Positions 1 through 45,936 of a stretch of DNA of 45,936 nt are shown here, piece by piece. The notes below the pieces were generated by a model that saw nothing but the letters and a program-made list of their open reading frames with translations, did no database searches and was not told the origin of the DNA. The stretch is from Bacilli bacterium (GTDB lineage Bacteria; Bacillota_I; Bacilli_A; RF39; UBA660). The stretch is taken from the NCBI GenBank assembly GCA_017473105.1, contig JAFUNE010000013.1, positions 1 through 45,936 of the forward strand, read 5' to 3'. Position numbers and translations under genes: made by a program. Numbering within the stretch: the first letter of the stretch is position 1; every line of letters begins with the position of its first letter.

Positions 1-1
1 A

Positions 2-310
2 TATAATATACAAGTTGATAGTGTAAAAAGTGGAGAAGAATGCATATTTAAAATTAAATCGGGAGAAACATACAATTTGATATTATTAGATGATGTACTA
101 CCAGATATAGGTGGATTAGAGCTAATAAAAATAATAAAAAATATAGGAGGATTCTATATACCACCAGTAGTTGCATATACAGCAAACGTAATGAATGGAA
201 TCAAAGAAGAATATTTAAGTAAAGGTTTTGATGAATACATGCCAAAACCATTTGATATGAATCAATTTGATTTAATAATAAAAAAATATTGTAAACAAAA
301 TATTAAATAA
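2..310 (+). CDS. C-terminal receiver domain of a hybrid histidine kinase (5' truncated by window edge)
   Basis: The reading frame is open from base 2 and no start is visible, so this is the tail of a larger protein. The visible 102 residues form a response-regulator receiver: the phospho-acceptor Asp lies in LLDDVLPDIGG, the Thr switch residue in VVAYTAN, and the conserved Lys in MPKPF. It matches the C-terminal receiver of the kinase at 11806-13668 closely (GFDEYMPKP versus GFDEYLSKP; the same spacing of all motifs), so it is probably the end of a third hybrid kinase of the same family rather than a free response regulator. A TTG at 77 could be taken for a start, but it lies inside the conserved fold and has no ribosome binding site. 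A hairpin terminator follows directly. Phosphotransfer role is from family knowledge; the partner is unknown. Confidence 0.8.
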   Translation, partial: YNIQVDSVKSGEECIFKIKSGETYNLILLDDVLPDIGGLELIKIIKNIGGFYIPPVVAYTANVMNGIKEEYLSKGFDEYMPKPFDMNQFDLIIKKYCKQNIK

Positions 311-335
311 ACCTCATTAATATGAGGTTTTAATT
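310..335 (+). terminator. Rho-independent terminator after the receiver-domain gene
   Basis: Stem AACCTCAT (310-317) pairs with ATGAGGTT (322-329) across a four-base loop, followed by TTTAATTT. It starts at the last base of the stop codon. Confidence 0.75.
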
Positions 336-339
336 TGTA

Positions 340-369
340 AAAAAAAGAATTATTATTAATAATAATTCT
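340..369 (-). terminator. Terminator for the minus-strand Tim44-like gene
   Basis: A 12+12 perfect inverted repeat (346-357 with 358-369, half AGAATTATTATT) is followed on the minus strand by TTTTTT. It overlaps the TAG stop of the 368-904 gene. Confidence 0.65.
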
Positions 370-904
370 ATAAATCAATTTCATCTATAACATAATCATA
401 TTCAGACATATCAATTACATTTTTGCAAAATAAACATAAACCAGAATCATTAACATTTAATGAATTACCGCAAGTAGGACAGTTAATAGTAACACCTATA
501 CTTTTTGAATTAAGTTTTTTTACAAATCTTATTTTATGTTCTTCTTCAATTCTATGTGTATTAACACCGCTAATATAATCTCCAGTCTTCGCATCAATAT
601 AATAATCCATATATCTTGATATTAAAACTACATCAACATAAATACAGTTATCTTTAACTTCATAATTTTCAATTTTTGTTGATTTAATATTCATTTCATC
701 AAAAATTCTTATTACATTTTTTTCATTATATGAATTAACAAGCTCAGTATAACGATTATAAATTTCTTCATTTATATAATGCTTAATATTAAGAATATTT
801 CTTTCCATTATAGCATCTAGTATCATTATAAATATTCTATCAACTTTTCCTATAAAAACATCTTCATTAAATTCCTTATCATATTTTTTAATTTCTTCTA
901 TCAT
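368..904 (-). CDS. Tim44-like domain protein with C-terminal zinc ribbon
   Basis: 178 residues without signal peptide or membrane segment, so cytoplasmic. Residues 15-140 look like a Tim44-like/NTF2-type alpha+beta domain (helical start, then strands ending in HKIRFVKKL). The C-terminus carries a four-Cys zinc ribbon, CPTCG then CLFC. The layout is the same as that of the C-terminal half of the next gene upstream, with which it shares a transcript: only 9 bases separate the two, and GGAGG lies 6 bases before this ATG. In Firmicutes such Tim44-plus-ribbon proteins are usually annotated only by domain; no enzymatic residues are evident. It could be a soluble partner or duplicated copy of the membrane-anchored protein encoded at 914-1831. 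The domain call is moderate in confidence and the function is unknown. Confidence 0.6.
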   Translation of the reverse strand: MIEEIKKYDKEFNEDVFIGKVDRIFIMILDAIMERNILNIKHYINEEIYNRYTELVNSYNEKNVIRIFDEMNIKSTKIENYEVKDNCIYVDVVLISRYMDYYIDAKTGDYISGVNTHRIEEEHKIRFVKKLNSKSIGVTINCPTCGNSLNVNDSGLCLFCKNVIDMSEYDYVIDEIDL

Positions 905-913
905 ATTAACCTC

Positions 914-1831
914 CTAAAATCTTGAAATAACACTTTTTTTTGATAAAACCCAATCATGATTATTATTAGTAATTTTCATTCTACAGTAAGGACATATACT
1001 TGTTTGACTATTTTCTAATTCGGCACCACAACCAGGACATTTTCCAGAAATACTTTGTTTATTTTTCATAACATAGATTAATTCATATTTATTTCTTACT
1101 CTATATCTATTATCACCACGAACAATTCTATTATTTTGATCTACAACATAATCAAAAAATGAAATCATCAAAATAACTTTAATTGTCGAAATACCATTTT
1201 CATTTGAAAAATCAACAATTTCATAAGAATGATGAGTAAAATCTCTCATTATATTTTTTTGTTTTTTGAGTTCTAAAACTTTTAATTGACTTTTATATGT
1301 ATTGAATAATTCATCACTTAATAAAGGTTTCATTTCATTATAATTAAAATTCATCCAAGCGTTTTGTAGTTTTATAAAATCATTATATACTTTATCTAAA
1401 AATTCTTTTTTATTAAAATGAGGTAAACTTTTCTTAATAATTAATTCATCGAAAGGAACAATATTTTTATATTTATCATATGAATTGAGTGTTTTTACAG
1501 TAACATTACCATTATTAACTGGAGAAGTTATATGTTTAGGTTTTTTATTATATGTATAAATAAAATAAAAAACAAAGAAAGCAAATAACAGAAAAGCAAT
1601 TAATTCAAAAGAATCAGAATCAATATCAACATCGTAATTACCATTATAACTACCTGAACCACTATAACTATAGTCATCGTCATCATAATCGTAATCAAAA
1701 TCATAATCATAATCAAAGTCGTAGTCATAGTCATAGTCAGTATCCCAACCACTATCAGCTTTAACATACACAAAAGTAAAACATGATAATAATGTTAATA
1801 ATATGACTGTTAATTTATAACACTTCTTCAT
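914..1831 (-). CDS. Membrane-anchored Tim44-like/zinc-ribbon protein with Asp-Tyr-rich outer segment
   Basis: 305 residues. I place the start at the ATG at 1831: AGAGG lies 8 bases upstream, whereas the in-frame GTG at 1837 would sit almost on top of it. Domains in order: signal peptide (about 1-24, ending VYVKA-DSG); a low-complexity segment of alternating Asp with Tyr/Phe, then Ser/Gly (about 28-75); a membrane segment (FELIAFLLFAFFVFYFIYTY); a Tim44-like domain; and a C-terminal zinc ribbon, CPGCG then CPYC. The topology predicts the acidic segment outside and the Tim44/ribbon part inside. The acidic run could bind divalent metal, but that is only a guess. It is the first gene of a two-gene unit with the soluble homologue downstream. 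Confidence 0.65.
   Translation of the reverse strand: MKKCYKLTVILLTLLSCFTFVYVKADSGWDTDYDYDYDFDYDYDFDYDYDDDDYSYSGSGSYNGNYDVDIDSDSFELIAFLLFAFFVFYFIYTYNKKPKHITSPVNNGNVTVKTLNSYDKYKNIVPFDELIIKKSLPHFNKKEFLDKVYNDFIKLQNAWMNFNYNEMKPLLSDELFNTYKSQLKVLELKKQKNIMRDFTHHSYEIVDFSNENGISTIKVILMISFFDYVVDQNNRIVRGDNRYRVRNKYELIYVMKNKQSISGKCPGCGAELENSQTSICPYCRMKITNNNHDWVLSKKSVISRF
1658..1746 (-). repeat. GAYTAY-type microsatellite encoding Asp-Tyr/Phe alternation
   Basis: A degenerate six-base repeat (GACTAT, GATTAT, GATTTT on the minus strand) encodes about a dozen Asp-Tyr/Phe pairs and then four Asp. Third-position variation shows that it is maintained as protein sequence and is not a fresh slippage tract. Confidence 0.7.
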
Positions 1832-1883
1832 AAACACAACCTCTATTATAAATAGTATATCATTATTTAAAAAATAAAAAAAT

Positions 1884-1910
1884 AAAAACTAGCATTCAAA
1901 CTAGTTTTTT
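1884..1910 (-). terminator. Terminator of murE
   Basis: Stem AAAACTAG with CTAGTTTT around the loop at 1893-1900. On the minus strand it is followed by a run of T interrupted by one A. It starts at the murE stop codon. Confidence 0.7.
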
Positions 1911-3264
1911 ATTTATAATTTAAAACTTCTTCTACATCATCAAAATGAAACTTTTCTTTACCAATTATTTGATAGTTTTCATGTCCTTTACCAAGTATTA
2001 ATAAAATATCATTTTCTTCTAACATTTTAATACCATGTTTTATAGCTGTTCTTCTATCTGTAATAACTTCGTAATTTTCCTTTTTGATACCTTTTAAAAT
2101 GTCACTAATAATTTTATTCTCATCTTCAGTTCTTGGATTATCATTAGTAATAATAACATAATCGCTAAGTCTCGTTGCGATTTCTCCCATTAAAGGTCTC
2201 TTTTTTGGATCACGATCACCGCCACAACCAATAATAGTAATAATTTTTCCTTTTTTTAATTCGTTATATGTGGAAATTACTTTTTCTACAGCATCGGGAG
2301 TATGAGCATAATCAACAATAGCATATGCACCATTTATTGAAATTGTTTCACATCTTCCTTTTGGCGCTTTTAATAATTCAGTTTTTTCAAGTAAAGAATT
2401 AATATCAAATCCATATTGATTTAAAATAGATAACATTGTCAAAAAATTATAAACATTAAATTTACTTGTTAGTGGAATTGTAACATTGTATAAAGTCCCA
2501 TCATATTCAAAAACTAAATCAGTATCCTTTGGTGTAGTAGAGTAACTTACAATTTTATAATCACCATCATTTCCAAAAGTTATAAACTTATGCTTATTTG
2601 TATTAAATGAATTGTGATACGCATCATCTTTATTAACACAAATTATAGCGTCTTTATCTAAATGATTTAAAATTAATTTCTTAGCTTCTAAATAATTTTC
2701 CATTGTTTTATGATAATCTAAATGATCTTCAGTAAAATTAGTAAATCCAATAATATCAAAATTAATTCCATGAAGTCTATTATAACTTAAAGCTTGTGAA
2801 CTAACTTCCATAACTACAACTTCACATCCATCATTATATGCAGAATATAATAATTGATATAAAACTAAAATATCAGGAGTAGTGTTATTAAGTTCAATAA
2901 ATTTATCGTTATGATAAAAACCAATTGTACCAATATATGCGGCGTTAATACCTAAATTTCTAAGCATTTGATATATTAAAAAGCAACTAGTAGTTTTACC
3001 ATTTGTACCAGTAACACCAATAATTTTAAGTTTATTTATAATCTCGCCATATTCTTTTACTAATATTTCTCTTTGATATTCACTTGTATCATTAACTTTT
3101 GTATATGGAATATTGATATCTAAATCAATTTCACTAATTATATGAGAAGCACCATTCGAAATAGCTTTATCAATATAATTATGACCATCTACAGTTAGTC
3201 CTTTTATCGCAATAAAAGTTTGTCCTTCTTTAACTTTTCTAGAATCATTTTCATATTTAAACAT
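1909..3264 (-). CDS. murE: UDP-N-acetylmuramoyl-tripeptide synthetase (meso-DAP-adding type)
   Basis: 451 residues. MurE adds the third residue of the peptidoglycan stem peptide to UDP-MurNAc-L-Ala-D-Glu, using ATP, in the cytoplasm. The N-terminal uridine-binding part has DSRKVKEGQTFIAI; the central ATPase has the P-loop GTNGKTT (86-92), followed by TTPD and the MEVSSQAL motif; the C-terminal domain has GCGGDRDPKKRP, DNPR (375-378) and LGKGHE. In characterised MurE enzymes DNPR marks meso-diaminopimelate specificity, so the product is predicted to be the DAP tripeptide. The length is slightly under the usual 480-500. AGGTGAT is placed three bases from the ATG and a TATAAT lies at 3286-3281 on the minus strand. 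It is transcribed alone and divergently from mscL. The call is very secure; the amino-acid specificity is inferred from the motif. Confidence 0.96.
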   Translation of the reverse strand: MFKYENDSRKVKEGQTFIAIKGLTVDGHNYIDKAISNGASHIISEIDLDINIPYTKVNDTSEYQREILVKEYGEIINKLKIIGVTGTNGKTTSCFLIYQMLRNLGINAAYIGTIGFYHNDKFIELNNTTPDILVLYQLLYSAYNDGCEVVVMEVSSQALSYNRLHGINFDIIGFTNFTEDHLDYHKTMENYLEAKKLILNHLDKDAIICVNKDDAYHNSFNTNKHKFITFGNDGDYKIVSYSTTPKDTDLVFEYDGTLYNVTIPLTSKFNVYNFLTMLSILNQYGFDINSLLEKTELLKAPKGRCETISINGAYAIVDYAHTPDAVEKVISTYNELKKGKIITIIGCGGDRDPKKRPLMGEIATRLSDYVIITNDNPRTEDENKIISDILKGIKKENYEVITDRRTAIKHGIKMLEENDILLILGKGHENYQIIGKEKFHFDDVEEVLNYK

Positions 3265-3351
3265 ATCATCACCTAAAATTATTATAACATATTAATAAAA
3301 CATTTAAAAAAAATTGAAAGAATGTTATAATATGCGTAATGGAGGAACAAT
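3265..3351. promoter_or_regulatory. Divergent murE/mscL promoter region
   Basis: On the plus strand TTTAAA (3303-3308), a 17-base spacer and TATAAT (3326-3331) precede GGAGG (3341-3345) and the mscL ATG. On the minus strand TATAAT (3286-3281) precedes the AGGTGAT of murE. The two upstream elements overlap around 3303-3309. Confidence 0.6.
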
Positions 3352-3765
3352 ATGAAAATAAAAGAAAAATCAAAAGGTTTTGTTAGTGAATTTAAACAAT
3401 TTATTCAAAGGGGAAATGCATTTGATATGGCAGTTGCAGTTGTAATAGGAAGCTCATTTAATGCAATTGTAACATCATTAGTAAATAACATTATGACACC
3501 TTTAATTGCTGTTGTAATCGGAAAACAAGATTTCTCAAAATTATGTTTAACCATAAATAATACTAAAATAGAATATGGATTATTTATTCAAGCAGTAATT
3601 GATTTTCTAATAGTAGCTTTCTGTATATTTGTATTTATTAAATTAATAAATTCGATAATTAGAAAAAAAGAAGAACCTAAAAAAGAAGAAGCACCTAAAA
3701 AATCTGATGAAGTGTTATTGTTAGAAGAAATTAGAGATTTATTAAAAAAACAAAATAAAAAATAA
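3352..3765 (+). CDS. mscL: Large-conductance mechanosensitive channel
   Basis: 137 residues. MscL forms a pentameric pore in the cytoplasmic membrane that opens under high tension and releases solutes during hypo-osmotic shock. The N-terminal amphipathic helix (FVSEFKQFIQRGNAFDMAVA) is followed by TM1 with the pore-lining VVIGSSFNAIVTSLV, the MTPL turn, a short periplasm-type loop, TM2 (IQAVIDFLIVAFCIFVFIKLIN) and a charged cytoplasmic helix ending EVLLLEEIRDLLKKQ, all in family order and length. The tail has an extra KKEEPKKEEAPKK linker. GGAGG lies 6 bases before the ATG. It is monocistronic, with its own promoter and terminator. Confidence 0.96.
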   Translation: MKIKEKSKGFVSEFKQFIQRGNAFDMAVAVVIGSSFNAIVTSLVNNIMTPLIAVVIGKQDFSKLCLTINNTKIEYGLFIQAVIDFLIVAFCIFVFIKLINSIIRKKEEPKKEEAPKKSDEVLLLEEIRDLLKKQNKK

Positions 3766-3787
3766 AGAGTATATAACTCTTTTTTTT
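3764..3787 (+). terminator. Terminator of mscL
   Basis: Stem AAAGAGT (3764-3770) with ACTCTTT, loop ATATA, then a T-run to 3787. Confidence 0.75.
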
Positions 3788-3791
3788 ATGA

Positions 3792-3817
3792 TATAATAAT
3801 TACGTATAATAGGTGAT
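3792..3817 (+). promoter_or_regulatory. -10 element and ribosome binding site of the prepilin-like gene
   Basis: TATAAT at 3792-3797 is followed by AGGTGAT at 3811-3817, just before the ATG at 3821. A second TATAAT (3805-3810) abuts the ribosome site and would leave almost no leader, so the first is preferred. No good -35 is visible. Confidence 0.45.
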
Positions 3818-3820
3818 AAA

Positions 3821-6754
3821 ATGAGTAAGAAGGGTTTTACATTAGTAGAAATAATTGCAACAATAGTAATCATAGCAGTTGTTGGATTAATAGCAGTTCC
3901 TGGTGTTATAAAGAGTTTTAATAACAGTAAAATTGATTCTATAAAAATACAAGAAAATAATCTAGTGCAATCAGGTGACTTACTACTAGATGATTATTGT
4001 AAAGACTCGATTAACAAATATAATAAAGATAAATGTGATATGTATTATCAAGAGCTAGTATTAACAGATATAGAAAAAGAAAATAATAAAGATTTTTTAT
4101 CCAATGAAAAAATATATAAATATATTTGTGTTGATGATATAAAAAGTCTTAAATACTATACAGAAGAATTAAAGTTTTCAGGGAATTCTTGTAATGGTGT
4201 AGTAATTTATGAAATTGATAAAAAAACAAATATGAAAAGTGACTCATATTCATATATAAAATGTAATGATTCATATAAAACAGAAGATAAAAATATTAAA
4301 ATAGAAGAGTTATTCAAAAACTGTTTTGATGAAATTAAAACAGAAGATGATTACAATAAAACATTTACTGTAACAGTAAAACATGTAGAAAATGATTTAG
4401 GCGGAATGGAAATAAAACCAAGAGATACATTTTTACTTAGTAATCAAGACTATGAGAATGAAACTATAATATCAATTAAAACAACACTTCATCAAAAAAA
4501 TGGAAATACATATAATACTGGCCTAAATAAAGGCGGGAAAGATATAGAATTAACTTCAAGAATAGAAGATGGAGTTACTATATATGATGTAACAAAATTA
4601 CCAAAAGAAAATCTTATAATTAATGTGGTTTATTCAGTTGAAAAACATAATATAGTGACAAATTATTTTAAATACACCCCTGGATCAGAAAGAGAACATT
4701 CAACACAAACATTAAAACAAAAAACAACACTTACAGGTTTTACTTATGAAACAGTTAGTGTGGATGCTCCAGAAGAATTAACAGAAAAAATAAACGGTCA
4801 AGATGAAAAATACATATTGTATGCTGCATATGTAGATGAAAATAAAAGAACACTACCATTTGATAATAATATAGATATTGGCCAAAAAGATAAACAAGTA
4901 GAACTTGTATATCAAAGAGAAAGTTTTAATATCAAATATAATAATAATGGTGGAACAGGTTGCGATAAAGGCAGAATAAAATATAAAGAAAACTTTAATA
5001 ATTTGTGTGAACCAACAAGAACAGGTTATGATTTTAAAGGATGGAGCCTTACAAATGGTGGAGAAATCTTAAAAAAAGAAGAACAAAATTTAAATTACAA
5101 TGATTTAAATTTATATGCAGTATGGGAAGCACATACATTTAAATTTATATTTAAAGGAAACGGTAATGCTTCTGGAAAAACAGAAGAAATAATATGTGAA
5201 TATGATAAAGATTGCAAATTACCAACAAATGGTTTTGTAAGACCAGGATATAAATTTGATAAATGGTATTTAAATCAAACACAAACAGGTACAGGATATT
5301 CTGAAAATACAAACTTGAAAAATTATAAAACAGAAAATAAAAAAATAATTAATTTATACGCAGGATGGAAAGCTGAATCATACGATATTACCCTTGATGC
5401 AAATGGTGGAACACCTTCAACACAAACAGTAAGTGTAACATATGCAAAAAATTATGGAACATTACCAACAGCATCATGGACAGGATATACTTTTGATGGA
5501 TGGTTCACTGAAAAAACAGAAGGAGAAGAAATTACGAAAGATACTTTGGTTACAATAACAAGCAATCAAAGACTGTACGCAAAATGGAAACCAGTTATTC
5601 ATAATATTACCTATGACTTAGGAACAGTTCAATATTCAAGTCTTGGAGAAAATGCGCCAACAAGTGCTCAGTACACTAAAACTAAAACAATAAGTGCACC
5701 AACAGCAAAAGGTTTCACATTTAAAGGATGGACACTTAGTAACACAAGTTCAAAATTGAATGGAAACACACTAACAATGGGTAATCAAGATATTAAATTA
5801 ACAGCAAATTGGGAAGCAAATTTATCTTCGTACGTTACATATCTTTATAATAATCACAGTTCTGATAATAATTTAATAAAGGACAATACTGAAGATGAAA
5901 ATATAAGATACTATAATTCAAATCCAAACAACTATGTAAAATTTAATGGGGAACTTTGGAGAATGATAGGAGTATTCAATGTAAGTAATGGAAAAACAAC
6001 GTCAAATAGAATTAAATTAATTAGAGCAACAAATTTAATTGATGCATCATGGGATTCATCAAATTCAAATGTAAATGGTGGAAATGGAGAAGATGAGTGG
6101 TCACAAGCAAGTATTAAAACATTGCTAAATGACTACTATTATAGTGGAACAACATCATGTTTATATTGTGATGATGCAAATCAACAAACGTGTATTAAAA
6201 CATGTGATTTTAGTAAAATGACAAATGAAGCAAAAAATATGATTGAAAATGCAGTATGGTATCTTGGTGGAATAGAATTTGGTGGAGACGAAAGTGCAGC
6301 CGGAGATGGAATTCATACAGCAAAAGAAGCATATGAAAGAGAAAGACAAGGAAGAGAAAAAAAACCTTTCTGTAAAAATTATGCATCAACGCCACATTGT
6401 AAAGGCGATTACGTAGATAGAACATCATCTTGGACAGGCGCAGTAGGATTAATATATGCAAGTGACTTTGGATTTGCTTCATCAAATAAAGATTGCTATG
6501 ACTATGATGTTGCATATAATACAAAATGTCAAAAAAATAACTGGATGCTTTCAAAAGAAGGGGAAAACTACTGGACAATAACTCATAGACATTCAACATA
6601 TTATGCAGATGCAATTCATCAAGTAGGTTCAACACAAATGGGAGACGCATCTGCTAATGGACTTCATGGAGTAAGACCATCAGTTTATTTAAAAAATAGT
6701 GTTAAAGTTATAAATGGAAATGGTTCATCATCTAGCCCATACATATTAAAATAA
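3821..6754 (+). CDS. Prepilin-type surface protein with InlB/Flg_new repeats and C-terminal DUF6273-like domain
   Basis: 977 residues. The N-terminus is a class III (type IV prepilin) signal: KKGFTLVEIIATIVIIAVVG, with Gly before Phe and Glu at +5, as needed for prepilin peptidase cleavage and N-methylation. After an alpha-helical stalk and strand-rich spacer come about four Listeria-Bacteroides (Flg_new/InlB B) repeats at residues 369-666, each ending in GYxFxGW... LYAxW. The C-terminal part (about 700-977) has the FNGELWRMIGVF start and the VRPSVYLKNSV ending seen in DUF6273-like domains of gut Firmicutes surface proteins, with several Cys pairs. No LPXTG motif. Ordinary major pilins are about 150 residues, so this would be a surface-exposed or tip-like pilin-fold adhesin. 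No pilus assembly genes are in the window. Its host ligand is unknown. Confidence 0.75.
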   Translation: MSKKGFTLVEIIATIVIIAVVGLIAVPGVIKSFNNSKIDSIKIQENNLVQSGDLLLDDYCKDSINKYNKDKCDMYYQELVLTDIEKENNKDFLSNEKIYKYICVDDIKSLKYYTEELKFSGNSCNGVVIYEIDKKTNMKSDSYSYIKCNDSYKTEDKNIKIEELFKNCFDEIKTEDDYNKTFTVTVKHVENDLGGMEIKPRDTFLLSNQDYENETIISIKTTLHQKNGNTYNTGLNKGGKDIELTSRIEDGVTIYDVTKLPKENLIINVVYSVEKHNIVTNYFKYTPGSEREHSTQTLKQKTTLTGFTYETVSVDAPEELTEKINGQDEKYILYAAYVDENKRTLPFDNNIDIGQKDKQVELVYQRESFNIKYNNNGGTGCDKGRIKYKENFNNLCEPTRTGYDFKGWSLTNGGEILKKEEQNLNYNDLNLYAVWEAHTFKFIFKGNGNASGKTEEIICEYDKDCKLPTNGFVRPGYKFDKWYLNQTQTGTGYSENTNLKNYKTENKKIINLYAGWKAESYDITLDANGGTPSTQTVSVTYAKNYGTLPTASWTGYTFDGWFTEKTEGEEITKDTLVTITSNQRLYAKWKPVIHNITYDLGTVQYSSLGENAPTSAQYTKTKTISAPTAKGFTFKGWTLSNTSSKLNGNTLTMGNQDIKLTANWEANLSSYVTYLYNNHSSDNNLIKDNTEDENIRYYNSNPNNYVKFNGELWRMIGVFNVSNGKTTSNRIKLIRATNLIDASWDSSNSNVNGGNGEDEWSQASIKTLLNDYYYSGTTSCLYCDDANQQTCIKTCDFSKMTNEAKNMIENAVWYLGGIEFGGDESAAGDGIHTAKEAYERERQGREKKPFCKNYASTPHCKGDYVDRTSSWTGAVGLIYASDFGFASSNKDCYDYDVAYNTKCQKNNWMLSKEGENYWTITHRHSTYYADAIHQVGSTQMGDASANGLHGVRPSVYLKNSVKVINGNGSSSSPYILK
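4925..5821 (+). repeat. Four tandem InlB-type (Flg_new) repeat units in coding sequence
   Basis: Units are recognised by the spaced G-Y-x-F-x-G/K-W and L-Y-A-x-W motifs: GYDFKGW/LYAVW, GYKFDKW/LYAGW, GYTFDGW/LYAKW, GFTFKGW/LTANW. Unit length is about 70-80 residues; the units are diverged at DNA level, so the repeat is old. Confidence 0.75.
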
Positions 6755-6783
6755 AAAGAATATTGAAAAATATTCTTTTTTTT
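6754..6783 (+). terminator. Terminator of the prepilin-like gene
   Basis: Stem AAAAAGAATATT with AATATTCTTTTT, loop GAAA, followed by TTT. It begins at the stop codon. Confidence 0.75.
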
Positions 6784-6785
6784 CA

Positions 6786-6813
6786 CAAAAAAAGCAAATA
6801 TTAATTATTTGCT
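6786..6813 (-). terminator. Terminator of the HAD-like gene
   Basis: Stem AGCAAAT (6793-6799) with ATTTGCT (6807-6813), then seven T on the minus strand. It includes the stop codon of the gene. Confidence 0.7.
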
Positions 6814-7241
6814 ATCTTATTATATAATGAATCAATTTTAGCAACCGCTTCTATATATTTATTTCTATTAAAACCTTTACTATATGTAGTTTGAACTAAA
6901 TGTCTACATAATTCTCCAGGTAAAAATGCATCATCTATAATTATATACATATCAATATCAGTATTATCTTCTAAATATTTCTTTATTTCAAATTCTCTTC
7001 CTTTATATGATATATCAGTACATCCGATAATATTAACTTCAGGATCTAAACCAGAATGATATAAAAAATCTTTATAACCACTATGGTGTCTCCAAGAACT
7101 TGTAACAACAATATCAAAATGAAATTCTTTACATAATTTATTTAAATATCTGATTGCTTCAGGATTATCAAAGTATCCATCAAAATCTTCTACCTTAGTA
7201 TTAATAACACCATCATAATCTAAAAAAATAATATTTTTCAT
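6801..7241 (-). CDS. Small HAD-superfamily protein (RNA-repair-type HAD)
   Basis: 146 residues. The start is taken at the ATG at 7241, which follows AAGGTGAAGG; the longer reading from 7271 lacks a ribosome site. The haloacid-dehalogenase motif I is FLDYDGVINT (nucleophile Asp and second Asp), motif II is TSSWR, a conserved Lys is available around residues 75-80 (SYKGREFEIKKYL), and motif IV is IIIDDAF. There is no cap insertion. The short layout with FLDxDGVIN, VTSSWR and a late DD resembles the HAD domain group tied to RNA end repair, but it could equally be a general phosphatase. It stands alone between two plus-strand genes. Substrate unknown. Confidence 0.7.
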   Translation of the reverse strand: MKNIIFLDYDGVINTKVEDFDGYFDNPEAIRYLNKLCKEFHFDIVVTSSWRHHSGYKDFLYHSGLDPEVNIIGCTDISYKGREFEIKKYLEDNTDIDMYIIIDDAFLPGELCRHLVQTTYSKGFNRNKYIEAVAKIDSLYNKIANN

Positions 7242-7294
7242 ATCCTTCACCTTAAAAACATTATAAAACAATATTGAATATAAAATCTAGTTTT

Positions 7295-7325
7295 TTGACA
7301 TAATTTTACTATATAATGTTATAAT
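7295..7325 (+). promoter_or_regulatory. ligA promoter
   Basis: Perfect -35 TTGACA (7295-7300) and TATAAT (7320-7325) with a 19-base spacer. A second TATAAT at 7312-7317 is too close to the -35. AAGGAG follows at 7332. Confidence 0.6.
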
Positions 7326-7343
7326 ATATTCAAGGAGAAAACT

Positions 7344-9287
7344 ATGGAAGACAAAAACAAAAGAATGAGAGAATTAATAGATTTACTAAATGAAGCATCA
7401 GTTCAATATTATCAATATAGTACTCCTATAATGACTGATTATGAATATGATAAATTATATGATGAATTAGTAGAACTAGAAAATGAAACAAAAATTACAT
7501 ATGAAGATAGTCCAACAATAAATATAGAACATGAAATATCACAAACACTTGAAAAAGTAGAACATGCAAAACCAATGTTATCGCTTGCAAAAACAAAAAG
7601 TATAAGTGATTTAGAAAGTTTTGTTGGAGATAAAGAAGCATTACTATCTTGGAAACTAGATGGTCTTACAATAGTATTAACATATAAAAATGGAAAACTA
7701 ATTAGTGGAGTCACAAGAGGAAATGGAACAATTGGGGAAGTTGTAACTAAAAATGTAAAAGAATTTAAAAATATTCCATTAAGCATACCATTTAAAGGAG
7801 ATTTAATTGTAAGAGGAGAAGCTGTAATTAAATATTCTGATTTTAATAAAATGAATGAAGAACTTGATGAAGATAGTCAATATAAAAATCCAAGAAATTT
7901 ATGTTCTGGTTCAGTAAGACAACTAGATAGTAAAATAACAGCAAAAAGAAATGTTAATATTATAATTTTCTCACTTGTAGATTGTTCTGAAAAAATATCA
8001 AATTCAAAAAATGAACAATTTAATTGGCTAGATACACTAGGATTTGAAACAGTAGAGAGAATTATTGTTAATAAAAATAATATTGAAGAAGAAGTATTAA
8101 AATATAAAGATAAAATCATAGATTATGATATTCCATCAGACGGACTTGTTTTAACATTTGATGATATTGAATATGGATTATCACTTGGAATGACAAATAA
8201 ATTTCCAAAACATTCTTTAGCTTTTAAATGGCAAGATGAAACCGTAGAAACAAAACTATTAAATATAGACTGGCAAACATCAAGAACAGGACTAATTAAT
8301 CCAGTAGCAGTATTTGAACCAGTTGAAATAGAAGGGACTACAGTTTCTAGAGCATCCTTACATAATGTTTCAATATTAAAAAATTTAAAACTTGGTATAG
8401 GAGATACAATAGAAGTCTATAAAGCAAATATGATCATTCCACAAGTAGCAAATAATCTAACATGTAAAGATGATTATGAAATACCAAAAACGTGTAATGT
8501 ATGTAACCATGAAGCAAAAATAGTTTCAAATGATAATGTTAGTTATCTTTATTGTACAAATGATTACTGTAAAGCAAAATTGATAAAAAGACTAAGTTTA
8601 TTTACAACAAGAAATGCGATGAATATAGATGGTATATCAGATCAAATATTAACAAAACTAATAAATGAAAATCTTTTAAATGAATTCTCAGATTTATATA
8701 AACTTGAAAACCATAAAGAAAAAATATTAAGTTTTGAAGGATTTAAAGAAAAATCATATAATAATATGATAAATAGCATAAATAAATCTAGAAATGTAAA
8801 AATAGCTAACTTTATATATGCACTTGGTATAAAGGATATAGGACTTTCAAGAGCAAAATTAATTTGTTCATCATGCAACAATGATATTGAAAAAGTAAGA
8901 AATATATCATTTGAAGAACTTAGTAATATTGATGGTGTAGGAGAGATAATAGCATTAAATTGGATAAATACTTTTAAAGATGAAAGTTTTATAAATGAAT
9001 TTAATAATTTATTAAAAGAAATAGAATTCATCAAAGAAGAAACAAAAACATTAAAATTAGAAAACTTAACATTTGTAATAACAGGAAGTATAAATAATTT
9101 TAAAAATAGGGATGAAATGGTTGAATACATAGAAAGTTTTGGAGGAAAAACAGTAAGTAGTGTCTCATCAAAACTAAACTATTTAATAAATAATGATATA
9201 AATTCTACTTCATCAAAAAATAAAAAAGCAAAAGAACTAGGTATAAAAATAATAACTGAAGAAGAATTAATAGAAATGACAAAATAA
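7344..9287 (+). CDS. ligA: NAD-dependent DNA ligase (divergent active site)
   Basis: 647 residues, the normal LigA length. LigA seals nicks with NAD+ as AMP donor in replication and repair. Order: domain Ia helices with TDYEYDKLYDELVELE; adenylation domain with the lysine motif KLDG (K104); VRGEAV, NPRNLCSGSVRQLD and SDGLVLTFDD motifs; OB fold with VSRASLHN; Zn finger C384-C387-C404-C409; helix-hairpin-helix repeats; and a C-terminal BRCT (from about 572). Several near-invariant positions differ. The Glu two residues before the catalytic Lys in most LigA proteins (E113 in the E. coli enzyme) is Ser102, TRGDG is TRGNG, GEDVT is GEVVT, and QVGRTG is QTSRTG. It may be a second, specialised ligase in this genome. 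AAGGAG precedes the ATG. Confidence 0.9.
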   Translation: MEDKNKRMRELIDLLNEASVQYYQYSTPIMTDYEYDKLYDELVELENETKITYEDSPTINIEHEISQTLEKVEHAKPMLSLAKTKSISDLESFVGDKEALLSWKLDGLTIVLTYKNGKLISGVTRGNGTIGEVVTKNVKEFKNIPLSIPFKGDLIVRGEAVIKYSDFNKMNEELDEDSQYKNPRNLCSGSVRQLDSKITAKRNVNIIIFSLVDCSEKISNSKNEQFNWLDTLGFETVERIIVNKNNIEEEVLKYKDKIIDYDIPSDGLVLTFDDIEYGLSLGMTNKFPKHSLAFKWQDETVETKLLNIDWQTSRTGLINPVAVFEPVEIEGTTVSRASLHNVSILKNLKLGIGDTIEVYKANMIIPQVANNLTCKDDYEIPKTCNVCNHEAKIVSNDNVSYLYCTNDYCKAKLIKRLSLFTTRNAMNIDGISDQILTKLINENLLNEFSDLYKLENHKEKILSFEGFKEKSYNNMINSINKSRNVKIANFIYALGIKDIGLSRAKLICSSCNNDIEKVRNISFEELSNIDGVGEIIALNWINTFKDESFINEFNNLLKEIEFIKEETKTLKLENLTFVITGSINNFKNRDEMVEYIESFGGKTVSSVSSKLNYLINNDINSTSSKNKKAKELGIKIITEEELIEMTK

Positions 9288-9303
9288 TGTCATTTTTATT
9301 TTA
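9274..9303 (+). terminator. Terminator of ligA
   Basis: Stem AAATGAC (9274-9280) with GTCATTT (9289-9295), then a T-rich tail. The stop codon lies in the loop. Confidence 0.65.
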
Positions 9304-9349
9304 CACAAAAAATGACAAACAAAATGTAAATATAAAAAAAAGATATTTT

Positions 9350-9378
9350 TTGTCGAAAAAAGTATGATATACTATACA
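9350..9378 (+). promoter_or_regulatory. Promoter of the H1-tail membrane protein gene
   Basis: TTGTCG (9350-9355), 17-base spacer, TATACA (9373-9378), then AGGAGG at 9385-9390 and the ATG at 9400. Confidence 0.5.
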
Positions 9379-9399
9379 CATAGTAGGAGGAAGAATAGA

Positions 9400-9816
9400 A
9401 TGGCAAAAGATAGAAAACTTGTACTTAGTTGTAAAGAAGAACAAAAAATAGAGAAAGCATATTTAGAAACTTCTCAAGGAAAGATAGTATTTGCATTAAC
9501 ATTTGTTGCATGTTTTGCAATGTTAGTAGGATTACTAATTGAAACATACAAAGTTGCTGCAGAAGGAACAGGATTCCTAAATCCAGATAGTTTTTATTAT
9601 GAATATTCAAAAATGTTATTCATGTGGGGTGGAATTGCTGCTCTAATAGGATTATTCTTCTATATTAGATTTGCAATTGGTTATAAAAATGTAAAAACAA
9701 GAAGAGCGACTAAAAAAGCTGCACCAGCTGCTGAAAAGAAAGCTCCAGTTAAAAAGACTGCTGCTAAAAAAGCTCCAGCTAAAAAAACAACTAAAACAAC
9801 TACTAAGAAAAAATAA
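9400..9816 (+). CDS. Small two-TM membrane protein with Lys/Ala/Pro-rich histone-H1-like tail
   Basis: 138 residues. The start at 9400 is chosen because AGGAGG lies 9 bases upstream; an in-frame ATG at 9364 has no ribosome site and sits inside the promoter. After a charged N-terminus there are two membrane segments (IVFALTFVACFAMLVGLLI and MLFMWGGIAALIGLFFYIRFAIG) and then a tail of about 35 residues of KKAP, KKTA and KKTT units ending in KKK. Both ends are predicted cytoplasmic. The tail looks like histone H1 or bacterial H1-like nucleoid proteins and could bind DNA, RNA or acidic lipids. This is inference from composition only. It is flanked by its own promoter and terminator. I do not recognise a family. 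Confidence 0.6.
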   Translation: MAKDRKLVLSCKEEQKIEKAYLETSQGKIVFALTFVACFAMLVGLLIETYKVAAEGTGFLNPDSFYYEYSKMLFMWGGIAALIGLFFYIRFAIGYKNVKTRRATKKAAPAAEKKAPVKKTAAKKAPAKKTTKTTTKKK

Positions 9817-9836
9817 GAAAAATAAAACACAAAAAT

Positions 9837-9866
9837 AAAAAATGATTGCAAAATCATTTTTTTTTA
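9837..9866 (+). terminator. Terminator after the H1-tail gene
   Basis: Stem AAAATGAT with ATCATTTT around TGCAAA, then a run of T. Confidence 0.7.
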
Positions 9867-9915
9867 TGAATAAAAATGATAAAATATATATTAGAATATA
9901 GAATAGGGTGATTAA

Positions 9916-11787
9916 GTGAATTTTAATAATATTGGTTTTAGTTTACCTTCTCTTATATTTATAATAATTATCTTAAGTATATATATATTAAAGAATAGAA
10001 AAAGAGGATTAAGAGAGTATTTATTTATAGCATTAATGATAATTGTAGCTGTAATAGGATTACTAGAAATTATTATTCCATTTGCGATAACTATATCAAA
10101 AACAAATGCATTTACGAATATAGTTTCAAAATTATTTTTATCTCTTGTAGCAATATGGCAATTTATGTTTGTTTTTTACATAGATACGCTAGTTTATAAT
10201 GGAGATAGAAAACAAAATAAATTAGTAAGATATCCAATTTTGATTATCGCTACAATACTTATGTTATTTTTTATAGTGTCATTTATATTTATGGATATGG
10301 AATATAGTGGTGGAAAGCACGTAACAAATTATGCTATAACAGGAATGCCAACATTCTATATGTATTTAGATATAGTACTAGCAAGTATATTTGTTCTATA
10401 TTATATAAATATTCATATTGATTTTATAAAAAACATTTACATGAAACCAATAATTATTGTTTTAACCCTTTACTTTTTAATAATAATAGCTCAAATAGCG
10501 TTAAATATTGAATTAAATGAAATAACATTCTTCGGTTCACTATTAATCACAGTTATCTATTTCACAATAGAAAGCCAAGATTTTAAATTAATAGATGAAT
10601 ACAAAGAATCAAAAATAGAAGCCGAAAAAGAAGATAAAGCAAAAACTGCATTTTTAGTAAATATGTCACATGAAATAAGAACACCATTAAATACAATAAT
10701 AGGATTTGCACAAATAATAAATGAAGAACCAACATTTGACAGAGAACATTTTCAAAAAGATTTAAAAAATATAATTGATGCAAGTGAAACATTATCAAGT
10801 TTAATACATAATATATTAGATATATCAGTTATAGAATCAGATGAATTAATATTAAATGAAAAAGAATATATTTTAGAAAGTTTAATATTTGAAATAAATA
10901 GTTTAATACCATCTAAAATAACTAATGATGAATTAAGATTCACAATTGATATTGATCAAAATATACCAAGAGAATACTATGGAGACGCATATAAAATATT
11001 CAAAGTATTATCATATATATTATTAAATGCAATTGATAATACAACATATGGTGAAGTAAAACTTGAAATATCTGGAGAGAAAAAAGAAAATGGATATTTT
11101 GAACAAAAATTTGTAATTTACAATACAGGTCATACAATGAGTAATGAAAACTTCGAAAAAGATTTTGAAGATTTTGTAAAATTACAAAGTACTGGAGAGG
11201 GAAAACTTAGTAACATAAAACTAGGATTAATAATTGCAAAAGAATTAATAACACTATTAAATGGTGATATTGAATTTATAAATGCTAAAGGTCAAGGAAC
11301 AAGATATATTATAAAAATTAAACAAAAAATAGTAAGTGAATTACCAATTGGAAATATATTTGAAAACGTAACAAACGGACTTGCTACAACAAGAAACTTA
11401 CTTTATTTACCAGATAAAACAGCGATGGTTGTTGATGATGGAGAAGTAAACTTAGCAATGGCAAGAAAAAGCTTAGAGCAATATGGCTTAAAAATTATTA
11501 CAGTTAAAAGCGGAAAAGAATGTGTAGAAATAGTTAAGAATCAAAAAATAGACATAATCTTTTTAGATCACATGATGCCAGAAATGGATGGTATAGCAAC
11601 TATAAAAGCATTAAATTCAACAGGATGTGAAATACCACCAATAGTAGCATTAACAGCAAACAATTATGACGCATTAAAAACAGAATATATCGCACAAGGA
11701 TTTAATTATTATTTACAAAAACCAATTGTATTTAAAGAATTAAATAGGGTGATGAAAGAAATATTCGCACAAAACGAAGATGATTAA
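9916..11787 (+). CDS. 7-TM hybrid histidine kinase with intact His but degenerate ATP site
   Basis: 623 residues. GTG start at 9916, 6 bases after AGGGTG. Residues 1-220 hold about seven membrane segments. A coiled linker leads to HisKA with FLVNMSHEIRTPLN, where H252 is the phospho-acceptor. The following ATPase domain keeps the N-box Asn (LLNAIDNT), but the D-box DxGxG is NTGHT (N403, T407) and the G2 box GxGLGL is degraded to NIKLGL, so ATP binding by itself is doubtful. The C-terminal receiver is complete: VVDDG, acceptor D551 in FLDHMMPEMDG, LTAN and LQKPI. The next gene starts 18 bases downstream and is a paralogue of the same layout with the reciprocal defect. Likely role: signal-receiving, phospho-accepting half of a heteromeric sensor kinase. 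The input signal and the target of the receiver are unknown; no DNA-binding output gene is nearby. Confidence 0.88.
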   Translation: MNFNNIGFSLPSLIFIIIILSIYILKNRKRGLREYLFIALMIIVAVIGLLEIIIPFAITISKTNAFTNIVSKLFLSLVAIWQFMFVFYIDTLVYNGDRKQNKLVRYPILIIATILMLFFIVSFIFMDMEYSGGKHVTNYAITGMPTFYMYLDIVLASIFVLYYINIHIDFIKNIYMKPIIIVLTLYFLIIIAQIALNIELNEITFFGSLLITVIYFTIESQDFKLIDEYKESKIEAEKEDKAKTAFLVNMSHEIRTPLNTIIGFAQIINEEPTFDREHFQKDLKNIIDASETLSSLIHNILDISVIESDELILNEKEYILESLIFEINSLIPSKITNDELRFTIDIDQNIPREYYGDAYKIFKVLSYILLNAIDNTTYGEVKLEISGEKKENGYFEQKFVIYNTGHTMSNENFEKDFEDFVKLQSTGEGKLSNIKLGLIIAKELITLLNGDIEFINAKGQGTRYIIKIKQKIVSELPIGNIFENVTNGLATTRNLLYLPDKTAMVVDDGEVNLAMARKSLEQYGLKIITVKSGKECVEIVKNQKIDIIFLDHMMPEMDGIATIKALNSTGCEIPPIVALTANNYDALKTEYIAQGFNYYLQKPIVFKELNRVMKEIFAQNEDD

Positions 11788-11805
11788 TAGTAAAGGAGGA
11801 GAAAT

Positions 11806-13668
11806 ATGCAAAATGGATTATCACCAGCAATAGTAAGCTTATCAATCTTAATGATAATATTCATGATTTATGATACAAAAGAAAAAATAAATAATTTACA
11901 AAGTAAGCTTTTTAATACATTAACATATACAAGTTTTCTATTTTGCTTAATAACACTTCTTTATTCGACAATGCTAGTATCATTAAATTCATTTATAATT
12001 AATTTGGTATTTTGGAGAACATATAATTTACTATTTGTAGCATTTTGGGAAATATTACTTTTATTTCTAATAATTATAATTCAAAAATATAAAAATAAAA
12101 CAATGAAAGACTTATGGGAAACAAATATATTAGTAAGAGTAATATTGATAGTATTTACAATTTTAGAGGTTATATTATTATTGTTCCCACATGTTTCAAT
12201 ATATGAAAAATTTGATTTTAGAAATATCACTTTTACAAGTTTAATATTATCGATTTTAAGTATATTAATTTCACTATCAATAATTGTGATTATAAATGTC
12301 TTAATGAAAAAGAACAAAGAAAAATTAGATGAAGATGATAAAAAAAGTATTAATATGATTATATATTGTACACTATTTGTAATATTGCAAGTATTAATGC
12401 CTTCTATATCAATATATGCTTTTTCAACTGCGATAATAACATCAATTGTATATTTAACATATGCAAATCCAGATATAGAAATAACAAGAGAATTATCAAA
12501 AGCACAAAAAACTATAAAAGATAGTGCAAAAACAAAAACAGATTTCTTATCAAATGTAACATCTGAAATAAAAACACCAGTTAGTTATATAACATCGTTA
12601 TGTACAAATCTAGAAAATCTTGAAGAATATAATGTTGATGAAGTCAAAAAGACAATGAATCATATTATTTTATCAGGAAACAACTTATTAGAAATTGTAA
12701 ATAATGTACTGGATATTTCTAAAATTGAAAGTGGAAATGAAATAACTATAAAAAATGAATATAACATAAAAAATCTTATTGATGATATTTCTGGTGTAGT
12801 AAAATCAAAATTAGGACAAAAGAATGTAACACTTGAAGTAAACTTATCTGGAGAATTATCAAGTGTATATGAAGGAGATGTTATTAAAATATATCAAGTA
12901 TTACAAAATGTCTTAACAAATGCTGCTAAATATACAGAAGTAGGAAAAATAACATTTGATATTACAAGTACAAAGCTACCACTAGGAGAAAAATTATTAT
13001 TTAAAATTGCTGATACAGGAAATGGAATTAAACCTGATGACCAAGATAAATTATTTAAAAAAGGAACAAGATTAGAAAGTTCAATAGATAACGAAATTGA
13101 AGGAGCCGGATACGGACTATCAATAACTAAAGAGTATCTAGATTTAATGGAAGGAAAAATTTGGTTTGAAAGTGAGTATCAAGTAGGAACAACATTCTAC
13201 ATAGAAATACCACAAAAAGTTATAAATCCAACACCATTAAAAGAATTAATCAAGGAAGAATATGTATCTCAATCAACAGAAATTGACTGCGAGAATAAAG
13301 TAGCTTTAGTAGTAGATGATAATAAATTAAATAACAAAGTTATTAAGAGACTACTAGAAAGATATAAATTTAAAGTAGTTACAGTATCAAGTGGACAAGA
13401 CTGTATTTATAAAGTAAAAAGTGAAGAAAAATTCGATATAATATTTATGGACCAAGTAATGCCAGATATGTCAGGAATTGAAACAATGAAAGCATTAAGA
13501 GGATTAGATGGTTATGAATTACCACCATTAATCTCATTAACTGCAAATGCAGTTAGTGGAATGAAAGAGCATTACTTAGGAGAAGGATTTGATGAATATT
13601 TATCAAAACCAATAAATACAAGTGATCTTGAAAAAATATTAACAAAATATTTTAAGAAGACAAATTAA
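11806..13668 (+). CDS. 7-TM hybrid histidine kinase with complete ATP site but Ser replacing the phospho-acceptor His
   Basis: 620 residues, ATG with AAGGAGG 8 bases upstream. The layout is the same as in the preceding gene: about seven membrane segments (1-215), linker, HisKA-like dimerisation helix, HATPase and receiver. In the H-box the sequence is FLSNVTSEIKTPVS: the His position is Ser253 (codon TCT at 12562). The ATPase is intact: N-box QNVLTNAAKYTE, D-box DTGNGI with D403, G2 box GAGYGLSI. The receiver has VVDDN, acceptor D549 in FMDQVMPDMSG, LTAN and LSKPI. Such a protein cannot autophosphorylate on His in the usual way but could supply ATPase activity to the His-bearing neighbour in a mixed dimer. 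It shares a transcript with that neighbour. It could also be a pseudokinase scaffold. Confidence 0.88.
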   Translation: MQNGLSPAIVSLSILMIIFMIYDTKEKINNLQSKLFNTLTYTSFLFCLITLLYSTMLVSLNSFIINLVFWRTYNLLFVAFWEILLLFLIIIIQKYKNKTMKDLWETNILVRVILIVFTILEVILLLFPHVSIYEKFDFRNITFTSLILSILSILISLSIIVIINVLMKKNKEKLDEDDKKSINMIIYCTLFVILQVLMPSISIYAFSTAIITSIVYLTYANPDIEITRELSKAQKTIKDSAKTKTDFLSNVTSEIKTPVSYITSLCTNLENLEEYNVDEVKKTMNHIILSGNNLLEIVNNVLDISKIESGNEITIKNEYNIKNLIDDISGVVKSKLGQKNVTLEVNLSGELSSVYEGDVIKIYQVLQNVLTNAAKYTEVGKITFDITSTKLPLGEKLLFKIADTGNGIKPDDQDKLFKKGTRLESSIDNEIEGAGYGLSITKEYLDLMEGKIWFESEYQVGTTFYIEIPQKVINPTPLKELIKEEYVSQSTEIDCENKVALVVDDNKLNNKVIKRLLERYKFKVVTVSSGQDCIYKVKSEEKFDIIFMDQVMPDMSGIETMKALRGLDGYELPPLISLTANAVSGMKEHYLGEGFDEYLSKPINTSDLEKILTKYFKKTN

Positions 13669-13680
13669 TGTCTTCTTTTA
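13654..13680 (+). terminator. Possible weak terminator after the kinase pair
   Basis: Stem AAGAAGAC (13654-13661) with GTCTTCTT (13670-13677), then TTTA. The T-tail is short, so partial readthrough into the DUF4870-like gene is likely. Confidence 0.45.
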
Positions 13681-13696
13681 ATGTATAAGGAGACCT

Positions 13697-14014
13697 ATGA
13701 ATAACAAAGAAAAACTACAATCTATAGTTTCATATATTGGACCATTATCAATAGTAGTATATTTATTTGCAAACAATAAAGATGTAACATTTCATTCCAA
13801 ACAAGCAATAAGACTATTTATATATACATCAATATTATTAATAATTACATTATTAATAGGTAAAATAAAAATACTATGGAGACTATCAGATATAATATCT
13901 TCTTTAATAATACTATTAAATATATTTTTATCAGTACAAGGAATACAAAATATAATTAGTAATAAAAAAACAAAATTACCATTAATTAATAAAGTAATTA
14001 TAAAGAAAAAATGA
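13697..14014 (+). CDS. Small DUF4870-like membrane protein
   Basis: 105 residues with AAGGAG 6 bases before the ATG. Three hydrophobic stretches: IVSYIGPLSIVVYLFA, LFIYTSILLIITLLIG and IISSLIILLNIFLSVQGI. The first loop holds VTFHSKQAIRLFI, which recalls the HxxQA motif of DUF4870/Tic20-type small membrane proteins. It follows the hybrid kinases after a weak hairpin, so it may be cotranscribed with them. No function is assignable. There are no catalytic residues beyond the His of the loop. Confidence 0.55.
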   Translation: MNNKEKLQSIVSYIGPLSIVVYLFANNKDVTFHSKQAIRLFIYTSILLIITLLIGKIKILWRLSDIISSLIILLNIFLSVQGIQNIISNKKTKLPLINKVIIKKK

Positions 14015-14034
14015 TAAAATAAAAATAAGGTGAT
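14015..14034 (+). promoter_or_regulatory. Likely -10 and ribosome binding site of the giant nucleotidyltransferase-fold gene
   Basis: TAAAAT (14015-14020), then AAGGTGAT (14027-14034) before the ATG at 14038. The -10 is one mismatch from consensus and no -35 is clear. Confidence 0.35.
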
Positions 14035-14037
14035 AAT

Positions 14038-17000
14038 ATGAAATATAGACATAAAATATACCAATTGTTTAGTAAAAAATTAAATGTACCAAAGAGAATA
14101 CTTTCAAAAGTGTACAACAATAGAGTTACGCTAAAAGAGTATATTGAATACGAACTATATGGAAAAATACCACTAGAATGTCTTTTAGAAGAAGATAGAA
14201 AAATATTAGACAAATTTGGACTTGAAAAAATTTTATCATTAGATTGGGAACTTTTTAATATAAACTTCTATATTCATGATGAAATAGATTTAAATTTAAT
14301 ACTAAAAAATATTCCAAAAGAAGTTGAAGATATAAATGAAATATTATATGAGTTATTAAAAACAAAAATAAGACCAAGTCAATATTCGTCTAAAATGAAA
14401 GAACTATATCCTGATAGAATATTTTTAATTAAAGAAGATGATACAAAAGATATTAAACAAAAAAAAGAAAGATATAATGAAGGAGACGTATCACTTGAAA
14501 ATATACTAAAAGATTGGGAATTATATAAAGATAAAAAATTGGATTATTGTTTATCAAATGACAATAAAAATTCATATAAAATAACAGAAGAAGAATTAAG
14601 AAATTTTAAAAATAAATATGGTAATCTAGTATCATTAATAATAAAACATAATGATATATATAAGTTTATATATGAACATAATATTTTAAAAACAGAAGTT
14701 GAACAAAAAGAATTTATAAAAAAATTTACGGATGACTTAATTAAAGAAAAAAAATGGTCATATCAAAATATAGAATTATCAAATGAAGAATATATGGAAG
14801 TATTCAAGTATTCATCTTTAGAAGAATTTTTGAAAAATATACAAAGTAGTTATGGAACATATTTATTAGAAGAATTAAATACACTATCACCAAATTATAT
14901 ATTTAAAACAGAATTTCCATTTGAGTTATTCAAAGATCCAGGAGTTTTAGGTTTCGTAGGGATATATGGTTTAAAAAATACAATAGAATTTGATAGAGAA
15001 TGTGGTAATTTCTTTTCTAAAAATAATTTTAGAATATTAAAAATAATGTATGAAACATATATGCATTATGCACATGGTGCACAAGACGGATTAAAATTTT
15101 ATATAATACAACCAAGAGATGAAAATGGTAATTTATATGAAATACCATATAGAAAAGAAGATTTCTATGAAACTATAAGAAGAATGATAGTAAATGGTCC
15201 AACGAATTATGACTACGCAGAAAAAGCACCAAATTATTCGGACTTACAAGGCGAATTTAGAAAAAGATATCAAGAAATGTTCTTAAGTGAAGATGCACCA
15301 CAAGAATTACAAGATGCATTTTATACAAAAAAGATAACACCAAGATTATTAAAAGACCATCCGGAATATATAGAATATTTAAGAGGAAAAAATCTGCATT
15401 CTTGCTTTGAAAAAGAAAGCGCAAGAACGCAATTAGAAAGTGGATATTTTAAATATATCAATCTATATGAACATCTAAGTAAAAATCTTACATTTGATGA
15501 AATGATGGAGTATATTAAAGAATATGCAGATATAATAGAAATGTATTCGAATCTAGACTATCGTGATAGAGTTCACATAGATTTTATTATAGATACAGAA
15601 CCAACTTATGAAAGCATAATGAGTAGTACAGATGAATTATTTAGAAAAATGATTATAGAAAAAAAGAGTCCATATACACCAAATGTTCCGAAACATCTAA
15701 AAGAGAATCTTAGTGGGTTATTCATGAGAGAAGATGCACCAAAAGAATTATTAGAAATGTTCTATAGCAGAAAAATTGATAGAAGAATTTTTTTTCATCA
15801 TCCAGAATATAGAGAATACTTTAATAATATAGACCCAGAAGTTATTTGTAGACCATTACTAGTTTGGTCATCTAAACCAAATGGGGGAAGTAGACAAATA
15901 AATCTAATAGAAGACATAAAAGAAAAATTTGGTCATTCAGCAATTGATATAGTATTATGTTATGGAGAATACTTAGAAAAAATGAGTGAAACAAATGAAC
16001 TATTATATTTTAACCACTCATCAAATTATACAAAAGATGACTTACAAGATGAATTGGATAAACAAGTCTACGAATTAATAACAAGTGGGAAAACAAAATA
16101 TGATGAATATATGAGTGAATCATTTAAAAATAAACATCCAAATATGTTTTTAAGTGATAACGTTGAACAAGAAATAAAAGATAAATTTTATAATAGAGAA
16201 TTTAAAAAAGAAGATTTTGAAAATAATCCTGAACTATTAGATAAATTTGGAGATACAAATATAATATGCGGTTTATCACCAGAATACGCATGGCTTATTC
16301 CAATGTTTAAAAATTCAAAAAATGCAAATGAAAATAGACTAAAAGTATTAGATGAATTTTTAGAAATAAAAGATGTATCATTACAAAATGCATTCAAAGA
16401 ATATATGGCAGATTGCATAGATGAAATAGATTTAGAAAAAACAAAATATATTGCAGAAGTAATGAAAAGATTATCTTTATCTAATTCTAAAGAAATGATA
16501 ACTTTTAGAAAAGAACTAGCAGTACAAATACTTAATTCACAAGACCCGCTTTCAAGTTTAGATAAAATAGAAAGTATATTTATAAAAAATAATATACCAA
16601 CAGTCGGAAAAATATATTCATGTTTTGAAATATTACATCCTAATTTAGAAAAATTTGATTTTAGCCCAAGTTCAACAACATCACCAGTATTAAAAAAAAA
16701 TTCTAATGAAGGAAGAAAAGTAATAATATTTTCAGATTTAATAAAAGCATCATTTGGTTCAAATAATAGAAGTGTTAATAAATACTTATCAAATATTGAT
16801 GTTTCACATAGTTTATACGAAAACATAATAAATGGTAGTATAAAATATGATGAATTAACAATAGAAGAACAAAATGAATTAAAGCAATTTTTAAAACATT
16901 TAATAACTCTATATAACAATACAAAAAAAGGTAAACAAGATTTAAATGGATTTGAAGAAACAACTGATATAATCAAAGATATAACAGAAATAAAAAAACT

Positions 17001-18609
17001 ATTATCTCCAAATGGAACACTAGATTATAACCTAGCAGATAGAGTAATAAATATGTTTTGTCATTTTGCAGGAATTAAAACGCTAAAAGAAGCAAAAGAC
17101 TATATCGAAAATAAGATTAAAAATGCTGAATTAAGAAATATAGAAGCATCAAAAAGAGATATGGTATTAGAAGAAGGAGATTATATAAAAGGAATACAAG
17201 GAGGTATAGCATACCTAGGAAGTATTCTTCAAAATGGAAGCGTATCAAAAGAATATTTAGGTTCAAGTGCTGGAAGTGATGCAACACCGCTAGATACAGA
17301 TATATCAAGAATAATGAAAAGTGAAGGAACAAACAGAGATAAAATATTATCAACAGAAGCAGCAACTTATGGAAATATATGGTTTGTTTTAAAAAATGAT
17401 GATAGATTCCAGGTAACAAGAGGAGAACAACAAATTGAAGAACAAGACATAAAAAGAAGCGATAAACTTGAGGTATTTCTAACTGGAGTTGTAGGAAAAG
17501 GACACTATGGAATAAGAACTGGATTTTCATCAAGCGATATTAATTATATAGTTGTAGAGAAATATGACGAAAAAGTGGCAATGGAAATAGTAATAAACGG
17601 ATTCTATATACCAATTGCAGACAAAGATGGAAAGATTATTTTTACATATGAAGATTATCTATATTTGAAATCAAAAATGAATGGTCTTACATATTATGGA
17701 GAAAAAGGTTATAGATTTTCACATAATTTAGTTAATCCAGAAATAGAAGAAATCGCATCTAAACTAGATGAAAGTAATGTTGAAGTAGCTAAAAAAAGAA
17801 AAAGAATCAACGAATTAATATATAGTGCTTTAAAAGAATTTAATTTAGAACTAAAAACAACTATTGATGGTGACTTAACATCAGGAGTAGTAGAACTTAT
17901 AGATACTGGTTCAACAGGAAGAGGGACAAATAAACCAGGTGATGGAGATTTTGATTTCATAATGAGAGTTGATAAAAAAATACTATCTGAACCAGCAAAA
18001 ATAGAAGAAATAAAAAGTGCATTACTTAAAAAGTTTAATAAAATTGGAGCGGGTGGAATTATATCAACAGGAGATTTTAGATTAAAAGATGTAAATATAG
18101 AACCAAATGTGAATGTTGATATTGATATTACTTTTGTAGAAAAAACAGATCAGGTAACATATTCAACTGATATGTGTCTTCAAGATAGACTAAAAACTAT
18201 TTATGAAACAGATAAAGAAAAATATAAATATGTAATTGCAAACATATTACTTGCAAAAAAAGTATTAAAAGAAGCAAATGCCTATAAACCATACAGAAGT
18301 GATAGAATTCAAGGAGGACTTGGAGGAGTAGGCGTTGAAAACTGGATTTTACAAAATGGTGGATCATTTAAAGATGCAGCAAAAAGTTTTCTTGATGCTT
18401 CAAGAGGAAAGACATTTGAAGAATTTAAAGAAATATATAAAATATGGGATTTTGGAGAAAATCATCTAGCATTAAAAAATTTAAACTATCCACATGATAA
18501 CTTTGTGAATAATATGAGCAAAGAGGGATATGAAAAGATGCAAAAAGCATTAAGAGAATTTTTACTTTTATATGAAGAAGATATGATATATACAAGCAAA
18601 CGTAAATAA
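14038..18609 (+). CDS. Giant helical-repeat protein with C-terminal nucleotidyltransferase core
   Basis: 1523 residues, no signal peptide or membrane segment. The N-terminal half is helical and carries a repeated motif FLxEDAPxELxxxFYxxKI...HPEY near residues 415, 565 and 706, with a weaker copy near 132. A middle region (about 1045-1230) is strand-rich and contains YLGSSAGSDATPLDTDIS and GIRTGFSSSDINYIVVE, which I cannot assign; it faintly recalls ADP-ribosyltransferase folds. The C-terminal region has a Pol-beta-type nucleotidyltransferase signature: GS (1291-1292), GDGDFDF with D1304/D1306, and a third acid in NVDIDITF (D1361/D1363). It is followed by GGLGGVGVENWILQ, which resembles the helical second domain of OAS/archaeal CCA-adding enzymes. 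This suggests transfer of NMP to an RNA, protein or small molecule. pnuC follows at once. Substrate unknown. Confidence 0.6.
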   Translation: MKYRHKIYQLFSKKLNVPKRILSKVYNNRVTLKEYIEYELYGKIPLECLLEEDRKILDKFGLEKILSLDWELFNINFYIHDEIDLNLILKNIPKEVEDINEILYELLKTKIRPSQYSSKMKELYPDRIFLIKEDDTKDIKQKKERYNEGDVSLENILKDWELYKDKKLDYCLSNDNKNSYKITEEELRNFKNKYGNLVSLIIKHNDIYKFIYEHNILKTEVEQKEFIKKFTDDLIKEKKWSYQNIELSNEEYMEVFKYSSLEEFLKNIQSSYGTYLLEELNTLSPNYIFKTEFPFELFKDPGVLGFVGIYGLKNTIEFDRECGNFFSKNNFRILKIMYETYMHYAHGAQDGLKFYIIQPRDENGNLYEIPYRKEDFYETIRRMIVNGPTNYDYAEKAPNYSDLQGEFRKRYQEMFLSEDAPQELQDAFYTKKITPRLLKDHPEYIEYLRGKNLHSCFEKESARTQLESGYFKYINLYEHLSKNLTFDEMMEYIKEYADIIEMYSNLDYRDRVHIDFIIDTEPTYESIMSSTDELFRKMIIEKKSPYTPNVPKHLKENLSGLFMREDAPKELLEMFYSRKIDRRIFFHHPEYREYFNNIDPEVICRPLLVWSSKPNGGSRQINLIEDIKEKFGHSAIDIVLCYGEYLEKMSETNELLYFNHSSNYTKDDLQDELDKQVYELITSGKTKYDEYMSESFKNKHPNMFLSDNVEQEIKDKFYNREFKKEDFENNPELLDKFGDTNIICGLSPEYAWLIPMFKNSKNANENRLKVLDEFLEIKDVSLQNAFKEYMADCIDEIDLEKTKYIAEVMKRLSLSNSKEMITFRKELAVQILNSQDPLSSLDKIESIFIKNNIPTVGKIYSCFEILHPNLEKFDFSPSSTTSPVLKKNSNEGRKVIIFSDLIKASFGSNNRSVNKYLSNIDVSHSLYENIINGSIKYDELTIEEQNELKQFLKHLITLYNNTKKGKQDLNGFEETTDIIKDITEIKKLLSPNGTLDYNLADRVINMFCHFAGIKTLKEAKDYIENKIKNAELRNIEASKRDMVLEEGDYIKGIQGGIAYLGSILQNGSVSKEYLGSSAGSDATPLDTDISRIMKSEGTNRDKILSTEAATYGNIWFVLKNDDRFQVTRGEQQIEEQDIKRSDKLEVFLTGVVGKGHYGIRTGFSSSDINYIVVEKYDEKVAMEIVINGFYIPIADKDGKIIFTYEDYLYLKSKMNGLTYYGEKGYRFSHNLVNPEIEEIASKLDESNVEVAKKRKRINELIYSALKEFNLELKTTIDGDLTSGVVELIDTGSTGRGTNKPGDGDFDFIMRVDKKILSEPAKIEEIKSALLKKFNKIGAGGIISTGDFRLKDVNIEPNVNVDIDITFVEKTDQVTYSTDMCLQDRLKTIYETDKEKYKYVIANILLAKKVLKEANAYKPYRSDRIQGGLGGVGVENWILQNGGSFKDAAKSFLDASRGKTFEEFKEIYKIWDFGENHLALKNLNYPHDNFVNNMSKEGYEKMQKALREFLLLYEEDMIYTSKRK

Positions 18610-18659
18610 AAATGATAATTTACAAACCATTAACAAAATATAAGAGAAAGGTAAATATT

Positions 18660-19322
18660 ATGAAAAATTATTTTAAATGCTGGAATAAGTTTGAAGTAAC
18701 TTTATTAGTAACCGGAATACTTATATTATTAAGTATTGGAATATATTTAGATTGTGGATTATTACCAACAATTGTACCTGTTATAGGATTTTTTTCAGCA
18801 CTTCACCAAGCAAAAGGTCTAGTTATAGGACAAATAGTTGGAGTTTTAATGGCAATATTATATTCAATAATGTCATACTCAAATAATTATTATGGTGAAG
18901 TTATAGTATATTTATTTGTAATATTACCACTTTATATCTCAGGAATTTATACATGGTTAAAAAATAAAGATAAAAAAAGTTCAAAAGTTAAACAAAATAA
19001 AATAAAGCAAAAAGAATGGTATATTTTATCTATAACAAATATCATATTATTTATTGGATTATACAATTTATTAAAATACTTTAATACAAATAACTTATTA
19101 GTTTCAACAATATCAATGAATATTAATTTAACAGCAACATATCTCTTGGTAAGAAGAAGTAAATATAGTTTCTTATTTTATTTAATAAATGCATTTATAT
19201 TATTGATATTATGGGGAATACCAACGTTTAAAGGAAATATTATGTATTTACCAATGACATTAAATGCAATACTATTATTAATAAATAATATATATGGGCT
19301 ATATAGCTGGTCAAAAAAGTAA
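18660..19322 (+). CDS. pnuC: PnuC-family nicotinamide riboside/NMN transporter
   Basis: 220 residues. I use the ATG at 18660, preceded by AAAGG; an earlier in-frame ATG at 18612 has no ribosome site. Seven or so membrane helices, with the family pattern: a first-half VIGFFSALHQAKG, then IVYLFVILPLYISGIYTW before a charged loop, and the second-half LPMTLNAILLLINNIYGLYSW. PnuC facilitates uptake of nicotinamide riboside-type vitamers, which are trapped by phosphorylation and feed NAD synthesis. Other members of the fold carry thiamine or riboflavin, so the vitamer is inferred. It lies 50 bases after the giant nucleotidyltransferase gene with no terminator between, so cotranscription is likely. 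Confidence 0.85.
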   Translation: MKNYFKCWNKFEVTLLVTGILILLSIGIYLDCGLLPTIVPVIGFFSALHQAKGLVIGQIVGVLMAILYSIMSYSNNYYGEVIVYLFVILPLYISGIYTWLKNKDKKSSKVKQNKIKQKEWYILSITNIILFIGLYNLLKYFNTNNLLVSTISMNINLTATYLLVRRSKYSFLFYLINAFILLILWGIPTFKGNIMYLPMTLNAILLLINNIYGLYSWSKK

Positions 19323-19343
19323 GGTGATTTTATCACCTTTTTA
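19321..19343 (+). terminator. Terminator of pnuC
   Basis: Stem AAGGTGAT (19321-19328) with ATCACCTT, loop TTT, then TTT. It overlaps the stop codon. Confidence 0.7.
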
Positions 19344-19348
19344 TGTGC

Positions 19349-19368
19349 TATAATATGTATGGGTGAGG
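19349..19368 (+). promoter_or_regulatory. -10 element and ribosome binding site of the ATPase pair
   Basis: TATAAT at 19349-19354 is followed by GGGTGAGG (19361-19368) and the ATG at 19372. Confidence 0.45.
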
Positions 19369-19371
19369 AAA

Positions 19372-20229
19372 ATGATATATTTAAAAAGTTTTGAATTATT
19401 AAATGAAAATAGAGAACACGGACTATTTGATATAGAAAGAAGACGAATATTTAATAATTATTATCCAATCGGAATATTTACAAACAAAGAATTAGAGGAA
19501 ATTAAGTTTGATAGAATAACAATATTTTATGGTGGAAATGGAAGTGGAAAAACAACACTATTAAATATTATCTCAGAGAAACTTGAGTCAATAAGAAAAA
19601 GTAAAATTGATAAAGGTTCATATTTTGATTTATATGTAGATAAATGTAGTTATGAAATGTCATTTGAAGAACCAATGGAAATAAAAACAATAACAAGTGA
19701 CGATGTATTTGATTATCTACTTGATGTAAGAAGCATTAATTCAAATGTTAATAGAAGAAAAGAAAGATTAAGTAAAGAATATATGGAAGCAAAATTCTCA
19801 TCAAAGAATAGTTCATTTGATAACTATGAAGAAGTAAAAAATGCATATGACTCAAAAACAAAATCAATGTCAAGATATGTTAGAGATAGACTAGGTAATA
19901 ATAATATAGTAGAACAATCAAACGGCGAGTCAGCATTATTATTTTGGGAAAGAGAAATAAAAGAAGATAGTATATATTTACTAGATGAACCTGAAAACTC
20001 TCTTTCAGCAGAAAACCAAATAAAACTAAAAAAATTCATAGAAGATTCAGTAAGATTTTATAATTGCCAATTTATTATCTCAACGCACTCACCATTTTTA
20101 TTAAACCTTTTAGAAGCAAAAATATATGATTTAGATTCAATCCCAGTAAAAACAAAAAAATGGACTGAATTAGAAAATGTAAAAATATATCATGAGTTCT
20201 TTAAAGAACATGAAAGCGAGTTTGAATAA
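19372..20229 (+). CDS. RecF/ABC-type AAA ATPase of unknown role
   Basis: 285 residues. ATG at 19372 is preferred over GTG at 19363, which overlaps the ribosome site GGGTGAGG. Walker A GGNGSGKTT (54-62), an ABC-type signature SNGES (183-187), Walker B IYLLDEPENS (D205/E206) and the His switch STHSPFLL are all present, with a short insert between Walker A and signature. This is the stand-alone ABC ATPase layout also used in RecF, Rad50 and many defence ATPases, but there is no coiled-coil arm or attached nuclease. The stop overlaps the ATG of the next gene (TAATG), so the two products are made together and probably interact. A nucleic-acid or stress role is plausible but not shown. Confidence 0.8.
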   Translation: MIYLKSFELLNENREHGLFDIERRRIFNNYYPIGIFTNKELEEIKFDRITIFYGGNGSGKTTLLNIISEKLESIRKSKIDKGSYFDLYVDKCSYEMSFEEPMEIKTITSDDVFDYLLDVRSINSNVNRRKERLSKEYMEAKFSSKNSSFDNYEEVKNAYDSKTKSMSRYVRDRLGNNNIVEQSNGESALLFWEREIKEDSIYLLDEPENSLSAENQIKLKKFIEDSVRFYNCQFIISTHSPFLLNLLEAKIYDLDSIPVKTKKWTELENVKIYHEFFKEHESEFE

Positions 20230-21056
20230 TGGTAAATGATTTATTAATAGAATTCATAAATGAAGAAAAACTAAATGCACTTGAATTAATAGATGCACTT
20301 TATTATAAAGAAAAATATAATTTATCAACAAATCAAATAAATAATATAAAATTACAAATAAATGAAAAAATAGAAGAATCAGATAATAAAGTAGAATTAC
20401 TAAAAATAAAAGAAAAACTAATCCAATACAATATGGATACAACTCTTGTAGATAGAATAATAAAAAGACAAGAAAACATAACTAATGAAGATATTCAAAA
20501 TCTAGATTATATAGAAGTAGAATATTATATAAATGATGGTTTTAATAAACTTACTTTAGAACAAAAAATACTTTTATATAAAAAATCACTTCAATTAAAA
20601 TTTAATCAAAGTGATTTAGATGAGATAATCGAACAAATAAATGATGAAATAGAAATTATTGATAACAAAGATGAATTAATTAAAATAAAAAATCTATTAT
20701 TAAATCATAATATTGATACATCATTTGTAAATAAAATTATTAAAAGATTTAATAAAATTAAAGATATTGATATTAATGATTTTGACGAACAAGAAATAGA
20801 ATATTACATTTATGAAGGACTAGAAAAATTATCATTAAAACAACAAATATTATTATTAGAAAAAGCAAAAAGAATGAATTTTGATAAAGATGACATAGAA
20901 TATTTAATTGAAAGTATAAATGAATATAAAAAAGACAAAAAAATACAAAAGACAGAAAATACAAATAAAAAAGAAATATATAGTGATTATGAAGAATATC
21001 AATTTGAAGAAGAAGAATTAGAAGAAGATGATTTTTATTTTGAAGATCCAGATTAA
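20229..21056 (+). CDS. Acidic helical repeat protein coupled to the ATPase
   Basis: 275 residues; the ATG overlaps the TAA of the ATPase gene by one base. All helix-forming, with no membrane segment. It contains tandem units of about 92 residues: DNKxELxKIKxxLxxxNxDTxxVxxIIKR occurs near residues 56-84 and again about 92 later, and EIEYYIxxGxxKLxLxQxILL occurs twice. The last 40 residues are strongly acidic (Glu/Asp with Tyr and Phe), a DNA-mimic-like composition. I do not recognise a family. Given translational coupling it is probably the dedicated partner, substrate adaptor or inhibitor of the ATPase. Confidence 0.6.
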   Translation: MVNDLLIEFINEEKLNALELIDALYYKEKYNLSTNQINNIKLQINEKIEESDNKVELLKIKEKLIQYNMDTTLVDRIIKRQENITNEDIQNLDYIEVEYYINDGFNKLTLEQKILLYKKSLQLKFNQSDLDEIIEQINDEIEIIDNKDELIKIKNLLLNHNIDTSFVNKIIKRFNKIKDIDINDFDEQEIEYYIYEGLEKLSLKQQILLLEKAKRMNFDKDDIEYLIESINEYKKDKKIQKTENTNKKEIYSDYEEYQFEEEELEEDDFYFEDPD

Positions 21057-21085
21057 AAGAGATGATTTAAATCATCTCTTATTTT
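21057..21085. terminator. Bidirectional terminator between convergent genes
   Basis: Perfect 12+12 inverted repeat (half AAGAGATGATTT, 21057-21068 and 21069-21080) flanked by short A/T tracts on both sides. It serves the acidic repeat gene and the minus-strand membrane gene. Confidence 0.65.
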
Positions 21086-22110
21086 AATATTAGTTTAGGA
21101 CCATCTTCTAAATTCAAATCATCATTTTTTTCAGGTTCAAGATTTCTCTCAGCAGAATAACTTGTATCATAAGTATAATTATTATTTTCAAGTTCATTTC
21201 TATAAGAGTTTAACGAATAAATAATATTAGCTATTTGTGACTTAAGTTTGTCAATATTAACATGTATATTTTTATCATCAGAATTATCTTTATTTATAGA
21301 TTTAATAGCATTCTTAGTATGTTTTTTATTTAAACCATAATAGGTAAGAGACCCGCCAAAAGCAAGTATAGCAGGAACAAACGTTGTAATTAAAGGAATG
21401 ACAGAAGGAGCAGGAAGTGGTCTTATAGTATAAGAAAATATAGGCATGATTGATAAAGCCATTGGAACAAATGCAGCCATCATACTATAAAATATAGGGC
21501 TTAATTTATCATTTAAATCATTAGACTTATTTTTAATTACTAATTGATTAGATAAATTATCAAGTAATATATATTTTTGTTTTAATTCGCGTTCAAGTTC
21601 ATTTATTTTATTTACTAATTCACGTCTACTATAATTAGATTTATTCTTTTTAATAGTATAATTTTCATTTTTAGAAAATTTCTTTATCATATTATTTTCT
21701 TCATTTTGTTTATTATTAACTCTTGTAATAATTTCGTTACGTTGATGTAACTTTTCAATTTCAATTTCAAGTTTTAATATTTCTTCAATTCTTTCACTTT
21801 CATTTTTAGATTTGGAAATATTTTTGAATCTTTCTTTACATTTAGCTTTCTTTTCCGTTATTGCATTACCAATATATCCAAGGGCAAAAGATGTAAATAA
21901 AGTAGCACCTGGGAATATAACACTTGGTATATTTAGCCAAAAATATATAAGTAAAGTAGGTAAATACAACAAAGTACTAAGTAAAGTAACTCTTTCTGCT
22001 TTCTCCTTAAAATCCTTTAGATTTAATTCATGTATAATTCCCTTATTTTCAATAATATTATTTTCATTTTTCTTAAATTCATTATTTAATTCTTTAATAA
22101 ATTCATTCAT
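21079..22110 (-). CDS. Coiled-coil membrane protein of unknown function
   Basis: 343 residues; GGAGG lies 9 bases before the ATG. An N-terminal charged helix leads to a pair of membrane segments (LLSTLLYLPTLLIYFWL and FPGATLFTSFALGYIGNAI), then about 110 residues of charged coiled coil (roughly 95-205), and a second pair (YSMMAAFVPMALSIMPIF and VIPLITTFVPAILAFGGSL). The C-terminus is a short coiled coil and an acidic tail. Both ends and the coiled coil should be cytoplasmic. No enzymatic motif is seen. It is transcribed alone, convergent with the ATPase pair and divergent from the HD-domain gene. Confidence 0.6.
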   Translation of the reverse strand: MNEFIKELNNEFKKNENNIIENKGIIHELNLKDFKEKAERVTLLSTLLYLPTLLIYFWLNIPSVIFPGATLFTSFALGYIGNAITEKKAKCKERFKNISKSKNESERIEEILKLEIEIEKLHQRNEIITRVNNKQNEENNMIKKFSKNENYTIKKNKSNYSRRELVNKINELERELKQKYILLDNLSNQLVIKNKSNDLNDKLSPIFYSMMAAFVPMALSIMPIFSYTIRPLPAPSVIPLITTFVPAILAFGGSLTYYGLNKKHTKNAIKSINKDNSDDKNIHVNIDKLKSQIANIIYSLNSYRNELENNNYTYDTSYSAERNLEPEKNDDLNLEDGPKLILK

Positions 22111-22195
22111 TATAATCGTCCTCCGAAGTAGAATTTATTATATGTTAAAAAAAGAAAAAAGTAAATAAACTATTTTAATTTTCATAGAATTATTA

Positions 22196-22218
22196 TATAA
22201 TATTAAATCACTAGGGGG
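22196..22218 (+). promoter_or_regulatory. -10 element and ribosome binding site of the HD-domain gene
   Basis: TATAAT (22196-22201) and AGGGGG (22213-22218) precede the ATG at 22223. Confidence 0.45.
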
Positions 22219-22222
22219 AATT

Positions 22223-23824
22223 ATGAGAAAAACAGATGAATTAAAAAGAGTGTTAAATTTTTATCTTGCAGCTAATACATTAAAAACTAAAGTATATGAT
22301 GAGGAAAATAATTATACTATATCAGATTGTTTATATGGAGCAGTTTCATTAGCAATCGCATTGGATAGTGAATTTAAAGAATCACATAACGTTTCTAGAG
22401 TAATTAAAATGATGTTATTAGATGAATTTAATAAAAATAATCCAGATTTTGATATAGAAAAAAATCTAACAAATGGAAAAGAATTACAAGAATTAATCAA
22501 TGAAGCAAGAAGACTAGAAACAAATGATGCAAAATTAGCATTTAAGTATAGAATGATGGATTTTATATTAACTAATTTAATTTATGTAAGAGGTTCAAGA
22601 TTAATCGAATCAAAAGTAATTGAAGAAGCAATAAAATGTTTTAATCCAAAAACTAGTGAAGAATATGATAAATATAGAGAAGTAGTTAAATATTATATTT
22701 TAAATTCAAGATTAAAAGATAAACAAAGAAGCGGATGGGATAAAAATCATTGGAATATAAAATCAGATAGAATAGAAAGAATAGCAGAACACATTATATC
22801 AACAATCTACTTAGCAATCGCAATGGAATCAGAAATGGGATACAATGATGAGTTAGATTTCGATAGAAATATCAACATAGATGAAATAGTTAAAATGCTT
22901 TCTATTCATGAAATTGGAGAAACAATTATTGGAGATATAACACCATTTGATGGAATAACACCAGAAAAGAAAGCCGAAATAGAATTCAAAGCGGTACAAG
23001 ACTTACTAGGAAATCTTACAGAAAAAACAGAATTATTAGAACTTTTTTCTTTATTTGAATCAAAGTTTTCAAATGAAGCAAGATTTTCATATTGCTGCGA
23101 TAAAATAGAAGCGGATTTACAATCTAAATTTTATCAAGATACTTTCCAACATAGAAATCTTCACGATCAAGAAACAAACAAAGTAATGAATTTAGATTTA
23201 ACTAAAAAACTAATTGAAGAAGGAGCAAAAACTCCATTTGATATTTGGTATGGGTACGACAAAAATATATATGAAAAATATCCAGAATTTAGCGAATTTA
23301 AAGATTTACTAGATATGATAAAAAACAATAATATCATAGACATAAAAAATAATCCAATTGTAGAAAATATGGAATTAACAGAAGAAGAACATAAGTTTTT
23401 AACAACTGAATTAGCAAATTTATTAAAATGTACATTATATGATGGGGATATCGAATCAATATTACTTGTTAGCTCAAGTAGTAATGAATATTCTAAAGGA
23501 GAAATTGTAATAGACTTTATCTTATCTGATTATACAGATAAAACTAAAACAGAAAAATTAATAGAAAGATTAACTCAAAAATTTAAAGAAATAAATATAA
23601 TAGATATAAAAGTTACATTTTCATGTCACAGAATATCACATTACAAAAATGAAAAATACGATTTTAATGACATATTAAAAGTATCAAAAATATTGCTTGA
23701 TAAAACAGGAAGACTAACTAAAATACAACAAGAGTCACAATCAATTAAAAAAGAAAATAATATGGAAATACTTGAATATGTCCCACCAATTGAAGAAGAA
23801 ATAAAAAGAAAAATGATAAAATAA
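22223..23824 (+). CDS. HD-domain hydrolase, YfbR-like core with C-terminal extension
   Basis: 533 residues. The central part (about 165-330) is an HD_3-type metal hydrolase: AEH with H190, SIHEIGE with H229-E230, GDITPFDG, and D293 in CCDKIEAD. The YfbR group removes phosphate from 5'-deoxynucleotides, but the enzyme here is much longer than the 200-residue family members. The first 160 residues are helical and partly repeat the duplex layout. The last 130 residues contain LLVSSSSNEYSKGEIVIDFIL, a strand-helix pattern that could be a degenerate nucleotidyltransferase; I cannot confirm that. GGGGG precedes the ATG. It is transcribed alone. Substrate uncertain (nucleotide monophosphate or signalling nucleotide). 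Confidence 0.7.
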   Translation: MRKTDELKRVLNFYLAANTLKTKVYDEENNYTISDCLYGAVSLAIALDSEFKESHNVSRVIKMMLLDEFNKNNPDFDIEKNLTNGKELQELINEARRLETNDAKLAFKYRMMDFILTNLIYVRGSRLIESKVIEEAIKCFNPKTSEEYDKYREVVKYYILNSRLKDKQRSGWDKNHWNIKSDRIERIAEHIISTIYLAIAMESEMGYNDELDFDRNINIDEIVKMLSIHEIGETIIGDITPFDGITPEKKAEIEFKAVQDLLGNLTEKTELLELFSLFESKFSNEARFSYCCDKIEADLQSKFYQDTFQHRNLHDQETNKVMNLDLTKKLIEEGAKTPFDIWYGYDKNIYEKYPEFSEFKDLLDMIKNNNIIDIKNNPIVENMELTEEEHKFLTTELANLLKCTLYDGDIESILLVSSSSNEYSKGEIVIDFILSDYTDKTKTEKLIERLTQKFKEINIIDIKVTFSCHRISHYKNEKYDFNDILKVSKILLDKTGRLTKIQQESQSIKKENNMEILEYVPPIEEEIKRKMIK

Positions 23825-23852
23825 AAAGATGATTTAAAAATCATCTTTTTTT
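23823..23852. terminator. Bidirectional terminator between HD gene and lysR
   Basis: Stem AAAAAGATGA (23823-23832) with TCATCTTTTT (23841-23850), inner TTT/AAA, and T tracts on both strands. It covers the stop regions of both convergent genes. Confidence 0.7.
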
Positions 23853-24691
23853 AATAGTTCAATAAATTTTTTGGTACTAAAAGTAGGGTAAACATCATCC
23901 TTAATCGCATAACATAATTTTCTAGTAGGTATTTTATATTTAGTTTCAACTTCATATAAAGATTTATTTAATTTATCTTTAACATATTCTTTAGTAACAA
24001 GACCAATACCAAATCCATTTTCAATAAAATTAACAAGTAATCTGTGACTAACTATTTCCATTTTACAATCAAACTCAAGATTATTTGCGTCTATATATTT
24101 ATCAAAATTCTTTCTTGTAACAGAAGGGCTCTTTTGCAAAAGTATTCCATTTAAATTATCAAGTTTATCCTTTTTATTACTAACAAATATATCATGAAGC
24201 TCACAAATATATTCGACTTTCAAATCTTTGATATCATTTTTTATAGATGCAATAACTATATCCAAATTACCATTTCTAAGTTCTTTTAATAAATTGTCTG
24301 TTAAATCATTTACTATACTAATCTTAACATTAGGATAAAGATTTCTAAATTTATTTAAATAGGGCATTAAATAATTTTCACTTACAGAAGCAGAAGCACC
24401 AATATTTAAAACACCACTCTCTAAACTCTTAAGTGACATAAATTTATTTGTTCCATTTATAAAATAAGTCATACCATCTTTAATATAAGAATAAAGTTCT
24501 CGTCCTTCATTAGTAAGACTAACTCCTTTTTGTGTTCTAACAAATAATTTACCACCAAGTTCGTTTTCAAGCGTTTGAATAGATTGACTAACAGCAGGTT
24601 GACTAATCATAAGATTTTGAGCACCTTTTGATATACTGCCTGATTTAGCAACTTCATAAAAAACTTTGTATAATTCAAAATTAATATTCAT
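23834..24691 (-). CDS. LysR-type transcriptional regulator
   Basis: 285 residues, normal for the family. The N-terminal winged helix has FYEVAKSGSISKGAQNL, MISQPAVSQSIQTLE and LFVRTQKGVSLTNEG, followed by the linker helix and the periplasmic-binding-protein-like effector domain (GVLNIGASASVSENYLMP, GNLDIVIAS, NGFGIGLVTKEYV). The family acts as tetramers bound upstream of divergent target genes and responds to a small metabolite. GGAGG lies before the ATG. It faces coaB across 89 bases that hold a perfect palindrome (24704-24720), so coaB and its operon are the obvious candidate targets. The effector cannot be read from sequence. The N-terminus lacks a long lead-in, so the start is secure. Confidence 0.9.
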   Translation of the reverse strand: MNINFELYKVFYEVAKSGSISKGAQNLMISQPAVSQSIQTLENELGGKLFVRTQKGVSLTNEGRELYSYIKDGMTYFINGTNKFMSLKSLESGVLNIGASASVSENYLMPYLNKFRNLYPNVKISIVNDLTDNLLKELRNGNLDIVIASIKNDIKDLKVEYICELHDIFVSNKKDKLDNLNGILLQKSPSVTRKNFDKYIDANNLEFDCKMEIVSHRLLVNFIENGFGIGLVTKEYVKDKLNKSLYEVETKYKIPTRKLCYAIKDDVYPTFSTKKFIELLKKDDF

Positions 24692-24703
24692 ATATAACCT
24701 CCA

Positions 24704-24720
24704 CTTATATCAAATATAAG
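24704..24720. promoter_or_regulatory. Palindrome in the lysR/coaB intergenic region
   Basis: CTTATAT and ATATAAG separated by CAA form a perfect 7+7 inverted repeat. Its T-N-A spacing fits a LysR-type recognition box. It lies 12 bases upstream of the lysR start and 60 before coaB. Confidence 0.5.
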
Positions 24721-24753
24721 AAATATATATTTTTATTATATGCAAAATAATTC

Positions 24754-24759
24754 TATAAT
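24754..24759 (+). promoter_or_regulatory. -10 element of the coaB operon
   Basis: TATAAT 21 bases before the coaB ATG, followed by a weak GAAAGGA ribosome site. No strong -35 is visible, which fits a promoter needing an activator. Confidence 0.45.
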
Positions 24760-24780
24760 ACAAGTGAAAGGAAAAAATTT

Positions 24781-25554
24781 ATGAACAAAAATATTTTAAT
24801 AACAGCCGGACCAACAAACGAATATATCGATGAAGTTATGAAAATAACAAATATGTCTACCGGAAGACTAGGAATTGAATTAACAAAAAATTATTTAAAT
24901 GAAGGAAATAACGTAACACTTATCGCAACAAGAAGTGTAATAAGAAGTGGATTATTTGAAAAATATGATTTAATAAACAATCCATATTTAAAAGTAATAC
25001 CTATCGAAACAACACAAGATATGTATGAAGCACTAGAAAAAGAGTCATCAAATAATTATGATATGGTAATACACTCTTCAGCAGTAGGAGATTATAAACC
25101 AGAGTACTCTTTTAGAATGCAAGATTTAGCAAAAGAACTAGAAGAGTTAATTAAAGAAGGTAAAATTTCATATGAAGAAATACTAAATGTACTTATAAAT
25201 CCAAAATGCAAGGTAAATGATGACACAAAAATAAGTAGTTATGAACCTCATTTAACAGTAAAACTAACATTGACAACAAAACTAATTTCACATCTAAGAA
25301 AGTGGTATCCAGAATCACTATTAGTAGGATTTAAATTACTTGAAAATGTAGAAAAAGAATATTTAATGGAAGTAGCAAGAAAACTATGTATAAAAAATAA
25401 TATGGACTACATTATCGCAAATGATTTACATGATTTAAGACAAGGAGAACATTTATCATTTTTAGTAAATGAAGAAGGTTATCAAAATGTAGAATTTCAT
25501 TCACCAGAAGATATTTTTTATGAAACAAATAGACTAATGTTAAAAAGAAAATAG
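24781..25554 (+). CDS. coaB: Phosphopantothenate-cysteine ligase (stand-alone CoaB)
   Basis: 257 residues. CoaB joins 4'-phosphopantothenate and cysteine in the second step of CoA synthesis. The N-terminal Rossmann-like part has ILITAGPTNEYIDEV and the ITNMSTGRLG motif, then VIHSSAVGDYKP and the K-rich strand, with the C-terminal VGFKLLEN and DYIIANDL motifs typical of CoaB. It lacks the flavin CoaC decarboxylase domain that is fused in CoaBC, so CoaC must be encoded elsewhere, as in streptococci and enterococci. It heads a run with coaE and coaD. The ribosome site (AAAGGA) is about 8-10 bases from the ATG. ATP versus CTP use is not clear from sequence. Confidence 0.9.
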   Translation: MNKNILITAGPTNEYIDEVMKITNMSTGRLGIELTKNYLNEGNNVTLIATRSVIRSGLFEKYDLINNPYLKVIPIETTQDMYEALEKESSNNYDMVIHSSAVGDYKPEYSFRMQDLAKELEELIKEGKISYEEILNVLINPKCKVNDDTKISSYEPHLTVKLTLTTKLISHLRKWYPESLLVGFKLLENVEKEYLMEVARKLCIKNNMDYIIANDLHDLRQGEHLSFLVNEEGYQNVEFHSPEDIFYETNRLMLKRK

Positions 25555-25568
25555 AAAGAAGAATTAAT

Positions 25569-26117
25569 ATGATAATAGGTATATGTGGAAAATCAGGAAG
25601 TGGCAAAAGTACAATTGCTAAACAAATAGTAAGCAATCATAAAAATGCGGTACATTTAGATATTGATAAAATTGGACATTTATCACATAAAAACAAAGAA
25701 GTAAAAGAAAAGTTAATAAATACTTTTTCATCATCAATATTAACAAACAATGAAATCGATAGAAAAAAACTAAGTGTTATAGTTTTTTCATCAAAAGAAG
25801 AAATGAAAAAACTAGAAAAAATAACATGGACATTTATGGAAAATGAAATAGATAAATTTATAAAAGAAAATAAAGATAAAATAATAATATTAGATTATAT
25901 ATTGTTACCACTTACTAAATATTTCAAACAATGTGATATAAAAATACTTATGAATATACCATATCAAATAAGAAAAGAAAGAGTATTAAATAGAGATAAT
26001 ATAACAGAAGAATCATTTGTATTGAGAGAATCTTCATCAATTGAATATGAGGAATATGATTTTGATATTATATTAAATAATGAACAAGAAGATATATTAA
26101 GGAGAATAAAAATATGA
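25569..26117 (+). CDS. coaE: Dephospho-CoA kinase
   Basis: 182 residues. CoaE phosphorylates the 3' OH of dephospho-CoA, the last step of CoA synthesis. P-loop GKSGSGKST (7-15) sits at the N-terminus, followed by VHLDIDKIGH for the Asp/His of the CoA site, a lid region, and ERVLNRDN near the C-terminus. It is slightly shorter than the usual 195-205 residues. The gene starts 14 bases after coaB and its stop overlaps the coaD ATG by four bases (ATGA), so coaB-coaE-coaD are cotranslated. TGA is the stop codon here, which shows standard code use. Confidence 0.88.
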   Translation: MIIGICGKSGSGKSTIAKQIVSNHKNAVHLDIDKIGHLSHKNKEVKEKLINTFSSSILTNNEIDRKKLSVIVFSSKEEMKKLEKITWTFMENEIDKFIKENKDKIIILDYILLPLTKYFKQCDIKILMNIPYQIRKERVLNRDNITEESFVLRESSSIEYEEYDFDIILNNEQEDILRRIKI

Positions 26118-26596
26118 CAAAAGTACTTTATCCAGGAAGTTTTGATCCAATAACAAAAGGACATATGAACATAATTGAACAAGCAAGTAATTTATTTGAT
26201 GAAGTAATTATAGCTATATTACAAAATCCAAATAAAAAATCAACGTTCACCCAAAAAGAACGACTAGAAATGATAAGTGAATTATATAAACAATATGAGA
26301 ATATAAAAGTAATAACTGGCTCCGGTGCTGCAGTAGATATTGCAGTTTTAAATGAATGTAAAGCAATAGTTAGAGGTTTACGTAGTTTGACAGATTATGA
26401 CTATGAAGTACAAATGCAACAAATAAATAAGGATATTTCAGGTAATAAGGTAAACACAATATGTTTATTTGCAGATAAAGAGTACCAATTCATATCATCA
26501 AGCATAGTGAAAGAAGTACTAAGCTTGGATAAAGATATATCAAAGTATGTAGACCCACTAGTAGAAAAACAACTATTACTAAAGAGAGGTAGATAA
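26114..26596 (+). CDS. coaD: Phosphopantetheine adenylyltransferase
   Basis: 160 residues, typical length. CoaD transfers AMP from ATP to 4'-phosphopantetheine, giving dephospho-CoA for CoaE. Motifs: YPGSFDPITKGHMNII with the TxGH nucleotidyltransferase signature, VRGLRSLTDYDYE, and the ISSSxVKE loop SSSIVKEVLS. The start overlaps the coaE stop by four bases with AAGGAG a few bases upstream. Together with coaB and coaE it covers three of the five CoA steps; the pantothenate kinase and CoaC genes are not in the window. Confidence 0.95.
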   Translation: MTKVLYPGSFDPITKGHMNIIEQASNLFDEVIIAILQNPNKKSTFTQKERLEMISELYKQYENIKVITGSGAAVDIAVLNECKAIVRGLRSLTDYDYEVQMQQINKDISGNKVNTICLFADKEYQFISSSIVKEVLSLDKDISKYVDPLVEKQLLLKRGR

Positions 26597-26597
26597 T

Positions 26598-27416
26598 ATG
26601 ATAGAAATAAAACCATTAGGAACAGTATCAACATTTTGTTATGAGGATAAATGTTGTCCAGGTTATTTAATAAAACATAATAATCAAAACATATTATTAG
26701 ATTGTGGAAATGGAATAACTAAACATATGGATTTACCAAATGATTTAAATAATTTAACTATAATTATTTCACATTTACATCCAGATCATTATGGTGAACT
26801 ATTATCTATAGCACAAACATCACTTGTATTTAAAAGGTTAGGATATTTAAATAAAAGAATAAAAGTATACATACCATCAGGAGATGTAGTAGATGTAAGA
26901 GAAGATTATTTAGATGATGATGGATGGAGTGCATGTAGAACAGTTGAAAAAAATATTATCGACTACGATTATTTATTGAATCTTGAAAAACATGGATATA
27001 TAGAATTTATTCCATATAAGGAAAGAGATAAAATAAATATTAATGAATTAAATATTTCATTTAAACAAAATCCACACCCAATTACAACATATAGTACAAA
27101 AATACAAATTCCTAATATTAGTATTGTATATTCAAGTGATACCGGTTATAATAACAACCAACTTGAAAAGTTTGCTCAAAATGCAAATTTGTTAATATGT
27201 GAATCAACATTTTTAAGAGGACAAACAAGATTAGAAGATTATCATTTATTTGCACACGAAGCAGGAATGATAGCATCTAGTGCAAATGTTGATAAGTTGT
27301 TATTAACACATTTTTGGCCAACACTAGATAAAGAACAATATGTAAGAGAAGCAAAGGAATATTTTGAAAATACAGAAGCTGCAATTGAGGGTCAAAAATT
27401 AATATTAAGGAGGTAA
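26598..27416 (+). CDS. MBL-fold metallohydrolase (RNase Z-like)
   Basis: 272 residues. The metallo-beta-lactamase motif HLHPDH (H59-H64) binds two metals; further ligands are in SSDTGYN, HLFAHEAG and the C-terminal LLTHFWPT. The layout with GYLIKHNNQNILLDCGNG and the late HFWP is that of the tRNase Z/phosphodiesterase-like branch, but it lacks a tRNA-binding exosite arm, so the substrate is open (cyclic nucleotide, RNA or phospholipid). It starts 2 bases after coaD, with GAGAGG inside the end of coaD, so it is part of the same operon. The following PHP gene starts 2 bases after its end. Confidence 0.82.
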   Translation: MIEIKPLGTVSTFCYEDKCCPGYLIKHNNQNILLDCGNGITKHMDLPNDLNNLTIIISHLHPDHYGELLSIAQTSLVFKRLGYLNKRIKVYIPSGDVVDVREDYLDDDGWSACRTVEKNIIDYDYLLNLEKHGYIEFIPYKERDKININELNISFKQNPHPITTYSTKIQIPNISIVYSSDTGYNNNQLEKFAQNANLLICESTFLRGQTRLEDYHLFAHEAGMIASSANVDKLLLTHFWPTLDKEQYVREAKEYFENTEAAIEGQKLILRR

Positions 27417-27418
27417 AA

Positions 27419-28387
27419 ATGCAAAATAATTTTCAAAAATGGATAGAACACGATGAAAATAATCGTGCCATACAAACATTAAATAGATATTATTATGAAA
27501 ATGTTATCAAACCATATTTAGAAAGTGATAAAATAATTGATTTACATACACATACAAACTTTTCTGATGGTGAATTATCACCCGATAAATTAATAAGAGA
27601 GGCTATACAAAATAGAATAGGAACAATAGCTATAACAGACCATGATACAATAAGAGGAATTCAAAATTTGGATAGAGAATCTCAAATAATACTAGATAGT
27701 GGAATACAAATTATTGATGGAATTGAATTAACGGCACAACCACCAAAAGGTACAATGCATATACTAGGTTTAGATATAGACATAAATAATAAAGAGTTAA
27801 ACGATGCAATGACTACATTAAAAAATAGTAGTACAAATCGAACACTATCTATAATGGAACAAATAAAAAGAGATTATGGAATAATTTTTTCGCATGAAGA
27901 TATAAAAGAATTGATAAACTCAAATCATAATTTAGGAAGACCTGATTTAGCAAAACTATGCATTAAATATGGTTATGCTGAGTCTGTTCAAGATGCATTT
28001 AATAAATATTTAATTGATGCATACAATAAAACTTTTACTGTTAATAAAAGACTTTCATATGAAGAATGCATAAGGTTAATAACAAATGCAAATGGTGTAC
28101 CTGTACTTGCTCATCCCAAAACATTAGAGTTAACAGAAGAAGAACTAACAATACTAATTGAACAAATGGTTGAATGCGGTCTTAAAGGAATAGAAGCATA
28201 TCACTCTAGCCATACAAAAGAAGAAATGCAAATGTACCTAAATATCGCAAAAAAATATAATTTACTTGTAAGCGTAGGTTCAGATTATCACGGACCAAAT
28301 GTTAAACCAAACGTACACTTAGGATCAGGAGTAAATGATAATTTAAATATTAAAGAAGTTTCACTATTAAAACATTTATCTAAATGA
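27419..28387 (+). CDS. PHP-domain phosphatase (3',5'-nucleoside bisphosphate phosphatase-like)
   Basis: 322 residues. PHP signature: DLHTHTNFSDG (H43, H45, D50), AITDHD (D74-D76), GIELTA, LAHPKT, and a late GSDYHG. The order and length match the YciV/RnaAM (TrpH) group, which hydrolyses 3'-phosphoadenosine-5'-phosphate-like nucleotides and the 5' ends of short RNAs. The first 35 residues form an extra helix. AAGGAGG precedes the ATG; it follows the MBL gene by two bases. PAP-type by-products link to CoA/sulfur metabolism, so its place in a CoA operon makes sense, but this is inference. The stop is TGA. Confidence 0.85.
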   Translation: MQNNFQKWIEHDENNRAIQTLNRYYYENVIKPYLESDKIIDLHTHTNFSDGELSPDKLIREAIQNRIGTIAITDHDTIRGIQNLDRESQIILDSGIQIIDGIELTAQPPKGTMHILGLDIDINNKELNDAMTTLKNSSTNRTLSIMEQIKRDYGIIFSHEDIKELINSNHNLGRPDLAKLCIKYGYAESVQDAFNKYLIDAYNKTFTVNKRLSYEECIRLITNANGVPVLAHPKTLELTEEELTILIEQMVECGLKGIEAYHSSHTKEEMQMYLNIAKKYNLLVSVGSDYHGPNVKPNVHLGSGVNDNLNIKEVSLLKHLSK

Positions 28388-28408
28388 TATAATTAACCCA
28401 GTGATAAT

Positions 28409-29374
28409 ATGAAAAAAAATGAAAAGAAAAATACAAAGAAAACAAATAAAAAAATAAAAGTAGAAAAAATAAAAAAAGATTCTAATATAAAAAATATACC
28501 ATTAGAATTCTTTGAAAAAAGAGAAGAAGAAAAGCAAAATAAATTAAAAGAATTAATTAAAACTAGCAAAGAAAAACAAGATAAATATATTGAACTAGAA
28601 ACTAAAATAAAAAAGTATAAAGAAACTAAAAAAAGAAATGATAAGCTAAGTTTATTATTAGTTTTTTCATACATAATAATAGTATCAATAACAATTATAT
28701 TTACAATAATAGGTAATAGAGAAATAATAATTAAGGACATATTAGAAAAAAATAATGTTGAAAACTTGTTAAAACAAAATAAAACAGTTTTAATTAAAGA
28801 AAAAGATAATTATGAATACTATGAAAAAACTGATAATAATATTTATTATGAATCAAACAAAGATAATAAACACACAAATATTATGGATAACATAATTTAT
28901 ACCAAAGAAAATGATTCGGTAAAAGCAAATATTATTATAGATGAAAATATATACGAATTCTTTAGAACTAACATGTTTACTATAAATAAAGAAGAGATAA
29001 AAAGTATTAAGACAAATAATAAAGTAGAAGTAATCACAAATAACAATGATAAATACATATATAATAAAGAATCTTTAATAATAGAGAAAATAGAATCAAA
29101 AGATAAAAATATTGTAATAGAATTAAATAAATCAATAAAGAAGAATGTAATTCCAGAAATTGAAAATAATAATAAAATATTAATTGAAATATATCAAAAT
29201 AAAGAAAAATTAAAAGAATTAACCATATCTAAAAATATAAAGACAATATCTATTACAAATTATAAAGATAATATTAAATATAATTTATCAACAAAAGAAA
29301 ATGATAAATCTAAGTTAAAAGAATTAGAACTAAAAAATAATAATGATAAATTAAAAATATATATAAATAAATAG
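28409..29374 (+). CDS. Lys/Asn-rich single-pass membrane protein, unknown
   Basis: 321 residues. A basic N-terminal stretch (KNTKKTNKKIKVEKIKK) and a charged coiled coil (about 40-75) lie before one membrane helix (LLLVFSYIIIVSITIIFTIIG, about 82-102). The remaining 215 residues should be outside the membrane and are strand-rich with a repeated YxxxKENDxxK pattern. No family recognised. The ribosome site is weak (AGTGAT) and the gene starts 21 bases after the PHP gene without a terminator, so it may be the distal gene of the CoA operon. Confidence 0.5.
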   Translation: MKKNEKKNTKKTNKKIKVEKIKKDSNIKNIPLEFFEKREEEKQNKLKELIKTSKEKQDKYIELETKIKKYKETKKRNDKLSLLLVFSYIIIVSITIIFTIIGNREIIIKDILEKNNVENLLKQNKTVLIKEKDNYEYYEKTDNNIYYESNKDNKHTNIMDNIIYTKENDSVKANIIIDENIYEFFRTNMFTINKEEIKSIKTNNKVEVITNNNDKYIYNKESLIIEKIESKDKNIVIELNKSIKKNVIPEIENNNKILIEIYQNKEKLKELTISKNIKTISITNYKDNIKYNLSTKENDKSKLKELELKNNNDKLKIYINK

Positions 29375-29400
29375 AATGTATTAACATTCTATTTTTCTTT
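29369..29400 (+). terminator. Terminator at the end of the coaB transcript
   Basis: Stem AAATAGAATGT (29369-29379) with ACATTCTATTT (29384-29394), loop ATTA, then TTCTTTT. Confidence 0.75.
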
Positions 29401-29420
29401 TATTCTAAAAATAATTGTAT

Positions 29421-29442
29421 TATAATAATAAACCAAGGAGAG
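29421..29442 (+). promoter_or_regulatory. -10 element and ribosome site of the next gene
   Basis: TATAAT at 29421-29426 and AAGGAGAG before the ATG at 29448. Confidence 0.45.
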
Positions 29443-29447
29443 ATATT

Positions 29448-30452
29448 ATGACTAATCAAGAAGCCAAAAATGAATTAATAAAAAGATATAAATTTCTAAA
29501 TGAATATGCAAGTTTTATACTATCACCATACATTTACGAAGAAAAGGACTCAAAAATAAAATTAGAAATAGATACTATTATGTATCAAATATTAGAAGAA
29601 TTTCTTTTAGGAACAGACAAATTAGAAAATTCTCTATTATACATAATAATTGAAGATTTAAAAGAAGATGAAGAATATTTAAAAAGAGTAGAAGAAGGTA
29701 TTAAATTACTTGAAAAGAAAAATAGTAATCCTTCGTATTTAAAAGAAAGATTAGATATAAATAACATTCTACATAAAATAGGAAAATATATAGATGAACA
29801 ATCAGGTGATTTAGAAAACAAAGAAAATAAACTAAAAGTACTTGATGAATATTTTAGATTATTAAGATATAAAAACAATGGAAAAATATATACAAGTGGT
29901 AGACATTTAGATTTACATGACTGTGATAGTGTAAGTTTACCATTACAAGAAAACAAACCATCAAGAGCTAAAAATGATATAGGTGTAGAAAAGAATAACT
30001 TTATAGATACAATAGTTAAAACACCGAAACACGAATATAACAAATCTATATTTTCCGAAGAAGAAAAGCAAGAGGTATATGTAGAAATACATAAAGATTT
30101 ACCATATTACTTAGAAATTACATGTGAATTAGAAGAAGAGTATATTAAGACAATGATTGAGTCAAGACTTATAAGACCGGCCGAAACAGAACCATGTCAT
30201 GAATCATTTAATGTAGATAAAAATAAAATATTTATAAATCCAGATGATACACTATATAGATATTACCAACTTTGTCCACATTGTGGATATATTGTTAATA
30301 TTCCAAAAGAAATAATACCAGAAAGTATAAAAGCAGAAATAGAAGAAAGATGCTCTAAGAGTCCAAATCTATTTAGAATAAATTTTCTAAAATCAGAACT
30401 AAAAGCATTAGAAACTCAAACGCAAGAAGGTCCAACTAAAAGATTAAAATAA
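29448..30452 (+). CDS. Unknown helical protein with a CxxC zinc-binding-like site
   Basis: 334 residues. The ATG at 29448 follows AAGGAGA; a longer reading from TTG at 29415 overlaps the promoter. Helical N-terminal half without membrane segments. In the second half PCHESFNV is followed 30 residues later by YQLCPHCGYIVNIP and then ERCSK, so a Cys/His zinc site is likely. No family recognised. It stands between two hairpin terminators with its own -10. The context is the first of a series of proteins of unknown family running to 42554. Confidence 0.5.
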   Translation: MTNQEAKNELIKRYKFLNEYASFILSPYIYEEKDSKIKLEIDTIMYQILEEFLLGTDKLENSLLYIIIEDLKEDEEYLKRVEEGIKLLEKKNSNPSYLKERLDINNILHKIGKYIDEQSGDLENKENKLKVLDEYFRLLRYKNNGKIYTSGRHLDLHDCDSVSLPLQENKPSRAKNDIGVEKNNFIDTIVKTPKHEYNKSIFSEEEKQEVYVEIHKDLPYYLEITCELEEEYIKTMIESRLIRPAETEPCHESFNVDKNKIFINPDDTLYRYYQLCPHCGYIVNIPKEIIPESIKAEIEERCSKSPNLFRINFLKSELKALETQTQEGPTKRLK

Positions 30453-30478
30453 TTAGAAGAAATTCTAATTATTTTATT
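30448..30478 (+). terminator. Terminator after the CxxC protein gene
   Basis: Stem AATAATTAGAA with TTCTAATTATT, loop GAAA, then TTATT. Confidence 0.65.
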
Positions 30479-30491
30479 GAATATTATAAAA

Positions 30492-30512
30492 GTGTGTTAT
30501 AATATAACACAC
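30492..30512 (+). promoter_or_regulatory. 21-base palindrome overlapping the -10 element (operator candidate)
   Basis: Half-site GTGTGTTATA and its exact reverse complement flank a single central A. The consensus TATAAT (30498-30503) lies inside the palindrome, so a bound protein would block the polymerase. The downstream leader to the ATG at 30527 is about 16 bases and holds GGGGG. Confidence 0.6.
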
Positions 30513-30526
30513 AAATGGGGGAATAT

Positions 30527-31639
30527 ATGAAAAAATATAATCTTGACAATCTAAGAGTTGTCAAAATAGAAACAAAAAATGAAGAAAGATATACAATATG
30601 TTATTTTAATAAGTTTTTTAAAACATATACAGATGTATTTACAGACCAAAAAATAATACCAACTTCACCGGTTGAAGCACTAACAAAATACTATAATTGT
30701 GCTGAACTTTATTATAGAAGAGGTGAAGGAAAAATTTATTTAACAAAAAGAGAATTGTTAGATAAGTATACTGAAATTAATGCATTAAAAAAAGAAGAAG
30801 CAAAACAAAAAACAGAAAAAGAAGAAACTAAATCAGAAACAAAACAAGAAGTTCCAATGGAAAGTGTTGATGTTAATAAAACGTTAGAAATAGCAGTACA
30901 AGATTTCTTTCCAAAGACAGGTGAATGGACAAGTAATTGTTTTCAAAGACCAAGAGAATTACATATGTGCAATTTAGAATCAAATTTAAGAAATGATAAA
31001 TGGTTAGCACAAATGATAAGAAAACAATGTAATTTAGATAATGTAAATTATTATGACATACTAGATTTTGTAAAAAAATCACCAATTTTCCAAGAATTAA
31101 GACACAACTATGAATTAGAAGTTGTAAGATGGCAAATTGAATGGATAAAAAATGGTGGTGAAAACTGGATATGTGATGAAGAATTAGGTGGAGATTTTAC
31201 AATGCTATCACCAGTATGTGACCTTGGAATTAGAAAAGGAGTAGTTGATACACTTTTAGCTATCGGAATGGATGAAGAGGTTATAGAAGAAGGATTAGAA
31301 AAATATGCAGATATATGGAGAAATAGATTTATATCGTCAGCATTCTTTAATAAATATAATTGTTTCACTTTCTTAGCTGATCCAAATGTACCAATTCCAG
31401 AAATTGATAAAGAACATGAGTCAGCATGGATTAGATATAGAAAATACGAATATTATCGTGCACATAAAAAATCAGTTGATAAATATGGAACACCAGATGA
31501 AGATATGCTTATGAGCCAAGATGAAGCAATTAGATTAAAAAATTATCTAGATGTAAAAGATAAAGAAAGAAAACAAGAAATAGAAGATTATAAAAAACAA
31601 GCATATGGTAAAGGAAGAACACATTCACTTTGGGGGTAA
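30527..31639 (+). CDS. Unknown protein, first gene of a palindrome-controlled unit
   Basis: 370 residues from the ATG at 30527, which follows GGGGG by 5 bases (an in-frame ATG at 30515 overlaps that ribosome site). A small strand-rich N-terminal region (RYTICYFNKFFKTYTDVFTDQKI) is followed by a charged Lys/Glu linker (about 90-115) and a mostly helical C-terminal domain with WTSNCFQRPRELHMCN and GGENWICDEELGG. No membrane segment. It ends in a short basic tail. The following repeat protein starts 2 bases after its stop, with GGGGG just before the stop, so the two are cotranslated. No family recognised. Confidence 0.5.
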   Translation: MKKYNLDNLRVVKIETKNEERYTICYFNKFFKTYTDVFTDQKIIPTSPVEALTKYYNCAELYYRRGEGKIYLTKRELLDKYTEINALKKEEAKQKTEKEETKSETKQEVPMESVDVNKTLEIAVQDFFPKTGEWTSNCFQRPRELHMCNLESNLRNDKWLAQMIRKQCNLDNVNYYDILDFVKKSPIFQELRHNYELEVVRWQIEWIKNGGENWICDEELGGDFTMLSPVCDLGIRKGVVDTLLAIGMDEEVIEEGLEKYADIWRNRFISSAFFNKYNCFTFLADPNVPIPEIDKEHESAWIRYRKYEYYRAHKKSVDKYGTPDEDMLMSQDEAIRLKNYLDVKDKERKQEIEDYKKQAYGKGRTHSLWG

Positions 31640-31641
31640 TT

Positions 31642-33174
31642 ATGAAAACACAAGAATTAAAAAGTATTATAGAACAAATAAAAAGATATGATTTATCATC
31701 AGCTTTTTCTTCACCAGAAGATTTAGATAGATGGTTAGAAAGTTTAAATAATAGACAAATTAATAATTTAATAACATTAGATATTAATCCAGAAGAATTA
31801 ACTGTACCAAAAACAACAATTGTAAATGAAAATTTATTAAATTGTACAGATTATAAAAATAGATTAAAAGCATTATCAAAAGTACAAAACTGTAAAGGAT
31901 ATTATCATTTATTTAACAGATTTTGCTCTATTTATTTTTTGAGAAAGCCATCTTTTTATGAAGATTTAGAAGAAATCAGTAAAGCAGAAACATCAAGATA
32001 TGCTTTGTGGGTAATCGGGGAAGAAGATTTTAATAATAGTCCATATAGAAAAGAAGATCTAAAAATGATTCTTGGTGCAAAAGATAAACCTAAAGAATAT
32101 ATAGATGATTTTGAAAGAGATTGGTTAGTAGCAGAATCACTAGCAGTAGTTGCTAAAAACAAATTATCTATAAATAGCAAATATCATAGAGAAGATATGG
32201 AATTAATTTCAATTTCAGGAAGCGAATGTTTACAAATGACTGGTTCATATCCAGAATATGGAATAAATAGACTTGCAATAAATGATGTATCACTATCTGA
32301 TCCATATCATTTAGAAAATATGCAAATATTAGCAGAGTCTCCTGCCTCAGCAAGATATCTTTATAAATTAATGACTAATCCGGAATTTATAAAAAGAAAA
32401 ACATATAGACAAGAAATAGATGCGTTAAGATATGCAAAAAGTGAAGTAACAGCAATGGCAATGTATAGATTTATAACAAATGATAAATCAGAAAACTTCT
32501 GGGAAATCTCAAATCTAATGCAAGACCATAATCTAAATTATTTAAATGCATATAACTTAGGAAGAAATAAAACAGTTACAGGAAATAATCATCCAAATTA
32601 TATACAAGTTTTATACATGTTAAATGAAGTAAATGACCAATTTGTATTATTCTTTGCATCATTATTAGCAGATAAAAACTTAATGAATAGTGGTTATCAA
32701 GACTATGATTTAGACTTATTGTTAAAAATAAATAATGAAGAAATATTTATGGATTTATATGAAATAATGAGTAATGAACAATCGCTAAATAGTGAACATC
32801 ATATTGAAGATGTAAAACTTATAAGTACAGAAGAAGAAAGTAAAAAAAGAAAAGCGTATTTATCAAAAGCTACAGATAAAATAAGTCTTCAAAATCAACA
32901 TCATAGATATGATATGGAATTCATTAAGAGAATTGATTATAGTGAAATAGATGAAAGAACACTTGATAAAATATATTTCTATCTATTTAACAATCAAGGT
33001 ATGACCAATCCAAGACATGTGGAAATGCTAGAAAAAATTTATAGTGGATGCTCTATAGATGAAATAAATGAAGTAGAGTGTTACTTATCAAAAATAGAAA
33101 ATAATTTAGAAGAATATGTTCAAAATCAACCAAAGAAAAAAGGAATAATATCAAGAATATTAAAAAGAAAGTAA
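31642..33174 (+). CDS. HxxDM-repeat protein, paralogue of the 41121-42554 product
   Basis: 510 residues from the ATG at 31642 (GGGGG 5 bases before). Helical throughout, built of units whose best conserved part is a short stretch such as NSKYHREDMELISISGS, SDPYHLENMQILAESPA, NSEHHIEDVKLISTEEE and QNQHHRYDMEFIKRID; about nine copies in all, spaced roughly 30-60 residues. The first 60 residues (INNLITLDIN) match the paralogue's start too. The last residues are a basic tail ISRILKRK. It looks like a solenoid scaffold or adaptor. It is cotranslated with the unknown upstream gene, under a palindromic operator. Confidence 0.6.
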   Translation: MKTQELKSIIEQIKRYDLSSAFSSPEDLDRWLESLNNRQINNLITLDINPEELTVPKTTIVNENLLNCTDYKNRLKALSKVQNCKGYYHLFNRFCSIYFLRKPSFYEDLEEISKAETSRYALWVIGEEDFNNSPYRKEDLKMILGAKDKPKEYIDDFERDWLVAESLAVVAKNKLSINSKYHREDMELISISGSECLQMTGSYPEYGINRLAINDVSLSDPYHLENMQILAESPASARYLYKLMTNPEFIKRKTYRQEIDALRYAKSEVTAMAMYRFITNDKSENFWEISNLMQDHNLNYLNAYNLGRNKTVTGNNHPNYIQVLYMLNEVNDQFVLFFASLLADKNLMNSGYQDYDLDLLLKINNEEIFMDLYEIMSNEQSLNSEHHIEDVKLISTEEESKKRKAYLSKATDKISLQNQHHRYDMEFIKRIDYSEIDERTLDKIYFYLFNNQGMTNPRHVEMLEKIYSGCSIDEINEVECYLSKIENNLEEYVQNQPKKKGIISRILKRK

Positions 33175-33197
33175 CAATCAAGTTACTTTCTTTTATT
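33163..33197. terminator. Bidirectional terminator between convergent genes
   Basis: Stem AAAAGAAAGTAAC (33163-33175) with GTTACTTTCTTTT (33182-33194), loop AATCAA, with T on both strands' 3' sides. Confidence 0.7.
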
Positions 33198-34875
33198 ATT
33201 CATAATTAAAATAATATACACTACCATCTTCTTTTTCCAAAAATACCTTATCATCGCCGACATTATAATAATTAATAAAATTGTCATTCAATATTTTTTC
33301 TTCATTATATTTTAAAACATTGTAATATTTTTCATTCTTAACTATACAATATTTGTCAAAAAATGTAATTGAATCATAAGCATTTTTAAAAACTGGATTG
33401 AATGCAATATTATATAAATATTGTTTATCATTTTCTTTTTTTACCATAAAAGGACCTGAAAAATCCAATGAATAATATTCACAAAAATAATAGTCAACCT
33501 CTTTTGATGTTTTTTGTTTAGAATCAACATAAATACATTTATCTGAGTCATCTAAAGATTCGTTGAAAAAATAAAAATGTTCATAATTATAGTTATTATA
33601 TATTCTACCTTTACCTTGATAAATCATGTTACCATTTCTATCCATAATAGCTGAAGTATTTTCATTGTTGTATATAATAACATTTTCATTATATTCAAAT
33701 AAACTATTTAAAGAGAATTTATCATTATTAGTGAATTTAAATATTTCATTAAAATTAACATCTACCATAGTATGTTCATTACCTGAAGAAAAAATAGCAT
33801 AATCATTGTCAACAGGAGTAATGTTATCATATAATTTATCGCTTACAGAGGCATAATTATTTTCATATAATTTATACATAAATCCTGTACCACCAATAAA
33901 CTCTGAGTCATAAATATATTTAGCATTAAATAAAAATCCATCAAAATTGCCATAATTTGATAAATTAAATTTTTCATGTTTAAAATCGTCTAAATCTACA
34001 ACGAAAGATTCGTATGTATCACGGTAAGTAACAATTGCTTTATTGTTACTTATTTTTGTTTGATAAGAAAGTGGACCAATTAGTTTATTAGTTTTGTAAT
34101 TAAAAATATAATAGTTTGCTTTATCTTCTTGATTCCATAATAATAAACTTCCGTCCCCATAACTGAAGTTATAATAGAATTTATGTGTCGTATTATCTTT
34201 TGTGTTAATAATATAATTATTTTTGTCTTTAAAAGCAAATATTGTTATACCATTAAATTCATCAATGTGCTCATATTCAGAACAATCAAATAGCATTTTT
34301 AAATCCAAATCATATAGTTTATTATCGATATTTAAATAACTATCTTCAAAATTAAGATTAAAAGGATTTAATAAATTATCATAAGAATCAATATAATTAA
34401 TATTATCCATAAGAACTTTACCATCTAGTGAATACAGTTTATTATTTGTATAAAAATATCTATCAGCAAAAATCTCACATTTAAAGTCATGATTACAGTC
34501 AAGTATTATTTTTCCATTTTCATCATATAATTTTTGTCCATAAAAATAATATTTATCATTAATCATAGAACCATTTAAACCAATTTTCTTATAAGCTGAT
34601 ACATCTTTTAAAGTGAGTTTTGCATTTTCATCAACAAAATCATCAAATTTATATTTTGAATTATTATTGACATCATCACTTGGGGTGACAATAGGTAATA
34701 ACTTTGGTTTATTAAATTTTGTGAAAAATAAAACTATCAATAAAATAGCAATAATAACAAAAACAATAATAAAAATAATGAAAATTTTCTTATTACTATT
34801 CTTTGTACTTTGAACATTATTTGTATCCATACTATCGTTAGAAACATCAGTGCTCTTATTTAAATTATCATTCAT
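33196..34875 (-). CDS. Single-pass membrane protein with WG-like beta repeats outside
   Basis: 559 residues from the ATG at 34875, with AGGTG 6 bases before; the GTG at 34884 overlaps that site. A short cytoplasmic Asn/Ser-rich start, one membrane helix (KIFIIFIIVFVIIAILLIVLFF, about 33-54), then about 500 residues of strand-rich repeats with LYDENGKIILD, LYSLDGKVLMD, LYDLDLKMLFD and IMDRNGNMIYQ, resembling WG/KWG-type repeats and probably forming a beta-propeller or solenoid. There are no catalytic motifs. No family is certain. It is divergent from the 34964 gene and convergent with the HxxDM gene. It may sense the envelope or bind a ligand; that is only a guess. Confidence 0.55.
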   Translation of the reverse strand: MNDNLNKSTDVSNDSMDTNNVQSTKNSNKKIFIIFIIVFVIIAILLIVLFFTKFNKPKLLPIVTPSDDVNNNSKYKFDDFVDENAKLTLKDVSAYKKIGLNGSMINDKYYFYGQKLYDENGKIILDCNHDFKCEIFADRYFYTNNKLYSLDGKVLMDNINYIDSYDNLLNPFNLNFEDSYLNIDNKLYDLDLKMLFDCSEYEHIDEFNGITIFAFKDKNNYIINTKDNTTHKFYYNFSYGDGSLLLWNQEDKANYYIFNYKTNKLIGPLSYQTKISNNKAIVTYRDTYESFVVDLDDFKHEKFNLSNYGNFDGFLFNAKYIYDSEFIGGTGFMYKLYENNYASVSDKLYDNITPVDNDYAIFSSGNEHTMVDVNFNEIFKFTNNDKFSLNSLFEYNENVIIYNNENTSAIMDRNGNMIYQGKGRIYNNYNYEHFYFFNESLDDSDKCIYVDSKQKTSKEVDYYFCEYYSLDFSGPFMVKKENDKQYLYNIAFNPVFKNAYDSITFFDKYCIVKNEKYYNVLKYNEEKILNDNFINYYNVGDDKVFLEKEDGSVYYFNYE

Positions 34876-34963
34876 TCTCTTCACCTAGTATAATTATATC
34901 AAATAAATTCTTGATTTAAATGATAAATGTGATAATATATAAGGCAACAAGGGGAGAGGTAAA
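34876..34963. promoter_or_regulatory. Divergent promoter region
   Basis: On the minus strand a TATAAT lies near 34898-34893, upstream of AGGTG. On the plus strand TTGATT (34911-34916) and TAATAT (34933-34938, 16-base spacer) precede GGGGAGAGG and the ATG at 34964. Confidence 0.4.
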
Positions 34964-36016
34964 ATGGAAAATAATATAGATTATCAAGATTATCAAGATA
35001 ATTACAAAAGATATTTTAGTTCACTAAATTGTGAACAAATGATAGATATCATAGATTATTTAAAAGGAAAAAGTACAAGTGGAGAATTTGAAGAAATAGA
35101 TGATTGTGCAGTAGACTTATTAAGTAGATTTTTAACAATGGACTGGGGAAGATCAATTGTTATTGAATATACAAAAGAACAAAAGAAATTTATAAAATCA
35201 ACTTACTTATCTAATTTCTTTAAAGAAAGTATAAAAGAAATGCTTAGTGACACAATATCAGAAAAAGTAAACGAAGTATTAAATAGTGAAAAAAACATAA
35301 ATGATATGACAGAAGAAGAAATTAAAACAATTCGTGAAGCAATAGAAGAATACTATAGAATAAATGGAAAAAGTCCAAAATCAAATATTTCAAGTAGATT
35401 CATGTCATACATATATAAATTAAATGGAAAAGGTGTAGCATCATATATTAAAAATAATATTCATCCATATGAACTTGCAAAACATATGTTAATTACAAGT
35501 GGAGTAAATGATAGAGCAAGTTATTATTCAGGACGAGGAGTGAATTATGGTGATTTAAGTGATAAAAATCTAGCCGCAATTTATAAAAAACTATATATTT
35601 TAGATTATAAATATGCATCAAGTTTTGTATGGCTAGTAAATAATATGAGAACACTAGGAGCAACAGAATTCATAGAATCTTTTCTAAATTTAGGAAGAGT
35701 AGGTTTTGATACAACAAAATATAATATTGTATCAAATAAAAACATTTCATTAGATGGTTTAAAAGGAGAAGCAGCATATCTAGTTGGTGCTATTTCATTT
35801 TTTGAAACTAGCAGAAGAAATGAAGAATATCAAATGGATGCAAGTGAATGCATGAAATTAGCATTTCATAGAAGAATAGACTATCTACACAGAAAAGCAG
35901 AAAATGGAGAATTTTTAACCGAAGAAGAATTAGAAAAACTTGGAGACATAACTGCAGGAAATTACAGATATGAATTAATCTGTATGAGAAAACCAGGCAG
36001 AAGAAAAAAATATTAG
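34964..36016 (+). CDS. Unknown helical cytoplasmic protein
   Basis: 350 residues; GGGGAGAGG before the ATG. Predicted all-helical with no membrane segment. It starts with a near-duplicated IDYQDYQDNYKRYF and a DYLKGKS motif. The middle (about 110-140) is a charged helix with MTEEEIKTIREAIEEYY, and the C-terminal part contains ISFFETSRR and a basic end KPGRRKKY. No family recognised. It has its own terminator and lies between two other unknown genes. A nucleic-acid role is possible from the basic tail, but the evidence is thin. Confidence 0.5.
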   Translation: MENNIDYQDYQDNYKRYFSSLNCEQMIDIIDYLKGKSTSGEFEEIDDCAVDLLSRFLTMDWGRSIVIEYTKEQKKFIKSTYLSNFFKESIKEMLSDTISEKVNEVLNSEKNINDMTEEEIKTIREAIEEYYRINGKSPKSNISSRFMSYIYKLNGKGVASYIKNNIHPYELAKHMLITSGVNDRASYYSGRGVNYGDLSDKNLAAIYKKLYILDYKYASSFVWLVNNMRTLGATEFIESFLNLGRVGFDTTKYNIVSNKNISLDGLKGEAAYLVGAISFFETSRRNEEYQMDASECMKLAFHRRIDYLHRKAENGEFLTEEELEKLGDITAGNYRYELICMRKPGRRKKY

Positions 36017-36043
36017 AACTACATAAAAGTAGTTCTTTTATTT
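36014..36043 (+). terminator. Terminator of the 34964 gene
   Basis: Stem AGAACTAC (36014-36021) with GTAGTTCT (36028-36035), loop ATAAAA, then TTTATTTT. Confidence 0.75.
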
Positions 36044-36058
36044 TAATAAAAAATATGT

Positions 36059-36064
36059 TATAAT
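36059..36064 (+). promoter_or_regulatory. -10 element of the ankyrin-AAA+ gene
   Basis: TATAAT 26 bases before the ATG at 36091, followed by AAGGGGTG at 36077-36084. Confidence 0.45.
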
Positions 36065-36090
36065 AAACGCCAATTTAAGGGGTGAATATT

Positions 36091-37680
36091 ATGTTAGAAA
36101 AAGAAACATTATCAAGATTAGTAATGACTATGACACAAGACATAGAATCAAATAAAAAGAAACTTTTAAATGCCTTTGGAAATATAAATATAAAAGATGA
36201 GTCAAATCAATCATTACTACACATATTTGTAGATGAAAAATATGATGAAGTAAGATGTTTTTTAGTAATAAGAACTTTATTAGAAATGGGACTAAGTCCA
36301 AATTCTGAAGATGATTTTAAATACAATTTTATTCAAACAGCTCTTTACACAGGATACTCAGAAACATTTATTTTAAATATAGTAAAAGAAGCATTTAAAT
36401 ATTATTTATATGTTAATCATCAAGATTCAGATAAAGATACAGTAATACATACCGCAATATATAGTGATGACTATTTAGGAAAAATTGATGAATTATTAAA
36501 AATATATATATCATATGGATTTGATATTGATTTAATTTGTAAAGAAGGAAGAAATATAATTGAAGCAATGGAATTTCAATATGATAAATATAAAGAAGAT
36601 GATGTAAAAAGATTAAAAGCAATATATAACGAAAGAAAAAAAGTGCTTAAAGAAAGAAATAAAGAAATATACAATACTCCAAAAGAAAATATAATTAATC
36701 TAAATAATAATAAAAATTTAAAACAAAAAGAAGAAAAACCAAAACAAATAGAAAGAGAGCCAATAAATCAAAAACTAATTGAACAACTTGAACAATTTGG
36801 TGAAGTACTTAATTATAGAAAATATAGTTCATGTCCAACTATTGGAAGAGAAGAAGAAGTACTGAAATTAATGGTAGCCCTTGCTAAAGATACAACATCT
36901 CCAATATTAGTTGGAGAATCAGGAGTAGGAAAAACAGCAATAGCAGACGAAATCGCATATAGAATATCTACCGGTACAGTACCAAAATTTTTACAAGGAA
37001 AAATTATATTAGAAATAAACCCAGAAACAATAGCACAAGGTTGTGAATATGTAGGGAAATTTGAAGAAAAAGTAAGTAGACTATTAAAACTAGTAGAAGA
37101 AAATAATGTAATACTTTTAATAAATGAAATACATACAGTACATGGTCCAGGAACAACATCAAAAAATAATAATGATTTTGCTTCTATGCTAAAAAAACAA
37201 TTAGATAGAAAATCATTAAAAGTTATAGGAACAACAACAAAACAAGAATATACTGAATACTTTTCTAAAACAGCATTAAAAAGAAGATTTGACACAATTG
37301 TAATTGAAGAACCAAATGATGATTTATTATATACAATACTTGAAAAAGTAATAATAGATTACACTGTAAAAAAATCAATGCCAATAAAAGATGAAAATAC
37401 ATTAGATAAAATTATAAAAGCATTAATAGAGGTAACAAACGAAAAACATAGAAAATATGATGATAAACTATGTAATCCAGCATTATCTATTTCAATAATA
37501 GATCAAGCTTTTGCTTTCGCATTAGTTTTTGAAGATGAATATATAGAAGAACATCATTTTATAAAAGCAATAGAGTGGTGTGAAAGAATTTATAACACAT
37601 CAAAAGAAAAAGTAATAACTAAATTACAAAATCAAGAAAAAACTACACATGGACCAATGATACTAAAATTTAAAAAATAA
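36091..37680 (+). CDS. Ankyrin-like/Clp-type AAA+ ATPase
   Basis: 529 residues from the ATG at 36091; AAGGGGTG lies about 6 bases before it. Residues 25-185 look like divergent ankyrin repeats (NQSLLHIFVDEKYDEVRCFL, then LLEMGLSPNSED, and SDKDTVIHTAIYSDDYLGKI). A charged linker leads to a single AAA+ module close to ClpA/ClpB/ClpC NBD1: CPTIGREEEV, Walker A GESGVGKT (275-282), a pore-loop-like CEYVGKFEEKV, sensor IGTTTKQEY and the arginine finger in LKRRFD. Walker B is LLINEIH: the usual Asp is Asn345 while the Glu346 remains. There is no second ATPase domain and no ClpP loop. It is probably a hexameric remodeller with target choice through the ankyrins. The next gene starts 22 bases later. 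Confidence 0.8.
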   Translation: MLEKETLSRLVMTMTQDIESNKKKLLNAFGNINIKDESNQSLLHIFVDEKYDEVRCFLVIRTLLEMGLSPNSEDDFKYNFIQTALYTGYSETFILNIVKEAFKYYLYVNHQDSDKDTVIHTAIYSDDYLGKIDELLKIYISYGFDIDLICKEGRNIIEAMEFQYDKYKEDDVKRLKAIYNERKKVLKERNKEIYNTPKENIINLNNNKNLKQKEEKPKQIEREPINQKLIEQLEQFGEVLNYRKYSSCPTIGREEEVLKLMVALAKDTTSPILVGESGVGKTAIADEIAYRISTGTVPKFLQGKIILEINPETIAQGCEYVGKFEEKVSRLLKLVEENNVILLINEIHTVHGPGTTSKNNNDFASMLKKQLDRKSLKVIGTTTKQEYTEYFSKTALKRRFDTIVIEEPNDDLLYTILEKVIIDYTVKKSMPIKDENTLDKIIKALIEVTNEKHRKYDDKLCNPALSISIIDQAFAFALVFEDEYIEEHHFIKAIEWCERIYNTSKEKVITKLQNQEKTTHGPMILKFKK

Positions 37681-37701
37681 AAAGGGAAGGAAGAGATATC
37701 T

Positions 37702-40530
37702 GTGCCAACAATGACAGAAAATGATTTTAACAAATTAGTAGATGAGATATTTAGACATGGAATATCTCTTTCTTTACGTGGAACAAAAGAAGATGAGAAT
37801 GAAGCAAAAAAAAATGCGAATGAGTATTTAAAAACAAATAAGTTAAAAAAGAAAACACCATTAACAATGTATCACATTATAAGGAATCTTGAGGAGAATA
37901 AAAGAATCCCATTTATAAAAGAACATATTGAATTTATAAAAGAAAATGATGAATCAATATTTCTTTATACGATGTTATCCCCATCATCATTATCTTATTA
38001 CCTAACATTTCAAAATATAAAAGACTTATATCATTTAGATAAAGAATTATTTACAAAAGTAATAAATCAAAACCATGAAAATCTATTTCATGGATTTTCT
38101 CATGAAGAATATATAGAATTCTATAAAACATATAAAAAAGAAATGAATGATATAAAAAATATACATTTTATTAATTCACTTTACCATCATAGTAGATGCT
38201 GTTATGACAATATGACTCAAGGTAATGTAAACGATAGATATACTTTACAACAAACATACAATATAGAATTTATTAATATGATTTTAGAAGAATACAAAAA
38301 CAAAATTGATTCATTTGATGGTAAAGAATTAAAAGATTTTCTAAGTTATATACGTGACATAAATTTATTTGAAAGCATCATAAAACAATATAAAGACAAA
38401 CTAACTTTATCATTTGAAGAAATAGATACAAAAGAATTATCTTATTATTTAAGTGAACAATCAGATATCAAACAAGAAATATTATTTAAATATTTCAAAG
38501 ACGTTATAGTTACAAAAGAAAATATAAAACAAGTAATTCCAAAAATATCTACCTCAATTATTTTTGATTTATTTAATAATAAAAAAGAATTATTTGAAGA
38601 ATTTACACTAAAAGACTGGATACAATTAGCATCCAAAAAAAGACAATTATCACAAGAATTCAAAGATATATTAGATACATATAAAATAGAAAATATAGAA
38701 GAATTATTTGACACAAATTTTTATTTAAAAGCCTTTTATAGAGAATCAACTGAATCACTAAAATATATAGAACAAAAATATAGAAAAAATATATCATCAA
38801 AAATATTAAATCACATAACAGAAAAAACATCTATTTTTAGTAAAGAATATTTTGAAAACCTGCATTATCTTAAAATAAATAATGTTACAAAAAATGAAGA
38901 TATTTATAAAAAACATTTTGTATTATTTCTTGAATTTATAAAAATACATAATATAGAATTAACATTGAATAATATAAAAGAAATTGAATTATTGTTTAAA
39001 AGAATAATTGGCGGATGTTCAATGTCGCTAATATTTGATATAAAATCAATTGAAGAAATAGCTCTTATAAATAGAATAGGAGATATAGAATTTGATCCAA
39101 AAGATTTTAAGGTTGAACAGTTAAAAAAATATAATGTAAAAAATCATAAAAAATTAAATAGTTACATAGATTCAAGTTTACATAAATCACTAACTTTAAA
39201 ATTAATGCTAATGGTAGGATTTAATAATGCAAAAAAAATACTTGAACACAATAGTGAAATACCAGTTATAGAACATTTAGTAGGAAATGTAGATGTAAAA
39301 AATATAAAAATAAATAATCAAGGAGAACCAATATTAAATAAAAGAATAATAAATATGCTATTTAATGATAACAAAGTAATAGAAATGTTAGATAATAAAA
39401 ATAGCGATTTATACAAATATTTTCCTAGAATATTTAATGAATGGGAAATGATAAAAATAAATGGAAAAGATAAAAATCTAAATACAATAATTGAATTTTT
39501 AAAAAGTGACGAAATATCACTGCCACCAAAATACCATAGACTAGAAGGATTATTTAAATATATAGGATGTAATAACAGTATAGTAAAAGAAACACTTAAA
39601 TTACATAATGAAATGTTAGAAAGAAAAACATCAACAATACCAAGAATAACAGGTAAAAAAGATGGTTACACATATGAAATATTGAAATATGATGATATGT
39701 TATCATTAGCAGTAGGGAATATAACTGACTGTTGTTTTACAGTTCTAGGAGTAGGATATCAATGTTTACGTCATGCACTAACAAGTCAAAATGGACGTAT
39801 ATTTGTTATTAAAAAAGATAATGAAATAATTGCTCACAGCTGGTTATGGAGAAATGGAAATCATATTTGCTTTGATAACATAGAAACATCCAAAAAAACA
39901 AATAAAATAGATTTCCTAAATATTTATGTAGAAGCATCAAAAAAACTAATAGAAGAAACATATAAATATGAAAAAGAAAACTGTATAAAGAATGTTACAA
40001 TCGGATACACAAACTTTGATAAAAGAATTGAAGGAATAGAAAACTATCCATATCTAATGAGCGAAACTTGTGAACAAGAAAAATATAAAGGAAGACTAAG
40101 TGATAAAAAAACAATAACAGAATTTATGCCAAAACCACTTGAAGAAGTAAACTATTCAGATTCAAAAAATGTGCAATTTGTTATAACAACAAACAATGAC
40201 ATAAAATCATACCAATCTTCATATTTATATCAAGATGAAAGAGAAGAAACTCTATCTTATGATAATAATGAAGAATATAATTCAGAATACATATCAAAAA
40301 TAATGAAAATAATTAATTCATTAAGATACATAAAATTTGAATTAGAAAATAAATTAGATAAATTTGAAATATTACATATATTCGATATAGAAAAAATATT
40401 TTGTAATGATGATTGGTATATTATAGAATACAAAGATGGATTTATAGAAGAATTTAATATATCACAAGATGTAAGAAGTAATGTAGAAATAGAACAAGTA
40501 ATAAAAAGTAAAAAAATATTGATAAAATAA
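37702..40530 (+). CDS. 942-residue helical protein with a conserved Cys/His/Trp C-terminal module
   Basis: GTG start at 37702, placed because GGGAAGGAAG lies 8-15 bases upstream; the ATG at 37711 would be too far. Residues 1-600 are helical without clear motifs. Residues about 655-790 form a compact module: DGYTYEILKYDD, GNITDCCFTVLGVGYQCL, NGRIFVIKKDNEIIAHSWLW and HICFDNIE, followed by an amphipathic helix. The strand-turn RIFVIKKDNEIIAHSWLW resembles the core of GNAT-like folds, but I cannot confirm that. The final 140 residues are charged and strand-rich. It follows the ankyrin-AAA+ gene by 22 bases with no terminator, so the two are likely cotranscribed and may act together. Confidence 0.5.
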   Translation: MPTMTENDFNKLVDEIFRHGISLSLRGTKEDENEAKKNANEYLKTNKLKKKTPLTMYHIIRNLEENKRIPFIKEHIEFIKENDESIFLYTMLSPSSLSYYLTFQNIKDLYHLDKELFTKVINQNHENLFHGFSHEEYIEFYKTYKKEMNDIKNIHFINSLYHHSRCCYDNMTQGNVNDRYTLQQTYNIEFINMILEEYKNKIDSFDGKELKDFLSYIRDINLFESIIKQYKDKLTLSFEEIDTKELSYYLSEQSDIKQEILFKYFKDVIVTKENIKQVIPKISTSIIFDLFNNKKELFEEFTLKDWIQLASKKRQLSQEFKDILDTYKIENIEELFDTNFYLKAFYRESTESLKYIEQKYRKNISSKILNHITEKTSIFSKEYFENLHYLKINNVTKNEDIYKKHFVLFLEFIKIHNIELTLNNIKEIELLFKRIIGGCSMSLIFDIKSIEEIALINRIGDIEFDPKDFKVEQLKKYNVKNHKKLNSYIDSSLHKSLTLKLMLMVGFNNAKKILEHNSEIPVIEHLVGNVDVKNIKINNQGEPILNKRIINMLFNDNKVIEMLDNKNSDLYKYFPRIFNEWEMIKINGKDKNLNTIIEFLKSDEISLPPKYHRLEGLFKYIGCNNSIVKETLKLHNEMLERKTSTIPRITGKKDGYTYEILKYDDMLSLAVGNITDCCFTVLGVGYQCLRHALTSQNGRIFVIKKDNEIIAHSWLWRNGNHICFDNIETSKKTNKIDFLNIYVEASKKLIEETYKYEKENCIKNVTIGYTNFDKRIEGIENYPYLMSETCEQEKYKGRLSDKKTITEFMPKPLEEVNYSDSKNVQFVITTNNDIKSYQSSYLYQDEREETLSYDNNEEYNSEYISKIMKIINSLRYIKFELENKLDKFEILHIFDIEKIFCNDDWYIIEYKDGFIEEFNISQDVRSNVEIEQVIKSKKILIK

Positions 40531-40532
40531 TG

Positions 40533-40538
40533 TATAAT
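40533..40538 (+). promoter_or_regulatory. Possible internal -10 element before the macrodomain gene
   Basis: TATAAT 14 bases before the ATG at 40553, then a weak GAGTGAT. There is no terminator between this and the preceding gene, so it may be a secondary promoter. Confidence 0.35.
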
Positions 40539-40552
40539 AAGAGTGATGTAGT

Positions 40553-41107
40553 ATGAAAATATATATAATTGAAAGAAATAAAGATAACTTTAAATACTTA
40601 GTACCATACTTTGACGATTTAGAAGATGTAGTGTTAGTGAATACTGATTTTAAAACATTTATGGATGAATATTATGTAGAATGTATAGTTTCCCCAGCAA
40701 ATTCATATGGACTTATGGATGGAGGATACGATAAAGCAATAAAAATGTATTTTAAAGAGGATATACAAGAAAAAGTACAAAATTATATAATAAAAAACTA
40801 TTATGGAGAACAACCAATATATACGAGTTTCATAATTGATATAAATGATAAACAAAAACTAATGCATACACCAACTATGAGAATACCAGAAAAAATAATA
40901 GATGAAAGAGCAATCTATCAATGCATGAGATCTGTATTAATAGAAGCAAAACAAAACAATATAGAAAGCATATTAATACCAATGTTTGGAGGATTAACAG
41001 GCGGTGTTCATCCACAAAATATATCAAAAATGATGAGACTAGCATATGATCAAATACAAAATCCCCCAGAAAAAATATCATGGGAATATGTAAAAAAATT
41101 AAAGTAA
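40553..41107 (+). CDS. Macrodomain protein (ADP-ribose binding or hydrolase)
   Basis: 184 residues. Macrodomain core: the strand VVLVNTDF, the signature IVSPANSYGLMDGGYDKAI around residues 50-68, and a second loop ILIPMFGGLTGGVHP near residues 140-155 for the diphosphate of ADP-ribose. The SPANSYGxMDGGxD form is like that of the phage/bacterial TARG-like group with a catalytic-type Asp. Likely roles: removal of ADP-ribose from a protein, DNA or RNA, or sensing of NAD-derived ligands. The following gene starts 13 bases later. It sits in a block of unknown proteins. No ADP-ribosyltransferase is sure in the window; the middle of the giant 14038 protein is a weak candidate. Confidence 0.8.
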   Translation: MKIYIIERNKDNFKYLVPYFDDLEDVVLVNTDFKTFMDEYYVECIVSPANSYGLMDGGYDKAIKMYFKEDIQEKVQNYIIKNYYGEQPIYTSFIIDINDKQKLMHTPTMRIPEKIIDERAIYQCMRSVLIEAKQNNIESILIPMFGGLTGGVHPQNISKMMRLAYDQIQNPPEKISWEYVKKLK

Positions 41108-41120
41108 TAAGAAGGGCAAT

Positions 41121-42554
41121 ATGAAAAAAGAAGTATCAAAAATAAAAGAAATAATAAATAGATATAATATTAATTTCAAAACAGAAAAAGAACTTATAAA
41201 ATGGATAAAAAAATTAAATGACAAAGAATATAATAATTTATTAAAATTAGATATAAACAAAAGCGATATAACATTTGATCAAAATAACCTTATTAATAAA
41301 GATTTACTTAATAAAGATGATTACATAAAAAGAGTAGAAGCAATGTGTAAAATAAAATGTCCACAGGATTGTAAACATTTAATGAACGTTTTATTTAAAA
41401 AAGAATTTCTTGATAGTAAAAATTATTATTTAGACTTAGTGTTACTTTCAAAAGCAAAACATATAAGATATTGTTTATGGTTATTAATAGAAAAAACATA
41501 TATGAACAATCACCATCATGCAGACGATATGTATCTTGTAGCAAATGCAGAAAATAGACTTGTCGCACAAGTATTATCAGAAGTCGCATCAGATTATAAT
41601 TCTTTACAAAGTAAGCATCATAGAAGAGACATGTATTTTATTTCAACTTGTAAAGAAGAATCACTACAACCAACACATAAGTATCCATCATGTTCTGTTA
41701 ATAATTTAGCTATAAATAAAGTATCATTAACTGATCCATTTCATGAAGAAAATATGAAAATACTTGCTAGTAGTACTCATGCAAAAGGTTACTTATATGA
41801 ACTTATGACAAATCCAAAATTCATATTAGGAGAAAATTACAGAAAAGAAATAACAAGATTAAGTAAAGCATTAACAAAATCTAAAGCAAGAGCAATTTAT
41901 TATTACATAATAAATCCAGAAAGAACATGCTCACATGATTTCTTTGATGGAATGATAGATAAAGAAACAAATATAAATTATACAAGCTTTAATAGAACAC
42001 AATGTATAAAAGGAAATAATAATACAAGATATATGTTTTATTTAAAACTATTAAATGAAATAGACGATAATTATGTAATGTACATATCTTATTTATTATC
42101 AAATAAATATTTAAATGAAAGTCCATATTTAGATAAAGACATAAGAACAATAATAAAAATAACTAATAAAAATATATTTGTAGATTTATTTAAATTAATG
42201 CAAAATCAAACATCATTAAATGGAATTCACCACTTAGAAGATGTAAATATCATAAGTAAAGAAGAAAATAATTTTAAAAGAAATTTATTACTACAAGTCG
42301 CAACAAACAAAGATAATATTAATAGTAATAATCATAGATATGATATGTTATTTATAACAACATTAAAATTAGAAAAATTAAATCAGCAAAATATAAAAGT
42401 ATTAAACTATTATTTATTAACACCAAAAGGAATTAATGATCCACTTCATATTCAAAAACTAGAAAATATTTATGAACAAATTATAAACGAAGAAGAAATA
42501 TCAATTCCAAAAAGGCAAACAACATTTAATAGAATACTAAGAAGAGGTATATAA
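41121..42554 (+). CDS. HxxDM-repeat protein, paralogue of the 31642-33174 product
   Basis: 477 residues; AGAAGGG 5 bases before the ATG. It is helical with the same signatures as the first paralogue: the opening LLKLDIN for ITLDIN, then NNHHHADDMYLVANAEN, QSKHHRRDMYFISTCKE, TDPFHEENMKILASST, NGIHHLEDVNIISKEE and NSNNHRYDMLFITTLK. The order of units matches the paralogue, as do VNNLAINKVSLTDP (INRLAINDVSLSDP there) and YLYELMTNPKFI (YLYKLMTNPEFI there), so they arose by duplication of the whole gene. It is cotranscribed after the macrodomain gene and its stop overlaps the next start by one base. Confidence 0.6.
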   Translation: MKKEVSKIKEIINRYNINFKTEKELIKWIKKLNDKEYNNLLKLDINKSDITFDQNNLINKDLLNKDDYIKRVEAMCKIKCPQDCKHLMNVLFKKEFLDSKNYYLDLVLLSKAKHIRYCLWLLIEKTYMNNHHHADDMYLVANAENRLVAQVLSEVASDYNSLQSKHHRRDMYFISTCKEESLQPTHKYPSCSVNNLAINKVSLTDPFHEENMKILASSTHAKGYLYELMTNPKFILGENYRKEITRLSKALTKSKARAIYYYIINPERTCSHDFFDGMIDKETNINYTSFNRTQCIKGNNNTRYMFYLKLLNEIDDNYVMYISYLLSNKYLNESPYLDKDIRTIIKITNKNIFVDLFKLMQNQTSLNGIHHLEDVNIISKEENNFKRNLLLQVATNKDNINSNNHRYDMLFITTLKLEKLNQQNIKVLNYYLLTPKGINDPLHIQKLENIYEQIINEEEISIPKRQTTFNRILRRGI

Positions 42555-43228
42555 TGAAAAAGAAAATATATATAATTTTTTCAATAACGCTTTTATCACT
42601 TGTTGTAACATATGTAGATGCAGTAATAAAACCAAATTATTTTGTGAAAATTCCATTTAAAATAATAGCTTTTCTATTATTACCAATATTATATTTTATT
42701 GTTAATAAAGAAGAACAAAAGGAATTTAAAAAATTATTTAAATTTAGAAAAAAAGACATTTTAAAAGGAATAAAAATAGGATTACCTATATATATAATGA
42801 TGATGGCTTCATATTTCATCTCAAGAAATATAATAGATTTTTCAAATGTAGCACCTAATTTATCACAAACAATGGGGATAACAAAAGAAAATTATTTTTT
42901 AGTAGCACTTTATATTCCACTATTAAATTCATTTCAAGAAGAATTCTTTTTTAGAGGATACGGTTTCATACAATTAAAAGAAAAAACATCAAGAATTTTT
43001 GCATATATTTTTACATCATTAATGTTTTCGATTTATCACATTGGTATGCTTATAGGGTCATTTGATTGGTACGTAATTGTATTACTTTTACTTGGACTTA
43101 TAGTAGGAGGATGTATATTTAATTATTTAAATGAAAAAAATGACAATATATATGTATCATGGATAGTTCATATGTTTATAAATTTCGCAATGAACACAGT
43201 TGGTGGAATACTATACGGAATTTTTTAA
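42554..43228 (+). CDS. CPBP-family intramembrane metalloprotease
   Basis: 224 residues with about seven membrane helices. The Abi/CAAX protease motifs are EEFFFRGYGF (EExxxR), FSIYHIG (FxxxH) and SWIVHMFINF (HxxxN), which provide the glutamates and histidines of the zinc site within the membrane. Family members cleave prenylated or signal-type peptides, and some protect against bacteriocins. The ATG overlaps the stop of the HxxDM-repeat gene by one base, so translation is coupled. Target unknown. All key residues are present, so it should be active. Confidence 0.85.
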   Translation: MKKKIYIIFSITLLSLVVTYVDAVIKPNYFVKIPFKIIAFLLLPILYFIVNKEEQKEFKKLFKFRKKDILKGIKIGLPIYIMMMASYFISRNIIDFSNVAPNLSQTMGITKENYFLVALYIPLLNSFQEEFFFRGYGFIQLKEKTSRIFAYIFTSLMFSIYHIGMLIGSFDWYVIVLLLLGLIVGGCIFNYLNEKNDNIYVSWIVHMFINFAMNTVGGILYGIF

Positions 43229-43254
43229 TAAAAATAATTTATTTATGTTAAAAT

Positions 43255-43267
43255 TATAATAGGTGAT
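43255..43267 (+). promoter_or_regulatory. -10-like element abutting the ribosome site of the zinc-ribbon gene
   Basis: TATAAT (43255-43260) is directly followed by AGGTGAT (43261-43267) before the ATG at 43271. Use of this -10 would give an almost leaderless mRNA; TAAAAT at 43249-43254 is an alternative. Confidence 0.3.
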
Positions 43268-43270
43268 TAT

Positions 43271-44230
43271 ATGCAAATAGTTGATAATAAATGTCCAACG
43301 TGTAATGCTAATTTAGAATACAATATATCAAAACAAAATTGGAAATGTAAGCACTGTAGGAATGAATACGAATTACAAGATATAAAAAAACTAAGACATA
43401 GAATTAAAAGTGATGTAAATGAATTGATTTGTCCAACATGTAATGCAAAACTATTTACAAATGAATCAGATTTATCAGCAAAATGTGTGTTTTGTAGAAA
43501 TAATGTAATTGTAAATAAAACAAAAGATAAATATCCAACACCTGATAAAATTATTCCATTTAAAATAGATAAAAATGCAGCAAAAAGGATAATAAGAAAA
43601 GAATTCAAAAAAAAGAAATTATTACCAAATGATATAAATGACTATTTAAAAGAAATAAAAGGAATATATATACCATTTTGGTTATATACAAATAAATATG
43701 ATGTAATCATGAGAAAAAAAATGAGAATTGTAGGTAAAGCAAAAGTAACATTTAAAAATGTTCCATTTGATGCAAATCAACATTTAAATAATGAATTAAC
43801 AAAATCAATAGAGCCATATGATTACAAAGAAATTGTTGATTATGATTCAGCATACTTATCTGGAATGTTAGCTCAAAGATATGATGTAGATGTTATAAAA
43901 GAAAATGATGAAATAAAGAAAAGATGTGCATATACGATAGAAGAAAAATTTGGAAGAGTTCGAACAAAAGAAAACGTATTTCCAGATTTTATTAATGAAA
44001 CATTACAAGAAGAGCAAATAGAATATGCGCTTTTACCAATATGGTTAACAACAATTGAATATAAGGGTAAAATATATCATATAGCAGTAAATGGACAAAG
44101 TGGAAAAGTATCAGGAGAATATCCAGTAGATTCCATTAAAAATGTAAAATTAATAGTTATAGTATTTATCATTTCTTTGTTAGTTATAACATCAATAGCA
44201 ATTTATCTAAGAATGAGAGGTATAATATAA
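43271..44230 (+). CDS. TFIIB-type zinc-ribbon membrane protein
   Basis: 319 residues; AGGTGAT before the ATG. Two zinc ribbons at the N-terminus: CPTCNANLEY...CKHC and CPTCNAKLFT...CVFC. They are followed by IIPFKIDKNAAKRIIR and the KGIYIPFWLY motif, a strand-rich domain with ALLPIWLTTIEYKGKIYHIAVNG arranged in two strands, and a single C-terminal membrane helix (KLIVIVFIISLLVITSIAIYL). This is the layout of the TFIIB-type zinc-ribbon proteins widespread in Firmicutes. The soluble part should face the cytoplasm. The stop overlaps the ATG of the TPM-like gene by one base, so they are a coupled pair. Biochemical role unknown. Confidence 0.75.
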   Translation: MQIVDNKCPTCNANLEYNISKQNWKCKHCRNEYELQDIKKLRHRIKSDVNELICPTCNAKLFTNESDLSAKCVFCRNNVIVNKTKDKYPTPDKIIPFKIDKNAAKRIIRKEFKKKKLLPNDINDYLKEIKGIYIPFWLYTNKYDVIMRKKMRIVGKAKVTFKNVPFDANQHLNNELTKSIEPYDYKEIVDYDSAYLSGMLAQRYDVDVIKENDEIKKRCAYTIEEKFGRVRTKENVFPDFINETLQEEQIEYALLPIWLTTIEYKGKIYHIAVNGQSGKVSGEYPVDSIKNVKLIVIVFIISLLVITSIAIYLRMRGII

Positions 44231-44844
44231 TGAAAAAGATAATAGCAATACTTTTAATTCTCATGACACCAATTCTTATAAACGCATCTGAAGAAGAAAT
44301 AACTAATATTAATGAAACACTAATATATGACTATGGACAAGTTCTAGAAGAAGATTACGAAGAAGAATTAAAAGAAAGAATGAGAGAATTTAAAAAAGTG
44401 AGTCAGATGAATATATTTTTAGTAACTGCATCAGACATCACTCAATATAATAACCTTCAAAAAAGTGTTGAAAAAGCAAAAATTCCAGAAAATTTAAGAA
44501 TTGGAGATCATACAATAGGAATTTTATTTTTAAATAGTAAAATTCATAAATTATATCATCTATCAAATAATTCAGATTGGCATAGTTTAGACCTAAGAAA
44601 GTTTAGTATAGCAGAGTTAGATGGAAACTATTATACAACATCAAAACAAAGAAGTATTCCAGAAATATTAGATGATATAACAAGCTATTATGAATTTAAA
44701 AATTCAATAATAATTATAGTAATTTTTGCTTCATCACTATTATTTACAAGTGTAGTGGTAAGATTAATAAAAAACAAATATAAAATAAGGAAAATTACAG
44801 AAGCAGATAACTATATAGATGAAGAAAACATAATCGTAAAATAA
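44230..44844 (+). CDS. Secreted/membrane TPM-like domain protein
   Basis: 204 residues. Signal peptide KKIIAILLILMTPILINA, then a TPM/Psb32-like fold: VYD-like LIYDYGQVLEEDYEEELKER, then MNIFLVTASD, then GILFLNSKIHKLY. There is a C-terminal membrane helix (IIIIVIFASSLLFTSVVVRLI) and a short cytoplasmic tail. In this family the domain sits outside the membrane; members bind divalent metals or have weak phosphatase activity. Here the usual Gly-rich tail is absent. Start and previous stop overlap by one base. The pairing with a zinc-ribbon protein recurs in Firmicutes and suggests an envelope-linked unit. Confidence 0.65.
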   Translation: MKKIIAILLILMTPILINASEEEITNINETLIYDYGQVLEEDYEEELKERMREFKKVSQMNIFLVTASDITQYNNLQKSVEKAKIPENLRIGDHTIGILFLNSKIHKLYHLSNNSDWHSLDLRKFSIAELDGNYYTTSKQRSIPEILDDITSYYEFKNSIIIIVIFASSLLFTSVVVRLIKNKYKIRKITEADNYIDEENIIVK

Positions 44845-44864
44845 TAAAATTCAGGGGGAAATAT

Positions 44865-45764
44865 ATGAATAAAATAGCAAGACAATTAGTTTTAAAAAAA
44901 ATAACAAATAATTTAGGTAAAGTAGAAGTTACAGAAGACGAAATTATTTGTTATGTAAAAAAACATAAATGTAAAAGAGACTCATATACACTTGATATAC
45001 CATGTCATGGACAAAGAAAAAAATATCAAGATTTAGTAAAAAAGTATGATTTAGATAAACCAATTGTATACATAATTGAAGACATGGAGGTAAAAAATAA
45101 AAAAGTATATATATTTGGATATGATGACGCAGAAATAATAATAAGAAACTGTAAATTCCTATACGACATATATGGAAGAATAAATGGAAAATGTTTATTT
45201 GAATCAAATTATGTAAGAACCCTTTATTCATTTGTTTTTTCAGCTAAAAAACTGATTGTAAAAGATATGTACCTAATAAATCATTTCCCAGCTAGTAATA
45301 GTAAATATGATATTTCACTAGAAGGAGATGAAAAACTACAAATAGAAGACTCTACTATAGGTAAAATGAATCAAAAAACAAATGTTCATCTATATTCACA
45401 AGGTGAAACAAAACTTATAAACTCTGATGTACAATCAGATGATTTATCTATAAATTCAAGAATAATTAATAGTGATAACAAATCAAAAATAAAGTCAAAA
45501 AGATTAACAATGATTAACGCAGAAGAATATAACAATCTAAACGTAACATCAGATGAATTGACTATCGATGGAAATAAAGTAAAAACAGATAAACAAGGTT
45601 TAATATTAAGTCGTATTAAAGATGAAAAACAATTAAAAAGATGTAAACTAATAAATATATTAAATAAAATAAAAGAAGATTGTATAAAAAAGAAACAAGA
45701 ATTATTAAGTACATATGAAGAAAAACTAAACAAAGAAGAAATATGCAAAGTATTAACAAAATAA
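44865..45764 (+). CDS. Beta-helix-like repeat protein, unknown
   Basis: 299 residues with AGGGGGAA before the ATG. An N-terminal helix (about 1-40) with KKHKCKRDSYTLDIPCHG leads to a long run of short strands (VKNKKVYIFGYDDAEIIIRNCKF, SAKKLIVKDMYLI, DDLSINSRIINS, SKRLTMINAEEYNNLNVTSDELTIDGNKV shapes) that look like a right-handed beta-helix, and a charged helical tail. No signal peptide, so cytoplasmic. No catalytic residues can be picked. It follows the TPM-like gene by 20 bases. No family recognised. Confidence 0.5.
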   Translation: MNKIARQLVLKKITNNLGKVEVTEDEIICYVKKHKCKRDSYTLDIPCHGQRKKYQDLVKKYDLDKPIVYIIEDMEVKNKKVYIFGYDDAEIIIRNCKFLYDIYGRINGKCLFESNYVRTLYSFVFSAKKLIVKDMYLINHFPASNSKYDISLEGDEKLQIEDSTIGKMNQKTNVHLYSQGETKLINSDVQSDDLSINSRIINSDNKSKIKSKRLTMINAEEYNNLNVTSDELTIDGNKVKTDKQGLILSRIKDEKQLKRCKLINILNKIKEDCIKKKQELLSTYEEKLNKEEICKVLTK

Positions 45765-45768
45765 ACTA

Positions 45769-45794
45769 AAACTATTATCATAAGATAATAGTTT
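45769..45794 (+). terminator. First hairpin after the last gene (weak U-tract)
   Basis: Stem AAACTATTATC (45769-45779) with GATAATAGTTT (45784-45794), loop ATAA. No T-run follows, so it may act with the next hairpin or protect the 3' end. Confidence 0.4.
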
Positions 45795-45797
45795 ATC

Positions 45798-45831
45798 AGA
45801 GCGTTGACAAAGTACAATGCTCTTTTCTTTT
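45798..45831 (+). terminator. Rho-independent terminator
   Basis: Stem AGAGCGTTG (45798-45806, one G-U pair) with CAATGCTCT (45815-45823), then TTTCTTTT. The TTGACA inside it is a by-product of the stem, not a good promoter. Confidence 0.65.
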
Positions 45832-45845
45832 GAAAAAAGTTGTAG

Positions 45846-45936
45846 TATAATTAAATCAACGAGATAAACCTAACTTAATCAAATAGATTATCTCGTTTTT
45901 ATTTGGTAAAATAAAAGAGATTAAGTTAGGTGGTTA
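45846..45936 (+). promoter_or_regulatory. Structured leader of a gene beyond the right edge
   Basis: TATAAT (45846-45851) predicts a transcript start near 45858. The RNA begins with a perfect 10-base stem (45858-45867 with 45888-45897), a 20-base loop and a T-rich tail, i.e. a terminator-like hairpin. Thirteen loop bases (45868-45880) are exactly complementary to 45919-45931, which overlaps an AGGTGG that may be the ribosome site of the next gene. The -35 is weak. The coding region is outside the window, so its identity is unknown. Confidence 0.5.

Follow-up and report, generated by a model that had tools for sequence, protein, structure and literature searches.

Two adjacent hybrid histidine kinases, HK1 and HK2, have lost opposite parts of the kinase active site, and we put at roughly three in four the probability that they are subunits of one hybrid kinase, which in the clade with reciprocal losses would work as an obligate heterodimer, with HK2 phosphorylating HK1 in trans. 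The host belongs to a group of uncultured gut bacteria. The papers cited below were available as excerpts, and comparisons with them are limited to what those excerpts describe.

Complementary losses in adjacent kinases

The window is the whole stretch of 45,936 nucleotides analyzed here, and it contains the pair with the following features:

9916..11787, plus strand: HK1, hybrid histidine kinase with acceptor His and a dead-looking ATP site (623 amino acids, GTG start)
9916..10590, plus strand: HK1 seven-helix input, residues 1-225 (AlphaFold2 model; no Pfam family)
10669..10671, plus strand: codon of HK1 His252 in MSHEIRTP (His in 120/120 listed relatives)
11122..11136, plus strand: HK1 N403-T-G-H-T replacing DxGxG (N[TS]GH in 120/120 listed relatives)
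11425..11745, plus strand: HK1 receiver domain with Asp551 and Lys602 (Pfam PF00072, residues 504-610)
11794..11799, plus strand: AGGAGG, ribosome-binding site of HK2 in the spacer (sequence)
11806..13668, plus strand: HK2, hybrid histidine kinase with intact ATP motifs and no acceptor His (620 amino acids)
12562..12564, plus strand: codon of HK2 Ser253 in VTSEIKTP, replacing His (alignment of listed relatives)
13012..13026, plus strand: HK2 D403-T-G-N-G, intact G1 box (D, G, and G in 119/120 listed relatives)
13306..13641, plus strand: HK2 receiver domain with Asp549 and Lys601 (Pfam PF00072, residues 501-612)

The original prediction had read HK1 as keeping its acceptor His beside N-T-G-H-T and a broken G2 box, and HK2 as carrying Ser253 for His beside D-T-G-N-G and an intact G2 box, with 18 bases between the genes; the residues, the coordinates and lengths of both kinases, and the spacer were all confirmed, with AGGAGG lying six bases 5' of the HK2 ATG. 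Measured against the usual motif, HK1 lacks the D and the final G of G1, along with two glycines of G2, and the ATP motifs of both proteins begin at residue 403. HisKA, HATPase_c, and Response_reg were found in both kinases above the Pfam cutoffs, and the scores are lower where each had been called broken, with HisKA at 58.5 bits in HK1 versus 34.5 in HK2 and HATPase_c at 45.4 bits in HK1 versus 87.9 in HK2. His252 is predicted to be the sole phospho-acceptor among the DHp domains of the pair.

Receivers and 7-TM inputs had also been proposed for both proteins. Pfam bears out the receivers, and single-chain AlphaFold2 models (mean pLDDT, 78.2 for HK1 and 79.4 for HK2) show seven N-terminal helices in each, those of HK1 at residues 9-26, 32-60, 65-94, 102-125, 144-166, 177-196, and 203-219, within a region (residues 1-225) for which the Pfam scan gave no match; that the helices of both kinases span the membrane is read from sequence. 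A promoter scan gave no signal (43 found versus 42.5 expected from shuffles). Two terminator-like sites were scored versus 0.5 expected; both were on the minus strand, and one (13654-13677) sits where HK2 ends.

Conservation of the reciprocal state

For each kinase, 120 relatives were listed, in redundant lists with many near-identical proteins, and among them the reciprocal motif state is fixed. His and N[TS]GH are both kept in every listed HK1 relative; the His is absent from 115/120 listed HK2 relatives; across the 120, position 253 is S in 53, Y in 47, T in 10, H in 5, V in 3, and L and F in 1 each. The G1 box of HK2 is intact in all 119 listed relatives in which it is present, and it is absent from the alignment in one protein of 392 amino acids. 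Chance or assembly error was rejected as a source of a state common to so many relatives (120/120 HK1, 115/120 HK2). An alternative His in HK2 was likewise rejected, as none reached 30% or more across residues 226-475 of the 115 His-less relatives.

The altered HK1 site is itself conserved: N403, G405, and H406 are invariant in 26 and in 16 aligned HK1 rows, and all 120 listed relatives retain the Asn of the N-box. As this indicates a site under selection, it could be speculated that N-T-G-H works with altered chemistry, through another nucleotide or lid, so that HK1 autophosphorylates and HK2 regulates. We consider this very improbable, given the residues missing from G1 and G2 and the form of the HK1 N-box, of which the four commonest versions (92/120) have Tyr at HK2's first Asn and Asp or Glu at HK2's Lys (in some rarer ones, the Lys position is taken by Ser or Ala, or the Tyr position by Asn). 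Moreover, in some sister lineages the HK1 site has degenerated (to ATVES, SEHSE, or SNGSE) next to an HK2 that is intact, and altered chemistry in HK1 gives the catalytic motifs of HK2 no clear reason to persist.

Gene pairs in related genomes

Adjacent pairs were compared across the family, as had been suggested with the original prediction. Of 35 such pairs, 12 are reciprocal (one of these is cut before its HK2 ATP motif), 20 combine an HK1 with a dead ATP site and a complete HK2, and 1 is complete in both. Wherever HK2 has lost its His, the D/G-box loss lies on the opposite partner. Among pairs from the protein database, 26/26 are reciprocal, with partners matched, and adjacency inferred, from contigs of equal size. 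In none of the 35 family pairs is the same function visibly lost on both partners (one HK2 ATP motif lies off its contig). The split is not complementary everywhere, since in two pairs (L026 and L040) HK1 lacks both the His and the ATP motif beside a complete HK2. That each subunit would be useless alone, as originally proposed, can apply to the derived clade only and fails for the sister lineages, where HK2 is complete.

HK2 adjoins 34/36 HK1-class genes, the other two of which stop at a contig end, and within the genus each of the 13 HK2-class matches has an HK1 directly upstream. The case named beforehand as telling against the proposal was that of one gene occurring by itself with these substitutions; it was looked for, and no orphan HK1 or HK2 was found among the fetched loci, which are a subset of all relatives. 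Order- and family-wide searches returned mostly other 7-TM hybrid kinases, and 17/17 of the loci read (L089-L105) have His and G1. The reciprocal motifs, the absence of same-function losses, and the lack of orphans argue for an obligate heterodimer, in which HK2 would bind ATP and phosphorylate His252 of HK1 across the dimer; the proposed split of labor is supported, with complementary losses and adjacency observed in the loci examined and physical heterodimerization and trans phosphorylation inferred from them.

Some observations count against a heterodimer. Operon co-inheritance by itself yields matching trees, and the HK1 copies of L026 and L040 lack the His, so that HK1 can persist as a nonacceptor. 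These two copies could also be taken as a sign of ordinary decay, with one or both genes heading to loss and complementarity a coincidence, to which we give almost no credence: the frames are full length, every domain is conserved over deep divergence, and both loci still have a complete HK2.

Two separate homodimers form another alternative, in which HK2 would be a DivL-like pseudokinase whose ATP binding drives conformation only and HK1 a phosphotransferase or phosphatase fed backwards from the relay through its His. HK1 has Thr at His+4 in 116/120 listed relatives, a position that we take to be required for phosphatase activity, and this fits a phosphatase-type HK1. A structural comparison of the HK1 model matched DivL (4q20), among others, and Tyr stands at position 253 in 47/120 listed HK2 relatives. 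Like HK2, DivL has a folded kinase core in which another residue, here Tyr, stands in for the His, and it can work in vivo, sensing DivK~P, without needing kinase activity; the excerpt gives no sign of an adjacent reciprocal partner (PMC4211667). We nevertheless regard homodimers as unlikely, as they leave the adjacency and lack of orphans in the loci examined unexplained and provide no reason for G1 and G2 of HK2 to stay once its own His was gone. The largely conserved Tyr of DivL is also absent as such from HK2, which has Ser in the window and drifts over S, Y, T, V, L, and F among relatives.

Order of the losses

On a 120-row tree, the fewest changes are one for the ATP motif and three for the His (main HK2 clade, HK2 of L041, and HK1 of L040), and after the His loss the HK2 residue was replaced at least eight times among Y, S, V, T, L, and F. 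Support (UFBoot/SH-aLRT) is 100/100 for the N[TS]GH clade and 100/99 for the His-less clade. Among complete/complete pairs, the first kinases of L029, L088, and L131 branch with the N[TS]GH clade (97/92), and the second kinases of L029 and L131 branch with HK2 (100/98). The order on the trees is tandem duplication, a single loss of the HK1 ATP motif, and then loss of the HK2 His. Few independent events lie behind the pattern, namely, one ATP loss and one main His loss.

This order can be accommodated by a stepwise model in which tandem duplication of a complete kinase was followed by a single loss of the ATP site in HK1; if the heterodimer acts in trans, the His of HK2 would thereby have become unusable, and one lineage would have lost it. 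The placement of complete/complete pairs on the trees is as this model expects and counts in its favor. Drift among six residues at position 253 is likewise expected once the HK2 site is no longer used, while the HK1 His and HK2 G1 stay. Had the heterodimer acted in cis, it is the His of HK1 that would have turned useless, whereas the observed loss is that of HK2. Counted against a trans heterodimer is the hybrid kinase ArcB, reported as cis acting (PMC4734776).

The ATP domain of HK1

In the reciprocal clade, the HK1 ATP domain is kept at a mean identity of 0.624 versus 0.626 for the HK1 DHp, compared with 0.558 versus 0.718 in sister lineages, and this retention suggests that the dead domain probably has another role there. 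The TM and DHp regions of HK1 are also better conserved than those of HK2 in the reciprocal clade, and the shift therefore partly reflects faster evolution of HK2. With usual ATP binding presumably gone, the simplest roles would be to hold an asymmetric complex or to sense something, and the domain might still bind a nucleotide. Overall, we give slightly better than even odds to a natural obligate heterodimeric hybrid kinase built stepwise (complete/complete, ATP-dead/complete, and ATP-dead/His-less), with each step alive today and the dead ATP domain reused as a conserved noncatalytic module.

Possible phosphorelay partners

From His252, the phosphoryl group may pass to either receiver or both, and from there to an HPt-receiver protein distinct from the pair. 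HPt-receiver proteins are present in 7/7 reciprocal genomes searched. The HPt search matched 11/11 genomes tried and also 8/14 control genomes, so HPt domains are not peculiar to reciprocal genomes. Among genes up to five away from the window pair, none belongs to the HPt or regulator clusters; each cluster was found at 20 of the 43 loci examined, with sister-lineage pairs and beside single kinases.

Comparison with known systems

Literature searches for heterodimeric histidine kinases and related phrases found nothing, and in the original prediction the split was not a known standard layout for adjacent 7-TM hybrid kinases, yet two described systems divide labor comparably. FasB and FasC of group A Streptococcus are, like HK1 and HK2, adjacent paired membrane sensor kinases, and in two-hybrid assays they heterodimerize and form no homodimers; FasC is a proposed pseudokinase whose His246 is needed, and the kinase domain of FasB is regarded as both necessary and sufficient (PMC12675982). 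They have six predicted TM helices each, against seven helices here, and are nonhybrid with a separate DNA-binding regulator, FasA, whereas HK1 and HK2 carry their own receivers, and no separate regulator was found among the neighboring genes scanned. FasB retains His284 in its DHp, so a reciprocal split is not demonstrated there.

In Rhodobacter sphaeroides, neither CheA3 nor CheA4 autophosphorylates alone, and mixing them phosphorylates CheA3 (PMC3591291). As judged here by motifs, HK1 and HK2 resemble them in that one gene product carries the acceptor His and the other the catalytic site, but CheA3 lacks P3 and P4 and CheA4 lacks P1, whereas HK1 and HK2 keep all domains and lose active-site residues only. 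The defects seen here, ATP site in one subunit and His in the other, are likewise combined in EnvZ G2* and H243A, which complement in vitro as trans-acting heterodimers (PMC4734776); that is a laboratory construct and not a natural fixed state. GacS and RetS are also a heterodimer of two sensor kinases, but both homodimerize as well, RetS inhibits GacS, and the excerpts describe no catalytic split (PMC12189002, PMC12675982). FasB/FasC, CheA3/CheA4, and the engineered EnvZ pair are the precedents for divided labor.

Implications

Bacterial sensor kinases are typically homodimers, according to the excerpt of PMC12675982. In the present pair, the indication of an enforced heterodimer with trans phosphorylation comes from sequence alone, and species in each intermediate state survive. 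The transition from homomer to obligate heteromer consequently becomes testable on present-day proteins of each state and, if the stepwise reading is true, the order of losses would itself reveal the trans direction of autophosphorylation. It could also be speculated that the pairing of two different seven-helix inputs makes a coincidence detector.

The window pair

The two hybrid histidine kinases lie side by side in an AT-rich window (24% G+C), separated by 18 bases, with AGGAGG six bases 5' of the HK2 ATG.

9916-11787, + strand: HK1, 623 amino acids, with HisKA, HATPase_c, and receiver domains (Pfam)
11806-13668, + strand: HK2, 620 amino acids, with HisKA, HATPase_c, and receiver domains (Pfam)

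HK1 carries the phospho-accepting His252 in MSHEIRTP, with N403-T-G-H-T at its ATP site; HK2 carries Ser253 in VTSEIKTP, with D403-T-G-N-G and GAGYGL. The loss of the ATP site in HK1 and of the His in HK2, as described in the original prediction, was confirmed both in the sequence and in relatives. The two receivers retain the acidic pair, the phospho-acceptor Asp, and the Lys. Single-chain AF2 models of HK1 and HK2 (26 and 28 sequences; pLDDT 78.2 and 79.4; pTM 0.44 and 0.45) place the DHp, ATP, and receiver elements in their usual order and give each N-terminal part seven helices, for which no Pfam family was matched. Among the best PDB matches to the HK1 model are ShkA, GacS, HK853, RetS, and DivL.

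Three further window genes were noted:

3821-6754: 977-amino-acid protein with a prepilin-type N terminus and Listeria-Bacteroides repeats; in four loci (L031, L035, L036, L037), a relative of it immediately follows a single 7-TM hybrid kinase
9364-9816: 150-amino-acid protein with a Lys/Ala/Thr-rich, histone H1-like tail and no Pfam match
14038-18609: 1,523-amino-acid protein with neither Pfam nor NCBIfam match; it contains GSTGRGTNKPGDGDFDFIM, which resembles a nucleotidyltransferase motif

Motif state among relatives

The reciprocal motif state is fixed among the relatives listed (120 of 1,034 HK1 matches and 120 of 1,244 HK2 matches), both lists being redundant; P0121 to P0140, for example, are at least 95% identical to window HK2. 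Among the matches listed, all 120 HK1 relatives have the His, N[TS]GH, and the N-box Asn. The HK2 acceptor position is occupied by Ser (53), Tyr (47), Thr (10), His (5), Val (3), Leu (1), or Phe (1), while the D-G-G of the G1 box is present in 119 of 120, the remaining one being a 392-amino-acid protein that lacks the motif region. The receiver residues are kept in 118 of the 120 listed HK1 and 119 of the 120 listed HK2 relatives, the others being gapped there. No substitute His reaching 30% was seen in HK2 residues 226 to 475 across the 115 His-less relatives. In the database, 26 HK1/HK2 pairs agree exactly in the length of their longest contig and were on that ground taken as contig mates; all 26 are reciprocal. 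One of the five His-bearing HK2 relatives, P0223, groups in the 120-row tree with the sister lineage (ATP-dead HK1 beside a complete HK2); the other four resemble it, with SHEIR[ST]P and DTGYG.

Adjacent pairs in genomes

A scan with the HK1 alignment, using one genome per species, found 513 relatives, of which the best 80 gave 75 loci, remoter relatives lying outside this sample. Forty-two loci with the 7-TM family (L001-L041, L048) were analyzed together with the window, and 33 were set aside as other hybrid kinases. These loci hold 35 adjacent family pairs. In 20, an ATP-dead, His-bearing HK1 adjoins a complete HK2. Eleven are fully reciprocal (L001, L002, L003, the first pair of L004, L005, L006, L007, L008, L024, L041, and the window), and the second pair of L004, whose HK2 ends at the contig end before the ATP motif, is counted with them; here, as the original prediction had anticipated, the two losses fall on opposite partners. 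Two pairs (L026, L040) combine an HK1 lacking both His and ATP motif with a complete HK2, and one (L029) is complete on both sides. No case of a function missing from both members of a pair was seen among the 35. The count leaves aside the complete kinases that stand alone in five loci (L031, L035-L038), L011 with its unrelated regulator-kinase couple, and two HK2-type genes that lie where a contig begins (L028, L030). These last two come from the same two assemblies as the only HK1-class genes without an HK2 (2 of 36; L017 and L018), which stop 57 and 1 bases short of a contig end.

A search with HK2 of the genus to which the reciprocal genomes belong (18 genomes) gave 13 HK2-class matches (E 1e-180) in 8 genomes, overlapping the loci of the first scan. 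The gene immediately upstream is of the HK1 class in every one of the 13: nine His-less HK2 follow a His-bearing N[TS]GH HK1, and four His-bearing HK2 follow an HK1 that keeps its His and has an eroded G1 box. The reciprocal pair is present in 7 of the 18 genomes. In the wider order, with at most three candidates scored per genome, a match at E 1e-60 occurs in 281 of 385 genomes, and only 11 genomes have one below 1e-200 (HK1 proper); of these, 9 have HK2 directly adjoining and 2 are at contig ends.

Assembly JAQXHG01 (G001) holds three reciprocal pairs and one with a doubly dead HK1 (L001, L005, L024, L040), and L004 has two pairs in tandem. The unit of duplication seems to be the pair and not the single gene. 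The same genus also has another type of pair (L032, L033, L034, L159, L166, L168, L169), in which a complete HK2 adjoins an HK1 that keeps its His and has a G1 box eroded without consensus; three of these loci (L159, L166, L168) are apparently the genomic positions already listed as L032, L033, and L034.

Order of the losses

Two trees were compared. The 120-row tree, with motif columns removed and rows outside 560 to 730 amino acids or gapped at the motifs left out, took in 31 of 240 database proteins and 13 of 30 loci from the order-wide search. It sets HK1 (47 rows) apart from the rest and splits HK2 above L029 into 26 rows (SH-aLRT 88), comprising 25 His-bearing rows and L041, and 27 His-less rows (99). 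The ATP motif requires a minimum of one change and the His a minimum of three (the main HK2 clade, L041 HK2, and L040 HK1); the vacated HK2 position shows at least eight residue changes inside the His-less clade. L040, L041, and L024 are long branches, and the L041 case of His loss is less sure.

The 44-row tree covers the cytoplasmic domains, leaves out L040 and L041, and is rooted with six complete kinases that occur singly; it supports the N[TS]GH clade at 100/100 and the His-less clade at 100/99. L029, L088, and L131 each have a complete first kinase that joins the N[TS]GH clade (97/92), and in L029 and L131 the second kinase, also complete, joins HK2 (100/98). The trees disagree in a single respect, the place of the His-less clade: within His-bearing HK2 here (97/80), sister to them in the 120-row tree. 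HK2 His loss is derived on both. The trees are thus read as duplication first, then HK1 ATP-motif loss, then HK2 His loss.

The dead ATP domain of HK1

Identity was compared in hand-picked taxa: 16 reciprocal (the window, 6 loci, and 9 of the 26 database pairs) and 12 of the 20 sister pairs.

Identity by domain (mean pairwise for the ATP domain)
TM part: reciprocal, HK1 0.339, HK2 0.283
DHp: reciprocal, HK1 0.626, HK2 0.582; sister, HK1 0.718, HK2 0.735
ATP domain: reciprocal, HK1 0.624, HK2 0.590; sister, HK1 0.558, HK2 0.729
Receiver: reciprocal, HK1 0.592, HK2 0.661

For the ATP domain, HK2 is higher in 65 of 66 sister comparisons and in 40 of 120 reciprocal ones. Part of this shift is HK2 evolving faster overall in the reciprocal clade, as HK1 is more conserved also in the TM part and DHp; in the receiver, HK2 is ahead. 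In HK1, the ATP domain matches the protein's own DHp in the reciprocal clade and falls below it among the sister taxa; in HK2, the two domains are about level in both groups. The HK1 site has decayed to unrelated letters in some sister lineages (ATVES, SEHSE, SNGSE); N403, G405, and H406 are invariant across the reciprocal clade. This invariance, with the conservation relative to DHp, suggests that the HK1 ATP domain is kept under constraint by some role, for example in an asymmetric interface or in binding a ligand.

A possible downstream relay

Many sister-lineage and single-kinase loci form an operon with an HPt protein (PF01627) and a receiver-HD regulator (PF00072 and PF13487), families identified by Pfam scan of one HPt and two regulator members. 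Each cluster occurs in 20 of 43 loci examined, and both genes follow the complete/complete pair of L029; neither cluster was found within five genes of reciprocal pairs. Each of the seven reciprocal genomes searched has a gene for a protein that combines HPt and receiver parts and, by eye, ends after the receiver. A relay from the HK1 His to a receiver, an HPt, and a further receiver is plausible. HPt presence is weak evidence for it, since HPt domains were matched in 8 of 14 control genomes as well as in 11 of 11 genomes tried. In six loci (L109, L110, L111, L125, L126, L128), the HPt-receiver protein adjoins a gene that we take to be spoIIIAH-like; in L109 to L111 it follows a hybrid kinase with His and G1 whose N terminus lies outside the locus.

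Probable trans phosphorylation and known systems

If HK1 and HK2 form a heterodimer and the HK1 ATP site is dead, a trans route would reach only the HK1 His and a cis route only the HK2 His. As the invariant His is that of HK1 and the lost one that of HK2, the pattern points sharply to phosphorylation in trans as the probable route. According to PMC4734776, EnvZ G2* and H243A, with the same two defects as HK1 and HK2, complement in vitro in trans, and ArcB is reported to act in cis; cis phosphorylation is also treated in PMC5956149.

The nearest functional case found is FasB/FasC (PMC12675982). Split CheA types are represented by CheA3/CheA4 (PMC3591291) and Hik36/Hik43 (PMC7656254), and DivL is a pseudo-kinase with Tyr (PMC4211667). 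GacS/RetS and DivL are reviewed in PMC12189002, and PMC11481889 suggests a possible heterodimer for a His-less hybrid kinase. No earlier reciprocal pair of hybrid kinases like HK1/HK2 was found in the openly licensed literature searched.

Comparison among relatives supports the original prediction of an obligate heterodimer with split labor: HK1 and HK2 are a probable split pair, and the heterodimer itself is what we infer from it. The evolutionary record of the split is unusually complete.
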